From assembly GCF_900105555.1 (NCBI RefSeq), contig NZ_FNTZ01000001.1, forward strand, positions 4,405,001 to 4,469,000: a stretch of 64,000 nt of DNA, read 5' to 3'. The notes below the pieces were generated by a model. That model saw only the letters and a program-made list of their open reading frames with translations, was not told the origin of the DNA and searched no databases. How positions within the stretch are numbered: the first letter of the stretch is position 1; each line of letters opens with the position of its first letter. A program made the translations under genes and the position numbers. This DNA is from Pseudomonas coleopterorum. GTDB taxonomy: Bacteria; Pseudomonadota; Gammaproteobacteria; Pseudomonadales; Pseudomonadaceae. Positions 1 through 64,000 of the stretch are shown here, one piece after another.

Positions 1-26
1 ATGATGGCCAGATTGAAGCGGCTCAT
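1..26 (-). CDS. ubiH: UbiH, 5' end only (FAD monooxygenase of ubiquinone synthesis)
   Basis: Only the first eight codons lie in the window (MSRFNLAI), continuing off the left edge. The ATG overlaps the pepP stop as ATGA (24-26 with 23-25), showing translational coupling. The start of a hydrophobic beta strand fits the beginning of a Rossmann FAD-binding fold. In Pseudomonas the gene after pepP is ubiH, the flavin hydroxylase acting on the ubiquinone ring. The assignment rests mainly on gene order, because too little protein is visible for a motif. Confidence 0.55.
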
Positions 27-1354
27 GCCTCAGCCCGCGCGGTCGCCATCAGCGCCTCGATATCGGCGACCGACTTGGGCACCGCCCCGGTAAGAATCTC
101 GCAGCCTTTCTTGGTCACCACTACATCGTCCTCGATTCGTACGCCAATGCCCCGCCACTTCTTCGCAACGCTGAGGTTGTCGGGCGCGATGTAGATGCCG
201 GGCTCGACGGTCAGGGTCATGCCGGGTTCGAGCACCCGCCACTCGCCACCGACCTTGTACTCGCCGACATCATGCACATCCAGGCCCAGCCAGTGGCCGG
301 CGCGGTGCATGTAGAACGCGCGGTGCGCGTCGCGGGCGATCAGCTCGTCGACCTCGCCCTTGAGCAGACCCAGCCGCACCAGCCCCTGGGTTATGACCTG
401 GACCGTGGCTTCATGGGCCTGGTTCCAGTGCTTGTCGGGACCAATGGCAGCGAAGGCAGCCTGCTGCGCCTCGAGCACCAGCTCGTAGATGGCTTTCTGC
501 TCGGGCGAAAAGCGACCGCTCACCGGGAAGGTACGGGTGATGTCGCTGGCATAGCATTCGATTTCGCAACCGGCGTCGATCAACACCAGGTCGCCGTCGC
601 GCAGCACCGCATCGTTCTGCTGGTAATGCAGGATGCAGGCGTTGCGACCCGCAGCCACGATCGAGCCATAGGCCGGCATCTTCGCCCCGCCCTTGCGAAA
701 CTCGTAGTCCAGCTCGGCTTCCAGGCTGTACTCGTGCAGCCCGGCGCGGCAGGCCTGCATGGCACGGACATGGGCACGCGCAGAAATATCGGCGGCCCGG
801 CGCATGACCTTGATCTCGGCCGCCGACTTGTACAGACGCATGTCGTGCAGCAGGTGGTCCAGCGCTTCGAATTCATTGGGCGGCTGGGCACCCAGGCGCG
901 CCTTGGAGCGGATGCTGTTGATCCAATCCATCAGGTGCCGATCGAACTCCGGGTGGCTGCCGATCGAGGAGTAGACGCGGTCGCGTCCCTCGATCAGGCC
1001 GGGCAGGATGTCGTCGATATCGCTGATGGGAAAGGCGTCATCGGCGCCGAAATCGCGCACCGCCCCCTCCTGCCCGGCCCGCAACCCATCCCACAGCTCG
1101 CGCTCCGGATTGCGCTCGCGGCAGAACAGCACGTACTCGCCATGCTCGCGCCCCGGAATCAAGGCGATCACCGCTTCGGGCTCGGGAAAGCCGCTGAGGT
1201 ACTGGAAATCGCTGTCCTGGCGGTAGACGTGCTCCACGTCGCGATTGCGGACGGCCACCGCGGCCGCGGGCAGAATGGCGATGCTGTTGGGCACCATCTG
1301 CGCCATCAGTGCCTTGCGGCGGCGGGCATATTCCGATTTCGGGATGTGGCTCAT
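23..1354 (-). CDS. pepP: Xaa-Pro aminopeptidase PepP
   Basis: This cytosolic M24 metallopeptidase removes N-terminal residues that precede proline. The protein has 443 residues, normal for PepP. The N-terminal creatinase-like domain covers about 1-170 and the pita-bread catalytic domain 180-440. The five metal ligands are all visible: D260, D271, H354 (in HRAGHWLG), E384 (TVEPG) and E408 (RIEDD). It follows ygfB on the same strand with 26 bp between them and overlaps ubiH by four bases, the usual ygfB-pepP-ubiH operon. The start is an ATG at 1352-1354. Confidence 0.96.
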   Translation of the reverse strand: MSHIPKSEYARRRKALMAQMVPNSIAILPAAAVAVRNRDVEHVYRQDSDFQYLSGFPEPEAVIALIPGREHGEYVLFCRERNPERELWDGLRAGQEGAVRDFGADDAFPISDIDDILPGLIEGRDRVYSSIGSHPEFDRHLMDWINSIRSKARLGAQPPNEFEALDHLLHDMRLYKSAAEIKVMRRAADISARAHVRAMQACRAGLHEYSLEAELDYEFRKGGAKMPAYGSIVAAGRNACILHYQQNDAVLRDGDLVLIDAGCEIECYASDITRTFPVSGRFSPEQKAIYELVLEAQQAAFAAIGPDKHWNQAHEATVQVITQGLVRLGLLKGEVDELIARDAHRAFYMHRAGHWLGLDVHDVGEYKVGGEWRVLEPGMTLTVEPGIYIAPDNLSVAKKWRGIGVRIEDDVVVTKKGCEILTGAVPKSVADIEALMATARAEA

Positions 1355-1380
1355 GGGCAGGCGCAGGCTCCGGGGTCAGG

Positions 1381-1938
1381 TCAGTGCAGCGACGGCTTGG
1401 CGCTGGCCGCGGTCGGGTGCTTGGCCGACTCGGTGTAGAGCAGCAGCGGCGCGACGCGCAGGTATTCCATGACCTCCATGTAGTCGGTCTCGCCGTCTTC
1501 GGACTCTTCCAGCGCGTCCTGCACCTGGGCGATGGCGGCCAGATCCTGCAGCACTTCCATGGCTTCGGTGCTCAACGCCGTGTCGCGTGCGGTCAGACCG
1601 AAACCAGCCAGGAAACCCTGGCACCATTCGCCCAGGGCGGCAGCCCGCTCGGGCAACGGCGACTCGTCGCTGGGGACCAGCAGTACCACGGTCATGTCGT
1701 CGCTGGTGAGTTCGCCCTTGACCATTTCCTGCAAGCCGATCAAGGCCTGGCGAACATTGTCTTCGGCGGGTGCGCCGAGCAGATCGGCGGCATCGACCAG
1801 CCATGGCTCGACCTCGAAGCCGGCCCCGGCGCAACTGCGCCCCAGTAACAGGCCGTGCAGTTCGGCAGGCGAAACGGAGTGGCCGCTGCTGTTGAGCAGG
1901 GTGGCGAAGGCGTGATAGGGGGAATTCTGAATAGGCAT
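1381..1938 (-). CDS. ygfB: YgfB/UPF0149 family protein
   Basis: This 185-residue acidic, mostly helical protein belongs to the YgfB (UPF0149) family. Family features seen are the N-terminal segment with the HGLLLGR motif, a central [10 protein letters not shown] motif, and a C-terminal acidic helix containing [12 protein letters not shown]. In P. aeruginosa YgfB antagonises the antiterminator AlpA and so raises beta-lactam resistance; that role is carried over here only by homology. It is the first gene of the ygfB-pepP-ubiH operon. I chose the ATG at 1936-1938 over an upstream TTG at 1944. Confidence 0.9.
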
Positions 1939-2101
1939 GGGCAACTAGGCGCCAGACGGCGCAATGACTAGAATGAAGGCCTTGTATCCTAGCACCGGCA
2001 ACCGCGCCAGACTATCGACGCGGCCAACTACGTGTTCATCTTCACCGGACCTGCCAGTTCAGCGGCAGGCGACTTTTTCCAACCGTACCTACCGGGACTC
2101 C

Positions 2102-2311
2102 ATGGAACACAACGACCTACAAGCGCTGATGAGCCGACTCGAATCATTGATCGGACGAGTCGAGCAACTTAAACGACAAAACGGACTCCTATTAGCGCAG
2201 GAAAAGACCTGGCGCGAGGAACGCGCAAGTCTTATCGAAAAGAATGAAATCGCCCGGCGTAAGGTCGAGTCCATGATTTCGCGCCTCAAGGCCCTGGAGC
2301 AAGACTCATGA
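2102..2311 (+). CDS. Small coiled-coil protein, TIGR02449 family
   Basis: This 69-residue protein is almost entirely one predicted coiled coil, with heptad-like spacing through LESLIGRVEQLKRQN and a second basic/acidic stretch ending at the stop. It matches the TIGR02449 family found directly before zapA in gammaproteobacteria. Its coiled coil and its coupling to zapA (ATGA overlap at 2308-2311) suggest a cell-division role like ZapB or SlyX, but that is inference. The start is the ATG at 2102, after a weak GGGACTCC ribosome-binding site. It is divergent from ygfB. Confidence 0.85.
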   Translation: MEHNDLQALMSRLESLIGRVEQLKRQNGLLLAQEKTWREERASLIEKNEIARRKVESMISRLKALEQDS

Positions 2312-2625
2312 GTTCAAGCAATAGCGTCACCGTTCAGATCCTGGACAAGGAATACTCGATCATCTGCCCGCCGCAGGAGCGCAGCAATCTGGTCAACGCC
2401 GCCCGTTACCTGGATGGCAAGATGCGCGAGATCCGCAGCAGCGGCAAGGTGATCGGTGCCGACCGCATTGCTGTCATGGCCGCGCTTAACATCACTCACG
2501 ACCTGCTGCACCGCCAGGACACACCGGCGCTCCCGGTCAATGACAACACCCGCGAACAGGTCCGCGATCTGCTCGAACGCGTGGATCTGGTGCTTGCCAC
2601 CGATCCGGAAACGCCCAAGGGCTGA
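2308..2625 (+). CDS. zapA: Cell division protein ZapA
   Basis: ZapA bundles FtsZ filaments at the division site. The 105-residue protein has the short N-terminal globular head (VTVQILDKEYSIICPP, residues 7-22) and the long C-terminal helix (from about 70) expected of the family. Its start codon overlaps the stop of the upstream coiled-coil gene, so the two are translated together. The gene is followed by 6S RNA and fthC, the conserved zapA-ssrS-fthC order of gammaproteobacteria. Confidence 0.95.
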   Translation: MSSSNSVTVQILDKEYSIICPPQERSNLVNAARYLDGKMREIRSSGKVIGADRIAVMAALNITHDLLHRQDTPALPVNDNTREQVRDLLERVDLVLATDPETPKG

Positions 2626-2644
2626 AATCCGCAAAGCTTTTCTG

Positions 2645-2650
2645 TATACT
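2645..2650 (+). promoter_or_regulatory. -10 element of the 6S RNA promoter
   Basis: TATACT lies 20-25 bp after the zapA stop and about 6-7 bp before the inferred 5' end of 6S RNA. It is a near-perfect sigma-70 -10 hexamer; no clear -35 is visible inside the zapA coding end. Position relative to the RNA supports it. Confidence 0.6.
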
Positions 2651-2655
2651 GGCGC

Positions 2656-2840
2656 CACTCCCTGGAGTGCTTGCCAGTCGGTCATGTCCCTGAGCCGATA
2701 CGCACAACCACGGGGGTTGCACGTGGGGTTGGTGTGCATGTCCGCTCGACGGAAAGCCTTAAAACCTCCTGTGATCTCCACCTTGAACTTTCGGGTTCAA
2801 GGGCTACACCGACAGCGGCTCGTCGGGGAGTACCTGAATT
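2656..2840 (+). ncRNA. ssrS: 6S RNA
   Basis: The zapA-fthC spacer is the conserved home of 6S RNA, which mimics an open promoter, binds sigma-70 RNA polymerase and represses growth-phase transcription. Sequence support is the strong -10 box just upstream, the lack of an ORF, and long-range pairing: CCCTGAGCCG near 2689 can pair with CGGCTCGTCGGGG near 2816. The internal GAACTTTCGGGTTC hairpin lies in the 3' arm. Ends are estimated to within about 15 bases. A terminator hairpin follows at 2844-2876. Confidence 0.75.
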
Positions 2841-2843
2841 TCC

Positions 2844-2876
2844 AGCCCATGCCAGCTCGACTCGGCGTGGGCTTTT
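2844..2876 (+). terminator. Intrinsic terminator after 6S RNA
   Basis: AGCCCATGCC (2844-2853) pairs with GGCGTGGGCT (2864-2873) to make a 10-bp stem with one G-U pair and a 10-nt loop, followed by TTTT. It fits termination between ssrS and fthC; some read-through into fthC is common in this arrangement. Confidence 0.75.
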
Positions 2877-2934
2877 CATTTGTCGCTGGGCAGCACAGCC
2901 CCGGTGGCGTCCGTGATCAGGATCGACCGCGCCC

Positions 2935-3552
2935 ATGACCGCCTCCGCGCCGCTGCCTCGTCAACAACCGTCTCGTCAGCAATTGCGCCGCCAGCTGCGC
3001 GCCGCGCGTCGCGCCCTCACCCCCGCACAACAGCGTCAGGCTGCCCAAGGCCTCTATCGGCAACTGGCTCAGCATCCGTTGTTTCGGCGTGCCCGGCACA
3101 TTGCGCTGTACCTGCCCAATGATGGTGAGATCGACCCACGGCCCTTGCTGCGCGAGGCCCAGCGGCGCGGCAAGCGGACCTACCTGCCGGTGCTCAGCGA
3201 TTGGCCGCGCACCAAGATGGTGTTTCAGCGGGTACGCCGAGGCGAAAAGCTTCGTCCCAACCGATTTGGCATCCCCGAGCCCCGTATCCAGCGCGCCCGC
3301 CAACGCACCATCTGGGCGCTGGATCTGATCCTGCTGCCGCTGGTGGGGTTCGATGACGAAGGCGGGCGTTTGGGCATGGGCGGCGGCTTCTACGACCGCA
3401 GCCTGGCCTATCGCGCTCGGCGCACGGCGTGGCATGCTCCGGTGCTGCTGGGGCTGGCCCATGAATGCCAGAAGGTGGGGCGCCTGGCGCAGGCCAGTTG
3501 GGATGTACCGTTGCAGGGCACGGTCACGGACAGGGGTTGGTATCTGACTTGA
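2935..3552 (+). CDS. fthC: 5-formyltetrahydrofolate cyclo-ligase
   Basis: FthC (YgfA) uses ATP to convert 5-formyltetrahydrofolate to 5,10-methenyltetrahydrofolate and is linked to persister formation in other bacteria. The 205-residue protein has the basic N-terminal region, the FGIPEP motif near 121 and the C-terminal nucleotide-binding motif GRLGMGGGFYDR (about 143-155). Its place directly after 6S RNA is conserved, where the 6S transcript can run into it. The ATG at 2935 precedes a Ser/Gln/Arg-rich leader that varies between species, so an internal start is possible but no better one is seen. Confidence 0.94.
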   Translation: MTASAPLPRQQPSRQQLRRQLRAARRALTPAQQRQAAQGLYRQLAQHPLFRRARHIALYLPNDGEIDPRPLLREAQRRGKRTYLPVLSDWPRTKMVFQRVRRGEKLRPNRFGIPEPRIQRARQRTIWALDLILLPLVGFDDEGGRLGMGGGFYDRSLAYRARRTAWHAPVLLGLAHECQKVGRLAQASWDVPLQGTVTDRGWYLT

Positions 3553-3593
3553 GCGTGGCGGTGTGGCCTTTGCAGGCAGAGGGCCCGCCACCG

Positions 3594-3746
3594 TTACCGC
3601 GTACTCACCACCGAAGTCTGCACCACGGTCAACTCAACACCCGTATCAGCCTTGCTCGCCCACAGACTCTGCGCGTATCCGGTGGTGACCACACCCAGAC
3701 CAAACAAGATCACCAATGTCCACAACAAATCCGGCTTACGGCGCAT
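3594..3746 (-). CDS. Small single-pass membrane protein, conserved in Pseudomonas
   Basis: This 50-residue protein starts MRRKPDLLW and has one hydrophobic segment at about residues 8-25 (LWTLVILFGLGVVTTGYA), then a short polar tail. A good ribosome-binding site (GGGGGG) lies eight bases before the ATG at 3744-3746, which is why I reject a start 36 bases upstream. It is convergent with fthC; GTGGCGG/CCGCCAC (3555-3591) could form a hairpin in the short spacer. No function is known to me; the topology suggests an inner-membrane peptide with its C-terminus in the periplasm. Confidence 0.7.
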   Translation of the reverse strand: MRRKPDLLWTLVILFGLGVVTTGYAQSLWASKADTGVELTVVQTSVVSTR

Positions 3747-3943
3747 CGACGCTGCCCCCCTACAAGGCAATTCAAGAATCAACGGAACGGTATTCAGGCC
3801 TGCCGAACAGCAGCGCCTGGCTTAAATTTGCGCGCATTCTGGGGCAAGCTTCAACGACAAGCAAACTTTGTGCGCAACCAATTGTCGGCTGCTTTTAAAC
3901 CCCCAAAAAGCTGGCCATTTCGTATCACTGAGGAACCCCTGTC

Positions 3944-4393
3944 ATGGCCTACTGGCTGATGAAATCCGAACCTGACGAACTGTCCATCCAGGACTTGGCC
4001 GCGCTTGGCCAAACGCGCTGGGACGGTGTGCGAAACTACCAGGCGCGCAATTTTCTGTGCGCCATGGCGGTGGGCGATGAGTTCTTCTTCTACCACTCCA
4101 GCTGCCCCGAACCTGGCATAACCGGTGTAGGTAAAATCGTGGCCGCCGACTATCCAGACCCCACCGCCCTGGACCCGGACAGCCCCTACTTCGACGCCAA
4201 GGCCAGCGCCGAGAAGAACCCTTGGACCTCGGTCGACGTCGCGCACGTCGAGACCTTCGGCAAAGTGCTCGGGCTCGGTTATCTGAAGCAGCAAGCAGGT
4301 CTGGCCGAAATGTCCCTGGTGCAAAAAGGCAGTCGCCTTTCGGTGATGCCGGTGACGGCAGAGCAGTGGGCGCTGGTAATGCAGTTGCGCTGA
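3944..4393 (+). CDS. EVE domain-containing protein
   Basis: This 149-residue protein is a single EVE domain (formerly DUF55, related to PUA and to human THYN1). Family motifs are WLMKSEP at residues 4-10, WDGVRNYQARNFL near 24-36 and the FFYHSS segment near 48. EVE domains recognise modified bases in DNA or RNA, so it is probably a reader of modified nucleic acid; its substrate is unknown. It stands alone between the small membrane protein and the FliL-like gene, with its own upstream spacer. Confidence 0.9.
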   Translation: MAYWLMKSEPDELSIQDLAALGQTRWDGVRNYQARNFLCAMAVGDEFFFYHSSCPEPGITGVGKIVAADYPDPTALDPDSPYFDAKASAEKNPWTSVDVAHVETFGKVLGLGYLKQQAGLAEMSLVQKGSRLSVMPVTAEQWALVMQLR

Positions 4394-4461
4394 ACATTCG
4401 AATAGGCCGTGGCCTACTCTGAAATTGATGTCGCTTAAGTGCCGACTGACCGTCTGCGCTG

Positions 4462-4878
4462 TTACTGCACAATCAAGTTATTGAACAGCAAGTCTTCCAC
4501 GATGGGCTTGCCCTCTTCGTCGTTCATCACTTGCTGCAATTGCTTGAGGGCTTCCTGGCGCAGCTTTTCCTTGCCCTCGACATTGCTCATCGAGTCGGAA
4601 GTCTGTTGCGCGAACAAGGCCACCAGTTGATTGCGCAAGAGCGGATCCTGGCGCTTCACCGCAGCCTCCGCCTCCGCCCCGGTCACCTTCAAGGCAATGT
4701 CTGCCTTGTACACGTGCAGCTTGGGGCCGCCATCGAGGGCGTAGTTGCCCACGAACGGCGGGGTCATGCCGATATAGGCCACTTTGGGCGCGGCATTCTC
4801 CCCCTCTTTGGCCGCCTCATTGGCCATCACGGCGGTTGGCAGAGCCAACGCCAGCACTATGGATACCCAGGCTTTCAT
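4462..4878 (-). CDS. FliL-like basal-body-associated protein
   Basis: This 138-residue protein has a cleavable signal peptide (MKAWVSIVLALALPTAVMA, about 1-19) and a FliL-type domain resembling stomatin/SPFH folds, with the RQDPLLRNQLVALF and DLLFNNLIVQ motifs at the domain centre and C-terminus. True FliL has an uncleaved N-terminal membrane anchor and lies in a flagellar operon; this copy lies alone next to glpT as in other Pseudomonas. It is therefore a paralogue with an exported domain, and its link to motility is unproven. Confidence 0.82.
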   Translation of the reverse strand: MKAWVSIVLALALPTAVMANEAAKEGENAAPKVAYIGMTPPFVGNYALDGGPKLHVYKADIALKVTGAEAEAAVKRQDPLLRNQLVALFAQQTSDSMSNVEGKEKLRQEALKQLQQVMNDEEGKPIVEDLLFNNLIVQ

Positions 4879-5006
4879 CTTTCATCTCTCCGCAAGGTCG
4901 TGTCCTGGCCGGGGCTGTCGTGCCGGCCAGCGCTGTTACCTGCTTGTATCGGCCAACATGGACAATTCAATAGCTCGTGCGAATCCGAAAAGCTGAAACG
5001 GTTCTT

Positions 5007-5106
5007 CCGAAAAACGAAACCAAATGACGAGCAGAACTGAACCGTTTGAGTTCGCATTGCAACATTTTCGCGCACTCCACTGGGCGGTTATCGATTTCGT
5101 TTTCGG
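5007..5106. promoter_or_regulatory. Possible GlpR operator pair before glpT
   Basis: CCGAAAAACGAAA (5007-5019) is the near reverse complement of TTTCGTTTTCGG (5095-5106). Two opposed copies of one motif in the glpT leader suggest sites for a DeoR-type repressor such as GlpR, which controls glpT in pseudomonads. The match to a known GlpR consensus could not be tested here. Confidence 0.35.
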
Positions 5107-5161
5107 TAATGAAACTGTAACATTCGAATCCGCAGCAAATAACAATAAATGGAGCTTGTGC

Positions 5162-6508
5162 ATGTTCGCCTTCTTCCGCCCCGCCCCTCATCGCGCCGCC
5201 CTGCCCGATGAAAAGATAGACAGCACCTACCGCCGCCTTCGTTGGCAGATCTTCGCCGGGATATTCATCGGTTATGCCGGTTATTACCTGCTGCGCAAGA
5301 ACTTCTCGCTGGCCATGCCCTATTTGATCGAAGAGCAAGGCTACACCCGTGGCCAGCTGGGTCTGGCGATGTCTGCCATCGCCATTTCCTACGGCCTGTC
5401 GAAGTTCCTCATGGGGATCGTCTCCGACCGCTCCAACCCGCGCTACTTCCTGCCGTTCGGTCTGCTGATCTCGGCCGGCGTGATGTTCGTATTCGGGTTC
5501 GCACCCTGGGCAACCTCCAGCGTCACCATGATGTTCATATTGCTGTTCATCAACGGTTGGGCCCAGGGCATGGGCTGGCCGCCCAGTGGACGGACCATGG
5601 TGCACTGGTGGTCGCAGAAAGAGCGCGGCGGCGTGGTGTCGGTGTGGAACGTAGCGCACAACGTCGGTGGTGGCCTGATCGGCCCGCTGTTCCTGCTCGG
5701 CATGGGCCTGTTCAACGATTGGCACGCGGCATTCTACGTGCCGGCGGCAGTTGCATTGCTGGTGGCCCTGTTCGCCTTCGCGACCATGCGCGACACGCCG
5801 CAATCGGTGGGCCTGCCGCCGATCGAACAGTACAAGAACGATTACCCGGAAGGCTACGATGCCAGCCACGAAGAAGAATTCACCGCCAAGGAAATCTTCG
5901 TCAAGTACGTGCTGCGCAACAAGATGCTGTGGTACATCGCCCTGGCCAACGTGTTCGTCTACCTGCTGCGCTATGGCGTACTGGACTGGGCGCCGACCTA
6001 CCTCAAGGAAGCCAAGCACTTCACCGTGGACACCACCTCATGGGCGTATTTCTTCTATGAGTGGGCCGGCATTCCCGGCACGTTGCTGTGTGGCTGGATG
6101 TCGGACAAGATCTTCCGCGGCAATCGCGGGCTGACCGGCGTGGTGTTCATGGCCCTGGTGACCGTTGCCACTCTGGTGTACTGGCTCAACCCGCCGGGCA
6201 ACCCGACCGTGGACATGATCGCGCTGTTCTCGATCGGCTTCCTGATCTACGGCCCAGTGATGTTGATCGGCCTGCAGGCCCTGGAATTGGCACCGAAGAA
6301 AGCGGCAGGGACCGCTGCCGGCTTCACCGGCCTGTTCGGCTACCTGGGTGGCTCGGTCGCCGCCAGCGCCGCGATGGGCTACACCGTGGACCACTTCGGC
6401 TGGGACGGTGGTTTCGTCCTGCTGATCGGCGCCTGCCTGCTGGCAATCGTCTTCCTGATCCCCACGCTCTGGCACAAGCAAGTGGCCAGCGCCGAGCGCC
6501 ATGCCTGA
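5162..6508 (+). CDS. glpT: Glycerol-3-phosphate transporter GlpT
   Basis: GlpT is an inner-membrane major-facilitator antiporter that takes up glycerol-3-phosphate in exchange for phosphate; in pseudomonads it is also the main fosfomycin entry route. The 448-residue protein has 12 predicted membrane segments, and the family motifs [17 protein letters not shown] (about 37-53) and [18 protein letters not shown] in the first half. The ATG at 5162 is chosen because GGAG lies seven bases upstream and the N-terminus matches family length; an upstream in-frame extension reads through the regulatory leader. It is monocistronic and convergent with the ChaC-like gene. Confidence 0.96.
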
Positions 6509-6526
6509 TTAACCCAGGCTACGCCG

Positions 6527-7201
6527 TCAGGGCAGGAATTGCTGCGAAGCTTGAGTGCAGCTGCCCTGATGGCAACGCTTGAGCCTGGCTTCCAGGTTCT
6601 TGTCCGGCATTGCGTGATTGCGCAGGGCACTGACGGTCTGCTCGACGTAATCGCGAGTGCTGCCGAAGCGACCACTGGCACCGTCCAGAATCTGCGTCAG
6701 CAGGTTGTCGGGCAAGTTGCCGGCATAGCTGGGCAAATGCCGCTCCAGCACGAAACCCAACGCCTGTACCTTGGTGCCGTCTTCCAGACGGCAGTTGAGC
6801 CAGTGCGGGCGGTAGGAGGGATAGGGCATTTCACGCTGCCAAAGCGCCAAAAGCGAGTCTTCGAGATTTTCCTGCGGCAGGCGGTAGGCGAACCCGGCGC
6901 AGGAGCCGCCACGGTCCAGACCGAACACCAGGCCCGGCCGCTCGGGCGTGCCTCGGTGCTCGTGGGACCACAGGTAAAGGCCCCGGTGATAGCCATGGAC
7001 TCGAGCGCGACGACGTTCCGCGGCGCTGCATTCGGGCCGCCAGATGAGCGAGCCGTAGGCGAACAGCCAGACCGGACCGCCACGATGACGTCGCATCGTC
7101 GTATTCAGTGAATGAAGAAGTTGCTCGTGGGTCAGTTTTGGCCCGAGATCGAGCGACGGTGGATAGACCACATTCAAGTGCGCAGTTTCGAGTACCGACA
7201 T
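6527..7201 (-). CDS. ChaC-like glutathione gamma-glutamylcyclotransferase
   Basis: The 224-residue protein is a ChaC-type gamma-glutamylcyclotransferase, which splits glutathione to 5-oxoproline and Cys-Gly in the cytosol. The substrate-binding loop FAYGSLIWRPE lies near residues 47-57, followed by GLVFGLDRGGSCAGFAYRL in the barrel core. The ATG at 7199-7201 has AGGCGA upstream and is preferred over a TTG 33 bases earlier. The gene is alone between glpT and the flavin reductase gene; an inverted repeat at 7306-7340 lies in its promoter region. Confidence 0.88.
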   Translation of the reverse strand: MSVLETAHLNVVYPPSLDLGPKLTHEQLLHSLNTTMRRHRGGPVWLFAYGSLIWRPECSAAERRRARVHGYHRGLYLWSHEHRGTPERPGLVFGLDRGGSCAGFAYRLPQENLEDSLLALWQREMPYPSYRPHWLNCRLEDGTKVQALGFVLERHLPSYAGNLPDNLLTQILDGASGRFGSTRDYVEQTVSALRNHAMPDKNLEARLKRCHQGSCTQASQQFLP

Positions 7202-7305
7202 AAGCAGTCGCCTGTTATCCCCGTAAGATTGCAATGAACCCTTACTCTAACGCATTGCAACTGTCGCGCCCCTACCGTATGGCAGATTGATCAATAAATA
7301 CAATT

Positions 7306-7340
7306 GCTTATAATCAACTTCGAACAGATTGGTTATAAGC
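7306..7340. promoter_or_regulatory. Imperfect inverted repeat in the chaC-fre spacer
   Basis: GCTTATAATCAA (7306-7317) faces TTGGTTATAAGC (7329-7340), an 11 of 12 match around an 11-nt centre, in AT-rich DNA about 105 bp upstream of the ChaC-like gene. It looks like a dimeric repressor operator over promoter-like TATAAT sequence. A second palindrome, CGGCGTCG/CGACGCCG (7381-7400), lies closer to the end of the reductase gene without a T-tract. Confidence 0.4.
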
Positions 7341-7450
7341 ACTAAAGCAGTACAGGCACAAAACTCCGTGCACGATTACACGGCGTCGTGTTCGACGCCG
7401 GCCATGCAGTGAGGAAGTTCAAGCCACAAAATGAAGCAGTGCCGAAGAAA

Positions 7451-8422
7451 CTAGAGTGGGCGCGGCGCGTAGGCGAAGACGTCCGCACGCATCTGGTGCG
7501 CATCCATGCCGGCTTCGACCAGGGCATCGAGCGTGGCATAGATCATCGCCGGTGAGCCGCTGCCATAGACATGCACCCCGCTGAGGTCGGCGATGTCTTC
7601 GCAGACCGCTTCGTGCAGCAGGCCGCAGCGCCCTTCCCAACCGCACAGGTCGCTCACCACCTTGTTCAGAAACAGGTTGGGCAACTGCTTCCATTGCTCC
7701 CAATGTTCCAGCGCGTAGAAATCCTCGGGGCGACGCACACCCCAGTACAGATGCACCGGATGCTTGAAGCCCTGGGAACGGCAGTGCTCGATCAGGCTGT
7801 TCATTTGCGCCATCCCGGTCCCTGCGGCAATCAGCACCAACGGCCCATCGGGCAATTCAGCCAGGTGGGTATCGCCATAGGGCATGTGCACACGGGCCAT
7901 GCCATTGCGCTGCAACTGCTCGATCAGGCTCTGTGCGCTGGCCTCGCGAACCAGCACATGCAGTTCCAGGTCGCGCCCGCTATGGGGTGCAGACGCCAAG
8001 GAAAAGGCTGACTTTTCGCCGTTGTCGCGCTCGATCATCAGGTATTGCCCAGCGTGGTAGCGCGGGGGCTTGCCAGCCGGCGCGCGCAGGCGCACACGCC
8101 AGACGTCGCCGCCGATATCGACGCAGTCGATCAGTTGGCAGGCGAGGCTGCGCACCGGCAGCTCGCCCTTGGCCAGCACACCGTCCCAGAGGATCACGCA
8201 ATCCTCCAAAGGCTCTGCGATGCAGGTGTGAAACTCGCCGTGATCGATCACGACGCCTTCCTCACGAACGCTGCCTTCCACCAGCACCGCGCTGCACACA
8301 TGGCAATTGCCATTGCGACAGCTCTGCGGGCACTCGTAGCCCAGGCGCTGCGCGGCAGCCAGGATCCGCTCGCCAGGCAGGGTTTCCAGCACCACGCCCG
8401 AAGGTTGCAAGGTCACACGCAT
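7451..8422 (-). CDS. Ferredoxin-NAD(P)H reductase (CDP-6-deoxy-glucoseen reductase-like)
   Basis: This 323-residue electron-transfer protein has an N-terminal plant-type [2Fe-2S] ferredoxin domain with C35, C40, C43 and C67, an FAD-binding domain (about 100-195; the YHAGQYLMIE motif binds flavin) and a C-terminal NAD(P)H-binding domain (GTGMAQMNSLIEH). It is commonly annotated as CDP-6-deoxy-delta-3,4-glucoseen reductase, but no dideoxysugar genes are nearby. Its ATG overlaps the ubiD stop by one base (TGATG at 8420-8424), so an accessory redox role linked to UbiD or its prenyl-flavin cofactor is plausible, though only inferred. Confidence 0.85.
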   Translation of the reverse strand: MRVTLQPSGVVLETLPGERILAAAQRLGYECPQSCRNGNCHVCSAVLVEGSVREEGVVIDHGEFHTCIAEPLEDCVILWDGVLAKGELPVRSLACQLIDCVDIGGDVWRVRLRAPAGKPPRYHAGQYLMIERDNGEKSAFSLASAPHSGRDLELHVLVREASAQSLIEQLQRNGMARVHMPYGDTHLAELPDGPLVLIAAGTGMAQMNSLIEHCRSQGFKHPVHLYWGVRRPEDFYALEHWEQWKQLPNLFLNKVVSDLCGWEGRCGLLHEAVCEDIADLSGVHVYGSGSPAMIYATLDALVEAGMDAHQMRADVFAYAPRPL

Positions 8423-9888
8423 CAATCTATTCCCAACTGATTCCAGAGTTCATCGATGCGTCGGGTCACGGCCTCGTCCTTGACGATGACCCGCCCCCAT
8501 TCGCGCGTCGTCTCGCCTGGCCATTTATGCGTGGCATCCAGGCCCATCTTCGAGCCCAGACCCGACACCGGCGATGCGAAGTCCAGGTAGTCGATCGGGG
8601 TGTTGTCGATCATCACGGTGTCGCGCTTGGGGTCCATGCGCGTGGTGATGGCCCAGATCACGTCGTTCCAGTCCCGGGCATTGATGTCGTCGTCGGTGAC
8701 GATCACGAACTTGGTGTACATGAACTGGCGCAGGAACGACCACACTCCGAGCATGACCCGCTTGGCGTGTCCCGGATACTGCTTCTTCATGGTCACCACC
8801 GCCATGCGGTAGGAGCAGCCTTCGGGCGGCAGGTAGAAGTCGGTGATTTCCGGGAACTGCTTCTGCAGGATCGGCACGAACACTTCGTTCAGCGCCACGC
8901 CCAGAATGGCGGGCTCATCCGGTGGTCGGCCGGTGTAGGTGCTGTGGTAGATCGGCTTGATCCGGTGGGTGATGCGCTGCACGGTGAAAACCGGAAACTT
9001 GTCGACTTCGTTGTAGTAGCCGGTGTGATCGCCGTACGGCCCTTCGTCGGCCATCTCGCCCGGATGAATCACCCCTTCCAGGATGATCTCGGCGGTGGCC
9101 GGCACCTGCAGGTCGTTGCCGCGGCACTTCACCAACTCGGTGCGGTTACCGCGCAGCAGTCCGGCGAAGGCGTATTCGGACAGGCTGTCGGGGACCGGCG
9201 TCACCGCACCGAGGATGGTCGCAGGGTCGGCACCCAGGGCCACGGCCACGGGGAAAGGTTGTCCCGGATGCTTGTCGCACCACTCACGGTAATCCAGAGC
9301 GCCGCCGCGATGGCTCAGCCAGCGCATGATGACCTTGTTGCGGCCGATCACCTGCTGACGATAGATACCCAGGTTCTGACGCTCCTTGTTCGGCCCCTTG
9401 GTGACCGTCAGGCCCCAGGTGATCAACGGCGCAACGTCGCCAGGCCAGCAATGCTGCACGGGCAGCATGCCGAGGTCGACGTCGTCGCCTTCCAGAACGA
9501 TCTCCTGGCAGGGCGCGTCCTTGATCACCTTGGGCGCCATGGCGATGATCTTCTTGAAGATCGGCAGCTTGGACCAGGCATCGCGCAGTCCCTTGGGCGG
9601 CTCGGGCTCCTTGAGGAACGCCAGCAGCTTGCCGATCTCGCGCAGCTCGCTCACCGATTCGGCGCCCATGCCCATGGCCACCCGCTCGGGCGTGCCGAAC
9701 AGGTTGCCCAGCACCGGGATATCGAAGCCGGTGGGCTTTTCGAAAAGCAATGCCGGCCCTTTTGCGCGCAGGGTGCGGTCGCACACCTCGGTCATTTCGA
9801 GCACCGGCGAGATGGGCACCTGAATGCGTTTCAACTCTCCGCGCTGCTCAAGCTGCTGCACGAAATCCCGAAGATCCTTGAATTTCAT
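8422..9888 (-). CDS. ubiD: UbiD, 4-hydroxy-3-polyprenylbenzoate decarboxylase
   Basis: UbiD decarboxylates polyprenyl-4-hydroxybenzoate in ubiquinone synthesis using the prenylated FMN made by UbiX. The full 488-residue length is normal. Recognisable parts are the N-terminal [14 protein letters not shown] helix, the metal/cofactor region around [15 protein letters not shown], and the catalytic loop with [14 protein letters not shown], carrying the E and D residues of the family. It is first in a two-gene unit with the ferredoxin reductase. Confidence 0.96.
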
Positions 9889-9999
9889 CGACCATGCCAG
9901 TTAGAAAATAAGCGTACATCCTACCTGCTCTGGCGACCGCTGGCAGCCGCCGGCTGGGCTTTAATGGGAATAGCGATCGGATTGAGGCAGTGAAAATGC

Positions 10000-10024
10000 G
10001 AATGGCGCCACAAGGGCGCCATTC
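10000..10024 (-). terminator. Intrinsic terminator of rho
   Basis: GAATGGCGCC (10000-10009) and GGCGCCATTC (10015-10024) make a perfect 10-bp stem with a 5-nt loop. On the minus strand a TTTT run follows within three bases. It lies 21 bp after the rho stop. Confidence 0.7.
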
Positions 10025-10044
10025 GGATCAAGCAGCCGCTGGGC

Positions 10045-11304
<1,260 letters not shown>

Positions 11305-11503
11305 AAGGGAATGACGTAATCGTGTATGGAGGGGAGAAATTAAGCTTTGGGCTTAATGAGGCCGCGCCGCAGAGAAGGCGACAGGATCGCGTACTGATTC
11401 GAGTAGGAGTGCGTCGGCGACGGCTTGCAGGGGGCAGAGGAGAAACCAATGCGAGGCCGAATGTAACACCTGGATTTGCAGGCGTCCAGTATCACGGCCA
11501 GAA

Positions 11504-11530
11504 AAAGGCCCCGACGAATGCGGGGCCTTT
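11504..11530 (-). terminator. Intrinsic terminator of trxA
   Basis: AAAGGCCCCG (11504-11513) pairs with CGGGGCCTTT (11521-11530) around a 7-nt loop, and the minus strand ends in five Ts (11502-11506). It begins seven bases after the trxA stop and separates trxA from the rho leader. Confidence 0.85.
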
Positions 11531-11536
11531 CGGGTG

Positions 11537-11866
11537 TCAGATGTTGGCGTCCAGGAAGGCTGCCAACTGCGACTTGGACAGTGCACCGACCTTGGTCGCC
11601 TCGACGTTGCCGTTCTTGAACAGCATCAGCGTCGGGATGCCACGCACGCCGTGCTTGGCCGGGGTTTCCTGATTCTCGTCGATGTTGAGCTTGGCGACGG
11701 TCAGCTTGCCCTTGTAGGTTTCGGCGATCTCGTCGAGTACCGGGGCGATCATCTTGCACGGGCCACACCACTCGGCCCAGTAGTCGACGAGTACAGCACC
11801 GTCAGCCTTCAGTACATCTGCTTCGAAGCTGGCGTCGCTGACGTGCTTGATAAGGTCGCTGCTCAT
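11537..11866 (-). CDS. trxA: Thioredoxin 1
   Basis: TrxA is the cytosolic disulfide reductant. The 109-residue protein carries the active site WCGPC at 33-37 and the conserved cis-proline in RGIPTL near 76. A GGAG ribosome-binding site lies upstream of the ATG at 11864-11866. It stands upstream of rho on the same strand, as in most gammaproteobacteria, with a strong terminator between them. A 17-bp perfect palindrome lies 75-91 bp upstream of its start. Confidence 0.98.
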
Positions 11867-12185
11867 GGAGTGTCTCCGTGGTCATATTCGGAAAGAAAAA
11901 CGTGGCCCATCATAGCGGCACAGCGCCGTCACAGGAAGCCGATGATCATTGATCATCACTATGAACATCGGTGATACAGCCAATGGAACGACGCTCAACG
12001 CACCAGGAATGACCGCAGGTGCAGTGCAGGGCGCTCCGCAACGGTGCGTGCCGTGCCCCCGGATGGGCAGCTTCCACACGTCAATACCCATGGAAAGCCA
12101 GCGCAATCCGCGCCCTGCCCCATTCTGGCACGCGCTGTGCTACCACCCCTGGCAACCTCGACTCGATCGCAATCGGAGTACTGCC
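11867..12185. other. Divergent spacer between trxA and the ABC transporter
   Basis: This 319-bp region carries promoters for trxA (minus) and the transporter operon (plus). The notable element is the palindrome at 11941-11957. No small gene is supported. Confidence 0.6.
11941..11957. promoter_or_regulatory. Perfect 17-bp palindrome, probable operator
   Basis: GATGATCA-T-TGATCATC is symmetric around 11949, with 8-bp arms. It lies 75-91 bp upstream of the trxA start and 229-245 bp upstream of the transporter start, so it more likely controls trxA. The binding protein is not known. Confidence 0.5.
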
Positions 12186-12968
12186 ATGATTTCGCGCTGC
12201 AGACTGCTGTTCACTGCCCTGGCCGCCAGCTTCATGCTCGCTCAGGCCGTTCACGCCGACGGCCTGAGCGACATCACCGAACGCGGCACCTTGCGTGTCG
12301 CCGTGCCGCAGGACTTCCCACCGTTCGGCTCGGTCGGCCCCGACATGCAACCGCGTGGCCTGGACATCGACACCGCCAAGCTGATCGCCGATCAGTTGAA
12401 GGTGAAGCTGCAGCTCACGCCAGTGAACTCTACAAACCGCATTCCCTACCTCACCACCGGCAAGGTCGACCTGGTGATCTCGAGCCTGGGCAAGAACGCC
12501 GAGCGTGAACAGGTCATCGACTTCTCCAGTGCCTACGCGCCCTTCTACCTGGCCGTGTTCGGCCCGCCAGAAGCACCGATCGCCACTCTGGATGACCTCA
12601 AAGGCAAGACCATCAGCGTGACCCGCGGCGCCATCGAAGACATCGAGCTGAGCAAGGTCGCCCCCGAAGGCCTCACCATCAAACGCTTCGAGGACAACAA
12701 CTCGACCATCGCCGCCTACCTCGCCGGCCAGACCGACCTGATCGCCAGCGGCAACGTGGTGATGGTGGCCATTTCGGAAAAGAACCCCAAGCGCATTCCG
12801 GCCATGAAGCTCAAGCTCAAGGACTCGCCCGTGTACGTGGGCATCAACAAGCAACAGCCGGAGCTCCTGGCCAAGGTCAACGAGATCATCGCCGCAGGCA
12901 AGAAAGACGGCAGCCTGGAAAAGAATGCGCAGACCTGGCTGAAGCAGCCGCTGCCCGCCGATCTCTGA
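12186..12968 (+). CDS. Amino-acid ABC transporter, periplasmic binding protein
   Basis: This 260-residue protein has a signal peptide ending at HADG (about residue 22-24) and a family 3 solute-binding domain starting ITERGTLRVAVPQDFPPFG. The two lobes and the hinge motif are typical of polar amino-acid binders; the ligand is not clear from sequence. The ATG at 12186 is preceded by GGAG at seven bases and gives a normal signal peptide, so longer upstream reading is rejected. It leads a four-gene uptake operon with two permeases and an ATPase. Confidence 0.9.
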   Translation: MISRCRLLFTALAASFMLAQAVHADGLSDITERGTLRVAVPQDFPPFGSVGPDMQPRGLDIDTAKLIADQLKVKLQLTPVNSTNRIPYLTTGKVDLVISSLGKNAEREQVIDFSSAYAPFYLAVFGPPEAPIATLDDLKGKTISVTRGAIEDIELSKVAPEGLTIKRFEDNNSTIAAYLAGQTDLIASGNVVMVAISEKNPKRIPAMKLKLKDSPVYVGINKQQPELLAKVNEIIAAGKKDGSLEKNAQTWLKQPLPADL

Positions 12969-12984
12969 TTGTCGAGCGTACGCA

Positions 12985-13650
12985 ATGGCCTATCAGTTCG
13001 CTTTCGCCCCGGTGCTCGCCCAGGCCGACCTGCTGCTCAAGGGTGCACTGTTCACCCTTGAGCTGACCGCCATCGGCGCGCTCCTCGGGGTGGCCGTGGG
13101 CATCGTCGGTGGCGCCGTGCGGGCCTGGCAGATCAAGCCGTTCGCCGGCCTGTTTGGGGTCTACGTGGAGTTGATCCGCAACACGCCCTTCCTGGTGCAG
13201 CTGTTCTTCATCTTCTTCGGCCTGCCCAGCCTGGGTGTGCAGATCAGCGAATGGCAAGCCGCAGTGCTGGCCATGGTGGTCAATCTGGGTGCCTACTCCA
13301 CCGAGATCATCCGTGCCGGCATCCAGGCCATACCCAAGGGCCAGCTCGAAGCGTCGGCGGCCCTGGCCATGAGCCGGTTCGAAGCCTTCCGCTACGTGGT
13401 CCTGCAGCCGGCGCTGGCCAAGGTCTGGCCGGCGCTGAGCAGCCAGATCATCATCGTCATGCTGGGCTCGGCGGTGTGTTCGCAGATCGCCACGCAGGAG
13501 CTGAGCTTCTACGCCAACTTCATCCAGTCACGTAATTTCCGCGCGTTCGAGACGTATCTGCTGACCACCCTGGTGTACCTGGTCATGTCGATCCTGATCC
13601 GCATGCTGCTGAACTGGCTGGGTCGGCGTCTCATCATGAGGAACAGTTGA
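12985..13650 (+). CDS. Amino-acid ABC transporter permease 1
   Basis: A 221-residue inner-membrane permease of the HisM/GlnP type with about five membrane segments. The cytoplasmic coupling loop that contacts the ATPase is present (AGIQAIPKGQLEASAALAMS, about 112-131). The C-terminal WLGRR tail is common in the family. It starts 16 bp after the binding protein and overlaps the next permease by one base. Confidence 0.9.
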   Translation: MAYQFAFAPVLAQADLLLKGALFTLELTAIGALLGVAVGIVGGAVRAWQIKPFAGLFGVYVELIRNTPFLVQLFFIFFGLPSLGVQISEWQAAVLAMVVNLGAYSTEIIRAGIQAIPKGQLEASAALAMSRFEAFRYVVLQPALAKVWPALSSQIIIVMLGSAVCSQIATQELSFYANFIQSRNFRAFETYLLTTLVYLVMSILIRMLLNWLGRRLIMRNS

Positions 13651-14297
13651 TGGATTTCACCCTGTGGGACATCGTGCGCAATCTGCTCACCGGCCTGCAA
13701 TGGACCCTGGCCTTGAGCCTTGTGGCGTTCATCGGCGGCGGGCTGATCGGCTTGCTGGTGATGACCCTGCGCATCTCCCCCATGCATCCGCTGCGCACCG
13801 TAGCGCGCTGCTACATCGAAGTGTTTCAGGGCACGCCACTGCTGATGCAGCTGTTCCTGGTGTTCTTCGGCGTGGCGCTGATGGGCGTAGACATTTCGCC
13901 CTGGGTGGCCGCAGCCCTGGCCCTGACGCTGTTCACCAGCGCCTATCTGGCCGAGATCTGGCGCGGTTGCGTGGAGTCCATCGGCAACGGCCAGTGGGAA
14001 GCCTCGGCCAGCCTGGCGCTGACCCGGACCGAGCAACTGCGCTACGTGATCCTGCCCCAGGCCTTGCGCATCGCCGTGGCGCCGACCGTGGGCTTCTCGG
14101 TGCAGGTGGTCAAGGGCACTGCGGTGACCTCGATCATCGGCTTCACCGAGCTGACCAAGACCGGCAGCATGCTGGCCAACGCCACCTTCGAACCCTTCAT
14201 GGTCTACGGCTTCGTCGCCCTGGGCTACTTCGCCCTGTGCTACCCGCTGTCGCTCAGTGCCCGTTATCTGGAAAGGAGGCTGCATGCCGCTGCTTAG
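13650..14297 (+). CDS. Amino-acid ABC transporter permease 2
   Basis: A 215-residue permease paralogous to the preceding one, with the coupling-loop EAA motif (GCVESIGNGQWEASASLALT) in the middle. Together they form the heterodimeric channel typical of polar amino-acid importers. The ATG at 13650 overlaps the previous stop (TGATG); a TTG one codon earlier is possible. The ATPase gene begins inside its last codons at 14284. Confidence 0.9.
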   Translation: MDFTLWDIVRNLLTGLQWTLALSLVAFIGGGLIGLLVMTLRISPMHPLRTVARCYIEVFQGTPLLMQLFLVFFGVALMGVDISPWVAAALALTLFTSAYLAEIWRGCVESIGNGQWEASASLALTRTEQLRYVILPQALRIAVAPTVGFSVQVVKGTAVTSIIGFTELTKTGSMLANATFEPFMVYGFVALGYFALCYPLSLSARYLERRLHAAA

Positions 14298-15015
14298 GAT
14301 TTCCGCCCTGCACAAGTACTACGGCGATCATCATGTGCTCAAGGGCATCGACCTGAGCGTGGACGAAGGTCAGGTGGTCGCGATCATCGGCCGCAGCGGT
14401 TCGGGCAAGAGCACCTTGCTGCGCACCCTGAACGGCCTGGAATCGATCAATGACGGCGTCATCGAAGTCGATGGTGAATACCTGGACGCCGCGCGCGCCG
14501 ATTTGCGCAGTCTGCGCCAGAAGGTCGGCATGGTGTTCCAGCAGTTCAACCTGTTCCCGCACCTGAGCGTGGGCGAGAACGTCATGCTCGCTCCGCAGGT
14601 GGTGCAGAAGGTGCCCAAGGCCCGCGCCCGCGAACTGGCCCGCGAGATGCTCGAACGCGTCGGTCTGGGCGAGAAATTCGATGCGTTCCCTGATCGGCTG
14701 TCGGGTGGCCAGCAGCAACGGGTGGCGATCGCCCGGGCCCTGGCCATGTCGCCCAAGGTGCTGCTGTGCGACGAAATCACTTCGGCGCTCGACCCGGAAC
14801 TGGTCAACGAAGTGCTCAGCGTGGTGCGCAAACTGGCCGAGGATGGCATGACGCTGATCATGGTCACCCATGAAATGCGCTTCGCCCGCGAAGTCGGTGA
14901 CAAGCTGGTGTTCATGCACCACGGCAAGGTGCACGAAGTGGGCGACCCCAAGGACTTGTTCGTCAATCCGCGTACGCCCGAGCTGGCGCAGTTCATCGGT
15001 ATGCAGCCGGCTTGA
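14284..15015 (+). CDS. Amino-acid ABC transporter ATPase
   Basis: The 243-residue ATPase of the polar amino-acid importer. Walker A is GRSGSGKST (about 36-44), Q-loop FQQFNLFPH, signature LSGGQQQR, Walker B VLLCDE and switch histidine TH. An excellent AAAGGAGG site sits just before the ATG at 14284, which overlaps the second permease by 14 bases. The operon ends 114 bp before ppx. Confidence 0.94.
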   Translation: MPLLRISALHKYYGDHHVLKGIDLSVDEGQVVAIIGRSGSGKSTLLRTLNGLESINDGVIEVDGEYLDAARADLRSLRQKVGMVFQQFNLFPHLSVGENVMLAPQVVQKVPKARARELAREMLERVGLGEKFDAFPDRLSGGQQQRVAIARALAMSPKVLLCDEITSALDPELVNEVLSVVRKLAEDGMTLIMVTHEMRFAREVGDKLVFMHHGKVHEVGDPKDLFVNPRTPELAQFIGMQPA

Positions 15016-15129
15016 AGGTCGCCTGGGCTCGCCAGAGCTCGGGCCCGGGCGCAAAGATCAGGATGGCGCGTTGGCGCCGTCGCCTGATCGTGGCACGATG
15101 CGGGGGTTAACGACCGAGATCCTTTGACC

Positions 15130-16632
15130 ATGCCGCAGACCAAAGCCAAGAACCTGTCCCTGATCGCCGCCATCGACCTGGGCTCGAACAGCTTTCATAT
15201 GGTGGTGGCCAAGGCCCACGTCAATGAAATCCGCATCCTCGAACGTCAGGGGGAAAAGGTCCAGCTTGCCGCCGGCATCGACGAGGAGCGCAAGCTCAGC
15301 GAAGAGTCGATGCAACGCGGCCTGGACTGCCTCAAGCGCTTCGCCCAGCTGATCAACGGCCTGCCCCTGGGCGCCGTGCGCATCGTGGGCACCAACGCTC
15401 TGCGCGAAGCCCGCAACCGCAATGAATTCATCGTCCGCGCCGAGCAGATCCTGGGCCATCCGGTGGAAGTCATCTCCGGCCGCGAAGAAGCTCGCCTTAT
15501 CTATCTGGGCGTTTCCCACACCCTGGCCGATACTCCGGGCAAGCGCCTGGTTGCCGACATCGGCGGCGGCAGTACCGAGTTCATCATCGGCCAGCGGTTC
15601 GAGCCATTGCTGCGCGAAAGCCTGCAGATGGGCTGCGTGAGCTACACCCAGCGTTACTTCCGCGACGGCAAGATCACCCCCGCCCGCTATGCCCAGGCCT
15701 ACACGGCGGCGCGTCTGGAGATCATGAGCATCGAGAACGCTCTGCATCGGCTCAGTTGGGACGAGGCCATCGGCTCCTCCGGCACCATCCGCGCCATCGG
15801 CCTGGCACTGAAAGCCGGCGGTCAGGGCAGCGGCGAGGTCAACGCCGACGGGCTGGCCTGGCTCAAGCGCAAGCTGTTCAAGCTGGGCGATGTGGACAAG
15901 ATCGATTTCGACGGCATCAAGCCGGATCGACGGACCATCTTCCCGGCGGGGCTGGCGATTCTCGAAGCGATCTTCGATGCGCTCGCCCTGCAGCGCATGG
16001 ACCACTGCGATGGCGCCCTGCGCGAAGGCGTGCTGTACGACCTGCTGGGTCGTCACCACCACGAGGACGTGCGCGAGCGCACCCTGGGTTCGCTGATGAC
16101 CCGCTATCACGTCGACGTCGAGCAGGCCGAGCGCGTGGAGCGCAAGGCCCTGCATGCCTTCGACCAGGTGGCAGCGGACTGGGGGCTGGAAGATGGGGTC
16201 TGGCGCGAACTGCTGGGCTGGGCGGCGAAGGTCCACGAGATCGGCCTGGACATCGCCCACTACCATTACCACAAGCACGGCGCCTACCTGATCGAACACT
16301 CGGATCTGGCCGGCTTCTCGCGTGAAGACCAGCAGATGTTGGCGCTGCTTGTACGTGGCCACCGACGCAACATCCCCAAGGACAAGTTCGCCGAGTTCGG
16401 CGATGACGGGGAGCAGTTGATCCGCCTGTGCGTGCTGCTGCGCTTCGCCATCCTGTTCCACCACATTCGGGGCACTCAGACGATGCCGGCGGTTTCCCTG
16501 CATGCCAAGGCCAAGAGCCTGGACGTGGTGTTCCCCGATGGCTGGCTGGAAAACAACCAACTGACCCAGGCCGATTTCGCCCAGGAAGCCGAATGGCTGA
16601 CCCGCGTGGGTTTTACCCTGACCGTTCGCTGA
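15130..16632 (+). CDS. ppx: Exopolyphosphatase
   Basis: Ppx hydrolyses inorganic polyphosphate (and often pppGpp) processively. The 500-residue protein has the actin-like ATPase-fold domains with [10 protein letters not shown] at 11-20 and the phosphate-binding [10 protein letters not shown] near 142-151, followed by an HD-like C-terminal domain ([20 protein letters not shown]). It ends ...VGFTLTVR. The ATG at 15130 is used instead of TTG two codons earlier. The gene is convergent with ppk, and its last seven codons plus stop begin the 92-bp tandem array downstream. Confidence 0.97.
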
Positions 16633-18178
16633 AGACCGCGCAGGCCCTTTCGCGGACAGAGACCCGCTCCCACATTGGAATGCGATCCCTGTGGGAGGTG
16701 GGCTTTACCCTGACCGTTCGCTGAAGATTGAGCAGGCGCCTTCGCGGGCAGAGACCCGCTCCCACATTGGAATGTGATCCCTGTGGGAGGTGGGCTTTAC
16801 CCTGACCGTTCGCTGAAGACCGCGCAGGCCCTTTCGCGGGCGGAGACCCGCTCCCACATTGGAATGCGATCCCTGTGGGAGGTGGGCTTTACCCTGACCG
16901 CTCGCTGAAGACCGCACAGGCCCTTTCGCGGGCGGAGACCCGCTCCCACATTGGAGTGCGATCCCTGTGGGAGGTGGGCTTTACCCTGACCGTTCGCTGA
17001 AGACCGCGCAGGCCCTTTCGCGGGCAGAGACCCGCTCCCACATTGGAGTGCGATCCCTGTGGGAGGTGGGCTTTACCCTGACCGTTCGCTGAAGATTGAG
17101 CAGGCGCCTTCGCGGGCAGAGACCCGCTCCCACATTGGAATGCGATCCCTGTGGGAGGTGGGCTTTACCCTGACCGTTCGCTGAAGATTGAGCAGGCGCC
17201 TTCGCGGGCAGAGACCCGCTCCCACATTGGAATGTGATCCCTGTGGGAGGTGGGCTTTACCCTGACCGTTCGCTGAAGACCGCGCAGGCCCCTTCGCGGG
17301 CAGAGACCCGCTCCCACATTGGAATGCGATCCCTGTGGGAGGTGGGCTTTACCCTGACCGTTCGCTGAAGACCGCGCAGGCCCTTTCGCGGGCGGAGACC
17401 CGCTCCCACATTGGAATGCGATCCCTGAGGGAGGTGGACTTTACCCTGACCGTTCGCTGAAGACCGCGCAGGCCCTTTCGCGGGCAGAGACCCGCTCCCA
17501 CATTGGAATGCGATCCCTGTGGGAGGTGGGCTTTACCCTGACCGTTCGCTGAAGACCGCGCAGGCCCCTTCGCGGGCAGAGACCCGCTCCCACAGTGGAA
17601 TGCGATCCCTGTGGGAGGTGGGCTTTACCCTGACCGTTCGCTGAAGACCGCGCAGGCCCTTTCGCGGGCGGAGACCCGCTCCCACAGTGGAATGCGATCC
17701 CTGTGGGAGGTGGGCTTTACCCTGAACGTCCGCTGAAGACCGCGCAGGCCCTTTCGCGCGCAGAGACCCGCTCCCACATTGGAATGCGATCCCTGTGGGA
17801 GGTGGGTTTTACCCTGACCGTTCGCTGAAGACCGCGCAGGCCCTTTCGCGGGCAGAGACCCGCTCCCACATTGGAATGCGATCCCTGTAGGAGGTGGGCT
17901 TTACCCTGACCGTTCGCTGAAGACCGCACAGGACCTTTCGCGCGCAGAGACCCGCTCCCACATTGGAATGCGATCCCTGTGGGAGGTGGGTTTTACCCTG
18001 ACCGTTCGCTGAAGACCGCGCAGGCCCTTTCGCGGGCAGAGACCCGCTCCCACATTGGAATGCGATCCCTGTAGGAGGTGGGCTTTACCCTGACCGTTCG
18101 CTGAAGACCGCACAGGACCTTTCGCGGGCAGAGACCCGCTCCCACATTGGAATGCGATCCCTGTGGGAGCGGGTCTCT
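16615..18178. repeat. 92-bp tandem array of ppx 3' end plus REP half-palindrome
   Basis: The core ACCCTGACCGTTCGCTGA recurs at 16615, 16707, 16799, 16891, 16983, 17075, 17167, 17259, 17351, 17443, 17535, 17627, 17719, 17811, 17903, 17995 and 18087, always exactly 92 bp apart (17 copies with minor variants, the first being the real end of ppx). Each unit joins the final ppx codons and stop to a spacer, the full left arm of a REP palindrome (GCGGGCAGAGACCCGCTCCCAC), its loop and only the first seven bases of the right arm. Units are 90-100% identical. Shared variants show segmental duplications, for example 17811-17994 repeated at 17995-18178. Confidence 0.97.
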
Positions 18179-18187
18179 GCCCGCGAA
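18121..18187. repeat. Complete REP palindrome closing the array
   Basis: The left arm 18121-18145 and right arm 18163-18187 are perfect 25-bp reverse complements (right arm begins GTGGGAGCGGGTCTCTGC) around a 17-nt loop. This is the only unit in the array with a full right arm, so it probably represents the original REP element from which the array grew. It lies 27 bp from the end of ppk and could also stop convergent transcription. Confidence 0.9.
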
Positions 18188-18213
18188 GGGGGCGCCGCCG
18201 ATCGTGATGTCTG

Positions 18214-20439
18214 CTAGCGCACCGGCAGGATCGGGTTGCTCAGCCGCTCCAGCAGGGTGTCCTGTGCACTGCGGGCGTTCTGGTTGCCGGTCGGCGTGTT
18301 GCGCACGTAGCGCCCGTCCGCCTGCAGGATCCAGGAATGGGTGTTGTCGGTCAGGTAGCTCTCCAGCTCCTTCTTGACCCGCATGATCAGCTTCTTGCCT
18401 TCGACCGGGAAACAAGTCTCCACACGCTTGTCGAGGTTGCGCTCCATCCAGTCGGCGCTGGACAGGAACATCTGCTCCTCGCCACCGTTGAGGAAGTAGA
18501 ACACCCGCGTGTGCTCCAGGAAGCGCCCGATGATCGAGCGCACATGGATATTGTGCGACACCCCGGGAATACCCGGCCGCAGGCAGCACATGCCACGCAC
18601 CACCAGATCGATACGCACACCGGACTGGCTGGCCTTGTACAGCGCGCGGATGATCTTTGGATCGGTCAGCGAGTTGAACTTGGCGATGATGTGCGCCGGC
18701 TTGCCATCGAGCGCGTACTGAGTTTCGCGCGCGATCATGTCGAGCATGCCCTTCTTCAGCGTGAAGGGTGCATGCAGCAGCTTTTTCATGCGCAGCGTCT
18801 TGCCCATGCCGATCAACTGGCTGAACAGTTTGCCGACGTCTTCGCACAGTGCATCGTCCGAGGTCAGGAGGCTGTAGTCGGTGTACAGCTTGGCGTTGCC
18901 GGCGTGGTAGTTGCCGGTACCCAGATGCGCATAACGCACGATCTCACCCCCCTCGCGCCGCAGAATGAGCATCATCTTGGCGTGGGTCTTGAACCCCACC
19001 ACGCCATAGATGACCACCGCGCCGGCGGCCTGCAGGCGGCTGGCCAGCTGCAGGTTGGATTCTTCATCGAAGCGCGCGCGCAACTCGACGACCGCGGTCA
19101 CCTCCTTGCCGTTGCGCGCGGCATCCACCAGCGCATCGACGATCTCGGAGTTGGCACCGCTGCGGTACAGCGTCTGCCGCACGGCCAGTACATGGGGATC
19201 CTTGGCGGCCTGGCGCAGCAGATCGACCACTGGCGTGAACGACTCGAACGGATGCAGCAGAAGGATGTCCTGCTTGCTGACCACGCTGAAGATGTTCTCG
19301 CTGTTCTGCAGCAGTTTCGGAATTTGTGGCGTGAACGGCAGGTATTGCAGTTCTGGGTGGCTGTCCAGGCCGGTGATGCTGAACAGACGCGTCAGGTTGA
19401 CCGGCCCGTTGACTTGATAGAGCTCGGTCTCGGACAAATTGAACTGCTTGAGCAGGTAGTCGGACAGATGCTTGGGGCAGGTGTCGGCCACTTCCAGGCG
19501 CACCGCATCACCGTAGCGCCGCGAGAACAACTCACCGCGCAGGGCACGCGCCAGGTCTTCGACGTCTTCGGTGTCGACCGACAGGTCGGCGTTGCGGGTC
19601 AGGCGGAACTGGTAGCAGCCCTTTACCTTCATGCCCTGGAACAGGTCATCGGCGTGGGCATGGATCATCGAGGACAGGAAGACGAAATTGTCGCCTGGCC
19701 CACCGACGTCCTCGGGCACCTTGATCACCCGTGGCAACAAGCGCGGCGCCGGTATGATCGCCAGGCCCGAGTCACGGCCGAAGGCGTCGATGCCTTCGAG
19801 CTCGACGATGAAGTTCAGGCTCTTGTTCACCAGCAGCGGGAACGGGTGTGTGGGATCCAGCCCGATCGGCGTGATGATCGGGGCGATTTCATCGCGGAAA
19901 TAACGACGCACCCAAGTCTTGAGCTTGGTCGTCCAGTGCCGGCGGCGAATGAAGCGAACCTGGTGCTTCTCCAGCTCCGGCAACAGGATGTCGTTGAGGA
20001 TCGCGTACTGGCGATCGACGTGCCCATGCACCAGCTCGCTGATTCGCGCCAGCGCCTGATGAGGCTGGAGACCATCGGCCCCGGCCTGTTCACGGGCGAA
20101 GGTGATCTGCTTCTTCAGACCCGCCACGCGGATCTCGAAGAACTCGTCGAGGTTGCTGGAGAAGATCAGCAGAAACTTGAGCCGCTCGAGCAGCGGATAG
20201 GATTCATCCAGTGCCTGCTCCAGCACGCGGATGTTGAACTGCAATTGCGACAGCTCGCGATGGATGTACAGGCTGCTGTCGTCCAGACCCGGCACGACGA
20301 TGTGCGGCGCCGGCGCGAGGGCCTCGCTCGGGTGCGCGGGTTCGACGATGGCTTCTATGACCAACGGCGCTTCTACCGGGGTTTCGACCACCGGCTGGTC
20401 TTGAGTGAGAGCGACTTGCGTCTGGGCTTCGTTGTTCAT
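18214..20439 (-). CDS. ppk: Polyphosphate kinase 1
   Basis: Ppk1 reversibly makes polyphosphate from ATP. The 741-residue protein has the N-terminal domain beginning near [13 protein letters not shown] (57-69), the head domain, and two phospholipase-D-like catalytic domains. The autophosphorylated histidine is H486 in FKTHAK, followed by [15 protein letters not shown]. About 50 N-terminal residues are Pro/Ala/Glu-rich and probably disordered. I chose the ATG at 20437-20439, not one 45 bases upstream, on family length and a GGGAACG site. A Pho box lies 122 bp upstream. Confidence 0.97.
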
Positions 20440-20560
20440 CTGGCGTTCCCGGGGGCGTAACTGCCCTCTGCAATTGAGCGGCACGGATCGCGTAATGCGT
20501 CAGGATGCCATTGGCGCCTGCACGCTTGGAAGGGGGGCGCGACAGTTATAAGCATCGATT

Positions 20561-20578
20561 ATGACGTTCGCATGACAT
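20561..20578 (-). promoter_or_regulatory. Pho box upstream of ppk
   Basis: On the minus strand the sequence is ATGTCAT-GCGA-ACGTCAT: two seven-base half-sites close to the PhoB repeat CTGTCAT, 11 bp apart, the spacing of a Pho box. It lies 122 bp upstream of the ppk start. Control of ppk by PhoB under phosphate limitation is known in other bacteria; here it is predicted from the site. Confidence 0.65.
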
Positions 20579-20709
20579 GCCTGGCCGCATACACATGCTG
20601 TCTACGATCTCAGGTTGACAAGCATTGTTCACGACAAGACACATTTGGACACTTTCATGTATGTCCCTGAAGGGTTAGGCTGCGCATTCACTTCGCCAGC
20701 ATCGATAAA

Positions 20710-21324
20710 ATGCTCCAACAATTCCTGAACGATTTTGGCTACTTCGCCCTGTTCCTCGGCACGTTCTTCGAAGGCGAGACTATTCTGGTCCTGGCCGGGT
20801 TTCTGGCGTTCCGTGGCTACATGGACATCAACATGGTTGTGGTGGTGGCCTTTTTCGGCAGCTACGCAGGCGACCAGCTCTGGTATTTCATGGGCCGCAA
20901 GCATGGCCGCAAGCTGTTGGCGCGCAAACCTCGCTGGCAGTTGCTGGGCGACCGCGCGCTGGAGCATATCCGCCGGCATCCGGACATCTGGGTCCTGAGC
21001 TTCCGCTTCGTCTATGGCCTGCGCACCGTCATGCCGGTGGCCATCGGCCTGTCGGGCTATCCCCCGCGACGCTATTTGCTGCTCAATGGCATTGGCGCGG
21101 CGGTGTGGGCCACCGCACTGGGATTGGCGGCCTATCATTTCGGCTCGTTCCTGGAACACATGCTGGGCAACGTGAAGAAATACGAGCTGTGGGTGCTGGG
21201 TGCGCTGGTACTGATCGGCGCCTTGCTGTGGATACGCCGCCGCATCAAAGCGGCCCGCATCGCCCGCCAGGCTCGCCTGCAACCCCCTGCGGTCACGCCT
21301 GCGCCCAGCGACGAACAGCCCTGA
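20710..21324 (+). CDS. DedA family membrane protein
   Basis: This 204-residue polytopic inner-membrane protein belongs to the DedA/SNARE-associated family, which includes undecaprenyl-phosphate and phospholipid flippases. Family features are the FFEGETILVLAGFLAFRG segment (about 20-37), the GDQLWYFMGRKHGR motif near 55-68 and the second amphipathic motif RFVYGLRTVMPVAIGLSG. The last 40 residues are a basic cytosolic tail. It is divergent from ppk and followed by elbB. Confidence 0.9.
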   Translation: MLQQFLNDFGYFALFLGTFFEGETILVLAGFLAFRGYMDINMVVVVAFFGSYAGDQLWYFMGRKHGRKLLARKPRWQLLGDRALEHIRRHPDIWVLSFRFVYGLRTVMPVAIGLSGYPPRRYLLLNGIGAAVWATALGLAAYHFGSFLEHMLGNVKKYELWVLGALVLIGALLWIRRRIKAARIARQARLQPPAVTPAPSDEQP

Positions 21325-21400
21325 TCGCCGACTCGAACTGAACACGCGACGCCGATCGGGATCCATGCTACTGAAACAGCGGACAGAATCGGAGTTCGAC

Positions 21401-22060
21401 ATGACCAAGAAAATCGCGGTGATCCTTTCCGGCTGTGGCGTCTATGACGGCAGCGAAATCCAGGAAAGCGTGATCACTCTGCTGCGTTTGGACCAACGTG
21501 GCTGCGAAGTGCAGTGCTTCGCTCCCGACGTTGCCCAGAAGCACGTGATCAACCACCTCAGTGGCGAGGAAATGCCCGAATCACGCAACGTGCTGGTGGA
21601 ATCGGCGCGGATCGCCCGTGGCGAGGTGAAGGACATCGCCCTGGCCAACGCCGACGACTTCGATGCACTGATCGTCCCCGGCGGTTTCGGCGCGGCCAAG
21701 AACCTGTCTTCCTTCGCCAGCGACGGCGCCGCCTGTTCGGTGAACCTGCAGGTGCAGGCACTGGCTGAAGCCTTCGCAGAAGCACGCAAGCCGGTTGGCC
21801 TGATCTGCATCTCGCCGGCACTGGCCGCCAAGATCTACGGACCCGGCGTGACCTGCACCATCGGCACCGATGCCGATACCGCGCAGGCCATCGAGAAGAT
21901 GGGCGGCACTCACCTGGAATGCGAAGTGACCGAGATCGTCGAGGACACCGCGCGCAAGCTGGTCAGCACGCCTGCCTACATGAGCGCCAAGACCATCAGT
22001 GAGGCCGCTGCCGGGATCAACAAGCTGGTAGATCGGGTGATCGAACTCACTCAGGCCTGA
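21401..22060 (+). CDS. elbB: ElbB, isoprenoid-biosynthesis glyoxalase (DJ-1/PfpI fold)
   Basis: The 219-residue protein is an ElbB homologue of the DJ-1/PfpI superfamily. The N-terminal VILSGCGVYDGSEIQESV and the GGFGAAKNLSSFA loop (near 96-108) are characteristic; the nucleophile-elbow position reads GLICISPA, with a cysteine as expected. E. coli ElbB has weak glyoxalase activity; its physiological role is poorly understood. The start is the ATG at 21401 after GGAG; a longer reading begins in the spacer after dedA. Confidence 0.92.
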   Translation: MTKKIAVILSGCGVYDGSEIQESVITLLRLDQRGCEVQCFAPDVAQKHVINHLSGEEMPESRNVLVESARIARGEVKDIALANADDFDALIVPGGFGAAKNLSSFASDGAACSVNLQVQALAEAFAEARKPVGLICISPALAAKIYGPGVTCTIGTDADTAQAIEKMGGTHLECEVTEIVEDTARKLVSTPAYMSAKTISEAAAGINKLVDRVIELTQA

Positions 22061-22069
22061 CAGCCACCC

Positions 22070-22702
22070 TCAAGCCGGCACCCGGCGCAGCGTCGCGAGC
22101 AATGTGGCCGCCGCCACGAACAAGCCGGCAAAGGTACGGTTCATGCGCCGCTGCTGACGCGGCGTGCGCAGCAGGCGCAAGACCTTGGCCGCAAGCCCCG
22201 TATAGCCGGCCATGACGATCAGGTCCACGGTTATCATGGTCGCTGCAATGGTCAGGTATTGGGCCAGCAACGGCGCGTGCGGATTGATGAACTGTGGTAG
22301 TACCGCAAGCATGAACACCAGTGCCTTGGGGTTGCCGACGTTCACCAGAAAGCCTCGAAGAACCAGACTGGACGCTTTGCCTGTCGGCTTTTGCTGGGTT
22401 TCTTCACTGATGTCGGCGGGCAGCGCACGCCACTGCTTGACGGCCAGATAGAGCAGATACAGCACACCAAACCACTTGATGGCCTGGAACGCCGTGGCGG
22501 ACGCTGCCAGCACGGCCCCGACGCCCGCGGCGATGATCACGATCTGCAGGAGCAGCCCCAACTGCAGGCCAATCGCATTCCAGTAACCGCGCAGGAAACC
22601 GTGCTGCAGGCCGCTGGACATTGACGCAATGGCCCCGGCACCCGGTGAAAGGCTGATGATCCAGCACGCAGCAAAAAAGGCCAACCAGGTTTCCAGCAAC
22701 AT
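22070..22702 (-). CDS. LysE/RhtB family exporter
   Basis: The 210-residue protein has about six membrane segments and the LysE signature near the N-terminus (SLSPGAGAIASMSSGLQHGFLRG split across residues 17-39) plus the LVNVGNPKALVFMLAVLPQF motif near 119-138. These proteins export amino acids or related compounds in proton-driven fashion; the substrate cannot be told. It is convergent with elbB and upstream of the ABC-F gene end. Confidence 0.9.
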   Translation of the reverse strand: MLLETWLAFFAACWIISLSPGAGAIASMSSGLQHGFLRGYWNAIGLQLGLLLQIVIIAAGVGAVLAASATAFQAIKWFGVLYLLYLAVKQWRALPADISEETQQKPTGKASSLVLRGFLVNVGNPKALVFMLAVLPQFINPHAPLLAQYLTIAATMITVDLIVMAGYTGLAAKVLRLLRTPRQQRRMNRTFAGLFVAAATLLATLRRVPA

Positions 22703-22799
22703 ACGGACCTCGACGCTTGAATAAGGACAGCCTAAGGTAAAGCGGCGCAGCGAATTTGGCTATGGGCCTGTGACGGCGGCCCGGCATCGAGCCGCAGCG

Positions 22800-24710
22800 T
22801 CAGCCCAATGCCTCCAGTTGTGCCTGCATGTCTTCGAGCAGCTCCAGCGCTTCCATCCACTGCTCCTCCAGCTCGCCTTCGCGAACCTTGAGCTTGGCCT
22901 GCTGGGCAAGCTGATCGCGCAATTCATCCTTGCGCGCGGCCTCGTAGAGCGCGCTGTCGGACAAGGCCGCTTCTATCTTCGCCAGCTTCTCGTGCACCTC
23001 ACCCAGATCGCGCTCCAGCTTGTCGGCCTGGCGCTTGTGCGGGGCCAACTGCTGACGCAAGGCAGCGGCAGCCTGGCGCTGGGCTTTCTTGTCGGTCTTG
23101 TCGGGATTGACCGGGGTGTTGCTGACCGGGGCATGGCGTTGACGATAATCCACCAGCCAGCGCGCGTAGTCGTCCAGATCGCCATCAAACGTCTCGACCT
23201 TGCCGTCGGCCACCAGCAGGAAGTCGTCCGTGGTGCTCTTGAGCAGATGCCTATCGTGGGACACCACCAGCACCGCGCCACTGAATTCCTGCAGGGCCAT
23301 GGTCAGGGCCAGGCGCATCTCCAGGTCCAGGTGGTTGGTCGGTTCGTCGAGCAGCAACAGGTTGGGCCGCTCCCAGGCGATCAAGGCCAGCGCCAGGCGC
23401 GCTTTTTCACCGCCGGAGAAATTCAGCACTGGCTCGTCGATGCGCGCACCGCGGAAATCGAAACCACCGAGGAAATCGCGCAGCACCTGCTCCCGCTCGG
23501 TAGGCGCCAGGCGTTGCAGATGCAGCAGCGGGCTGGCCTTGCTGTCCAGAGAGTCCAGTTGGTGCTGGGCGAAATAGCCCACCACCAGATTCTCGCCACG
23601 CACCAGGCGCCCGCCGATGGGCGTCAGCTCACCGGCGAGGTTCTTGATCAGGGTCGACTTGCCGGCGCCGTTGGGGCCCAGCAAACCAATGCGCGCACCG
23701 GGCGCCAACTGCAGCTTGACCTTCTCCAGCACAGCCTTGTCGCCATAGCCGAGGCGACCTTCGGAGAGGTCGAGCAACGGGCTGGAAATCTTCACCGACT
23801 CGCGGAAGACGAAATCGAAGGGCGAGTCGACGTGCGCCGCCGACAGCTCCTCCATGCGCTCCAGGGCCTTGATCCGGCTCTGAGCCTGGCGCGCCTTGGT
23901 GGCCTGGGCCTTGAAACGGGCGATGTACTTCTCCATGTGCGCCCGCTGCGCCTGCTGCTTCTCGTACGCTTGCTGCTGCTGCGCCAGGCGCTCCGCGCGG
24001 GCACGTTCGAAGGCGCTGTAGCCCCCGCGATACAGGGTCAGCTTGTGTTGTTCGACGTGCGCCACATGATCGACCACTTCGTCGAGGAAGTCGCGGTCGT
24101 GGGAGATCAACAGCAAGGTACCGGGATAGCCTTTCAGCCAGTCTTCGAGCCACAGGATGGCATCGAGGTCCAGGTGGTTGGTCGGCTCATCGAGCAGCAG
24201 CAGGTCGGAGGGGCACATCAAGGCCTGCGCCAGGCTCAGACGCATCCGCCAGCCACCGGAAAAGTCACCGACCTGACGGTCCATCTGCTCGTTGCTGAAG
24301 CCCAGCCCGGCCAGCAACTTACGGGCGCGGGCGTCGGCGGTATAGCCATCGGCGCTGTCGAGTTCGGCATGCAGACGGGCCTGGGCGGCGCCATCCTGCC
24401 GGGCTTCGGCGTCGGCCAGGGCATGCTGCACTTCGCGCAGACGTACATCGCCGTCCAGCACATAGTCGACCGCAATGCGTTCGAGGGTATCGACTTCCTG
24501 GCGCATATGGGCGATGCGCCAGTCGGCGGGCAGGTAGCAATCGCCCGAGTCGGGCGCAAGCTCGCCGCGCAACAGGGCGAACAGGCTGGATTTGCCGGCA
24601 CCGTTGGCACCGATGAGACCGGCTTTCTGACCGGCGTGCAGCGTCAGCTCGGCATCTTCTAGCAGACGCTGCGGGCCACGCTGTAAAGTGAGGTTCTGAA
24701 GTCGAATCAT
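22800..24710 (-). CDS. yheS: ABC-F ATPase (YheS type)
   Basis: The 636-residue soluble protein has two ABC ATPase domains and no membrane segments: first Walker A GANGAGKS (about 34-41) with signature FSGGWRMRL, second Walker A GPNGAGKS (near 343) with signature FSGGEKARL. The linker (about 240-300) is basic and Gln-rich, as expected for the ribosomal P-site tRNA-interaction motif of ABC-F factors. The C-terminus is a coiled coil. The arrangement matches YheS, a factor that relieves stalled ribosomes. The gene lies between the LysE gene and the divergent TIGR02444 gene. Confidence 0.93.
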   Translation of the reverse strand: MIRLQNLTLQRGPQRLLEDAELTLHAGQKAGLIGANGAGKSSLFALLRGELAPDSGDCYLPADWRIAHMRQEVDTLERIAVDYVLDGDVRLREVQHALADAEARQDGAAQARLHAELDSADGYTADARARKLLAGLGFSNEQMDRQVGDFSGGWRMRLSLAQALMCPSDLLLLDEPTNHLDLDAILWLEDWLKGYPGTLLLISHDRDFLDEVVDHVAHVEQHKLTLYRGGYSAFERARAERLAQQQQAYEKQQAQRAHMEKYIARFKAQATKARQAQSRIKALERMEELSAAHVDSPFDFVFRESVKISSPLLDLSEGRLGYGDKAVLEKVKLQLAPGARIGLLGPNGAGKSTLIKNLAGELTPIGGRLVRGENLVVGYFAQHQLDSLDSKASPLLHLQRLAPTEREQVLRDFLGGFDFRGARIDEPVLNFSGGEKARLALALIAWERPNLLLLDEPTNHLDLEMRLALTMALQEFSGAVLVVSHDRHLLKSTTDDFLLVADGKVETFDGDLDDYARWLVDYRQRHAPVSNTPVNPDKTDKKAQRQAAAALRQQLAPHKRQADKLERDLGEVHEKLAKIEAALSDSALYEAARKDELRDQLAQQAKLKVREGELEEQWMEALELLEDMQAQLEALG

Positions 24711-24760
24711 AATGGCGGCGAAGTCTACCAGCTTCCTTGCCCACTGGCGCGAGTAGCACG

Positions 24761-25261
24761 ATGCACGATGAATTGTGGGAGTTTGCCTTGAAGCTCTATG
24801 CCCGACCGGGCATCGAGGCCGCCTGCCTGCAGTTGCAGGCAGAAGGCGCCAATGTGTGCCTGCTGCTGTGCGGCGCCTGGCTGGGTGCCAGAGGCGTGGC
24901 CTGTTCGCATGAACGCATCATGCTGCTGCAGGCGATCGCCACGCCCTGGCACGATGAGGTCGTGCGACCACTGCGCGAGCTTCGCCAGCAGTGGCGCGCA
25001 AAGGCCATGCATGATCCTGAGCTGATGCCGCTGCGTGAATCGATCAAGGCGCTGGAACTCAATGCCGAGCGCCAGTTGCTGCAGCGCCTGCACCGCCAAG
25101 CCGCTCCGTGGCTCCTTGCCGCGGAACAGTCCAACATGACTTGGCTGCCCGCCCTGCTACCGGCGCCGGCTGCAGGCGTCAGCGATGCATTGCGGACACT
25201 GAGCGTGGCAGCCCGCGACACTCAGGCCTCGCTGGACGACGCGCCACCTTTGTCTGGCTGA
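24761..25261 (+). CDS. TIGR02444 family protein
   Basis: This 166-residue soluble, helical protein is conserved next to the ABC-F gene and algP in Pseudomonas. It begins MHDELWEFALKLYARPGIE and has the CLLLCGAWLGARG segment and the LRELRQQWR motif typical of the family (also DUF2390). The function is unknown. The last 40 bp overlap the end of algP on the other strand, so the two transcripts are antisense there. Confidence 0.85.
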   Translation: MHDELWEFALKLYARPGIEAACLQLQAEGANVCLLLCGAWLGARGVACSHERIMLLQAIATPWHDEVVRPLRELRQQWRAKAMHDPELMPLRESIKALELNAERQLLQRLHRQAAPWLLAAEQSNMTWLPALLPAPAAGVSDALRTLSVAARDTQASLDDAPPLSG

Positions 25262-26016
25262 CCGGCCACGGCTTGGGTATCCGACTCGGTCGCGCTCGTA
25301 TGAACGGCTGCCGCCAGCGACTTGGCGGCGGCAGGCTTCCTTGCAGGCCGGGCGGCAGGCTTGGCAGGTGCCTTCGCCTCGGGCTTGACCGCTGCGCCTG
25401 GCGCGGCGAGGACCTTGCGCGTGGTGCTGCGCGAAACAGCCGGTTTGCCTGCAGTGGCGGCGGCAGCGGCTCGGGTGGTCTTGCTCGCTGCCGGCTTGGC
25501 TGCGGCACGCGCGGTCGAAGCTGTCGGACTGGTTTTGGCTGGGGTACGAGCCGCAGGCTTGGCGGCCGAGCTGGCAGGCTGGGCGACCGATGCCGTGGTC
25601 ACCTTGGGCTTGGTAGAACGGGTTTCGATGGCCTTGCTGGCCGCTTCGCGGACACGGCCCACGCCGGCTGCCAGCTTCAGGCTCTCCTGGGCATCGCGCT
25701 TGAGCTCGACGATGTAGGCGCGGGTTTCGGCCTGGCGTTCCTTGAGATCGTCGAGCAGCTCCTCGAGTTCGCTTACCGAATCATGCGCCTTGGCCTGTTT
25801 CTTTTTCTTGCCGGCGGCCGCGGCGTCCTGCACTTTGGTGCGCGACTTGTGCAGTTTTTCCTGAGCCTTGCCGCGTTGCTTCTCTAGCTTGGCGAGCAGT
25901 TTTTCAGCATCGGCCAAGGCTTGGGAACACGCACTTTCAAGGTGCTCGAGCAAACTGCCGGACAGCTGTTGCAGCAAATGCAGCGGGGTGTTTACAGGCT
26001 TCTTGTTAGCCGACAT
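25222..26016 (-). CDS. algP: AlgP, histone H1-like alginate regulator
   Basis: AlgP is a DNA-binding regulator of alginate genes in P. aeruginosa with a eukaryote histone H1-like tail. The N-terminal 120 residues here form a coiled coil (through LEELLDDLKERQAETRAY); the remainder is Ala/Lys/Pro-rich with degenerate KPAA-type repeats (AAKPAAR, APAKPAAR, ARKPAAAKS). At 264 residues it is shorter than the P. aeruginosa protein because the repeat tract is reduced. It overlaps TIGR02444 by 40 bases at the 3' end and is divergent from the FKBP gene. Confidence 0.92.
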   Translation of the reverse strand: MSANKKPVNTPLHLLQQLSGSLLEHLESACSQALADAEKLLAKLEKQRGKAQEKLHKSRTKVQDAAAAGKKKKQAKAHDSVSELEELLDDLKERQAETRAYIVELKRDAQESLKLAAGVGRVREAASKAIETRSTKPKVTTASVAQPASSAAKPAARTPAKTSPTASTARAAAKPAASKTTRAAAAATAGKPAVSRSTTRKVLAAPGAAVKPEAKAPAKPAARPARKPAAAKSLAAAVHTSATESDTQAVAGQPDKGGASSSEA

Positions 26017-26164
26017 GGGTTACCTCCGGGCCGATGGGTTGAGGCTCATACTAGACCTGAGACCGTAGAGCCGCCAGAACATGTTGACCCTGCCTGTCAG
26101 CCCCCGTTGCGCACTCGGTGGCATAATCGCTCGATGCTCGGTCTGTCTTGTTCTGGAGAACCCA

Positions 26165-26848
26165 ATGCTGTCTCGCCTGCTGCTGTCGTTGTCCCTGGTG
26201 CCGTTGTCGCTGGTGTGGTCGCACGCGCAGGCTGCGCAGGGTACACCGGATAATGGCCACGATCTGGCCTACAGTGTGGGTGCCAGCTTGGGCGAACGCC
26301 TGCGTCAGGACGCCCCCGGCCTTCAACTGGACGCCTTGATCAAGGGCTTGCAGCAAGCCTACCGGCAAGAGCCGCTGGCCTTGAGCGATGAGCGCATGGG
26401 CCAACTGCTGGCTCAATACCAGTCGCAGGCGGACAAGACTGACACGGGCCCGGGCGCGGATACGGAAAAGGCGCAGGCGGCCGAGCGTCGCTTCATGGCC
26501 GGCGAGCGAGCCAAGGCCGGTGTGCGGGAGATCTCGGATGGGGTATTGGTAACCGTACTCGAACCTGGGGCAGGCAGCCCTGCCACGGCCGATGGGCGCG
26601 TGCAGGTTCAATATGTGGGAAGGTTGCCTGACGGCAGCGTATTCGACCAAAGCAACCAGCCGCAGTGGTTTCGCTTGAACAGCGTCATCGAAGGCTGGCG
26701 TACGGCGCTGCAACAGATGCCTACAGGTGCGAAATGGCGCGTGGTGATTGCCTCGGCCCACGCCTATGGTGCGGAAGGCGCAGGAGATCTGATTCCCCCC
26801 TATACGCCACTCACCTTTGATATCCAGCTATTGGCCACGGCCCCATAG
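26165..26848 (+). CDS. FKBP-type peptidyl-prolyl isomerase, exported
   Basis: The 227-residue periplasmic protein has a signal peptide (MLSRLLLSLSLVPLSLVWSHAQA, 23 residues, written here as two parts: MLSRLLLSLSLVPLSL and VWSHAQA), an N-terminal helical dimerisation domain (about 25-120) and a C-terminal FKBP domain with RVQVQYVGRLPDGSVFD near 150 and the PPYTPLTFDIQLL end. It resembles FkpA/Mip/FklB. The ATG at 26165 has GGAG eight bases upstream. It is conserved in this algP-algQ neighbourhood of Pseudomonas and is convergent with algQ. Confidence 0.9.
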   Translation: MLSRLLLSLSLVPLSLVWSHAQAAQGTPDNGHDLAYSVGASLGERLRQDAPGLQLDALIKGLQQAYRQEPLALSDERMGQLLAQYQSQADKTDTGPGADTEKAQAAERRFMAGERAKAGVREISDGVLVTVLEPGAGSPATADGRVQVQYVGRLPDGSVFDQSNQPQWFRLNSVIEGWRTALQQMPTGAKWRVVIASAHAYGAEGAGDLIPPYTPLTFDIQLLATAP

Positions 26849-26866
26849 GGCCGTACCCGGGACGAA

Positions 26867-27340
26867 TCACGCCTGAGCGACGGATTCCTCCTTGTGGGCG
26901 TTGTGCAGCACTTCGATCAGGCAATCCTCGAGCTCGAAGCGTTCGTGCAGCAAGCCGCCCAGCTCCTTTAGCTTTTCCAGGATAACGGCGGCATCGGAGC
27001 AGTCGCCCTTGTCGCAGTAGTCGTTGAAGTCGAGGGCTTTCTGAGTAATCTCGTCGATGCGTGGCCAGATCGTGTCAGCCAGCTCCAGACCGCGCGTGTC
27101 GTTGAATGCTTTGGCTTCGTCGGTCAGTTGCTCGTAGATCTCGAAATGGCCTGCCGAGGTGTAGTCGACCAGCAAACCGCAGAAATCCTGAAGCCTCTTA
27201 CGATCCTCGACCAGCGCTTGGGGTGTGTCGCCCAATGCATCGAAAGCCTTGATCAGCTCGTTGCGTTCCTGCAGCCAGCGATCGATCAGCAGGTGAACTC
27301 CGCCCCAGCGTTCCTGGGCATTCTTGCAGCTTTCCAACAT
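26867..27340 (-). CDS. algQ: AlgQ/Rsd anti-sigma-70 factor
   Basis: This 157-residue all-helical protein belongs to the Rsd/AlgQ family, which binds region 4 of sigma-70 and shifts RNA polymerase toward alternative sigma factors. It starts [20 protein letters not shown] and has the [16 protein letters not shown] and [19 protein letters not shown] motifs of the family. In P. aeruginosa it promotes alginate and siderophore expression. It lies upstream of hemY on the same strand, but without the DsbB-type gene often found between them. Confidence 0.95.
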
Positions 27341-27560
27341 GATGAGTGCTTCCCTTGTGGGTCATGCCCGGCGTTGCACTCCTGTATCACAGGAAGCAGG
27401 GCTCGGACCGATTCGCGGTCTGTGACAGCGAATGTCGATGTACGTGCAGGGGGAGATTATGCCCGTGCGCCAGTGGCATCAAGGTACGCATCGGATAAAG
27501 TTCATACAAGTGTTTAATCGTGGCAATACCGGAACGAATACCGGATTTGCGAGCCTCGCC

Positions 27561-27589
27561 CCTGTTCCACGATCAAGTGGTGGAACAGG
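27561..27589. repeat. Inverted repeat downstream of hemY
   Basis: CCTGTTCCAC (27561-27570) and GTGGAACAGG (27580-27589) are perfect 10-bp complements with a 9-nt loop, 37 bp past the hemY stop. There is no T-tract on the minus strand, so it is either a Rho-aided end or an RNA-stability hairpin. Confidence 0.5.
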
Positions 27590-27625
27590 AGCGCAGCAGC
27601 CTGAGCACTCAGGCCGAAACGGGCT

Positions 27626-28882
27626 TCAGAGCGGGCGAACCGTGGTCGGCAGCGGCGCGGCCAACAGGCGCTCGTCGAGCAGCCCGAGACCTTCCTGGAA
27701 CAGCAGGTTGCTACGCTCGGTATCGCCGAGCTGAGCCAGCAGGCGGGCCAGCTCAGCACAGGTTTCCGGACTGCGCTGCAGACGCAGGCTGCTTTCCAGG
27801 TAATCGCGTGCCTTGCCCCACAGGCGGTTCTGCAGACACAGGCGGCCGAGTGTCAGCAACAGCCCGGCGTCATCGGTGTGCTGCTTGAGCCAACCTTCGG
27901 CGGTCTGCAACTGACGCGCCGGATCGTTGCCGATGACCAGGCCGTAAAGGCGAGCCAAATGCGTGTCGTACTGACGCTTCTGCGCCGTACGCAGTACTTC
28001 TTCGGCCTGGGTCTGCGCGCCTACCTGCCGCAGCTGCTCTGCATAGGCGAGGACCAAGGCAGGCTCCTGACGCTGTGCCGAACTCAGTGCCTGCCATGCG
28101 CGCTCGAGTGCAGCCAGCCCCGCTTCGCCCTGACCCTGATCCGGTGCCGACACATGCGCGGCCACGCTGAGATTCTCGCCCCAGGCACGTCGCTCCAGTT
28201 CGGCCAGTTCGGCCGCTGGCAACGCCTTGTCCTTGCGCAACTGTGGCAGCAGCTTGACGACGGCTGCCCAGTCTCCACGCTGCTGATGCACGCGTTGCAG
28301 TTGACGCAACACCTGCACGTTGCGCGGATGACGCTCGTGCATGGCCTGCAGGGTTTGCAGGGAGCCGTCGCTGTCGCCGCGATCGCTCTGCAACTGGGCA
28401 TGGCTCAAGGCAATCGCCAATTCGGCTTGTGGCTGACGTGCCAGGGCCTTTTCAAGCAGGCTGTCGCTGTCTTCGTAGCGGCCCAGCTCGTTGGCTGCGC
28501 GGGCTGCGCCCAGGTAATACAGCAGGGGCTGACGTTCGTGTTCGGCGGCGTGCTGCAGGTGTTTCTGAGCGCTGGCCCAGCGTCCTTCAGCCAGGTCCAA
28601 CTGGCCCTTTTCGATGGCAGCCTGCACGCGGCGACTGCGGTTGCGGCCCGACCACGGATTGACCACGCGGCCGGAGGTAACCACCACGCTGATCAGCAGA
28701 TAGATGATGAATACCAGCATCACCAGCACCACCAAGGCCAGTAACGTGGTCCACAGGCCGGATTCGTAGCGCATCACGTGGGGGTAGTCGATCAGCACAT
28801 AGCCCGGGTGCTTGGCCACGGCCAAGCCGAGCCCGACCATGGCCGCGATCACCAGAAACAGGATCACGTAGAACCGTTTCAT
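27626..28882 (-). CDS. hemY: HemY-like TPR membrane protein of haem operon
   Basis: The 418-residue protein has two membrane segments at the N-terminus (about 4-20 and 42-67) and then a cytosolic or periplasmic tetratricopeptide-repeat domain with repeated helix pairs to the C-terminus. This is the gammaproteobacterial HemY of the hemCDXY operon, not the protoporphyrinogen oxidase of the same name. Its exact role in haem synthesis is unclear. The start codon overlaps the hemX stop (ATGA, 28879-28882). Confidence 0.92.
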   Translation of the reverse strand: MKRFYVILFLVIAAMVGLGLAVAKHPGYVLIDYPHVMRYESGLWTTLLALVVLVMLVFIIYLLISVVVTSGRVVNPWSGRNRSRRVQAAIEKGQLDLAEGRWASAQKHLQHAAEHERQPLLYYLGAARAANELGRYEDSDSLLEKALARQPQAELAIALSHAQLQSDRGDSDGSLQTLQAMHERHPRNVQVLRQLQRVHQQRGDWAAVVKLLPQLRKDKALPAAELAELERRAWGENLSVAAHVSAPDQGQGEAGLAALERAWQALSSAQRQEPALVLAYAEQLRQVGAQTQAEEVLRTAQKRQYDTHLARLYGLVIGNDPARQLQTAEGWLKQHTDDAGLLLTLGRLCLQNRLWGKARDYLESSLRLQRSPETCAELARLLAQLGDTERSNLLFQEGLGLLDERLLAAPLPTTVRPL

Positions 28883-30015
28883 GGCTGGCTCTCCGTAGCG
28901 CCTGGCGTGGCTTCGGTTGATTTCTGCAGGCCTTCGACTGGCGTATGGCGGCGTTGCAGGTAGGCCTGGATGGCATTGAGGCTGGCATCCAGATCAGGTG
29001 TGGTGACCGACACCGGCTGGCTCTTGAGTGCGGTCAGCTGTTCGATCATAGCTTGGGTGTGGCCGTTTTCGCGGTTGAACCCTGCGATGAGAATGCTGCG
29101 TGCGTCATCCAGTGCTTGCGTATAGACCTTGCCCTGACCGTTGAGCGCGGCCCATTGCGCCTGTTCCAGTGCAAGGCTCAGAGCCAGGCGAACCTGGTTC
29201 AGGCTTTGCCCGGCCAGCAACGGACGGATGCTGTCATCGGGGTTGAAGTCGACGCGGAAGAACCCGGAAATCTTGTTCCACCACTGACGCCAGCGGGTCT
29301 CGCCTTCAGGCGAAGTGCCTTGCGCGGCGTCGGCGGCGGCCTGGAATTCCGGGGCCAGGGCCGTCAACTGCGTTGCCTGCTCGCGCAGGGCACTCAACTG
29401 CAGGAACAAGCCGGTGCGGTCGGGCTGGGTTGTGCCTTGCAGCGAGGCCAGGCTGCGGGTCAACTGTTCGCGGGCGGCGAAGGCTTGCGGGTCGTCCTGC
29501 TCGCGCAGGATTTCGTCGGCGCCCTGCACCAGTGCCTTCGCGCTGGTGACATCCTGCAGCGCGGACAGACGCAGGCTGGCCAGGCGCAGCAGATGCTCGG
29601 CCTCGGCCAGGCGCCAGTCCTTGCGGCTGGCACCCAGCACGGTTTCCAGGCGCTGGCTCAGACGCTGCTGATCGCCCTGCAACTGCGCGACCAGACGGCG
29701 GCGATCTTCCAGTTCGTTGGCATCGGGCAACTGCGCCAGGTCGGCGCTGAGTTGCCGTTCGTTGTGCTCCAGGGTCAGCGTCTGCGTGGCGAGCCCTTCG
29801 ATCACTCGCGACTGCTGCTGATGACCGGCCGTGAGCGTGCGCACCTGCCACACGCCCCACCCTGCGGCAGCGAGGCCAGCGGCGGCCAGCAGCAGCGCGA
29901 TGATCGCCAAGCCATTGCCATTGGCCGAGCGCTGAGGCGGCACGGCGGCTGGCTGTTCGAAAGGCGCCTTCGGGGCGCTCTGCGTCTCGTCTTTGGGCAA
30001 GGCTGTTTCGCTCAC
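28879..30015 (-). CDS. hemX: HemX-like membrane protein
   Basis: The 378-residue protein has a short cytosolic leader, one membrane segment (GLAIIALLLAAAGLAAAGWGV, about 34-54, split as GLAIIALLLAAA and GLAAAGWGV) and a long coiled-coil/helical periplasmic domain with WRQWWNKISGFFRVDF near 230. It is annotated in databases as uroporphyrinogen-III C-methyltransferase, but the catalytic SAM-binding domain of such enzymes is absent; that label is doubtful. The GTG at 30013-30015 has AAAGGA upstream, better than any farther ATG. Confidence 0.9.
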   Translation of the reverse strand: MSETALPKDETQSAPKAPFEQPAAVPPQRSANGNGLAIIALLLAAAGLAAAGWGVWQVRTLTAGHQQQSRVIEGLATQTLTLEHNERQLSADLAQLPDANELEDRRRLVAQLQGDQQRLSQRLETVLGASRKDWRLAEAEHLLRLASLRLSALQDVTSAKALVQGADEILREQDDPQAFAAREQLTRSLASLQGTTQPDRTGLFLQLSALREQATQLTALAPEFQAAADAAQGTSPEGETRWRQWWNKISGFFRVDFNPDDSIRPLLAGQSLNQVRLALSLALEQAQWAALNGQGKVYTQALDDARSILIAGFNRENGHTQAMIEQLTALKSQPVSVTTPDLDASLNAIQAYLQRRHTPVEGLQKSTEATPGATESQP

Positions 30016-30064
30016 GTGTCCATCCTTTGCATAGGGGCGCGCCCGCCTGGTTGGCGGTCGCGCC

Positions 30065-30823
30065 TTACGATCTGGGTGCGGTCTGCGTGTGCAGCGCCGC
30101 CAGCAACGCCGAAGTGCTGGCACCTCGGCAATCCACAACATTCGAAGCGCCAGCGTCACGTGCCAGCGCCGCCACTCGCGGGCTGGGCACAAACAGTGGA
30201 AGGGCGCGGATCGCCGACCACTGCTCACCTGCCAACTGGTGCAAGTGTTGAAAACCCTGCCCACTGCTGACCACCACGGCGTTCAAGCGTTCCGATGCGA
30301 TACGGGTCGCGAGCGTACCCGGCGGGTAGACCGGAATGCTGCGTCGATACAGTTGCAGATACTCCACCGCTGCGCCTTGGTCGCGCAAGTGTTCGGCCAG
30401 CGCCTCGCGTCCGCCCTCGCCACGAATGATCAGCACCCGTGGATGGGGACCGCTCAAAGCGGTGCGCAATTGGGCCAGATTCAGCAGGGCCTCGCTATCG
30501 TCTCCTGTTTCAGGATACGTCACGTGCAGCCCGCGCTCCTCGAGAATGGCCGCCGTGCCGGCGCCGACGCTGAACCAGACAGTCTGGCCGAGGCTGGTGG
30601 GCGCTCGTTCCAGCGCCAGGCGGGCGGCGGGCTTGCTGACGACGATCACTGCATCGTATTGATCGAGGCTGGCCAGAATTTGCCGCTGGCTATCGCTCGA
30701 TGGCAGAGGCTCGATTGCCAGCAGCGGCAAGCTTGCTGCGAACACACCCTCCTCGCGCAGCGCCTGAGTTTGCTGCGCGCACTCGTCGGTGGGCCGTGTC
30801 AACAACACTCGCCACGGGCTCAA
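30065..30823 (-). CDS. hemD: Uroporphyrinogen-III synthase
   Basis: HemD closes and inverts hydroxymethylbilane to uroporphyrinogen III. The 252-residue protein has the bilobed fold with [19 protein letters not shown] at the start, a conserved [13 protein letters not shown] motif near 134-146 and [11 protein letters not shown] near 189. The start is a TTG whose last two bases form the hemC stop (TTGA at 30820-30823), so translation depends on hemC. It sits between hemC and hemX in the usual order. Confidence 0.93.
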
Positions 30824-31761
30824 GGATGACCTGCCTCGCCGTACACCGCACGCAGGATGTCGTCGGCGCCCTGCTCCAGCAACGCTTCGGCGACCTGTAC
30901 GCCCAGCTGTTGCGCATCGGCCAGTGGTGCCCGTGCCTGGGCATGCAGCAAGCGCTGCCCGGCCGGATCACCCACCAGGCCGCGAAGCCAGATCTGTTCG
31001 CCTTCGAGCACCGCATAACAGGCGATTGGCACCTGGCAGCCACCGTTGAGGTGCTTGTTCAGCGCCCGTTCGGCGCTGACGCGGAATTCGGTATCGCGAT
31101 GATGCAACGGCCCCAGCAGAGCGTGGATCTCGCTGTCGCCCGTCCTGCACTCGATACCGACCGCGCCCTGACCGCCCGCAGGCAGACTGTCCTCGACGCT
31201 GATGCTGGTGGTGATGCGGTCTTCGAAGCCCAGACGGATCAAGCCGGCTGCGGCAAGGATGATCGCATCGTATTCACCGGCGTCGAGTTTGGCCAACCGG
31301 GTGTTGACGTTGCCCCGCAGGAAGCGGATCTGCAAGTCCGGGCGGCGCGCCAGCAGTTGGGTCTGACGACGCAGGCTGGACGTGCCGACGATACTGCCGG
31401 GCGGCAACGCTTCCAGGCTGTCCCAGGCGTTGGAAACGAAGGCATCGCGAGGGTCTTCGCGTTCGCAGATGCAATACAGACCCAGCCCTTCGGGAAAGTC
31501 CATCGGTACGTCTTTCATCGAATGCACGGCGATGTCTGCCGTGCCTTCGAGCAAGGCGGTTTCCAGCTCTTTGACGAACAGCCCCTTGCCGCCGATCTTC
31601 GACAAGGGCGAATCGAGCAGCTTGTCGCCGCGACTGACCATCGGGACCAGGTTGACCTGAAGACCGGGATGGGCCTGCTCCAGTCGAGCCTTGACGTACT
31701 CGGCCTGCCACAGGGCAAGGGCACTTTTACGGGTGGCGATGCGGATTTCGCGAATGGGCAT
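30820..31761 (-). CDS. hemC: Porphobilinogen deaminase
   Basis: HemC polymerises four porphobilinogens to hydroxymethylbilane. The 313-residue protein has [15 protein letters not shown] near the N-terminus, the catalytic aspartate in HSMKDVP (D84) and the dipyrromethane cofactor cysteine C242 in LNGGCQVP. It heads the hemC-hemD-hemX-hemY operon, 90 bp downstream of algR on the same strand, the Pseudomonas arrangement in which AlgR and haem genes adjoin. Confidence 0.97.
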
Positions 31762-31816
31762 GAATCGATCCGTATGAAGATTAGCGGACGATGATACCAG
31801 CTGTGCGGCAGGCCGC

Positions 31817-31837
31817 GCCCAGTCAGCCAGACTGGGC
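31817..31837 (-). terminator. Possible hairpin terminator between algR and hemC
   Basis: GCCCAGTC (31817-31824) pairs with GACTGGGC (31830-31837) over a 5-nt loop, about 15 bases after the algR stop on the minus strand. There is no U-tract, so it may attenuate transcription, not end it. Confidence 0.4.
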
Positions 31838-31851
31838 CGGCCACTGGAGCC

Positions 31852-32598
31852 CTAGAGGTGCTGCATCATCTTGCGCACGCCGGCGACATGGCGTCGGCTG
31901 ACGATCAGCGCGTCACCGTTGAGACCTTTCAGGTAGAGCTGAAAGTGGCCCAACGGTGTGCGTTGCAGGCGCTCGATGCGCTCGCGGGCCACCAAAGCAT
32001 TGCGGTGAATGCGCACGAAACGATCGCCGAATTCGTCTTCCAACGCCTTGAGCGGCTCATCGAGCAGCACTTCGCCGCCCTCGTGGCGCAGGGTCACGTA
32101 CTTGTGGTCGGCGATGAAGTAGATCACCTGATCCAGCGGAATCAGCTCGATGCCTTTACGGGTTCGCGCACTGATGTGGCTGCGCGGACCGGTACCGGCC
32201 TCGGCAGCAGGACGAGTCAGTGCAGCCAACTGCACACGGTTGGGCTTTTCAGCCTTTTTCAGTGCTTCGAGCAGATGTTCGGAGCGCACCGGCTTGACCA
32301 GATAACCCACAGCGCTGACCTGGAATGCGTCCAGGGCGAACTCGTCATGGGCGGTGCAGAACACCACCGCTGGAGGCGTGTCGCGCTCGCACAGCTTGGC
32401 GGCAACTTGCAGCCCGTCCAGGCCAGGCATGCGAATGTCGAGCAAGACCACGTCCGGCTTGTGTGCCTCGATCATGCTCAAGGCTTCTTCGCCGTTGCTG
32501 GCACCGGGTTCGAGCACATGATAACCCTCGAGCTCGCCAACCAATCGGCTCAGGCGCTCGCGGGCAAGGGGTTCGTCATCAACGATCAGGACATTCAT
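31852..32598 (-). CDS. algR: AlgR, LytTR-type response regulator
   Basis: AlgR is the response regulator that controls alginate, type IV pili and virulence genes with AlgZ (FimS). The 248-residue length equals the family. The receiver domain has the phosphorylated D54 in VVLLDIRMPG, preceded by the acidic DDE triad. The C-terminal LytTR DNA-binding domain (about 145-246) contains the YFIADHKYVTLRHEGGEVLL motif. The ATG at 32596-32598 overlaps the algZ stop by four bases (ATGA). Confidence 0.97.
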   Translation of the reverse strand: MNVLIVDDEPLARERLSRLVGELEGYHVLEPGASNGEEALSMIEAHKPDVVLLDIRMPGLDGLQVAAKLCERDTPPAVVFCTAHDEFALDAFQVSAVGYLVKPVRSEHLLEALKKAEKPNRVQLAALTRPAAEAGTGPRSHISARTRKGIELIPLDQVIYFIADHKYVTLRHEGGEVLLDEPLKALEDEFGDRFVRIHRNALVARERIERLQRTPLGHFQLYLKGLNGDALIVSRRHVAGVRKMMQHL

Positions 32599-33662
32599 AT
32601 AGCGCTGGATTCCTGCGTGAGTCTCGCACATGGATAACGTAGACAAGTGAAGTGACGACCGTCACGGCGATTCACGCTAAGACTTGCGCGCGGACCGAAA
32701 AGTGCCGCAAGTCGAGCGCCAATGTTTGCCAGTGCCTGCTGGGTTCCGCCTGACGCGTGCCCTGCGGCGGCCTCCTGGTAGGGATTGCTGATGGTCAATA
32801 TGAACTCTCCCCCTTTATAGTCGGCCTCCACGCTGACCACCCCGCCCGCGATCAATGGGGCGATGCCATGCACCAGCGCATTTTCCAACAATGGTTGCAA
32901 GGTTAGTTGAGGGATCGGCAGATCATCCGGGATTGTTTCGATCCTCCAGTGCAACTGTAGACGCTCGCCAAGACGATATTGCTCAATCGATAAATAACGT
33001 TTGGCCAATTCCACTTCGTCCCGCCACATGACCAGGCTGTTGGGCTGGGCGAGACTGGCGCGGAACAGGTCGGACAGGTTGAGCACCGCCTGCTCGGCCT
33101 TCACCGGATCGCTGACCACCAGGCTGGCGATGCTGTTCAGGCTGTTGAACAGGAAGTGCGGACGAATGCGCGCCTGCAAGGCCTGGATGCGCGACTGCAG
33201 TTCAGCCTGTTGCTGGCGTCGCCACTGGCTCTGCAAGTAGAAGTAACGCAGCAGCAGTGCCGACATGATCAGCCCGATCAGGGCATGACGCAGGTAGCGG
33301 TTGACCTCTACGGTCGGCGTGTCGAGCCCGCCCAATTGAAAGTAGTCGATCACCGCCGTGCCCGTCAGGGTCAGACCCACCACCAACGCGCAGCACAGGC
33401 CACCTGCCATGCCCGGGCGCAGCCGCGCCAGCCAGGGGCGCAGGGTACAGAGCAGGCCCGCAGAGAGCAGGACGATCCACTGCACGAACAACGACGTCAG
33501 TGCCAGGCGCACCCAATTGAAGCCCGGATTCATGGGCTCGGCCAGCACCAGCACGAACACCAGCAACTGCGCCAGTACGATCAGCATCAGCAGGGCCTGG
33601 GGCAGGCAGAGCTCGGGCAGGAAAAAGTCCGGCTCGGGAGGGTTCGACGGCTTGCTGAACAT
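32595..33662 (-). CDS. algZ: AlgZ/FimS sensor histidine kinase
   Basis: AlgZ (FimS) is the unusual LytS-type membrane kinase partner of AlgR. The 355-residue protein has about four membrane segments in residues 25-155, then the HisKA_LytS motif with the phospho-accepting histidine in RIRPHFLFNSLNS (about residue 195) and a HATPase-like end with LQPLLENALVHGI. In P. aeruginosa it lacks canonical kinase motifs and controls twitching motility. It overlaps algR by four bases. The promoter lies next to a REP palindrome. Confidence 0.94.
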   Translation of the reverse strand: MFSKPSNPPEPDFFLPELCLPQALLMLIVLAQLLVFVLVLAEPMNPGFNWVRLALTSLFVQWIVLLSAGLLCTLRPWLARLRPGMAGGLCCALVVGLTLTGTAVIDYFQLGGLDTPTVEVNRYLRHALIGLIMSALLLRYFYLQSQWRRQQQAELQSRIQALQARIRPHFLFNSLNSIASLVVSDPVKAEQAVLNLSDLFRASLAQPNSLVMWRDEVELAKRYLSIEQYRLGERLQLHWRIETIPDDLPIPQLTLQPLLENALVHGIAPLIAGGVVSVEADYKGGEFILTISNPYQEAAAGHASGGTQQALANIGARLAALFGPRASLSVNRRDGRHFTCLRYPCARLTQESSAI

Positions 33663-33698
33663 GTACGGTTCCTGGCTGCTGTGGTGTGTTGCGGGCCT

Positions 33699-33782
33699 CT
33701 TCGCGGGCAGAGGGCTCGCCGCCCGCCCCGCTCCCACAGGTCAACGTGATCACTTGTGGGAGCGAGGGCTGCCCGCGAAGGG
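33699..33782. repeat. REP palindrome in algZ-argH spacer
   Basis: A long imperfect inverted repeat with CTTCGCGGGCAGAGGGCTC on the left and the facing GTGGGAGCGAGGGCTGCCCG on the right. The elements belong to the same family as those at 18121-18187, 35299-35394 and 41414-41457. Confidence 0.85.
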
Positions 33783-33885
33783 GTGAATGCAGACAATAGA
33801 CATCTGCACTATGCCGCCAACAGACCCAGGCCGCATTTGTTATTATCGCGGCAATTTCCCGTTCACGCCTTGCACGAGCCTATTC

Positions 33886-35280
33886 ATGAGCACTGACAAG
33901 ACCAACCAGTCCTGGGGCGGCCGCTTCAGTGAACCCGTCGACGCCTTCGTCGCCCGCTTCACCGCATCGGTCGACTTCGACCAGCGCCTCTACCGCCATG
34001 ACATCATGGGCTCGATCGCCCACGCCACCATGCTGGCCAAGGTCGGCGTGCTCACTGACGCGGAGCGCGACACCATCGTCGACGGCCTGCGCACCATCGA
34101 GCAGGAAATCGAGGCCGGCCAGTTCGACTGGCGCGTGGACCTCGAAGACGTGCACATGAACATCGAGGCGCGCCTGACCGATCGCATCGGCGTGACCGGC
34201 AAGAAACTGCACACCGGGCGCAGCCGCAACGACCAGGTTGCCACCGACATTCGCCTGTGGCTGCGTGACGAAATCGACCTGATCCTGGGCAAAATTACCC
34301 GCCTGCAGCAAGGCCTGCTGGAGCAGGCCGAGCGCGAAGCCGACACCATCATGCCGGGCTTCACCCACCTGCAGACGGCCCAGCCGGTGACCTTCGGGCA
34401 TCACCTGCTGGCCTGGTTCGAAATGCTCAGCCGCGACCATGAACGCCTGGTCGACTGCCGCAAGCGCACCAACCGCATGCCCTTGGGCAGCGCCGCGCTG
34501 GCCGGCACCACCTACCCCATCGACCGCGAGCTGACCTGTCAGCTGCTGGGCTTCGAAGCGGTCGGTGGCAACTCGCTGGACGGCGTTTCGGACCGTGATT
34601 TCGCCATCGAATTCTGCGCTGCGGCCAGCATCGCGATGATGCACCTGTCGCGGTTTTCCGAAGAGCTGGTGCTGTGGACCAGCGCGCAGTTCCAGTTCAT
34701 CGACCTGCCCGACCGTTTCTGCACCGGCAGCTCGATCATGCCGCAGAAGAAGAACCCCGATGTACCGGAACTGGTGCGCGGCAAGAGTGGCCGGGTGTTC
34801 GGTTCGTTGATGGGCCTGCTGACCCTGATGAAGGGCCAACCGCTGGCCTACAACAAGGACAATCAGGAAGACAAGGAACCCTTGTTCGACGCCGCCGATA
34901 CGTTGCGCGATTCGCTGCGGGCCTTTGCCGACATGATCCCGGCAATCAAGCCCAAGCACGCCATGATGCGCGAAGCCGCGCTGCGTGGCTTCTCCACGGC
35001 CACCGACCTGGCCGATTACCTGGTGCGCCGTGGCCTGCCGTTCCGCGATTGCCACGAGATCGTCGGGCATGCGGTGAAGCACGGTGTGGACACCGGTAAG
35101 GACCTGGCGGAAATGAGCCTGGAAGAGTTGCGCCAGTTCAGCGACCAGATCGAAGCGGATGTGTTCGAGGTATTGACCCTGGAAGGCTCGGTCAACGCCC
35201 GCGATCACATCGGCGGCACCGCGCCGGCTCAGGTACGTGCAGCCGTGGCTCGTGGCCGGGAATTGCTGGCGGCTCGCTAA
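33886..35280 (+). CDS. argH: Argininosuccinate lyase
   Basis: ArgH cleaves argininosuccinate to arginine and fumarate, the last step of arginine synthesis. The 464-residue protein has the fumarase/aspartase-superfamily signature [12 protein letters not shown] (about 283-294), the [13 protein letters not shown] motif near 109 and the N-terminal WGGRFSEP. The ATG at 33886 is chosen because it gives the family's usual length. It is divergent from algZ across a REP palindrome and followed by another REP. Confidence 0.97.
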
Positions 35281-35298
35281 GCGCGCCTGGCAGGTCCG

Positions 35299-35394
35299 GC
35301 CTCTTCGCAGGCAGAGGGCTCGCCGCCCGCCCCGCTCCCACAGTAGGTGTTGAACATACATCCTGTGGGAGCGGGTCTCTGCCCGCGAAGGGCG
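35299..35394. repeat. REP palindrome after argH
   Basis: GGCCTCTTCGCAGGCAGAGG at the left is matched by CCTGTGGGAGCGGGTCTCTG and GCCCGCGAAGG at the right, around an unpaired 20-nt centre. It begins about 18 bp after the argH stop and ends 40 bp before the next gene. Confidence 0.85.
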
Positions 35395-35433
35395 CCCCAC
35401 AGAATCCGACATTGACCCCATCGAGAACATGCC

Positions 35434-35712
35434 ATGAGCGACAACCTGATAGACGAAGACGAAGCGTTCGCCGAGGCCACCCTCACCCAGGCCATCGAGA
35501 ACCAGATCGAAAGCGACAACCCGCCGGCTGCCAAGGCCACGTTCAACAAGCTGACGCTGGTCGGTTACGAGCGCGAGGACATCCTCAACATGATGGCTCA
35601 TGTGTTGGCGATCGAGATCGACGCCATCCTGGAGCAGGACCGGCCCTTCGACACCGCCTGGTACGAAGCCGCCCTGCGCGCCCTGCCCGAGCTGCCACCG
35701 GAAAAAGTCTGA
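35434..35712 (+). CDS. Small acidic conserved protein, function unknown
   Basis: This 92-residue acidic protein (MSDNLIDEDEAFAEATLTQA start) has no signal, membrane segment or catalytic motif that I recognise. A helix-rich C-terminal half contains LNMMAHVLAIEIDAIL. It resembles small proteins found in Pseudomonas near argH. I cannot name its family. It is followed, 126 bp later, by the TIGR02647 gene. Confidence 0.75.
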   Translation: MSDNLIDEDEAFAEATLTQAIENQIESDNPPAAKATFNKLTLVGYEREDILNMMAHVLAIEIDAILEQDRPFDTAWYEAALRALPELPPEKV

Positions 35713-35838
35713 CGCCGCACAGGCGCGTTCGCCCAGGGCTGACTACACTGGAAAAACCCCGCTGCCACCGCATCAGGGGTACAGCGCACAGCGCCATTCG
35801 GCGCTGTCGTTCATTCCATAAGAAAGTCGGGAGCGCCT

Positions 35839-36087
35839 ATGTCGTCCTACACCCCGGAACTGGTTGCCGAGCTGGAAATCCTTGCCCTGTTCAACCTCGG
35901 TAACACCATGGAAGGTCTGAAAATCCACCACACTGCGTCGCCCGCGGCCGTCGCAGCCGCCACTCGCCTGCATGACAAGGAACTGATCACCAAGCCTGAC
36001 GGCGGCTACCTGACCAGCCTGGGCCATGAAGCGGCCGAGCACGCGCAGTCGTTGCTGACCATCCTGACGGTGGCCGAACCTGCCTGA
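35839..36087 (+). CDS. TIGR02647 family small protein
   Basis: This 82-residue protein matches the TIGR02647 family by its start MSSYTPELVAELEILALF and the LHDKELITKPDGGYLTSLGHEAAEHAQ segment, which looks like a winged-helix. It may bind DNA, but no function is established. GGGAG lies five bases upstream of the ATG. It is convergent with the DUF1289 gene. Confidence 0.85.
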   Translation: MSSYTPELVAELEILALFNLGNTMEGLKIHHTASPAAVAAATRLHDKELITKPDGGYLTSLGHEAAEHAQSLLTILTVAEPA

Positions 36088-36099
36088 GCGGCAGAGGCT

Positions 36100-36342
36100 T
36101 TATCGATCGTCCGCAGGCGCCGACAGCGCCTGCAACCGGCGCTGCTCGGCAGCCACGATGATTTTGCGCCGAGTGTCGTCATCGGCCGAGCGCCAGGCCC
36201 TGATGTCCTCGACGTGGCGGAAACAACCCTGACAGACCCGCTCTTCGTCCAGTCGGCACAAGCTCACGCAGGGTGACTGTACCGAGGGGCTGACATTGCT
36301 GTAGAGAGGCTTGGGCGCGCGTGCAGGCTGGCTCACAATCAT
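36100..36342 (-). CDS. DUF1289 small cysteine protein
   Basis: This 80-residue protein has the DUF1289 cysteine pattern SPCVSLCRLDEERVCQGCFR (residues 23-42), with four cysteines that probably bind a metal or iron-sulfur cluster, and a helical C-terminus. Its ATG overlaps the cyaY stop as ATGA (36342 shared), so it is translated with frataxin. That partnership suggests an iron or Fe-S role, although this is inference. Confidence 0.85.
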   Translation of the reverse strand: MIVSQPARAPKPLYSNVSPSVQSPCVSLCRLDEERVCQGCFRHVEDIRAWRSADDDTRRKIIVAAEQRRLQALSAPADDR

Positions 36343-36668
36343 CAGATCTCTTCGAAGTCCAGCTCGACGCCGGCCTGTTCCTTGGTGGCCCGGGCCAACA
36401 CTTCGCCCAGCAACTCCTCGGATTTCTCGCAGCTCCACTTGCCCGACTCTTCGTCGTAGTCGAAGTGATAGCCACCGGAGCGTGCGGCCAGCCACAGCTG
36501 GCGCAGGGGCTCCTGGCGGCTGATGATCAGCTGGCTGCCGTTGTCGAACTTGATGGTCATCATGCCGGCGGAAATCTCGATGTCGTCGGCGTGGTCTTCG
36601 AGCAACTCCTCCAGCGCCTGCTGGGTGGCATCGACCAGGTCGTGGAAACGGGCTTCGGTCAAACTCAT
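36342..36668 (-). CDS. cyaY: Frataxin-like CyaY
   Basis: CyaY is an iron-binding regulator of iron-sulfur cluster assembly. The 108-residue protein has the acidic first helix (ATQQALEELLEDHADDIE, about 14-31) for iron binding, and the beta-sheet motif IISRQEPLRQLWLAARSGGYHF (with 51 to 69 central). It is divergent from lptM-lysA and translationally coupled to the DUF1289 gene. Confidence 0.96.
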   Translation of the reverse strand: MSLTEARFHDLVDATQQALEELLEDHADDIEISAGMMTIKFDNGSQLIISRQEPLRQLWLAARSGGYHFDYDEESGKWSCEKSEELLGEVLARATKEQAGVELDFEEI

Positions 36669-36852
36669 TGCAGGAACCTCGGAAAGTGTCTGTGCGCGCT
36701 ACGGGCGGCAAGATACGAGCAGCCAGCGGTTTATGCAAAGCATAATGCACCCGTCTGGATCGATGGCACTACCGGCAGCCCACCTGCATAGCCACCATGC
36801 CGGGCGCTGGGTATACTCGGGCGCAATTACTGCTTATACAAAGGATTTCGCC

Positions 36853-37002
36853 ATGAAGCGCCTGATCTCTTCCCTGGCCGCGCTCGTCGCCGTTGCCTGC
36901 CTGGTGTCCGCCTGCGGTCAAAAGGGCCCGCTGTACTTGCCCGATGACAGCAAATCCCCCGAAGACCAAGCCAAGTCGTCGCAACCGCACAAGCATTACT
37001 AA
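36853..37002 (+). CDS. lptM: LptM, LPS-assembly lipoprotein
   Basis: The 49-residue protein starts with a lipoprotein signal and a lipobox LVSAC, so it is lipidated at C21. The segment CGQKGPLYLP immediately after is the conserved signature of LptM (YifL), a factor that helps LptD disulfides mature in the outer membrane. It lies nine bp before lysA, the conserved lptM-lysA-dapF order. Confidence 0.93.
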   Translation: MKRLISSLAALVAVACLVSACGQKGPLYLPDDSKSPEDQAKSSQPHKHY

Positions 37003-37011
37003 GGGAACACC

Positions 37012-38259
37012 ATGGACGCTTTTCAACGCCGCGACGGTGAACTGTTCGCCGAAGGCGTAGCGCTGTCTGCCGTGGCCCAGCGCTTCGGCACGCCGACGTA
37101 CGTCTACTCGCGCGCCCACATCGAGGCGCAGTACAACGCCTACGCCGATGCCCTGCAGGGCACCTCCTCGCTGGTCTGCTTCGCCGTGAAGGCCAACTCC
37201 AACCTGGCCGTGCTCAATGTCCTGGCGCGTCTGGGCGCCGGTTTCGACATCGTTTCGGGCGGCGAACTGGAGCGCGTGCTGGCCGCTGGCGGGCGCGCCG
37301 ATCGCGTGGTGTTTTCCGGCGTCGGCAAGACCCGCGCCGACATGCGCCGCGCCCTGGAAGTGGGCGTGCACTGCTTCAACGTCGAATCCACCGACGAACT
37401 GGAGCGCCTGCAGGAAGTGGCCGCCGAACTGGGCGTGCGGGCTCCGGTGTCGCTGCGGGTCAATCCGGATGTCGACGCGGGCACCCACCCGTACATTTCC
37501 ACCGGTCTGAAAGAGAACAAGTTCGGCATCGACATTGCCGCTGCCGAAGACGTCTATGTGCGTGCCGCGCAACTGCCCAACCTCGACGTAGTGGGCGTGG
37601 ACTGCCACATCGGCTCGCAGCTGACCACCCTGGCGCCGTTTCTCGATGCGCTGGACCGTCTGCTCGATCTGGTCGATCGCCTGGGCGATTGCGGCATTTA
37701 CCTGCGCCATATCGACCTGGGCGGTGGCCTGGGCGTGCGCTACAGCGAAGAACAGCCGCCGCTGGTGGCCGACTACATCAAGGCCGTGCGCGAGCGCCTG
37801 GACGGCCGCGAGCTGACGCTGGTGTTCGAGCCGGGACGTTTCATCGTGGCCAATGCCGGGGTGCTGTTGACCCAGATCGAATACCTCAAGCACACCGAGC
37901 ACAAGGATTTCGCCATCGTCGATGCGGCCATGAACGACCTGATCCGCCCGGCCCTGTACCAGGCGTGGATGAACGTCACCCCGGTCAAGCCGCGTGAAGG
38001 TCAGGCGCGCGCCTACGACATCGTCGGGCCGATCTGCGAAACCGGTGACTTCCTGGCCAAGGACCGTGAACTGGTGCTGGCCGAAGGCGACTTGCTGGCA
38101 GTACATTCGGCCGGCGCGTACGGTTTCGTCATGAGCTCGAACTACAACACGCGCGGTCGTTGTGCCGAGGTGCTGGTCGATGGCGACCAGGCGTTCGAAG
38201 TCCGCCGCCGCGAAACCGTGGCTGAGCTTTTTGCCGGCGAAAGCCTGTTGCCGGAGTAA
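37012..38259 (+). CDS. lysA: Diaminopimelate decarboxylase
   Basis: LysA makes lysine from meso-diaminopimelate. The 415-residue PLP enzyme has the fold-III lysine K60 (FAVKANSN), the GSQ/HIGSQ motif near 201-205, DLGGGLGV near 238-245 and the C-terminal [12 protein letters not shown] with the active-site cysteine from the partner subunit. It is downstream of lptM and four bases before dapF. Confidence 0.97.
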
Positions 38260-38263
38260 TCCC

Positions 38264-39094
38264 ATGCTACTGCGTTTTACCAAGATGCATGGCCTGGGCA
38301 ACGACTTCATGGTGCTGGACCTGGTCAGCCAGCATGCCCACATCCTGCCCAAGCATGCCAAGCAATGGGGCGATCGCCATACCGGCATCGGCTTCGATCA
38401 ACTGCTGCTGGTGGAAGCGCCGAGCAATCCGGACGTCGACTTCCGCTACCGCATCTTCAATTCCGACGGCTCGGAAGTGGAACAGTGCGGCAACGGCGCG
38501 CGCTGCTTCGCCCGCTTCGTGCTGGACAAGCGCCTGACGGCCAAGAAGACCATTCGCGTGGAAACCAAGGGCGGCATCATTACCCTGGACGTTCGCAACG
38601 ATGGCCAGATCAGCGTCGACATGGGCCCGCCGCGCATGCTGCCGGCCGATATCCCGTTCCAGGCTGACGCCCAGGCGCATAACTATGCGCTGTCGGTCGA
38701 TGGCCAGAGCGTCGAGATCGCCGCGCTGTCCATGGGCAACCCCCATGCGGTGCTGCGCGTGGACGACATCAACAACGCACCGGTGCACACGCTGGGGCCG
38801 AAGATCGAACATCATCCGCGCTTTCCGGCACGGGTGAACGTGGGCTTTCTGCACGTCGTCGATCGCACCCGCGCACAGCTGCGTGTCTGGGAGCGTGGCG
38901 CCGGTGAAACCCAGGCCTGTGGTACCGGCGCGTGCGCCGCTGCAGTCGCGGCCATCAGCCAAGGCTGGATGGACTCCCCGCTGCTGCTCGATCTGCCGGG
39001 CGGCCGCCTGTCCATCGAATGGGCCGGGCCAGGCCATTCGGTGATCATGACCGGCCCTGCGGTGCGAGTCTTCGAAGGACAAGTACGTTTATGA
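38264..39094 (+). CDS. dapF: Diaminopimelate epimerase
   Basis: DapF interconverts LL- and meso-diaminopimelate for lysine and peptidoglycan. The 276-residue protein has both catalytic cysteines: C75 in [10 protein letters not shown] and C219 in TQACGTGA. The ATG at 38264 is adopted because [11 protein letters not shown] lies at the N-terminus as in the family. It begins a coupled set with DUF484, xerC and the HAD gene, as in E. coli. Confidence 0.97.
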
Positions 39095-39107
39095 GCGAGT
39101 ACAGCCA

Positions 39108-39815
39108 ATGACCGATCAGCCTCAAGTACCCGCGCCTGCGGAGCTCCTGGAGGCTTCGGCCGTGGCCGAGTTTCTCGCTGCCAACCCGGCCTTCTTCGAG
39201 CAGCATGAAGAACTGCTGACCCAACTGCGCCTGCCCCACCAACGCGGTGACACGGTATCGCTGGTGGAGCGGCAGATGACCCTGCTGCGCGAGCGCAACG
39301 GCGAGATGCGCCAGCGTCTTTCGCACCTGATGGAAGTTGCCCGCGACAATGACCGCCTGTTCGAGAAGACTCGACGACTGATTCTGGCCATGCTCGATGC
39401 CACGTCCCTGGATGAGTTGGTGATCAGCGTCGAGGACAGCCTGCGCGAAGATTTCCAGGTGCCGTTCGTCAGCCTCATCCTGTTCAACGACATCCCTGCC
39501 CCGGTGGGTCGCAGCGTGACCAGCGGCGAAGCCCAGCAAGCCATCGGCGGCCTGTTGTCGGAGGGCAAGTCGCTCAGTGGCGCATTGCGCGAACACGAAC
39601 TGGCGTTCCTGTTCGGCAGCGATCAGGCCTCGCAGGTTGGCTCGACCGCACTGGTGCCGTTGTTGCACCAGGGCCTGCACGGCGTGCTGGCCATCGGCAG
39701 CCGCGACCCTGCGCATTACAAAAGCTCGGTGGGCACGCTGTTCCTCAACCATATCGGCGAAGTGCTCAGCCGGGTATTGCCGCGTTACACCGGCGCCTTG
39801 CGCTCGGTGCGCTGA
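39108..39815 (+). CDS. DUF484 family protein
   Basis: The 235-residue protein has an N-terminal coiled coil (about 15-75, through [20 protein letters not shown]) and a C-terminal GAF-like domain (about 80-230). It is the DUF484 protein always placed between dapF and xerC in gammaproteobacteria. Its function is unproven; GAF domains bind small ligands. The stop at 39813-39815 is immediately followed by the xerC GTG. Confidence 0.92.
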
Positions 39816-39816
39816 A

Positions 39817-40713
39817 GTGCGTGAACAGCTGGACGCCTACTGCACGCACCTGCGCAGTGAGCGCCAGGTGTCGGTGCATACCCTGGATGCCTATCGGCGC
39901 GACCTGACGAAAGTCGTCGAGTTCTGCGAGAAGGAAGGCCTGGCCAGTTGGCAGGTATTGGACATCCAGCAGTTACGGCGCCTGATCGCGCGCCAGCATC
40001 AGCAGGGACAATCGTCGCGCAGCCTGGCACGGCTGCTTTCGGCAGTGCGCGGCCTGTACCGCTACCTCAATCGCGAAGGCCTGTGCAGCCATGACCCGGC
40101 CAATGGCCTGGCCCCACCCAAGGGCGAACGGCGCTTGCCCAAGACGCTGGACACCGATCGGGCCCTGCAGCTGCTCGAAGGAGCGGTGGAAGATGATTTC
40201 CTGGCTCACCGCGATCAGGCCATTCTCGAACTGTTCTACTCCTCGGGCCTGCGGTTGTCGGAGCTGACCAGCCTCGACCTGGGTCAGCTCGACCTCGCCG
40301 ATGGGCTGGTGCAGGTGCATGGCAAGGGCAGCAAGACCCGCGTGCTGCCCGTCGGGCGCAAAGCGCGAGCGGCTCTGGAGCAGTGGCTGTCCATGCGCCC
40401 GATGAGCAATCCGATTGACGACGCGGTGTTCGTCAGCCAGCAGGGCCGACGTCTCGGACCGCGCGCCATCCAGGTGCGGGTCAAGGCCGCCGGCGAGCGC
40501 GAGCTGGGGCAGAACCTGCACCCGCACATGTTGCGTCACTCGTTTGCCAGCCACTTGCTGGAGTCTTCCCAGGACCTGCGCGCCGTGCAGGAAATGCTCG
40601 GCCACGCCGACATCGCCACCACGCAGATCTATACCCACCTGGACTTTCAGCACCTGGCCAGTGTCTATGACAGTGCCCATCCACGGGCCAAACGCAAAGG
40701 CGGCGACTCATGA
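39817..40713 (+). CDS. xerC: Tyrosine recombinase XerC
   Basis: XerC acts with XerD at dif to resolve chromosome dimers. From the GTG at 39817 the protein has 298 residues and all catalytic residues: R146 (SSGLRLSEL), K170, H237 and R240 (HMLRHSF), H263 (LGHAD) and nucleophile Y272. The N-terminal core-binding domain is at about 1-85. GTG is chosen because it starts one base after the DUF484 stop and gives the normal length. It overlaps the HAD gene by four bases. Confidence 0.95.
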
Positions 40714-41405
40714 GCATCAAGCTGATCACCTTCGACCTCGACGACACCCTGTGGGACACCGCCCCGGTGATCGTCAGCGCCGAGGCCATCCTGCGTGACT
40801 GGCTCGCCGATCAGGCGCCGAAGCTGGGACCGGTGCCGGTGGAACACCTGTTCAAAATTCGCCAACGCCTGGTCGACGCCGATCCTTCGCTCAAGCATCG
40901 CATCAGTGCGCTGCGCCGCCGCGTACTGCTGCACGCCATGCAGGAAGCCGGCTACCCGGAAGACGAAGCCGGACCGTTGGCCGACAAGGCCTTCGAGGTA
41001 TTCCTGCATGCCCGGCATCAGGTGGAGATCTTCCCGGAGGCCCAGCCGACCCTGGAAATCCTCTGTCAGCGCTACACCCTGGGCGTGGTCACCAACGGCA
41101 ACGCCGATGTGCGCCGGCTGGGCCTGGCCGACTTCTTTACTTTCGCGCTGTGCGCCGAAGACCTGGGTGTGGGCAAGCCGGATTCACGGCCGTTTCTGGA
41201 GGCCATGCGCCTGGGCGGCGCAAGCGCTCATGAATCGGTGCATATCGGCGATCATCCGGGCGATGACATCGCTGGCGCGCAGAAGGCAGGCATGAAAGCC
41301 ATCTGGTATAACCCGCAGGGCAAGCCCTGGACCGCCGAAGGCAAACCCGACGCCGAAGTGGCCAGCCTGGCCGAACTCCCCGCGTTGCTAACCCAGCTAG
41401 CCTAG
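40710..41405 (+). CDS. HAD-family phosphatase (YigB-like)
   Basis: The 231-residue haloacid-dehalogenase-superfamily hydrolase has motif [10 protein letters not shown] (D9, D11), a helical cap of the beta-phosphoglucomutase type, motif II VVTNGN and motif [15 protein letters not shown]. It corresponds to YigB, an FMN phosphatase in E. coli. It is the last gene of the dapF operon and is followed by a REP element and a bidirectional terminator. Confidence 0.9.
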
Positions 41406-41413
41406 TCACCGCC

Positions 41414-41457
41414 GTGGGAGCGGGGCGGGCGGCGAGCCCTCTGCCCGCGAAGAGACC
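41414..41457. repeat. Single REP element after the HAD gene
   Basis: GTGGGAGCGGGGCGGGCGGC, followed by GAGCCCTCTGCCCGCGAAGA, is one REP hairpin in the orientation of the right arm in the other copies. It lies nine bp after the HAD stop. Confidence 0.8.
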
Positions 41458-41481
41458 CGAATTGCCCACCTCACGCCCACA

Positions 41482-41510
41482 AAAAAGCCCGCAGCGACCG
41501 CGGGCTTTTT
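41482..41510. terminator. Bidirectional terminator between HAD gene and sutA
   Basis: AAAAAGCCCGC (41482-41492) pairs with GCGGGCTTTTT (41500-41510) around AGCGACC, with T-tracts on both strands. It ends both the dapF-xerC operon and sutA. Confidence 0.88.
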
Positions 41511-41537
41511 CGTCAGCGCACCAAGCGCAACAGACCG

Positions 41538-41861
41538 TCAGATAGGACGGCTACCGTACTTGTTGTCGGGCTTCTTGGGTGGATCGGCCACCACATTGGG
41601 CTCGACTTCCTGCACTTTGCCGCCGCGCGAAAGAAATTCTTCCATCGCCCGCGCCAGCGCGTCGCGCTCTTTGTTCTTGGCTTCGATACTCGGCAGTTCG
41701 TCCACCGACACCGACGCCTTGGCCTTGCCTTTGGCAGCGGGTGCGGGCGTGTCACCACCTTCGTCGTCCGCCACGTCTTCGGCAGCGGCCTCGAGGGTTT
41801 CCTCGGTATCGTCTTCTTCGCCTACTTCGAGGTCGTCGTTTTCCAGATCATCGTCGCTCAT
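41538..41861 (-). CDS. sutA: SutA-like RNA polymerase-binding regulator
   Basis: The 107-residue acidic protein begins with a disordered Asp/Glu-rich stretch (MSDDDLENDDLEVGEEDD) and ends with VQEVEPNVVADPPKKPDNKYG. This matches SutA, the small P. aeruginosa protein that binds RNA polymerase and supports expression during slow growth. The central helix (IEAKNKERDALARAMEEFL) is the best-conserved part. It is monocistronic between two convergent or divergent neighbours. Confidence 0.87.
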   Translation of the reverse strand: MSDDDLENDDLEVGEEDDTEETLEAAAEDVADDEGGDTPAPAAKGKAKASVSVDELPSIEAKNKERDALARAMEEFLSRGGKVQEVEPNVVADPPKKPDNKYGSRPI

Positions 41862-41960
41862 GTTCTACCTCATGACTTGCGAAAGCAGATTATTTATAGC
41901 CCAGCTTTACCTTATGTCGACGGCTGCCGGAAAAAATTCACATCCACTGATAACCAGCGG

Positions 41961-42386
41961 TCAAGCGTCCTCGCCATACAGCGTGGCAAGGACCCGACGC
42001 GCGCCGCCATGATCGCGATGCTCGCCCAAATAAATACCTTGCCAGGTACCTGTCGCCAGCCTTCCCGAGGTGACCGGAACGGTCACCTGGCAGCGCAGCA
42101 AGCTGGCCTTGAAGTGCGCAGGCAGGTCATCGGGGCCTTCGTCGTTGTGTTCGAAACCGTCCGAGCCCTGTGGCACCAGACGGTTGAAGAAGCGCTCGAA
42201 GTCCCGGCGAACGGCCGGATCGGCGTTTTCGTTGACGGTCAACGACGCCGAGGTGTGTTGCAGCCACAAGTGCAGCAGGCCCGTGCGGCATTCGCGCAGG
42301 CGCGGCAGTTGTGCAAGCAACTCGTCAGTCACCAGATGAAACCCGCGAGGCTTGGCTCGCAAGGTGATGAGGGTCTGCTGCCACAT
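41961..42386 (-). CDS. YjbQ family protein (secondary thiamine-phosphate synthase fold)
   Basis: The 141-residue protein is a member of the UPF0047/YjbQ family. Metal or active-site motifs are the [20 protein letters not shown] block at 38-57 and the [11 protein letters not shown] block near 115-125. E. coli YjbQ has weak thiamine-phosphate synthase activity; the true function is uncertain. It lies between sutA and amtB on the same strand. Confidence 0.9.
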
Positions 42387-42547
42387 ACCGATCTCGTCCG
42401 TTCGGGGCGCATTCTAGCGCGCTCTGGGAAAAAGCAAAGAGCCTGTTCGTGACTGTTTTGCAGTGAGCCGCCGTCCTCGATCGCTACGGCAAAGGGCCGC
42501 CCCGGCGGCAAAACCGCAGGGACTGATGCAGATGACAAATCGCAGGC

Positions 42548-42579
42548 AAAAAAATGCCCGGCAAGCCGGGCATTTTTTT
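42548..42579. terminator. Bidirectional terminator of amtB
   Basis: AAAAAAATGCCCGG (42548-42561) pairs with CCGGGCATTTTTTT (42566-42579) over a CAAG loop. Seven A and seven T bases at the ends make it functional in both directions. It is nine bp after the amtB stop. Confidence 0.9.
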
Positions 42580-42587
42580 CCGAACGG

Positions 42588-43922
42588 TTACAAGTTGTAG
42601 CCGCGCTCGTTGTGTTGCGCGAGGTCAAGGCCCACGGCCTCTTCTTCCTCGTTGACTCGCAGACCCATCACCGCATCCAGAACCTTGAGGATGACGTAGG
42701 TCACGATCGCGGTGTAGACCACGGTGAAACCGACACCCTTGAGCTGGATCCAGACCTGCGCGCCGATGTCTTCGACGGTGCCGAAACCACCCAGTGCGGG
42801 AGCGGCGAACACACCGGTCAGGATGGCGCCGACGATGCCACCGATACCGTGTACACCGAAGGCATCCAAGGAGTCGTCGTAGCCCATCTTGCGCTTGAGC
42901 GTGGTGGCGCAGAGGAAGCAGATGACACCTGCCGCCAGGCCAATCACCAGGGCGCCCATCGGGCCGACGGTGCCGGCAGCCGGGGTGATGGCAACCAGGC
43001 CAGCGACCACGCCCGAAGCGATACCCAGCGCGCTTGGCTTGCCGTGGGTCAGCCACTCGGCGAACATCCAGCCCAGTGCAGCGGCGGCGGTTGCGATCTG
43101 GGTCACCAGCATCGCCATGCCAGCGGTGCCGTTGGCGGCAGCGGCGGAACCGGCGTTGAAGCCAAACCAGCCGACCCACAGCATGGCTGCGCCGATCAGG
43201 GTGTAGCCCAGGTTATGCGGCGCCATCGGCGTGGTTGGGTAGCCCTTGCGCTTGCCCAGCACGATGCAGGCAACCAGACCCGCCACACCGGCGTTGATGT
43301 GCACCACGGTGCCGCCAGCGAAGTCCAGCACGCCCCAGTCCCACATCAGGCCGCCGTTGCCGGACCAGACCATGTGCGCGATCGGTGCATAGACCAGGGT
43401 GAACCAGATGGCCATGAAGATCAGCATCGCGGAGAACTTCATGCGCTCGGCGAAGGCACCGACGATCAGCGCCGGGGTGATGATGGCGAAAGTCATCTGG
43501 AAGGTGATGAACACCGCTTCGGGGAACAGCGCCGCAGGGCCGGTGATGCTGCTTGGGGTGACGCCGCTGAGGAACGCCTTGGACAGGCCGCCGACGAAGG
43601 AGTTGAAGTTGACGACGCCTTGTTCCATACCGGTCGTGTCGAAGGCCAGGCTGTAGCCGTAGACCATCCACAGAATGCTGATCAGGCCGGTGATGGCAAA
43701 ACACTGCATCATCACCGAGAGCACGTTCTTGGAGCGCACCATGCCGCCGTAGAACAACGCCAGGCCAGGAATGGTCATGAACAGCACGAGGGCGGTCGAG
43801 GTCAACATCCAGGCGGTGTCGCCGGAGTTGAGAACGGGGGCTGCCGCCTCGTCCGCCAAGGCAAGGCCAGGCATTGCGAGGGACAACAGGGCTCCTAGCC
43901 CTGCGAATTGACGCAGAGTCAT
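42588..43922 (-). CDS. amtB: Ammonium transporter AmtB
   Basis: AmtB is the trimeric ammonium channel of the inner membrane. The 444-residue protein has a signal peptide (to about 22, ALA-DEA) and eleven membrane helices, with family motifs FYGGMVRSKNVLSVMMQC, the DWGVLDFAGGTVVHINAGVAG block containing the pore histidine, and DSLDAFGVHGIGGIVGA containing the second. It is downstream of glnK by 40 bp and expected to be coexpressed with it. Confidence 0.97.
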   Translation of the reverse strand: MTLRQFAGLGALLSLAMPGLALADEAAAPVLNSGDTAWMLTSTALVLFMTIPGLALFYGGMVRSKNVLSVMMQCFAITGLISILWMVYGYSLAFDTTGMEQGVVNFNSFVGGLSKAFLSGVTPSSITGPAALFPEAVFITFQMTFAIITPALIVGAFAERMKFSAMLIFMAIWFTLVYAPIAHMVWSGNGGLMWDWGVLDFAGGTVVHINAGVAGLVACIVLGKRKGYPTTPMAPHNLGYTLIGAAMLWVGWFGFNAGSAAAANGTAGMAMLVTQIATAAAALGWMFAEWLTHGKPSALGIASGVVAGLVAITPAAGTVGPMGALVIGLAAGVICFLCATTLKRKMGYDDSLDAFGVHGIGGIVGAILTGVFAAPALGGFGTVEDIGAQVWIQLKGVGFTVVYTAIVTYVILKVLDAVMGLRVNEEEEAVGLDLAQHNERGYNL

Positions 43923-43962
43923 ATTGTTTACTCCTGGGGCGTTGGGTTGTGTCGGCTTTTTT

Positions 43963-44481
<519 letters not shown>

Positions 44482-44506
44482 TCAGTGCCAGGGTCACTTG
44501 GCTCTA

Positions 44507-44522
44507 AGCAGAAAGCTTGCCA
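44507..44522 (-). promoter_or_regulatory. Sigma-54 promoter of glnK-amtB
   Basis: On the minus strand the sequence is TGGCAAGCTTTCTGCT, which keeps the invariant GG and GC with the correct 10-base spacing and matches most of the TGGCACG-N4-TTGCW consensus. The start site would lie about 195 bases upstream of glnK. The downstream NtrC site agrees with a sigma-54 activator arrangement. Confidence 0.6.
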
Positions 44523-44596
44523 TGTCGCGCAAACCGCGTGATTTCGCCGCCCTGCCCGGCTTTTGTGCAACTCCGCCAGCAGGTCACGCCGACAGG

Positions 44597-44613
44597 TGCA
44601 CAACAAGGGTGCA
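44597..44613 (-). promoter_or_regulatory. NtrC-binding site for glnK-amtB
   Basis: TGCAC-AACAAGG-GTGCA is a perfect inverted repeat with the TGCAC-N7-GTGCA structure of the NtrC enhancer. It lies about 75 bp upstream of the -24 element, the usual distance for sigma-54-dependent activation. Confidence 0.75.
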
Positions 44614-44715
44614 GCCATGGGCACACTCGTGCTCGAAAACCGTGCGCGGCCGGCCTGCTTTTCAGCGTGGGGCTGCGTGATACACTGCAACCCACTCTGC
44701 CTCAGGATATTTTCC

Positions 44716-44976
44716 ATGCTCGCGCCCAAAGCTTTTCTCGACGCCCTGAGCGACCACGCATCCCGCCTGTTCAGCGGCGACACCGCGCAGCCGCGCGCCG
44801 AACTCGAAAGCCAGTTCAAGGCCTTGCTGCAGTCCGGTTTCAGCAAGCTGGACCTGGTCAGCCGCGAAGAATTCGACAGCCAGATGGTCGTCCTAGCGCG
44901 TACCCGTGCGCGATTGGAGAGCCTGGAAGCCAAAGTCGCCGAGATAGAAGCCAAGGCCGCGCCCAAGGCCGACTGA
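44716..44976 (+). CDS. ubiK: Ubiquinone biosynthesis accessory factor UbiK
   Basis: UbiK (YqiC) assists the ubiquinone synthesis complex. The 86-residue protein has an amphipathic N-terminal helix (FLDALSDHASRLF), a central segment ELESQFKALLQSGFSKLDLV and a trimeric coiled-coil C-terminus ARLESLEAKVAEIEAKAA typical of the family. It starts at the ATG at 44716 with AGGA upstream. It is divergent from glnK. Confidence 0.95.
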   Translation: MLAPKAFLDALSDHASRLFSGDTAQPRAELESQFKALLQSGFSKLDLVSREEFDSQMVVLARTRARLESLEAKVAEIEAKAAPKAD

Positions 44977-44982
44977 CATCAG

Positions 44983-45013
44983 GGTGCAGCACGTCGCTGG
45001 GGCGACTGCACCG
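44983..45013 (+). terminator. Hairpin after ubiK
   Basis: GGTGCAG (44983-44989) can pair with CTGCACC (45006-45012), with an inner TCGC/GCGA stem. A short TTT run follows at 45014. It is seven bp past the ubiK stop and is probably a weak terminator. Confidence 0.45.
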
Positions 45014-45074
45014 CTTTGCGTCACTCCCAGGCATTGCCATTGAACATGTTATTGAACGGCAGGGACGTGCTTCG

Positions 45075-45992
45075 ATGAACCGCAACGAGCTGCGCAAGGC
45101 CGATATCAACCTGATGGTCGTGTTCGAGGCGCTCATGCTCGAGCGCAACGTCACCCGCGTCGCGGAAAAGCTGTTCCTCGGCCAGCCCACCGTCAGCTCG
45201 GCGCTGAACCGACTGCGCGCCCTGTTCAACGACCCTTTGTTCATCCGCATCGGCCATCGCATGGAGCCCACCGCGCGCGCCGAGGAAATCATCAGGCACC
45301 TCTCGCCCGCGCTGGACGCCATGTCCGTCGCGCTGAGCCTGACCCACGATTTCGACCCCACCGTGAGCACCATGACCTTCCGCATCGGGCTCTCGGACGA
45401 CGTCGAGTTCGGCCTGTTGCCGCAAGTGCTGCGCGCCTTGCGCACCGAGGCGCCAAAGGTGGTGATCGTGGTGCAGCATGTGGATTACTGGCGCATCCCC
45501 GACCTGCTCGCGTCCGGCGACATCACCGTGGGCATCAGCCAGACCCGCGGCCTGCCGGCCAACGCCAAGCGCAAACTGCTGCGCCGCATGCGCCCGCGCG
45601 TGCTGCGCGCCGACAAGTCCGCCACACCGCTGACCCTGGACGAATACTGCTCACGCCCCCACGTGCTGGTGTCGCCCACCGCGCACACCAGCGGTATTGC
45701 GGACGAATGGCTGCAGGAAATCGGTCGCACACGCCAGGTGGTACTGTCGGTGCCCCAATTCAGCTCCCTCCCCGCCCTGCTCGCCGGCACCGACCTGCTC
45801 GCCGGCCTGCCCGACTACGCCGCCACCGCCATGGCCGCCCATGGCAATCTGTTCGACGAACCGCTGCCGTTCGATGCGCCCACCCTGGACCTGTCGATGG
45901 TGTGGTTGAGCATCACCGATACGGACCCGGCGGAGCGGTGGTTGCGGTCGCGGTTGGAGGCGTACATGGGGGATCGGGGTGGGGTGGTGTAG
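45075..45992 (+). CDS. LysR-type transcriptional regulator
   Basis: The 305-residue regulator has the N-terminal helix-turn-helix (about 8-66, with TRVAEKLFLGQPTVSSALNR) and a type 2 periplasmic-binding-like effector domain from about 95. Its position between ubiK and comM gives no substrate clue and no divergent partner gene is adjacent. Start at the ATG at 45075; an in-frame extension upstream through ubiK would be spurious. Confidence 0.92.
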   Translation: MNRNELRKADINLMVVFEALMLERNVTRVAEKLFLGQPTVSSALNRLRALFNDPLFIRIGHRMEPTARAEEIIRHLSPALDAMSVALSLTHDFDPTVSTMTFRIGLSDDVEFGLLPQVLRALRTEAPKVVIVVQHVDYWRIPDLLASGDITVGISQTRGLPANAKRKLLRRMRPRVLRADKSATPLTLDEYCSRPHVLVSPTAHTSGIADEWLQEIGRTRQVVLSVPQFSSLPALLAGTDLLAGLPDYAATAMAAHGNLFDEPLPFDAPTLDLSMVWLSITDTDPAERWLRSRLEAYMGDRGGVV

Positions 45993-46205
45993 GGTCGCAA
46001 CAGCGCATCACTCATCACACAAATCCGCCACTAGTGCCGGGTTTGTCGTTCAAAGGCGACATCTGGACATGGTGAACTGCCTACTGCTTTCATCCTTGCG
46101 TCCGTAGCACCCTGAATCATTTCCCCACTGGCATACCCGCCCTCATCCACTACCCTCGCACCACCACCGCAGGAAGCGGTTCATCTTTCAACGCATGGAG
46201 CACGC
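45993..46205. other. Spacer between the LysR gene and comM
   Basis: I see no gene or clear regulatory sequence in this 213-bp region. The last 12 bases before the comM ATG contain no strong Shine-Dalgarno sequence (GGAGCACGC begins 46197). Confidence 0.5.
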
Positions 46206-47126
46206 ATGTCTCTCGCTATCGTTCACAGCCGGGCTCAGGTGGGTGTGGGTGCGCCTGCGGTCACGGTCGAGGCGCATCTGGCCAATGGGCTGCCAGCGCT
46301 GACCCTGGTGGGGTTGCCGGAGGCATCGGTCAAGGAGAGCAAGGATCGGGTGCGCAGCGCGATCCTCAATTCGGGGCTTGAGTTTCCGGCGCGGCGGATC
46401 ACGTTGAACCTGGCGCCGGCGGATCTTCCGAAAGACGGCGGGCGGTTCGATCTGGCCATTGCGCTGGGAATCCTGGCGGGCAGTGGGCAGATTCCGGCGA
46501 TCACCCTGGATAATGTGGAGTGCCTCGGCGAACTGGCGCTCTCAGGTGCCGTGCGGCCGGTGCAGGGTGTGTTGCCCGCTGCCCTTGCCGCTCGCGACGC
46601 GGGACGCACGCTGATCGTGCCCAGGGATAACGCCGAAGAAGCGGCGCTGGCCTCGAACCTGACGGTGATTGCCGCGGATGATCTGATGCAGCTGGTCAGT
46701 CACTTTAATGGGCGCGACCCGATCAGTCCCTTCAATGCCAACGGGCTGCTGCTGGTGAGCAAGCCTTATCCGGACCTGAGCGAGGTGCAGGGTCAGGTTG
46801 CGGCAAAGCGCGCGTTGCTGGTGGCCGCCGCTGGCGCGCACAACCTGTTGTTCAGTGGCCCACCGGGAACAGGCAAGACCTTGCTCGCCAGTCGATTGCC
46901 CGGATTGCTGCCGCCGCTGGACGAGCGCGAAGCGCTGGAGGTGGCGGCCATTCAGTCGGTGGCCAGCCATGTGCCGCTGAAGAATTGGCCACAGCGGCCC
47001 TTTCGGCATCCCCATCATTCGGCATCGGGTGCGGCGCTGGTGGGCGGTGGAAGTCGGCCGCAGCCAGGGGAAATCACCCTGGCGCACCATGGCGTGCTGT
47101 TTCTCGATGAATTGGTCGTTAGGTGA
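46206..47126 (+). pseudogene. comM: comM (yifB) truncated by an inserted island
   Basis: This is the 5' part of the Mg-chelatase-like AAA protein ComM/YifB, a helicase that aids branch migration in natural transformation. Normal length is about 495 residues; here only 303 are authentic. The N-terminal domain and Walker A (GPPGTGKT, 218-225) are intact, but homology ends inside Walker B at LFLDEL (47113), after which the frame reads VVR and stops. The remainder is not in the window. In Acinetobacter comM is a recurrent target of resistance islands, so the same kind of insertion is probable here. The gene is expected to be non-functional. Confidence 0.93.
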
Positions 47127-47191
47127 GCTTGTCAACAGTGTCTACAAATGACGACCGCTTTGTAGTCACGCTCAGCATTGAACCAGCGGTA

Positions 47192-47226
47192 GGGATCAAC
47201 GGGCTTCTCTGCCCGTTTACGATCCC
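47192..47226. repeat. Imperfect palindrome near the island's left end
   Basis: GGGATC-AACGGGC (47192-47204) faces GCCCGTT-TAC-GATCCC (47211-47226). It can form a stem of about 13 bp with a three-base bulge and a 6-nt loop, 80 bp inside the island. It could mark an end structure or a terminator-like hairpin. Confidence 0.5.
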
Positions 47227-47271
47227 GAAGTGTGCTCAACCGAGCCTTCTCGGATCTCCAAAAAACAGCGC

Positions 47272-47550
47272 TTATTGGGTAGTCGGAGAAAAGGGAAATT
47301 GGGATTTCACATACGCGTGGTATGGCGCAAAGCCTCTAATCGGATTCTGCTCGCCTAGAGCATCCGCCACACTTTCGAGGCGCGGGAGTAAAAGCGACGG
47401 CTCATATTCGAGAGTTCTTGCCATCCGGTGTAGCTTCTCCAATGTGATATTTACCTCCCCCGCTCTATATATCCCATATAACTTCGATCGGCCTTTATAG
47501 TGGTCAACTGATCCCGCATACTGCGTTAAATTTTTCTTCGGCAACAGCAA
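47272..47550 (-). pseudogene. XRE-type regulator fragment
   Basis: The 92-residue reading begins at TTG and contains YRAGEVNITLEKLHRMARTL at residues 27-46, followed by a PSLLLP segment, which resembles helices 3-5 of a Cro/C1 helix-turn-helix. The first two helices are not recognisable, so it is probably a broken regulator gene. The upstream DNA on this strand holds a second short frame (47530-47645) whose relationship is unclear. Confidence 0.45.
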
Positions 47551-48441
47551 GCGTCAACCAATCGTTGAACTGATGCGGCCTTTGCCAGATGTACCGTTGC
47601 ATCATGATGCTGACCGATATCCTGCTGAGCGAATAACGCGCTCATGTAGTCAATTGTCGATATCACCTGATTACGAACGGATAGCTAGCCTAGAAAGCGC
47701 GCTGGAGATTAAAGATGGAAGATAATCAGTTACTCGAGCAATTACACCGCTGAATTTATAATGGAAACCCTATGGACAGGAGTTACTAAATAAAAGCACA
47801 GATAAAAAACGCCTTCCGGCTGTTACACAGGGACGATTCAAAAACTTAGCTCTAGGCGCTTATAGAACAATGATTAGACCTACCTTCGACAACTGAGCCA
47901 ATCATGCCTACTAGCTCTCCAACTAGAAACTTTGTGAACATATCCTTTATAAATTAAAATCACACATGCTCTTCGGCGCCTCTATTCCTTAAAATATCTC
48001 AGTACAACTTCTATGGCGACATCAGAGCTGAAGACTGAGCCTCCCTCAAAAAACATCAGTAGGTTACTAACGCTCTGACGCCGTGTATCTATACGACCAG
48101 AAATCCTATTAGGGAAAAATCTTGCGAAGTGATACGCAGAGCCTTACTCCGAGCATTTTCTGGTAAAGGGAGCGGCATTCATGATCGTGCAGAAAAGTTC
48201 TGCGTACGATGAACTCATGAAATAAATCTGGGCAAGCGGTCTATGTGCTGAATTTTTATCCAACATTTCGACCTATCTATGCTTGGGCGAAGAGTATACT
48301 TAAGGCTAACACATGAATATCTTAAACGAGCCGTTAAATGGTAATATTTAGCAGCGAACAAGCTTAAAACGCAGATTTATGCCTCAGTATTAACGCTCAT
48401 AGAGATTGCCGCTTGGAAGGGCTTCATACTCAAGACTAAAT
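47551..48441. other. Gene-poor AT-rich DNA
   Basis: In this 891-bp stretch I find no ORF above about 50 codons and no recognisable RNA or repeat. Two short frames in opposite directions near 47530-47725 are not supported by a ribosome-binding site. It may hold decayed genes. Confidence 0.6.
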
Positions 48442-49197
48442 TTAATCTATCCTGTGTAAGATCACAGATAATACGTCGACAGCGGAGCCCACCAACATAA
48501 GCTCGTTCAACTCACCCAACCCCACATCTACTATGTTTACATGAATCACCATCGCCCCAGCTGCCTGAGCAATCTCAGGAATATCAGCAGCGGGCCTGAC
48601 TATTCCGGACGTCCCTACAGAGACTAAAACATCGCAAGCTTGTACCTTTGAAACCGCACTTTTCCAGGCTCCAGATGGTAAGTCCTCACCAAACCATACG
48701 ACACCGGGACGTAACCGACCGTTACACTTAAGGCAACGAGGCGGCTCAATCAGCTCACCTACTTCAGACACCTTTGTTTGTTCAGTCGTCAGATCCGCTG
48801 GTCTCTTGCAGGCAAAGCAGGCAGGCCTATCCAAGCTCCCATGCAGATGTATTACGTTTTCAGACCCAGCTCGTTCGTGCAGATTGTCGATGTTCTGAGT
48901 TATCACGGTAATCGTCCGGGCTCCTCCTCCTAAACGCGAGATCATTTCGTGGGCCGCATTTGGTAATGCTCTAGCGACTAGATTACGCCGCCATAAGTAC
49001 CAGCCCCATACCAATGCAGGATTTTTTTTAAACGCTTTTGCAGTTTCTAATCTTTGAGGATCGTACATCTCCCAAATCCCGGTTAGCTTTTCTCGAAATG
49101 TCGGGATACCGCTTTCAGCGGAAATTCCTGCGCCGGTAAAAAACACAATTTTTCGAGCTGCTTTAAGCGCCGAAATTGCTATCTCTATATTACTCAT
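48442..49197 (-). CDS. Sir2-family NAD-dependent protein deacylase
   Basis: The 251-residue protein has the sirtuin catalytic core: GAGIS 22-26, TQNIDNLH 100-107, base H119, and four zinc cysteines C127, C130, C155 and C158. Y67 and R70 (WYLWRR) match the Y-x-x-R acid-substrate pair of class III sirtuins such as CobB and SIRT5, so desuccinylase or demalonylase activity is possible. The ATG at 49195-49197 is chosen on conservation. It sits alone in the island, so it may be a metabolic regulator or defence protein that consumes NAD; the complete metal site favours a deacylase over a pure NADase. Confidence 0.88.
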   Translation of the reverse strand: MSNIEIAISALKAARKIVFFTGAGISAESGIPTFREKLTGIWEMYDPQRLETAKAFKKNPALVWGWYLWRRNLVARALPNAAHEMISRLGGGARTITVITQNIDNLHERAGSENVIHLHGSLDRPACFACKRPADLTTEQTKVSEVGELIEPPRCLKCNGRLRPGVVWFGEDLPSGAWKSAVSKVQACDVLVSVGTSGIVRPAADIPEIAQAAGAMVIHVNIVDVGLGELNELMLVGSAVDVLSVILHRID

Positions 49198-49483
49198 GTG
49201 TAAACCTGCCCATAGGTCGAAACTGTAGCGCTTGAGTGCTAAATATAGAGTTGAGCTCATGCCTCATGATCATAACACGACTTCAATCTATTCTTAAACA
49301 CGTGCTGGATACCCTACCTATTCCGCTTGACCAGCATCGCGCAAACAGTTTTATCATATGGCGAATACGTTCCGACGGAGAATTAACAAATGCTAGCTTC
49401 AGTAACAGTTCGCGGACTCAACCTTCAGCGTGCGCAAGCCGACTTAAGATTATTATTATTCCTCCCGGGCAAGCAACTCCAGT
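49198..49483. other. Spacer between Sir2 and small antitoxin-like gene
   Basis: A 286-bp segment with no clear gene. An 85-codon frame on the plus strand (49236-49493) has no family resemblance. A partner toxin would normally follow the small antitoxin-like gene here, but none is found. Confidence 0.5.
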
Positions 49484-49750
49484 TCAAATATAGACACCTT
49501 GCTCGATTTGCCACAGCACTGCTTCTACATTAAAAAAGCCTATAGATGTCGATAAAAGTTTGCAAGGACATTGATAGTTGAGCCCGCGTACAGGTTCAAC
49601 GAACCATAGCTCTGCTGAGCTTCTACTTCCCAACACTCGCTCAGCTATTATCAAAATCTGCTCTCGCCTCGCCAGAAAAAAGCCATATTGCATACTCCAG
49701 CAGTTTAGCGAGCATATTCTGCTTCTTGTGAAACCCTCAGGTTTGTACAT
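49484..49750 (-). CDS. Small protein resembling the Xre/MbcA/ParS antitoxin domain
   Basis: The 88-residue protein has an AERVLGSRSSAELWFVEPVR segment at residues 36-55 and ends with FNVEAVLWQIEQGVYI, a layout like the DUF2384 toxin-binding domain (GS..A..W...P...L...G...V...L..IE.GV). The central cysteine-rich CPCKLLSTSIG is unusual. AGGA lies eight bases upstream of the ATG at 49748-49750. Such domains normally pair with a RES NAD-phosphorylase toxin, which I do not see downstream. It could be an orphan antitoxin or a coincidental resemblance. Confidence 0.45.
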   Translation of the reverse strand: MYKPEGFTRSRICSLNCWSMQYGFFLARREQILIIAERVLGSRSSAELWFVEPVRGLNYQCPCKLLSTSIGFFNVEAVLWQIEQGVYI

Positions 49751-50131
49751 TACTTAAGTCCTCGCTAGAGGTTTGGCGATCACGTCAATTCGTTAGCGTA
49801 CGTCTGAGCGACAGGGTCTACAAGAAAGGGGCAACGCGGGACGGAGCTTCGCACCATCCCACGTACCCTCTTCCGATGCTCGGCAAATGCTATAGAGATA
49901 TGTTTAGACATCATCTAAAGGTCGGATATTATTGCCCTTGTCAATATAACTTACGCGTACAAATTTTTGTAGTTATTAAATCACCTGAAAAGGCCATGAC
50001 GATAAGCCTCATGCAAAATTAAAATGCGAATAAACCGCAGGCTTATGCTGCTCTACAAACTGATATATAAAATCGCCATACGCCTCACCTGCAATCATAT
50101 TAAAAATAAATCCTGTGGTATAGTATAGTAT
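49751..50131. other. Spacer without recognised gene
   Basis: This 381-bp AT-rich DNA holds no supported ORF. A TATAGTATAG-like tract at about 50117-50128 lies just beyond the 3' end of the next gene and could act as a promoter for the small antitoxin-like gene only if read from the other strand; this is not convincing. Confidence 0.5.
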
Positions 50132-50629
50132 TCAATTCGATGCACGATAAATTTGCTTTGTACCTGTTAGTGACTTCGCATCGAAATCTGGACGATTTGA
50201 GTCGTGATAGACCGCACCGCTTTCTACCTGGAATAGGCATGTCGCCACGTCATTACAATCAAATCCCATACTTAGGGATTGAAGACGTTCCATACACCAC
50301 GATGCGCCTCCATTGATCCTACTTGGGGTGACGATTTGAACCTCTGAGACCCTAAAGGCCGCATCCTGCTTGCTCAGAAGTTCGGAAAGCCCCAATTCGT
50401 CGCTCAAGAGCTCCTCGGTGGAGACGACACTGCCATCCTGCCACCTCATGACGCTCACATGATACCAATGGGTGTTTAGCGACCTTGAGATGCTATTCCA
50501 ATGCGCAAGGCCAATAACGAATAAACCTGGGGCACAAGCCATGTCATCTTCGTGAGTACAGAACATTCCTGGGTGTCCCAATCTCGTGCATCGCTTCGCG
50601 AAAGGGATGAGATCAGATTCCGTCGTCAC
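50132..50629 (-). CDS. Unrecognised protein of 165 residues
   Basis: The GTG-started protein has no signal peptide, membrane segment or motif that I can place in a family. It contains several Trp, His and Cys residues (WYHVSVMRWQDGS, ASWCMERLQSL) and looks globular. The gene stands between the antitoxin-like gene and an XRE regulator. The GTG lacks a strong ribosome-binding site, so an internal ATG is possible. Codon use is compatible with coding. Confidence 0.5.
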   Translation of the reverse strand: MTTESDLIPFAKRCTRLGHPGMFCTHEDDMACAPGLFVIGLAHWNSISRSLNTHWYHVSVMRWQDGSVVSTEELLSDELGLSELLSKQDAAFRVSEVQIVTPSRINGGASWCMERLQSLSMGFDCNDVATCLFQVESGAVYHDSNRPDFDAKSLTGTKQIYRASN

Positions 50630-50830
50630 GTTGCCCGGATTGCCGAACTACTGATAGTCACGGAGCTACCACTGCATCTCATCACTCAGGGCCTGCCACT
50701 ACCGTCTGCTCGCATGAGCACCAGAGCACCGCCAGTGCAAGATGACGCCACTTAGGCGTCACGTTATCAATATATAGATTTGTTAGGCGGTACGCAAACG
50801 CGGCATACCGTCCCCTTTTAGGGGCCTAAA

Positions 50831-51292
50831 ATGTCGCTACGCGAATCTTTTGGAGCGGTGCTACAGCTGCTCCGTACTCGAAAAGGTCTGACACAGAGTG
50901 ATATCTCCAAGACCGTCGCCCAATCCCACGTTAGCCAGTTAGAGACCGCTAAGACTAGCCCTACCGTGGAGGTTATCTCCGATTTAGCGTCAGCGCTGGA
51001 CATTCAACCTATGTCACTGCTTGCCTTGGCTCACGCGTCACATAAACGGAAGACCGCACGTGAAATGCTCATGGAGTCCATCGCTGAGCTGCACGAGCTA
51101 GAGTTGGCGGATGCTCCGCTACCGCTCAAATCGGAGTTGATAGTGACGCCAGCGATGGTAGAGGCTACCAGGAAGAGAAAGGCTGTCGAAGAGCTGAAGG
51201 CAAGGGGTCTGACCCAAGCTGAAGCTGCAAAGGAGTTAGGAATGGCGGAAAGCACGCTGAGACGACATTGGCATCAAACTGCTAAGGTGTAG
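50831..51292 (+). CDS. XRE regulator with a second C-terminal helix-turn-helix
   Basis: The 153-residue protein starts with a Cro/C1-type DNA-binding domain (about 8-65, RTRKGLTQSDISKTVAQSHV containing the recognition helix). A linker and a second helix-turn-helix-like segment follow at 125-150 (LKARGLTQAEAAKELGMAES). Two potential DNA-binding modules in so small a regulator are uncommon. It has no clear target; an IS remnant starts right at its stop codon. Confidence 0.85.
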   Translation: MSLRESFGAVLQLLRTRKGLTQSDISKTVAQSHVSQLETAKTSPTVEVISDLASALDIQPMSLLALAHASHKRKTAREMLMESIAELHELELADAPLPLKSELIVTPAMVEATRKRKAVEELKARGLTQAEAAKELGMAESTLRRHWHQTAKV

Positions 51293-51351
51293 TGGTCCAA
51301 TGAAACCGGACACCCATTTAGGCGAGAATCCTCGCCACACAGAGGTGTTCG

Positions 51352-51658
51352 ATGAGCAGACAACGACGTACCTTCACCCCCGAATTTAAGCGCGAAGCTG
51401 CCAGCTTGGTGCTTGACCAGGGCTACAGCCACGCTGATGCAGCCCAGTCGCTTGGGTTGTTAGAGTCGGCCTTGCGCCGGTGGGTCAACCAGCTCCAGCA
51501 GGACCGAGGCGGTGCCACACCGGCTAGCAAAGCGCTGACGCCTGAGCGGTAGAAAATCCAGGAACTGGAAGCCCGAATCAACCGCCTGGAACGAGAGAAA
51601 TCGATTTTAAAAAGGCTACCGTGCTCTTGATGGCCGAGGAACACGAGCGTTCGCGTTA
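51352..51658 (+). pseudogene. IS3 transposase OrfA, broken
   Basis: MSRQRRTFTPEFKREAASLV begins the helix-turn-helix of OrfA. A CAG-to-TAG change at 51550 stops translation after residue 66. Beyond it the leucine zipper continues (EARINRLEREK) but in the A-run before GGCTACC one base is missing, so the frame is also lost there. Both lesions are visible in the sequence. Confidence 0.85.
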
Positions 51659-52067
51659 ATCGATCAATTGCCGACTCAAGAGCCGATTGATCTGTTGTGC
51701 TCGGTATTTGAAGTAACCCGATATTGCTACTACGCGTACTGCCGGAAACGTCGGTATCAAAATGCCGAACGGGTGGTTTTGCGCAGCCGCGTGAACAGCT
51801 GTTTACGCAAAGCCGAAGCGCTGCGGCCAGCCGGAGCATCATGCTGATGATGAAAGCGGACCGCATGCAGATCGGGCGATTCAAGGTACGCAAGTTGATT
51901 CGCGAGATGAACCTGATCAGAAAACAGCCCGGTTCGCATGCCTATAAAAAGGCGACCGTGGAGCGACCTGATATTCCGAACGTGCTTGATCGAGGATTCA
52001 CCGTCGCATCCCCAAACAAGGCCTTGTGCGGTGACATCACATACGTCTGGGCTGGAGGCCGATGGTA
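51659..52067 (+). pseudogene. IS3 transposase OrfB, 5' part with frameshift
   Basis: The reading begins IDQLPTQEPIDLLCSVFEV and continues with a change of frame near 51795, where a base of the usual GAACGAGCTGTTT appears deleted. The frame then reads MLMMKADRMQIGRFKVRKL and ends ...[12 protein letters not shown] at 52067. The integrase-core DDE region after this is absent, so it is a 5' fragment. Confidence 0.85.
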
Positions 52068-52425
52068 CCACCAGTGACAAAAATCGGGAGTGCAAGGGTC
52101 AGGGTATTGACAACCTGGCATCCGGCGTTCTCGGCGGCATGGCTGGTTGCGCCATGATTGGCCAGTCGATCATTAACGTGAAGTCAGGCGGTCGGACACG
52201 ACTCTCAACGTTATGCGCCGGCGTCTTTCTGCTTTTGATGGTTGTGTTTCTCGGCGAGTGGCTCTCCAGGATCCCAATGGCGGCGTTGGTAGCGGTCATG
52301 ATCATGGTGTCCATAGGCACCTTCAGCTGGGACTCACTGCGCAACCTGAAACAGCATCCACTGTCGACCAACCTGGTTATGGTCGCAACCGTTGTCGTGG
52401 TCGTAGCCACCCATAGCGCTGTGCT
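52068..52425 (+). pseudogene. SulP anion transporter fragment
   Basis: About 115 residues of a SulP/SLC26 anion permease: [20 protein letters not shown], then two hydrophobic segments ([20 protein letters not shown] and [17 protein letters not shown]), ending [11 protein letters not shown]. The middle of the transporter is represented but both ends are missing, so it is dead. It joins the IS3 remnant directly at 52068 and the OLD nuclease fragment at about 52420. Confidence 0.85.
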
Positions 52426-53080
52426 TGTTCACCAGATACCGCATGTAGTCGCCCATACCAGCAATGCCCAACGCTTCTGCATCAACGGGGCTAGCAGGCG
52501 GGGTCGCGGTATCGAAAGCGTTTCCGACATCGATGCTTGGGAAGCTGCTCAAAACCTGAGAGAGCCGAGAATTGCGGCCTGGCGACATCTCGCGCTCTGC
52601 ATCACGCAATGGTTTCAGGTACGCAGTGGCGAGCAGAAGACGGGCCCCTGCATCCAGGGACGGCCCTTCCCCGTTCTCTCCGGAACGCACTGAAACATCC
52701 ACCCATCTGCGGGTGAGCGTTGAGCCTTGGACGCGCGTGGCTGACCAATGGATGTGCAGCCGACCTACGCTGTTCTTGTAGGTAACATACTCAGCGAACG
52801 CACCCAGTTCGGCCTTACTCAAACCATCTAATGTGCACCTCAACGTAATGGTGCTGGCCTGAGCTCCGCTGTCATCGATATGGAAGTCTTCTAGTTGCAG
52901 CTTCAGGTATTCGGCATCACGAGTTTGCAGTACATACCGGATCGCATCGATGACTGCCGTTTTACCTGCATCATTTTCCCCAACCAGCGCGGTGACACCT
53001 GGGTTGAAGGTGACCTGCAAGCCATGGTTGGCCTGGCCAAACTGGCGGAAATTGTCTAGCTTCAAAACAGATAGGTACAC
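52334..53080 (-). pseudogene. OLD-family nuclease/ATPase, 5' fragment
   Basis: MYLSVLKLDNFRQFGQANHG, Walker A GENDAGKT at 34-41 and a later ABC-like signature-free region identify the N-terminal ATPase domain of an OLD-family (AAA/TOPRIM) endonuclease. Authentic sequence ends at about residue 222; the final 27 residues are a read into the antisense of the SulP fragment. The TOPRIM nuclease is lost. The GTG start at 53078-53080 has GGGAG eight bases upstream. OLD nucleases occur in phage-defence systems such as Gabija, so this is probably a dead defence gene. Confidence 0.8.
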
Positions 53081-53579
53081 AGCGACGCTCCCTGTTACTC
53101 ATGACGAGACAGGGACGCCTATCTTGGCCGTTTCTGCCAACGCAGTGCATCCCTGATGACTGGTAGCTTTATGACATGATCTAGCGGACGAAACCATTCT
53201 CTTGGGATGACTGTCCGCTACTGGCCGTTAGCTGTTACCTCAGTAAGGGCAGCTTCGGGTCGTTTCCAGCCGGTCAAGGCGTACCGGTGCACTGGGCATA
53301 TCCAATGCAGATGGCTGGTCAAATCGAATGCAAACAGGTGGTTAAATTAGTCGATTACCCACTGTGCGTTGGAGGTTGGCCTGAGCTGCAATGAACGTGG
53401 CGCCTGTGCCTTAGATTGCATGGCCATTAGCGACCATCAGCGGCTTGTGACCCAGCAGCTGCGGCATCTGACGATGCTTGATCAGATTTGCCGTGGGGTG
53501 GACCACTGATTGGTGGTGCCTCCATTTCAGGGTGAAATCAGATGATCGTAAGTAGGCCTGGTTAGGCGAATAGACTAGA
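53081..53579. other. Spacer before the ATPase-protease pair
   Basis: A 499-bp region without a supported gene. It includes a 39-bp copy (53204-53242) of a motif that recurs at 57454-57486, and a plus-strand frame at 53355-53511 with coding-like sequence (QRLVTQQLRHLTMLDQICRG) that could be an eroded gene. The last 60 bases presumably contain the promoter of the pair. Confidence 0.55.
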
Positions 53580-54650
53580 ATGCCATCAAACGCAGTGGCC
53601 CGCAGACAGGACAGGGATATCGCTCAAATGGCTACGGCCCAACAAATCATTGCTCTGCTAAGCAGCCATAATCAGGGGGATGAGGAGCAATTCCTCTCAA
53701 TCGCCTTGCAGGTTGCGGCCGCTGAAGCGAGACGCGGTCGGAATGATGTTGCGGCCGAGCTGAAAACGCTGGTTGATACTGCTCGGAAACGTGGACAGAG
53801 CAAATCGCGTCAGGGGCCGAGCCATGAGCAGGTTGCCATTCCGATTTCTAAACCTCGTGGCGAACTGGAAAACCTTCTCTCTGTAGCCTACCCAAAATCT
53901 CAGCTGCAAGATTTGATCTTGGATGAGTCCAAGAGTAACCGGTTGAGGAGGCTAATCCACCAACAGCGTCAGCGGGATAAGCTGAGAGCTCATGGCATGC
54001 CTCCTAGTTCGCGGCTACTTCTGGTGGGACCTCCTGGCGCCGGCAAGACGTTGACTGCTTCCGTTTTATCCGGGGAGCTCCAGCTGCCTTTATTTACCAT
54101 CCGCCTAGAAACGCTAATCACCCGTTACATGGGTGAAACTGCATCCAAATTACGTTTGATTTTTGACCATCTCAATACAGTACGCGCAATATACCTCTTC
54201 GATGAATTTGATGCGATTGGGGGGCGGCGTAACGCTGATAACGACGTTGGCGAAATGCGCCGCGTCTTAAACTCCTTTCTTCAGTTCTTGGAAGAACCTA
54301 ATAGCACTGATAGCCTAGTGGTGGCGACTACGAATCATCCAGAGCTCCTTGATAAAGCGCTTTTCCGACGATTTGATGAAGTAATCGAGTACGCCCTGCC
54401 GGATGCTAAGGGTATAAAAGCGGTTATAGAGATGTGTATGAGCGCCTATCTTCCCAAAAGAATGTCATGGGCCAAGATCGGCACTGTTGCTTCAGGTCTC
54501 AGTCAAGCTGAGATCAGCCGTGCGGCGGCTGAAGTCATAAAAGACTTGATTCTCCACGATGCTAAGCAGGCATCTGTCGAGCAGATTGTAGCCGCACTTC
54601 TGCAACGGCATGAACTCAAAGATACTCTTTCAGGATTAGGCCCTAGCTGA
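53580..54650 (+). CDS. ietA: IetA-like AAA ATPase
   Basis: The 356-residue ATPase has an unannotated N-terminal part (1-140, with a basic helix around 58-75), then an AAA module: Walker A GPPGAGKT (150-157), Walker B IYLFDEFD (204-211), sensor 1 N252 and arginine finger candidates R263/R264. Together with the adjacent subtilisin-like protease it has the layout of IetAS, an ATPase-protease pair known from Agrobacterium plasmid exclusion and reported as an anti-phage system. Start at the ATG at 53580; a second in-frame ATG lies at 53628. No strong ribosome-binding site is seen. Confidence 0.85.
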   Translation: MPSNAVARRQDRDIAQMATAQQIIALLSSHNQGDEEQFLSIALQVAAAEARRGRNDVAAELKTLVDTARKRGQSKSRQGPSHEQVAIPISKPRGELENLLSVAYPKSQLQDLILDESKSNRLRRLIHQQRQRDKLRAHGMPPSSRLLLVGPPGAGKTLTASVLSGELQLPLFTIRLETLITRYMGETASKLRLIFDHLNTVRAIYLFDEFDAIGGRRNADNDVGEMRRVLNSFLQFLEEPNSTDSLVVATTNHPELLDKALFRRFDEVIEYALPDAKGIKAVIEMCMSAYLPKRMSWAKIGTVASGLSQAEISRAAAEVIKDLILHDAKQASVEQIVAALLQRHELKDTLSGLGPS

Positions 54651-54720
54651 TAGCTAAAACGTCTTGGGCTTTGGATTTATGGAAAAATTCCAATATGGCA
54701 TCGTACGAGCTTCCGCACTG

Positions 54721-54744
54721 CAGATTTAAAAAAATTTAAATCTG
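54721..54744. repeat. AT-rich hairpin between ietA and ietS
   Basis: CAGATTTAAA (54721-54730) pairs perfectly with TTTAAATCTG (54735-54744), separated by AAAA. It lies in the 117-bp space between the two genes, 24 bp before the ietS start. There is no T-tract after it, so it could moderate ietS transcription or mRNA folding. Confidence 0.7.
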
Positions 54745-54767
54745 GTCGCCCTTATAAAAAACGGCAG

Positions 54768-57191
54768 ATGGATATGAGCTCTGCCTCGAACGAGCGAGAG
54801 GCAGGCCATGGGAGTCGTCTCCGTGAGAGATTTGATCTTTCCATCAAAGCTCATGCAGGGCGAAATGGATATTTCAGCAATGAGATTAGCGAAACTCCAC
54901 CCGCTCTTTACCTCGATGTAGTGATTCAAGCAGGGGCGCCCCCGCCCGATCTTAATTGGAAAACACAACACATTCGGTTATCGGCTCTGAGGGTGCAAGA
55001 AGACGGAGTAACTGTCGGCGCGTTGTACGTGCCTGAAAGCTCGGTTTCCTTTTTTGATCAAAAACTAGTTGAGTATGCCGAGCAGAGAACTCCAGGAGGC
55101 AAACCAAAGAACGACTCAAAGTTCTCTTCCCTAAATCATTTCTCACTCGGATCCATTCAGAGCCTCTGGACAGATTCTCGCCCCTTCCCAGCAGGTACGA
55201 ATAATCTTTGGTGGGAGTGCTGGTGCGGATCATCTCAAGTCAATCTGATCAGACGAATAGCGGAAAAGCTCAATCTTAGAATTAACGAAAATCTGCTAGT
55301 TTTCCCCGATACCGAGGTCCTGCTAATTTTTGCAAATGCTGTCGAAATATCTATGCTTGTGGATAATTCCTGTGGTATCCAAGAGCTGCGAAAAGCATCC
55401 GACAGCCCTTACTTCTTCACTAGGTTAGCGCCTCGTGAGCAACAAGACTGGAGTAATAACTTACTAGAGCGGATCCGGATTACCGGCAATGACCGCCCCG
55501 CAGTTTGTATCTTGGATAACGGCGTGAACTCGGCACATCCATTACTGCAGCCAGCGTTAGATCCAGAAGATTGTCAAGCAATAAATAGCGACTGGGGAAG
55601 CGATGACCATAATGGGCATGGTACCAACATGGCGGGAGCCGCATTGTTTGGTGATATGACCTATGCGTTGGCTGACCAAAGAGATTTGGAGCTAACCTAC
55701 AAGCTAGAGTCAGTAAAATTCTTGCCACCCTCCGGCTGGGCACGTAACGCTCCGGAAAGCTATGGAATCATTACTCAGGCAGCGGTTAGCTTAGCGGAAA
55801 CGAAGGCTCCTACAAGGAGCCGAGTATTCTGTATGGCCGTGTCGAATGAGCATGTCTCTGGAGAGCGGCCAACAACATGGAGCTCTGCGATCGATCAGTT
55901 GTGTTCCGGTACAATGATTGGTGACTTTGACGATGAAGATCATTCTGGTCCACGACGCCTATTTATACTTTCGGCAGGCAATATTCCGGATTCAACAAAC
56001 CCTGCAGATGTATCTGATCTTTACGACTATCCAATCGAAGATCCTGCTCAATCTTGGAATGCAATAGCCATAGGCGGATTCACCAATAAAACTGATTTGG
56101 ATGGGCAGCCTGGATATGAGGGCTGGGGAGCATTCTCCGAGGCAGGAGATCACAGTCCCTACAGTAGGTCATCGGTCGATTGGGAGCATAGTCGATGCCC
56201 CATCAAACCTGAGGTTGTCTTCGAAGCAGGTAACAAAGCCTTAAGCCCTGATGGTCAGCAATTCTATTCAGGAGTACCTGCGCTCTCGATTTTGACAACT
56301 GCTAGAAACTTTGCACGAAATCCAATCGAAGAGTTTTGGGCTACTAGCTCAGCAACGGCCCAAGCTGCGGGTATGGCTGCCGCCATCATAGCTGAGCACC
56401 CAGACTTCTGGCCAGAAACGGTTCGAGCGCTGATGATTCATAGTGCGCAATGGACACCTGCCATGCTCCAAAAATTACGAGGAAAGAGCAAGAGAGAGCG
56501 CATCCTTCTCGCTCGGCATTTTGGATATGGAGTTCCGCAGTTAGCACGCGCTCTAGCTTCTGCTGAGCACGATTTAGCGTTGATATCTGAAGCCCATATT
56601 CAGCCGTTTAAGAAGGATCTAGACTCCCGAGGACGAGAGAGCGGCGAGCCTCATTTCAATGAAGTCCACTACTACGATCTTCCATGGCCAAAAGACGAAC
56701 TTGAGCGGCTTGAAAACCGTGTTGTTCAGTTGAAAATAACTTTATCGTACTTCATAGAGCCGAGCCCTAGCGAGCTAGCACAAGTTATTCCCGCAAGATG
56801 TCAGTCATTTGGACTTAGATTCGATTTGAAGCGTAAATCAGAAACTGAGCCGGCATTCCGTCATCGGATAAATAAGCTGGAGTCGCTTGAGCAAAAACCA
56901 CCAAAAACAGAGAGTGACAATAACTGGACGTTTGGTTCAAAACATATTTCCGCCGGATCGGTACATAGTGATGTCTGGGTAGGCCCAGCGATCGACTTGG
57001 CAGCAAGAGACAAAATTGCAATATCACCGGTTTCCGGATGGTGGCGATATCGCCACCATTTGGGAAAGTACAACAGTCAAGCTCGATATAGCCTTATAGT
57101 ATCCATTTCATCTGAGGGTGAGGATGTTAGGCTCTATACGGAAATCTCAAACCTAATCGCAGCTTCGGTTGAGCCAAATATTCTTGTATAA
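54768..57191 (+). CDS. ietS: IetS-like subtilisin-family serine protease
   Basis: The 807-residue protein has an N-terminal region without known motif (1-240), an S8 peptidase domain (about 243-560) and a C-terminal beta-rich region (about 600-807). The triad is D250 (CILDNGV), H284 (NGHGTNMAG) and S527 (ATSSATAQAAG), with oxyanion N405 (SAGN). The serine motif ATSSATA departs from the usual GTSxATP in two flanks. There is no signal peptide, so it probably acts in the cytosol, as in IetAS. The start is the ATG at 54768 (an ATG two codons later is also possible). Confidence 0.87.
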   Translation: MDMSSASNEREAGHGSRLRERFDLSIKAHAGRNGYFSNEISETPPALYLDVVIQAGAPPPDLNWKTQHIRLSALRVQEDGVTVGALYVPESSVSFFDQKLVEYAEQRTPGGKPKNDSKFSSLNHFSLGSIQSLWTDSRPFPAGTNNLWWECWCGSSQVNLIRRIAEKLNLRINENLLVFPDTEVLLIFANAVEISMLVDNSCGIQELRKASDSPYFFTRLAPREQQDWSNNLLERIRITGNDRPAVCILDNGVNSAHPLLQPALDPEDCQAINSDWGSDDHNGHGTNMAGAALFGDMTYALADQRDLELTYKLESVKFLPPSGWARNAPESYGIITQAAVSLAETKAPTRSRVFCMAVSNEHVSGERPTTWSSAIDQLCSGTMIGDFDDEDHSGPRRLFILSAGNIPDSTNPADVSDLYDYPIEDPAQSWNAIAIGGFTNKTDLDGQPGYEGWGAFSEAGDHSPYSRSSVDWEHSRCPIKPEVVFEAGNKALSPDGQQFYSGVPALSILTTARNFARNPIEEFWATSSATAQAAGMAAAIIAEHPDFWPETVRALMIHSAQWTPAMLQKLRGKSKRERILLARHFGYGVPQLARALASAEHDLALISEAHIQPFKKDLDSRGRESGEPHFNEVHYYDLPWPKDELERLENRVVQLKITLSYFIEPSPSELAQVIPARCQSFGLRFDLKRKSETEPAFRHRINKLESLEQKPPKTESDNNWTFGSKHISAGSVHSDVWVGPAIDLAARDKIAISPVSGWWRYRHHLGKYNSQARYSLIVSISSEGEDVRLYTEISNLIAASVEPNILV

Positions 57192-57500
57192 ATCAATCAA
57201 ACTAGGAAATTTCTGCCTGAAAGCACTTATCAGGGCAAAAACTGTGATATTTAATTCGGTTTGGATTGCTCACTATAAGCATTACGCCCTAGTCTTCCTC
57301 GTATTGCGACTGCCCAGCTAAAGCTTGGTCGTCGCTTACTTGGCCGTTGTAGGTAAGCCCCATAGAAAAGATAGGCTAGACGCGCTCATCCCGGCGCCTT
57401 AGAGGTCCCCGAGACCTGACTTAAATGTGAGTCGCTCCAGCTTGGGTAGACACTGGATGACTGCTATTGGCCGATAGCTGACGTCAGTCTGTAGTTACGA
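57192..57500. other. Spacer between protease and integrase genes
   Basis: This 309-bp region has no ORF. It contains the second copy (57454-57486) of the motif at 53204-53242, and a small inverted repeat AGGTC-CCCGA-GACCT (57401-57415). An att site for the recombinase could be here but is not identifiable. Confidence 0.5.
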
Positions 57501-58484
57501 TCAGTACTTTATCTTATACGTAGGCGAATCCTCCGATCGGTTCTGCCGCCGGTCGTAGATCTTCGTCGTGCTGATATTGGCATGCCCCAGCCAGGCTTGC
57601 ACCTTGGCGATGTCCGCTTCATGTTCCAAGGCATTGGTGGCCGCAGTAGCCCGCAGGCCATGGACACCCAGCCCGTCGACCTGGATGCCGGCCTTTCTTG
57701 CATAGGCTTCCACCAGTGTGTAGATGCCATTGGCCGTGACGCCCAGGCCTTTCGCCCAGTGCCGCAAGGGCACGAACAGCGGCGCCTTCGGGTTGGCCAG
57801 CGCATGCCCCGAGCGTTCCAGGTACGCATGAATCCGATCCGCTGCTACAGGATGCACGGGGAGGTACCGCACCTTGCCGCCTTTACCGTGCACCATGAGG
57901 TGGCGAATGCCTCGACGCTCAACCAGGTGATTGACCTGCAGCTGCGCGGCTTCTTCCCGGCGTAGGCCGTGGTACAGCAACACGGCCAGGATCGCCCGGT
58001 CGCGCAGGCCTTTCAGGGTCGTATCATCCGGCGCATCGAGCAGTGCCTTAGCCTGGTGATCGCCCAGGGCCGGTGTCTTGCCTTCATTGGTTTCGATCCG
58101 GGGCCGTTTGACGCCATGCACTGGATTGCCACCGGCCACTGCATTGCTGTCCAGGAGGTGATCGAACAGGCTGGCCAACGCGGCGAGCTTGCGCCGAATG
58201 GTAGCCCCTGCCAGGCCGCGCCCTTCCAGATCCGCGCGCCAGGCCAAGACATGCGAGCGGGTGACCTGGCGAAAGTCCTCGGCGCTGGCCAGCCCTATAA
58301 AGGAAGAGAAATCCGTCAGATCGTTTTGGTAGGCACGGCGCGTGCGAGGGTTGTCGATGTTGGCAAACCATTCGACGGCGGCCGGTACCGCGGCCAGCTG
58401 CTGAAACTCGATCGCTGTAAGCCGCCTCTCCCCCTCTCGCACTGCAACCGCATGGCTTTGAACGGTTGTCACGCTTGTGGTCAT
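57501..58484 (-). CDS. Tyrosine recombinase (integrase)
   Basis: The 327-residue protein has an N-terminal SAM-like core-binding domain (about 28-125) and a catalytic domain with R (YHGLRREEA), K (GKGGKVRYLP), H-x-x-R (GVHGLRATA), H (LGHANIS) and nucleophile Y (TTKIYDRRQ). GC content and codon use are like the core genome and unlike the flanking island DNA. It resembles phage/island and XerC-like integrases, not housekeeping XerC. The target site is not visible. It is divergent from the phytochrome operon. Confidence 0.9.
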   Translation of the reverse strand: MTTSVTTVQSHAVAVREGERRLTAIEFQQLAAVPAAVEWFANIDNPRTRRAYQNDLTDFSSFIGLASAEDFRQVTRSHVLAWRADLEGRGLAGATIRRKLAALASLFDHLLDSNAVAGGNPVHGVKRPRIETNEGKTPALGDHQAKALLDAPDDTTLKGLRDRAILAVLLYHGLRREEAAQLQVNHLVERRGIRHLMVHGKGGKVRYLPVHPVAADRIHAYLERSGHALANPKAPLFVPLRHWAKGLGVTANGIYTLVEAYARKAGIQVDGLGVHGLRATAATNALEHEADIAKVQAWLGHANISTTKIYDRRQNRSEDSPTYKIKY

Positions 58485-58832
58485 GTATTCAACCCGTTTC
58501 GATAATCAGGTCATATCGGGCACGTTGTGTCGCCTATCCGTACACCTTACCCGAAAACGTCCCTTTACTGGTGATAACCTATATTTTGCCGTAAACACGA
58601 GTTCTGAATGCAGCACTCCGCTACGCAATCATCCCTAACGTATGCCACTGACAAACGTCCGTTAGGCACATCGTTGCCTTCACCCTCGAATCGTTCCAGC
58701 CTACAATCGCTGCCCAAACGAGCACTGTCTTTCGTCTGCTCGGACCCCTTATCAAAGCTATGGCAATGAATTATCTGTGCGAATCGGCTTCCACATGCCG
58801 CAGACACAGAATGCTTCAACCAATGGTGAACC
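58485..58832. other. Divergent spacer, integrase to phytochrome operon
   Basis: A 348-bp region with promoters for both directions. A plain palindrome is not seen. There is no ORF on either strand with supporting features. Confidence 0.5.
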
Positions 58833-61118
58833 GTGCTGACTCAAGATCAATCCCAAGCCCTTCAAGCTGCAGTGGAAAATTGCGCAAGAGAGCCTATCCG
58901 CATCCCAGGCAGCATCCAGCCCCAAGGGTTTCTCCTGGTCATCGAAGAGCCTGACATGCTTGTCAGGCAATTCAGTGAAAACCTTCCAGAATGGCTTGGC
59001 GTCTCACCTGACGTCCTGCTAGGCGCTCGATTCGAAGACGTCATCTCTGAAGGTGCTGAGCTGATTGAGCAGTTAGGCGAGCTCGAAGAGGACGAAACGC
59101 ATCCCTATCATGTGGCTGACGTGCGTTTTCTGATCGGAAATCACTCCGGCACACAGCTACCTCTGATGCTGCACAGGCATGACCAAGTACTGATCGCTGA
59201 ATTTGAGCGTACCGATGCCGGCACCGTGACTCACAACCGTTTGTATCCGATCGTACGATCCTTTATCAGCAGCGCACCTGAGATTGAAACAGTCACTGCC
59301 TTGTGTGAGCGCGCCGTACGTGTTGTCAAACGTCTGAGTGGATTTGGCCGCGTCAAAGCGTACCAATTTGATGAGCAGGGTAACGGCCTGGTGAATGCCG
59401 AGCTGCTTGATGATGGGTACCAGAGCTATCTGGGGCTGTGCTTCCCCGCATCCGACATCCCAGCCCAGGCGAGGGAGCTGTACTGCACCAATCGAATTCG
59501 CGTGATTGAGGACGCTGACTACAAGCCCGCCAGGTTGATACCCGAATTTAACCCCATAACCAATCAGCCACTGGATCTGAGCTTTGCAGCATTGCGCAGC
59601 GTATCGCCTGTTCACTTGCAGTACATGCGCAATATGCAGACGCTGAGCTCCATGTCGATATCGATTGTGGTTGAGGGTCGACTTTGGGGGCTCATATCCT
59701 GCCATCACCACACCCCTCATACCGTTAGCTTCCAAACGCGGACCGCTTGTGAGCTGCTCGGCCGAGTCTTATCCCTGCAGATTGAAAGTCGTGAAACGCA
59801 TATCAAAACGTCTCGCATGCTGCAAATCCGTAACCGCATGGTGAGGCTACTGTCGGCCATTGCCGACTGCGATAGCGTCCTGCTCGGACTGCGTGCGGAA
59901 GCCGATATTTTCATGGGCTTTGTCGGTGCGGCAGGTGCTGCGGTAGTTTCAGGTGCGGGCTGCGATATTTACGGACAAACGCCTTCAAAAGCACAGGTCC
60001 AGTCATTGGCCGAATGGCTCTTCAGAAGACCCGATAGAGATTTTTTTGAGACAGACAATGCCGGCAACACCATCTCAGATTTGCCTGCCATAGGCCGGGC
60101 TACCAGTGGTGTTTTGGCCGTGGCCATTTCGGAGCTGCATCCCCATTACCTGATCTGGTTCAAGCCGGAGCTGACTCAGGTCGTTCATTGGGCAGGTAAG
60201 CCCGACAAAGTTATCGATGACTCAGGATCACTCAATCCGCGGGTCAGTTTTGAGCAGTGGCAAGAAACCGTACGAGGATTCTCAACGCCTTGGCTGCCCA
60301 GCGAAACTGAAGGGGTTCTGGAGCTACGGCAAGCGGTCTTGGGCATCGTCCTTCGCAAGGCTGAAGAATTGGCACAGCTATCTGAGGATTTAAAGGTTTC
60401 CAACAAAGAGCTCGAGGCCTTTTCCTACAGCGTCTCGCATGATTTGCGTGCGCCTTTGCGGCACATTGCAGGCTATGCAGAGCTCCTGGAAGACATGGAA
60501 GGCGAAAATCTCACGGTTAGAGGCCAACGGTTTCTGGAGACCATTGGTGACTCTGCTCGCTTCGCCGGCACCCTGGTTGATAATCTGCTCAGCTTCTCGC
60601 AGATGGGACGTTCCGCGATCCATCTGGCTCCAATCGATCTCAACGCCATGATCGACACCATACGCTTGGAGATGGCCCCTGACTATGAAGGGCAGCAGGT
60701 GGAGTGGAAGTACGAGCAGTTGCCTCAGCTGGTCGCGGACCCGGCGTTCATTCACCTGGCCATGCGTAACCTAATCTCCAATGCGTTGAAGTACTCCCGC
60801 GATCGATCGATTTCTGTCATCGAGATTGAAGGGTTGAAGCGCGAGGATGATGTTGTCATCACCGTCCGCGACAATGGTGTGGGATTTGACATGCAGTACG
60901 TGGACAAGCTCTTCGGCGTTTTTCAGCGCCTTCACCGGGTTGAAGAGTTCGAAGGTACCGGAATCGGTCTTGCGAACGTCAGACGAATCATCGAACGCCA
61001 CAGCGGTACTGTGTGGGCTCGCGGACAAGTCGACCAAGGCTCTGAATTTTCATTCTCATTGCCAAACAAAATGCTGCCTGTGCTGGAGCGTCGAGAGGGT
61101 AAAAACACTCATGCTTAA
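58833..61118 (+). CDS. bphP: Bacteriophytochrome histidine kinase
   Basis: This red/far-red photoreceptor kinase binds biliverdin. The 761-residue protein has a PAS domain with the biliverdin-attaching C17, a GAF domain with PASDIP (205-210), a PHY domain with the tongue WFKPELTQVVHWAGKP and PRVSF (469-473), a HisKA domain with H536 (SHDLRAPLRH) and a HATPase_c domain with N-, G1- and G2-box motifs (ALKYS, DNGVGF, GTGIGL). A GTG start is forced because an in-frame stop lies two codons upstream. No haem oxygenase gene is nearby in the window. It is first in a three-gene operon. Confidence 0.96.
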   Translation: MLTQDQSQALQAAVENCAREPIRIPGSIQPQGFLLVIEEPDMLVRQFSENLPEWLGVSPDVLLGARFEDVISEGAELIEQLGELEEDETHPYHVADVRFLIGNHSGTQLPLMLHRHDQVLIAEFERTDAGTVTHNRLYPIVRSFISSAPEIETVTALCERAVRVVKRLSGFGRVKAYQFDEQGNGLVNAELLDDGYQSYLGLCFPASDIPAQARELYCTNRIRVIEDADYKPARLIPEFNPITNQPLDLSFAALRSVSPVHLQYMRNMQTLSSMSISIVVEGRLWGLISCHHHTPHTVSFQTRTACELLGRVLSLQIESRETHIKTSRMLQIRNRMVRLLSAIADCDSVLLGLRAEADIFMGFVGAAGAAVVSGAGCDIYGQTPSKAQVQSLAEWLFRRPDRDFFETDNAGNTISDLPAIGRATSGVLAVAISELHPHYLIWFKPELTQVVHWAGKPDKVIDDSGSLNPRVSFEQWQETVRGFSTPWLPSETEGVLELRQAVLGIVLRKAEELAQLSEDLKVSNKELEAFSYSVSHDLRAPLRHIAGYAELLEDMEGENLTVRGQRFLETIGDSARFAGTLVDNLLSFSQMGRSAIHLAPIDLNAMIDTIRLEMAPDYEGQQVEWKYEQLPQLVADPAFIHLAMRNLISNALKYSRDRSISVIEIEGLKREDDVVITVRDNGVGFDMQYVDKLFGVFQRLHRVEEFEGTGIGLANVRRIIERHSGTVWARGQVDQGSEFSFSLPNKMLPVLERREGKNTHA

Positions 61119-61572
61119 GCCAATTTTGTTGGTAGAAGACAACCCTAACGACCTGGAATTAGCCCTGATTGCGCTGGAAAGAAGCCAACTGACTAATGAA
61201 GTGGTGATCATGCGAGACGGCGCGGAGGCTATGGATTACCTTCTGCGCCGTAATGAATATTCAGATCGTCAGGAAGGCAACCCAGCCGTTTTGCTGCTTG
61301 ATGTTAAGCTTCCGAAAGTCAATGGTCTTGAGGTGTTAGAGGCTATTCGCCAGACCGAAGCTCTGCGCAGTATTCCTGTCGTGATGTTGACGTCTTCCAG
61401 GGAGGAACCTGACTTGGAACGTGCCTATCAGCTTGGCGTTAATGCCTATGTCGTCAAACCAGTGAAATTCAAAGAGTTCGTTTCAGCTATTACAGATCTT
61501 GGGATGTTCTGGGCCGTGCTGAATGAGCCACCTGTAGGATCGGCGCGATTTGTGAGAAAGCCAAAATCATAA
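61111..61572 (+). CDS. Single-domain response regulator of the phytochrome
   Basis: The 153-residue protein is a lone receiver domain of the Rcp1/CheY type with acidic pocket ED (9-10), phosphorylated D64 (LLLDVKLP), T96 region (MLTSSREE) and K107 (VVKPV). The start overlaps the bphP stop by eight bases, showing translational coupling. It very likely takes phosphate from BphP. An output domain is absent, so it signals through protein contacts, perhaps with the following kinase. Confidence 0.93.
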   Translation: MLKPILLVEDNPNDLELALIALERSQLTNEVVIMRDGAEAMDYLLRRNEYSDRQEGNPAVLLLDVKLPKVNGLEVLEAIRQTEALRSIPVVMLTSSREEPDLERAYQLGVNAYVVKPVKFKEFVSAITDLGMFWAVLNEPPVGSARFVRKPKS

Positions 61573-61596
61573 CCTCTCATAATCTGTGTGAACTCA

Positions 61597-63969
61597 ATGC
61601 CTGACTCGCTGCTGAAGCTACTTTTGGTCGAGGACAGCATTCATGATGTTGAGCTCACCTTACTCACCCTGGAAAATGCTGGGCTATCCATCGAGCCCGT
61701 CGTTGTGCATAACCATACCGGCGCAGAACATGCCTTAAGACAGCAGGTTTTCAGCGTGATCATCTGTGATTACCTGTTACCTTCCTCCTCAGGGCTTCAG
61801 GTCCTGCAGGTAGCCAAGACTTATGCTCCCGGTACGCCATTTATCTTCTTATCCGGAGTGTTGAACGGTCAAAACTCGACAGACACCTCCCGGCATGGTG
61901 CGACTGACTATGTGCTCAAGCACAACCTCAAGATGCTGCCCAAAGTCATATGGCGTGCCGTCACTGAGGTTAAGGAACGCGAGCAGCGTATTCTTGCTGA
62001 GTCGGAGCTTGAGGAGGTCAGAGATCGAGCAAAGCTTGCCATCGAAGCTGCCGAAATGGGGGTTTGGGAGCTAAATTTGGGCACTCAGCAGGTGATCTGG
62101 GATGATCGGTGTAAGGAGCTCTACGAATGGACACCCGGCTCATCACTCGCGCTTGAGGAGATTTTGAAGCAGACATACCCTGCTGATGCTTTTCTACTAA
62201 GTTATAAAATCCAACAAGCTATATCTCAGGAGTCAACGTTCACTGCTGAGTACCGTATCCAACTGCCTAGCAATCAATTCCGATGGCTCTTATCCAGCGG
62301 CCGCTCGATTTTCAAAGATGGGCAGTGCGTTCGTTTTTCAGGTGTTCTTCAGGACATCAGCGAACGGAAGGAAGCTACCCAGACGCTCCTCAGGCTCAAC
62401 GAAGCATTGGGTGAGAGAGTGCAGCAACGTACCCGCGAGCGAGATCGAACCTGGGAGCTGTCCCGCGAACTGCTTGCTGTCCTGAGCACCGACATGACGC
62501 CTGTTGCATTCAATCCTGCTTGGCAAACCACGCTGGGATGGTCTTCCGAAGAAATCAGCAGAAATACGCTACAGGTGCTGATCCATCCCGATGACTTGAC
62601 CACCACCATACTCGAGATACGCAAGGTCACGATGGGCACCGTTTCAACCAGATTTGAGAACCGTATGCAGCATGCTAACGGCGAATATCGCTGGTTATCG
62701 TGGACTATCGTGCCTGAGGACGGATTGATGTACGCAGCGGTTCGAGACATGACTGAAGAGCGTACGGTCATGCATCAATTGGGCATGATGAACCAGCGGT
62801 TGGTCGAGCAAATCGAAGAACGTAAGCGTGTAGAGGAGGCTCTGAACCAGATGCAGCGGCTTGAAGTGGTTGGTCAACTGACTGCCGGCTTGGCTCACGA
62901 CTTCAACAACCTGTTGACGATTGTCCTGACCAGTACTTCTTTGGCCGACTCAGCCCTCAAGAAGGGAAATTACGATCGTGTGTCAGCGCGTCACCGTAAC
63001 ATTCAGGAAGCCGGTGAACGAGGCGCAAAGCTGACCGCACAACTGCTGTCTTTCGCCAGAAGACAGCGTCTGGACCCAAAATCAATCGACTTGAACGCGA
63101 CCATACGAGGAATGCGAGACCTGCTTCATAAAGCACTGGGTGCAACTGTTTGGTATGAGAGTCGGCTCGCTGATGATCTATGGACAGTCTCTGCCGATCC
63201 AACCCAAACCGAGATGATTATTCTAAACCTCGCCATCAACGCTCGTGATGCGATGCCAGATGGTGGCGCACTCATGCTCCGAACCTTCAATGAGGAGGTG
63301 GTGCAAACTCCTCTGCGCCCAGAAGATCCCGAGCCAGGTAAATACGTGGTGTTTGCGCTTAGTGATAGTGGGTCAGGCATGACTTCAGAGATAAGGGACA
63401 AAGTCTTTGAGCCATTTTTCACTACCAAGGAGGTTGGAAAGGGCTCAGGTCTAGGCCTAGCCCAGGTTTTTGGTTTTGCTAAGCAATCAGGTGGAGGCGT
63501 GCAGATTGAGACCGAAGTAGGTGAAGGAACGACGGTGTCAGTTTATTTCCCGATTGCCGAACAAGCGGAGATGCTGGGAGGATCCTTGATACCTCTATCC
63601 ACGGATAGCGGTCCAAAAACTGTGTTGCTCGTAGATGATGACGAGGCGGTTCGGGAGGTTACTCAATTGTTGCTCAGCTCCTTTGGCCACCATGTGCTCA
63701 CATCCAATGGTGGCCATGATGCGCTATCAAAGCTCACATCTGACATCGATATCGTAGTGACTGATTACTCTATGCCTGGAATGACAGGTTCAGATTTGGC
63801 ACTGGAACTCTATACACGCAATCCAGAGCTGCCCGTGATCGTGATCACAGGCTTTGCAGACATTGCTGACGTTGGCCTGGGAACCCTAAAGGTATTGCAA
63901 AAACCCTTTTCCAACCAGGCATTACAGCAGGCTATCTCTGTAGCTCTTCAGGCACCATCGAGCTTCTGA
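61597..63969 (+). CDS. Hybrid histidine kinase with N- and C-terminal receivers
   Basis: The 790-residue protein is a multi-domain sensor with an N-terminal receiver (D58 in IICDYLLP), two PAS domains (about 145-260 and 285-395), a HisKA domain (H434, GLAHDFNNLL), HATPase_c (NLAINARDAMPDGG, GKGSGLGLAQ) and a C-terminal receiver (D723 in VVTDYSMPG). It follows the response regulator by 24 bp and is probably the end of the light-sensing operon. The start is the ATG at 61597; a GTG nine bases earlier is also in frame. No output domain is present. Confidence 0.94.
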   Translation: MPDSLLKLLLVEDSIHDVELTLLTLENAGLSIEPVVVHNHTGAEHALRQQVFSVIICDYLLPSSSGLQVLQVAKTYAPGTPFIFLSGVLNGQNSTDTSRHGATDYVLKHNLKMLPKVIWRAVTEVKEREQRILAESELEEVRDRAKLAIEAAEMGVWELNLGTQQVIWDDRCKELYEWTPGSSLALEEILKQTYPADAFLLSYKIQQAISQESTFTAEYRIQLPSNQFRWLLSSGRSIFKDGQCVRFSGVLQDISERKEATQTLLRLNEALGERVQQRTRERDRTWELSRELLAVLSTDMTPVAFNPAWQTTLGWSSEEISRNTLQVLIHPDDLTTTILEIRKVTMGTVSTRFENRMQHANGEYRWLSWTIVPEDGLMYAAVRDMTEERTVMHQLGMMNQRLVEQIEERKRVEEALNQMQRLEVVGQLTAGLAHDFNNLLTIVLTSTSLADSALKKGNYDRVSARHRNIQEAGERGAKLTAQLLSFARRQRLDPKSIDLNATIRGMRDLLHKALGATVWYESRLADDLWTVSADPTQTEMIILNLAINARDAMPDGGALMLRTFNEEVVQTPLRPEDPEPGKYVVFALSDSGSGMTSEIRDKVFEPFFTTKEVGKGSGLGLAQVFGFAKQSGGGVQIETEVGEGTTVSVYFPIAEQAEMLGGSLIPLSTDSGPKTVLLVDDDEAVREVTQLLLSSFGHHVLTSNGGHDALSKLTSDIDIVVTDYSMPGMTGSDLALELYTRNPELPVIVITGFADIADVGLGTLKVLQKPFSNQALQQAISVALQAPSSF

Positions 63970-64000
63970 ACGAACACGGCCGCTCGTTAGGAAAGCCAAG

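Follow-up and report, generated by a model that had tools for sequence, protein, structure and literature searches.

Between the convergent genes ppx and ppk of this Pseudomonas genome, the end of ppx recurs many times together with a REP sequence. How did a coding end come to be multiplied at this site, and does the resulting array serve the cell? We consider, with a probability of roughly 0.8, that this REP/REPIN tandem array is the by-product of a tandem duplication beside a REPIN, followed by turnover of the copies, and that it is largely neutral. No function needs to be invoked for it.

Structure of the array and its unit

TRF analysis of the window, i.e., the whole 64,000-nt (64-kb) stretch of DNA that was analyzed, identified a tandem array at positions 16606-18169 of the plus strand, with a period of 92 bp, 17.0 copies, 95% matches, 0% indels and a score of 2813. 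The runner-up tandem array in the same window scored just 63. A preliminary description of this DNA had reported a period of 92 bp and 17 copies, the first being the real end of ppx, and both TRF and our unit alignment agree with it. Given that copy 1 is the true ppx end (stop codon at 16630-16632), there are 16 extra copies. The ppx gene (15130-16632, plus strand), whose last 27 nt (16606-16632) open copy 1, encodes an exopolyphosphatase of the Ppx/GppA family with domain III (Pfam PF02541 and PF21447). On the other side, ppk (18214-20484, minus strand) encodes polyphosphate kinase, and its Pfam matches cover the N-terminal, middle and two C-terminal domains (PF02503, PF13089, PF13090 and PF17941). 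Both genes are full ORFs with Pfam matches and converge on the array, as had been claimed.

The 92-bp unit consists of 27 nt of the ppx tail, a 16-nt spacer, a complete REP of 26 nt that is itself a small imperfect palindrome, a 15-nt loop and an 8-nt stub, TGTGGGAG, which is the start of a second, inverted REP. Its opening 27 nt encode the same peptide in 14 of the 17 units, with one residue changed in copies 4, 10 and 13. The REP of unit 1 (16649-16674, plus strand) begins 16 bp after the ppx stop and differs by one mismatch from TTCGCGGGCAGAGACCCGCTCCCACA; complete REPs are found in all 17 units, in one orientation. In other words, the unit does not hold half of a REP palindrome with seven bases of the right arm, as first described, but a complete REP followed by 8 nt of its inverted partner. 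An intact REPIN occurs only once, at the ppk end (18121-18187), with perfect arms of 26 bp around a 15-nt spacer, and starts 26 bp past the ppk stop. Its left arm (18121-18146, plus strand) is the REP of unit 17, and its right arm (18162-18187, minus strand) has its first 8 nt in unit 17 and the remainder outside the array. Thus, a full palindrome is indeed present once, at the ppk-proximal end, although it is a REPIN with 26-bp arms rather than the 25-bp palindrome reported earlier. We also considered a CRISPR, which was ruled out because the whole 92-bp unit is 95% conserved and there are no unique spacers.

Origin and turnover of the copies

We compared the locus with the ppx-ppk junctions of related genomes. 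In both of the nearest named relatives, the Ppx protein is 99% identical. The gap between the genes in Pseudomonas sp. 286 p4.G6, whose ppx is 93.8% identical at the DNA level, is 109 bp and contains a single REPIN of the same family as here, with no array; the unit-to-unit join is absent from this junction. The two genomes share the same 16 nt between the stop codon and the REP and the same first 16 nt beyond the REPIN, which suggests that the single-REPIN junction of p4.G6 is likely to represent the founder state of the array. Read by eye, the loop of the p4.G6 REPIN matches the loop of this genome better when reversed, so that this REPIN is not the exact parent. The p4.G6 contig that spans the junction has 442,813 bases and ends within another array, at gudD (see below). 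Therefore, a ppx array hidden in p4.G6 would probably have broken the contig as well. The junction of P. baltica contains a different REP family, whose element reads GTAG, in 2.1 copies of 104 bp (TRF). Two close relatives (loci L031 and L032) carry different REP families at the same ppx-ppk 3' junction.

A wider survey combined two sets of junctions. The first came from a Ppx search, in which the best 80 of at least 568 loci were taken and 78 with ppk were measured, the other two ending before ppk; the second comprised 60 junctions fetched from among 199 genus genomes (all with Ppx, this genome included), chosen mainly for a genome in few contigs. Together they gave 134 distinct sequences besides our own. 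The genes overlap by exactly 14 bp in 20 of them, are separated by less than 450 bp in 108 (median gap 139) and lie farther apart in six. The six long junctions measure 1.4-2.3 kb and apparently hold inserted genes, one of which (at L197) resembles an insertion sequence by eye. TRF found an array of this kind in none of the 134 junctions. Repeats with a period of at least 60 bp occurred only in P. baltica (once per collection) and in one other junction (101 bp, 2.2 copies), and both have roughly two copies. In 29 further loci, with that of this genome left out, TRF found the P. baltica repeat alone; lengths were measured for an extra 27 junctions among these 30 loci, outside the survey of 134. 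We also searched 144 genomes, our own included, with the 92-bp unit and scored at most six candidates per genome, and full-length matches were listed only in our own. A perfect inverted repeat of at least 10 bp was present in 104 of the 108 ordinary gaps, as compared with 0 of 108 mononucleotide shuffles. These results are roughly what the preliminary description had expected of other Pseudomonas junctions, except that the 20 overlapping pairs leave no gap at all.

Based on these comparisons, we propose the following course of events. Initially, a single REPIN would have lain between the convergent genes, 16 bp from the ppx stop codon, as in p4.G6. An illegitimate tandem duplication would then have fused the right arm of the REPIN, 8 nt in, to the start of the last 27 nt of ppx. 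This first duplication may reflect a polymerase stalled at the hairpin, or break repair there, with a putative role for the hairpin or for a RAYT. Finally, homologous exchange or slippage between units would have produced the 17 copies and moved variants about. Homologous recombination between REPs is known to cause large duplications in enteric bacteria, and REPs are abundant in this genome, so that the first duplication might be ascribed to it. However, the unit begins within the ppx coding sequence and not in a REP, and neither flank has a base in common with the unit-to-unit join, so that such an origin is extremely doubtful. In the recN array described below, one base could be shared at the join.

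Turnover of copies would be reflected in the differences among the units. Variation is seen in 20 of the 92 columns across the 17 units, and the only identical pairs are the units starting at 16698 and 17158 and those starting at 17802 and 17986. The first pair comprises unit 2 (16698-16789, plus strand) and unit 7 (17158-17249); the previously claimed identity of 16707-16798 with 17167-17258 was likewise found, with 0 mismatches. A repeated 184-bp dimer had also been reported, at 17811-17994 and 17995-18178. As delimited there it runs 9 bases beyond the array, which accounts for its 6 mismatches; compared in register, the two consecutive dimers at 17802-17985 and 17986-18169 (plus strand) differ at one position, 17943. 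A block of five changes is common to copies 2, 6 and 7, i.e., variants are shared between non-adjacent units. These differences also bear on whether a shorter array could have been misassembled into one of 17 copies. Tandem arrays do break draft assemblies, as shown by the p4.G6 contig that ends within the gudD array. However, this genome was assembled in two contigs, and the variation just described, with 20 columns differing and no more than two pairs of identical units in 17, makes an artefact very unlikely.

Adjacent units do not resemble each other significantly more than distant ones do (Mantel p = 0.13, lag-1 p = 0.16; 17 units, 20,000 permutations), so that neighbor similarity was rejected as proof of slippage. 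Since variants are nevertheless shared, exchange or copying across several units is indicated, rather than simple slippage from neighbor to neighbor. Thus, the sharing of variants, from which the preliminary description inferred repeated unequal exchange, is real, but would reflect exchange or copying events that span several units. Its broader proposal, tandem amplification of the ppx tail with the REP element followed by exchange between copies, is supported. The mean pairwise difference among units is 5.1%, and the third codon positions of ppx are 16.3% divergent between this species and p4.G6. This difference in divergence makes it plausible that the array formed after the split from p4.G6.

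REPs, RAYT genes and other arrays in the genome

Allowing up to 3 mismatches, we found 87 forward and 50 reverse REP sites genome-wide, those of the array included; a 25-mer variant of the REP with up to 1 mismatch gave 137 and 104 sites. The control, a reversed pattern in the first search, gave 0 sites in both cases. A profile search revealed two Y1_Tnp matches in the genome, i.e., two RAYT-type genes; one of the two, a PF01797 match at C1:2621779-2622087, lies between exact REP sites at 2621449, 2621579, 2622250 and 2622402. About 2.3 kb from the RAYT gene, at C1:2624404-2624731, we also observed a 43-bp array of 7.6 copies that does not contain the REP of the ppx array. An apparent strand bias in the site list of the 25-mer variant (plus strand only at about 0.64-2.99 Mb) was rejected, given that nine exact minus-strand sites within this interval were missing from the incomplete list. 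Rfam matches at the REPIN comprised two miRNA families and a Streptomyces sRNA, all far below their gathering scores, and were attributed to chance similarity with a long hairpin. The REP tag reads GTGG, and not the GTAG of the GTAG-tagged REP superfamily. Four features of a REP/REPIN tandem cluster are found here: a many-copy REP, an inverted REP pair (at the array end only and not in each unit), a RAYT flanked by REPs, and head-to-tail units that include flanking sequence.

The ppx array is one of many such arrays in the genome. TRF analysis of 24 stretches at REP sites of this genome revealed 22 further REP arrays with a period of at least 40 bp and REP-like cores; the stretches were picked at listed and mostly clustered REP sites, which makes for a biased sample, and the lists do not contain every REP site. 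The 22 arrays were merged from 24 TRF rows, after two rows without a REP-like core, duplicates in an overlapping stretch, rows overlapping better-scoring ones and shorter periods (e.g., 29 bp) had been dropped. The ppx array has the most copies (17.0), and the largest of the others have 14.2, 10.7 and 9.8.

Three other arrays carry gene ends, namely the 3' ends of gudD and recN and the 5' end of a TraX-family gene. The resulting four of 23 is a lower bound, because the flanking ORFs of the other arrays were partly checked. At gudD (glucarate dehydratase, TIGR03247; C1:4727702-4728317), 33-39 nt of the gene end recur three times downstream together with REPINs. This array is also present in p4.G6, where two units are followed by the contig end, and was not found in P. 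baltica. The gudD tail of P. baltica differs from the array copies by 6 and 3 mismatches in 49, as compared with 10 from the host's own gudD. We also observed that the tail copies read ISGWQF and the host's own gene ISDWKF, the copies being nearer to the P. baltica gene. The recN array (NF008121; C1:642371-643214) consists of three 282-bp units, in which the last 121 nt of recN recur twice; its units hold a REPIN and, by eye, a terminator-like hairpin. In the TraX-family array (PF05857; C1:328265-328750), the first 34 nt of the gene recur three times upstream. This array mirrors the ppx case at a 5' end, and its full units also carry 22 bp seen in neither flank. The idea that a palindrome must be lost from the units for the sake of stability was rejected, because the gudD and recN units retain both REPs of the REPIN.

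Similar arrangements are known from other systems. The BIMEs of E. coli are REP arrays downstream of genes in which the REPs alternate in orientation; the ppx array likewise lies downstream of a gene, but the REPs of all 17 units point one way. In outline, it also resembles bacterial minisatellites or VNTR loci, which are used for MLVA, in its tandem units and in the possible variation of copy number. For P. fluorescens SBW25, the accessible part of Bertels and Rainey 2011 (PMC3116915) describes many tandem REPIN and REP clusters per genome, arranged head-to-tail with flanking sequence, with RAYT genes beside clusters of their own REPIN group; the largest REPIN array there has four REPINs and a REP, and the largest REP arrays have twelve REPs. 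Going by that part of the report, our array is like these clusters in its units of REP or REPIN plus flank, in the many arrays per genome and in a RAYT gene that lies among REPs of its own family, and unlike them in having 17 units, each with a full REP and an 8-nt stub, and a flank that is the ppx coding end. Clusters with flanking DNA also occur among GTAG-family REPs of other genomes, and these REPs often lie less than 20 bp from 3' ends and between convergent genes, according to the accessible part of a second report (PMC3733652). The REP here shares the position near a 3' end and between convergent genes, but its tag is GTGG, and tandem copying of a gene end is not described in that part of the report. 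In the open-access literature searched, we found neither a REP array at ppx-ppk nor a REP array that copies a coding end. Thus, the type of array, a REP/REPIN tandem with flank, has already been described; what is new is a large example in which the flank is a coding end.

Possible roles and significance of the array

The preliminary description suggested that the array could be a barrier or terminator. One version of this idea is that the array acts on RNA ends, the junction hairpin serving both ppx and ppk in 3' processing or termination and being tuned by copy number. The frequency of inverted repeats at ordinary junctions noted above (104 of 108) fits such a role, and so does the terminal REPIN, which folds at -73 kcal/mol in the ppx sense and -70 kcal/mol in the ppk sense (z -10.1 and -9.5). 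RNA of three units also folds better than shuffles (z -4.6), through pairing between units. However, when single units were folded from the stop codon onward, they did not surpass their shuffles (z -1.3, -1.0, -1.5 and +0.3 for units 1, 5, 8 and 16), and the pattern of an intrinsic terminator, i.e., a GC-rich hairpin followed by a T run, was found at 2 sites in 16300-18500 (shuffle mean 1.8), neither of them in the array. In addition, the 14-bp overlap at 20 of 134 junctions leaves no gap for such an element, the accessible part of one report (PMC3673903) describes ppx and ppk as convergent and partly overlapping in P. putida and P. aeruginosa, and an array of this kind is absent from all other junctions surveyed. 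The proposed role is therefore unlikely. A lack of folding beyond that of shuffles holds for single units and not for the three-unit stretch, and was rejected as a general statement on the array RNA. Given the fold of that stretch, the array is not structurally inert and may possibly affect RNA.

The array had also been proposed to preserve an exact donor for the ppx tail, that is, to be a store from which gene conversion keeps the C-terminus. Each unit does hold the last 27 nt of ppx with few changes, and in-register exchange would restore the end. However, the tails show the opposite of what is expected of a donor, because the tail of p4.G6 is matched exactly by 11 of the 16 extra copies, and that of the present ppx by just two (units 14 and 16). 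The second copied codon is GGT in ppx, as compared with GGC in 14 of the 17 units and in the genes of both near relatives; here again only units 14 and 16 match ppx. Nor are the tails better conserved than the remaining unit: they vary as freely (in 5 of 27 columns, against 15 of 65 outside the tail; p = 0.78), with no sign of selection on the tail copies, and they cover nine codons, the stop included. A donor role is thus contradicted, and we give almost no credence to the array being a tail store.

We therefore return to a largely neutral by-product of duplication. In-register exchange restores the ppx end, and in-register gain or loss of units keeps both an intact ppx end and an intact REPIN by ppk, so that the copy number would be nearly neutral for both proteins, which would account for the persistence of the array. 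A likely side effect is that the one strong hairpin would have been shifted about 1.5 kb from the ppx stop while staying beside ppk. Counting against the neutral reading, 17 copies are the most of any array seen in the genome (next 14.2), which neutral drift need not give. A bolder alternative is that a REPIN beside a gene end sets off runaway tandem duplication, that REPIN-rich genomes in this way steadily build copy-variable arrays with gene ends (ppx, gudD, recN and the TraX-family gene), and that array length tunes ppx but not ppk. Since only the outermost REPIN stays whole at ppx, array length would set how far ppx RNA runs to its strongest hairpin. We regard this alternative as quite improbable.

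As the probable by-product of a duplication beside a REPIN, the ppx array offers a clear example of the way in which such arrays can start, with a single REPIN in a close relative, a join in coding sequence and no shared bases, and it shows that gene ends can be carried along in the duplication. It could be used to measure, in a simple setting, how arrays expand next to a palindrome, and the ppx, gudD and recN arrays could serve as variable-number markers for strain typing. If copy number does alter ppx RNA, then the array would matter more.
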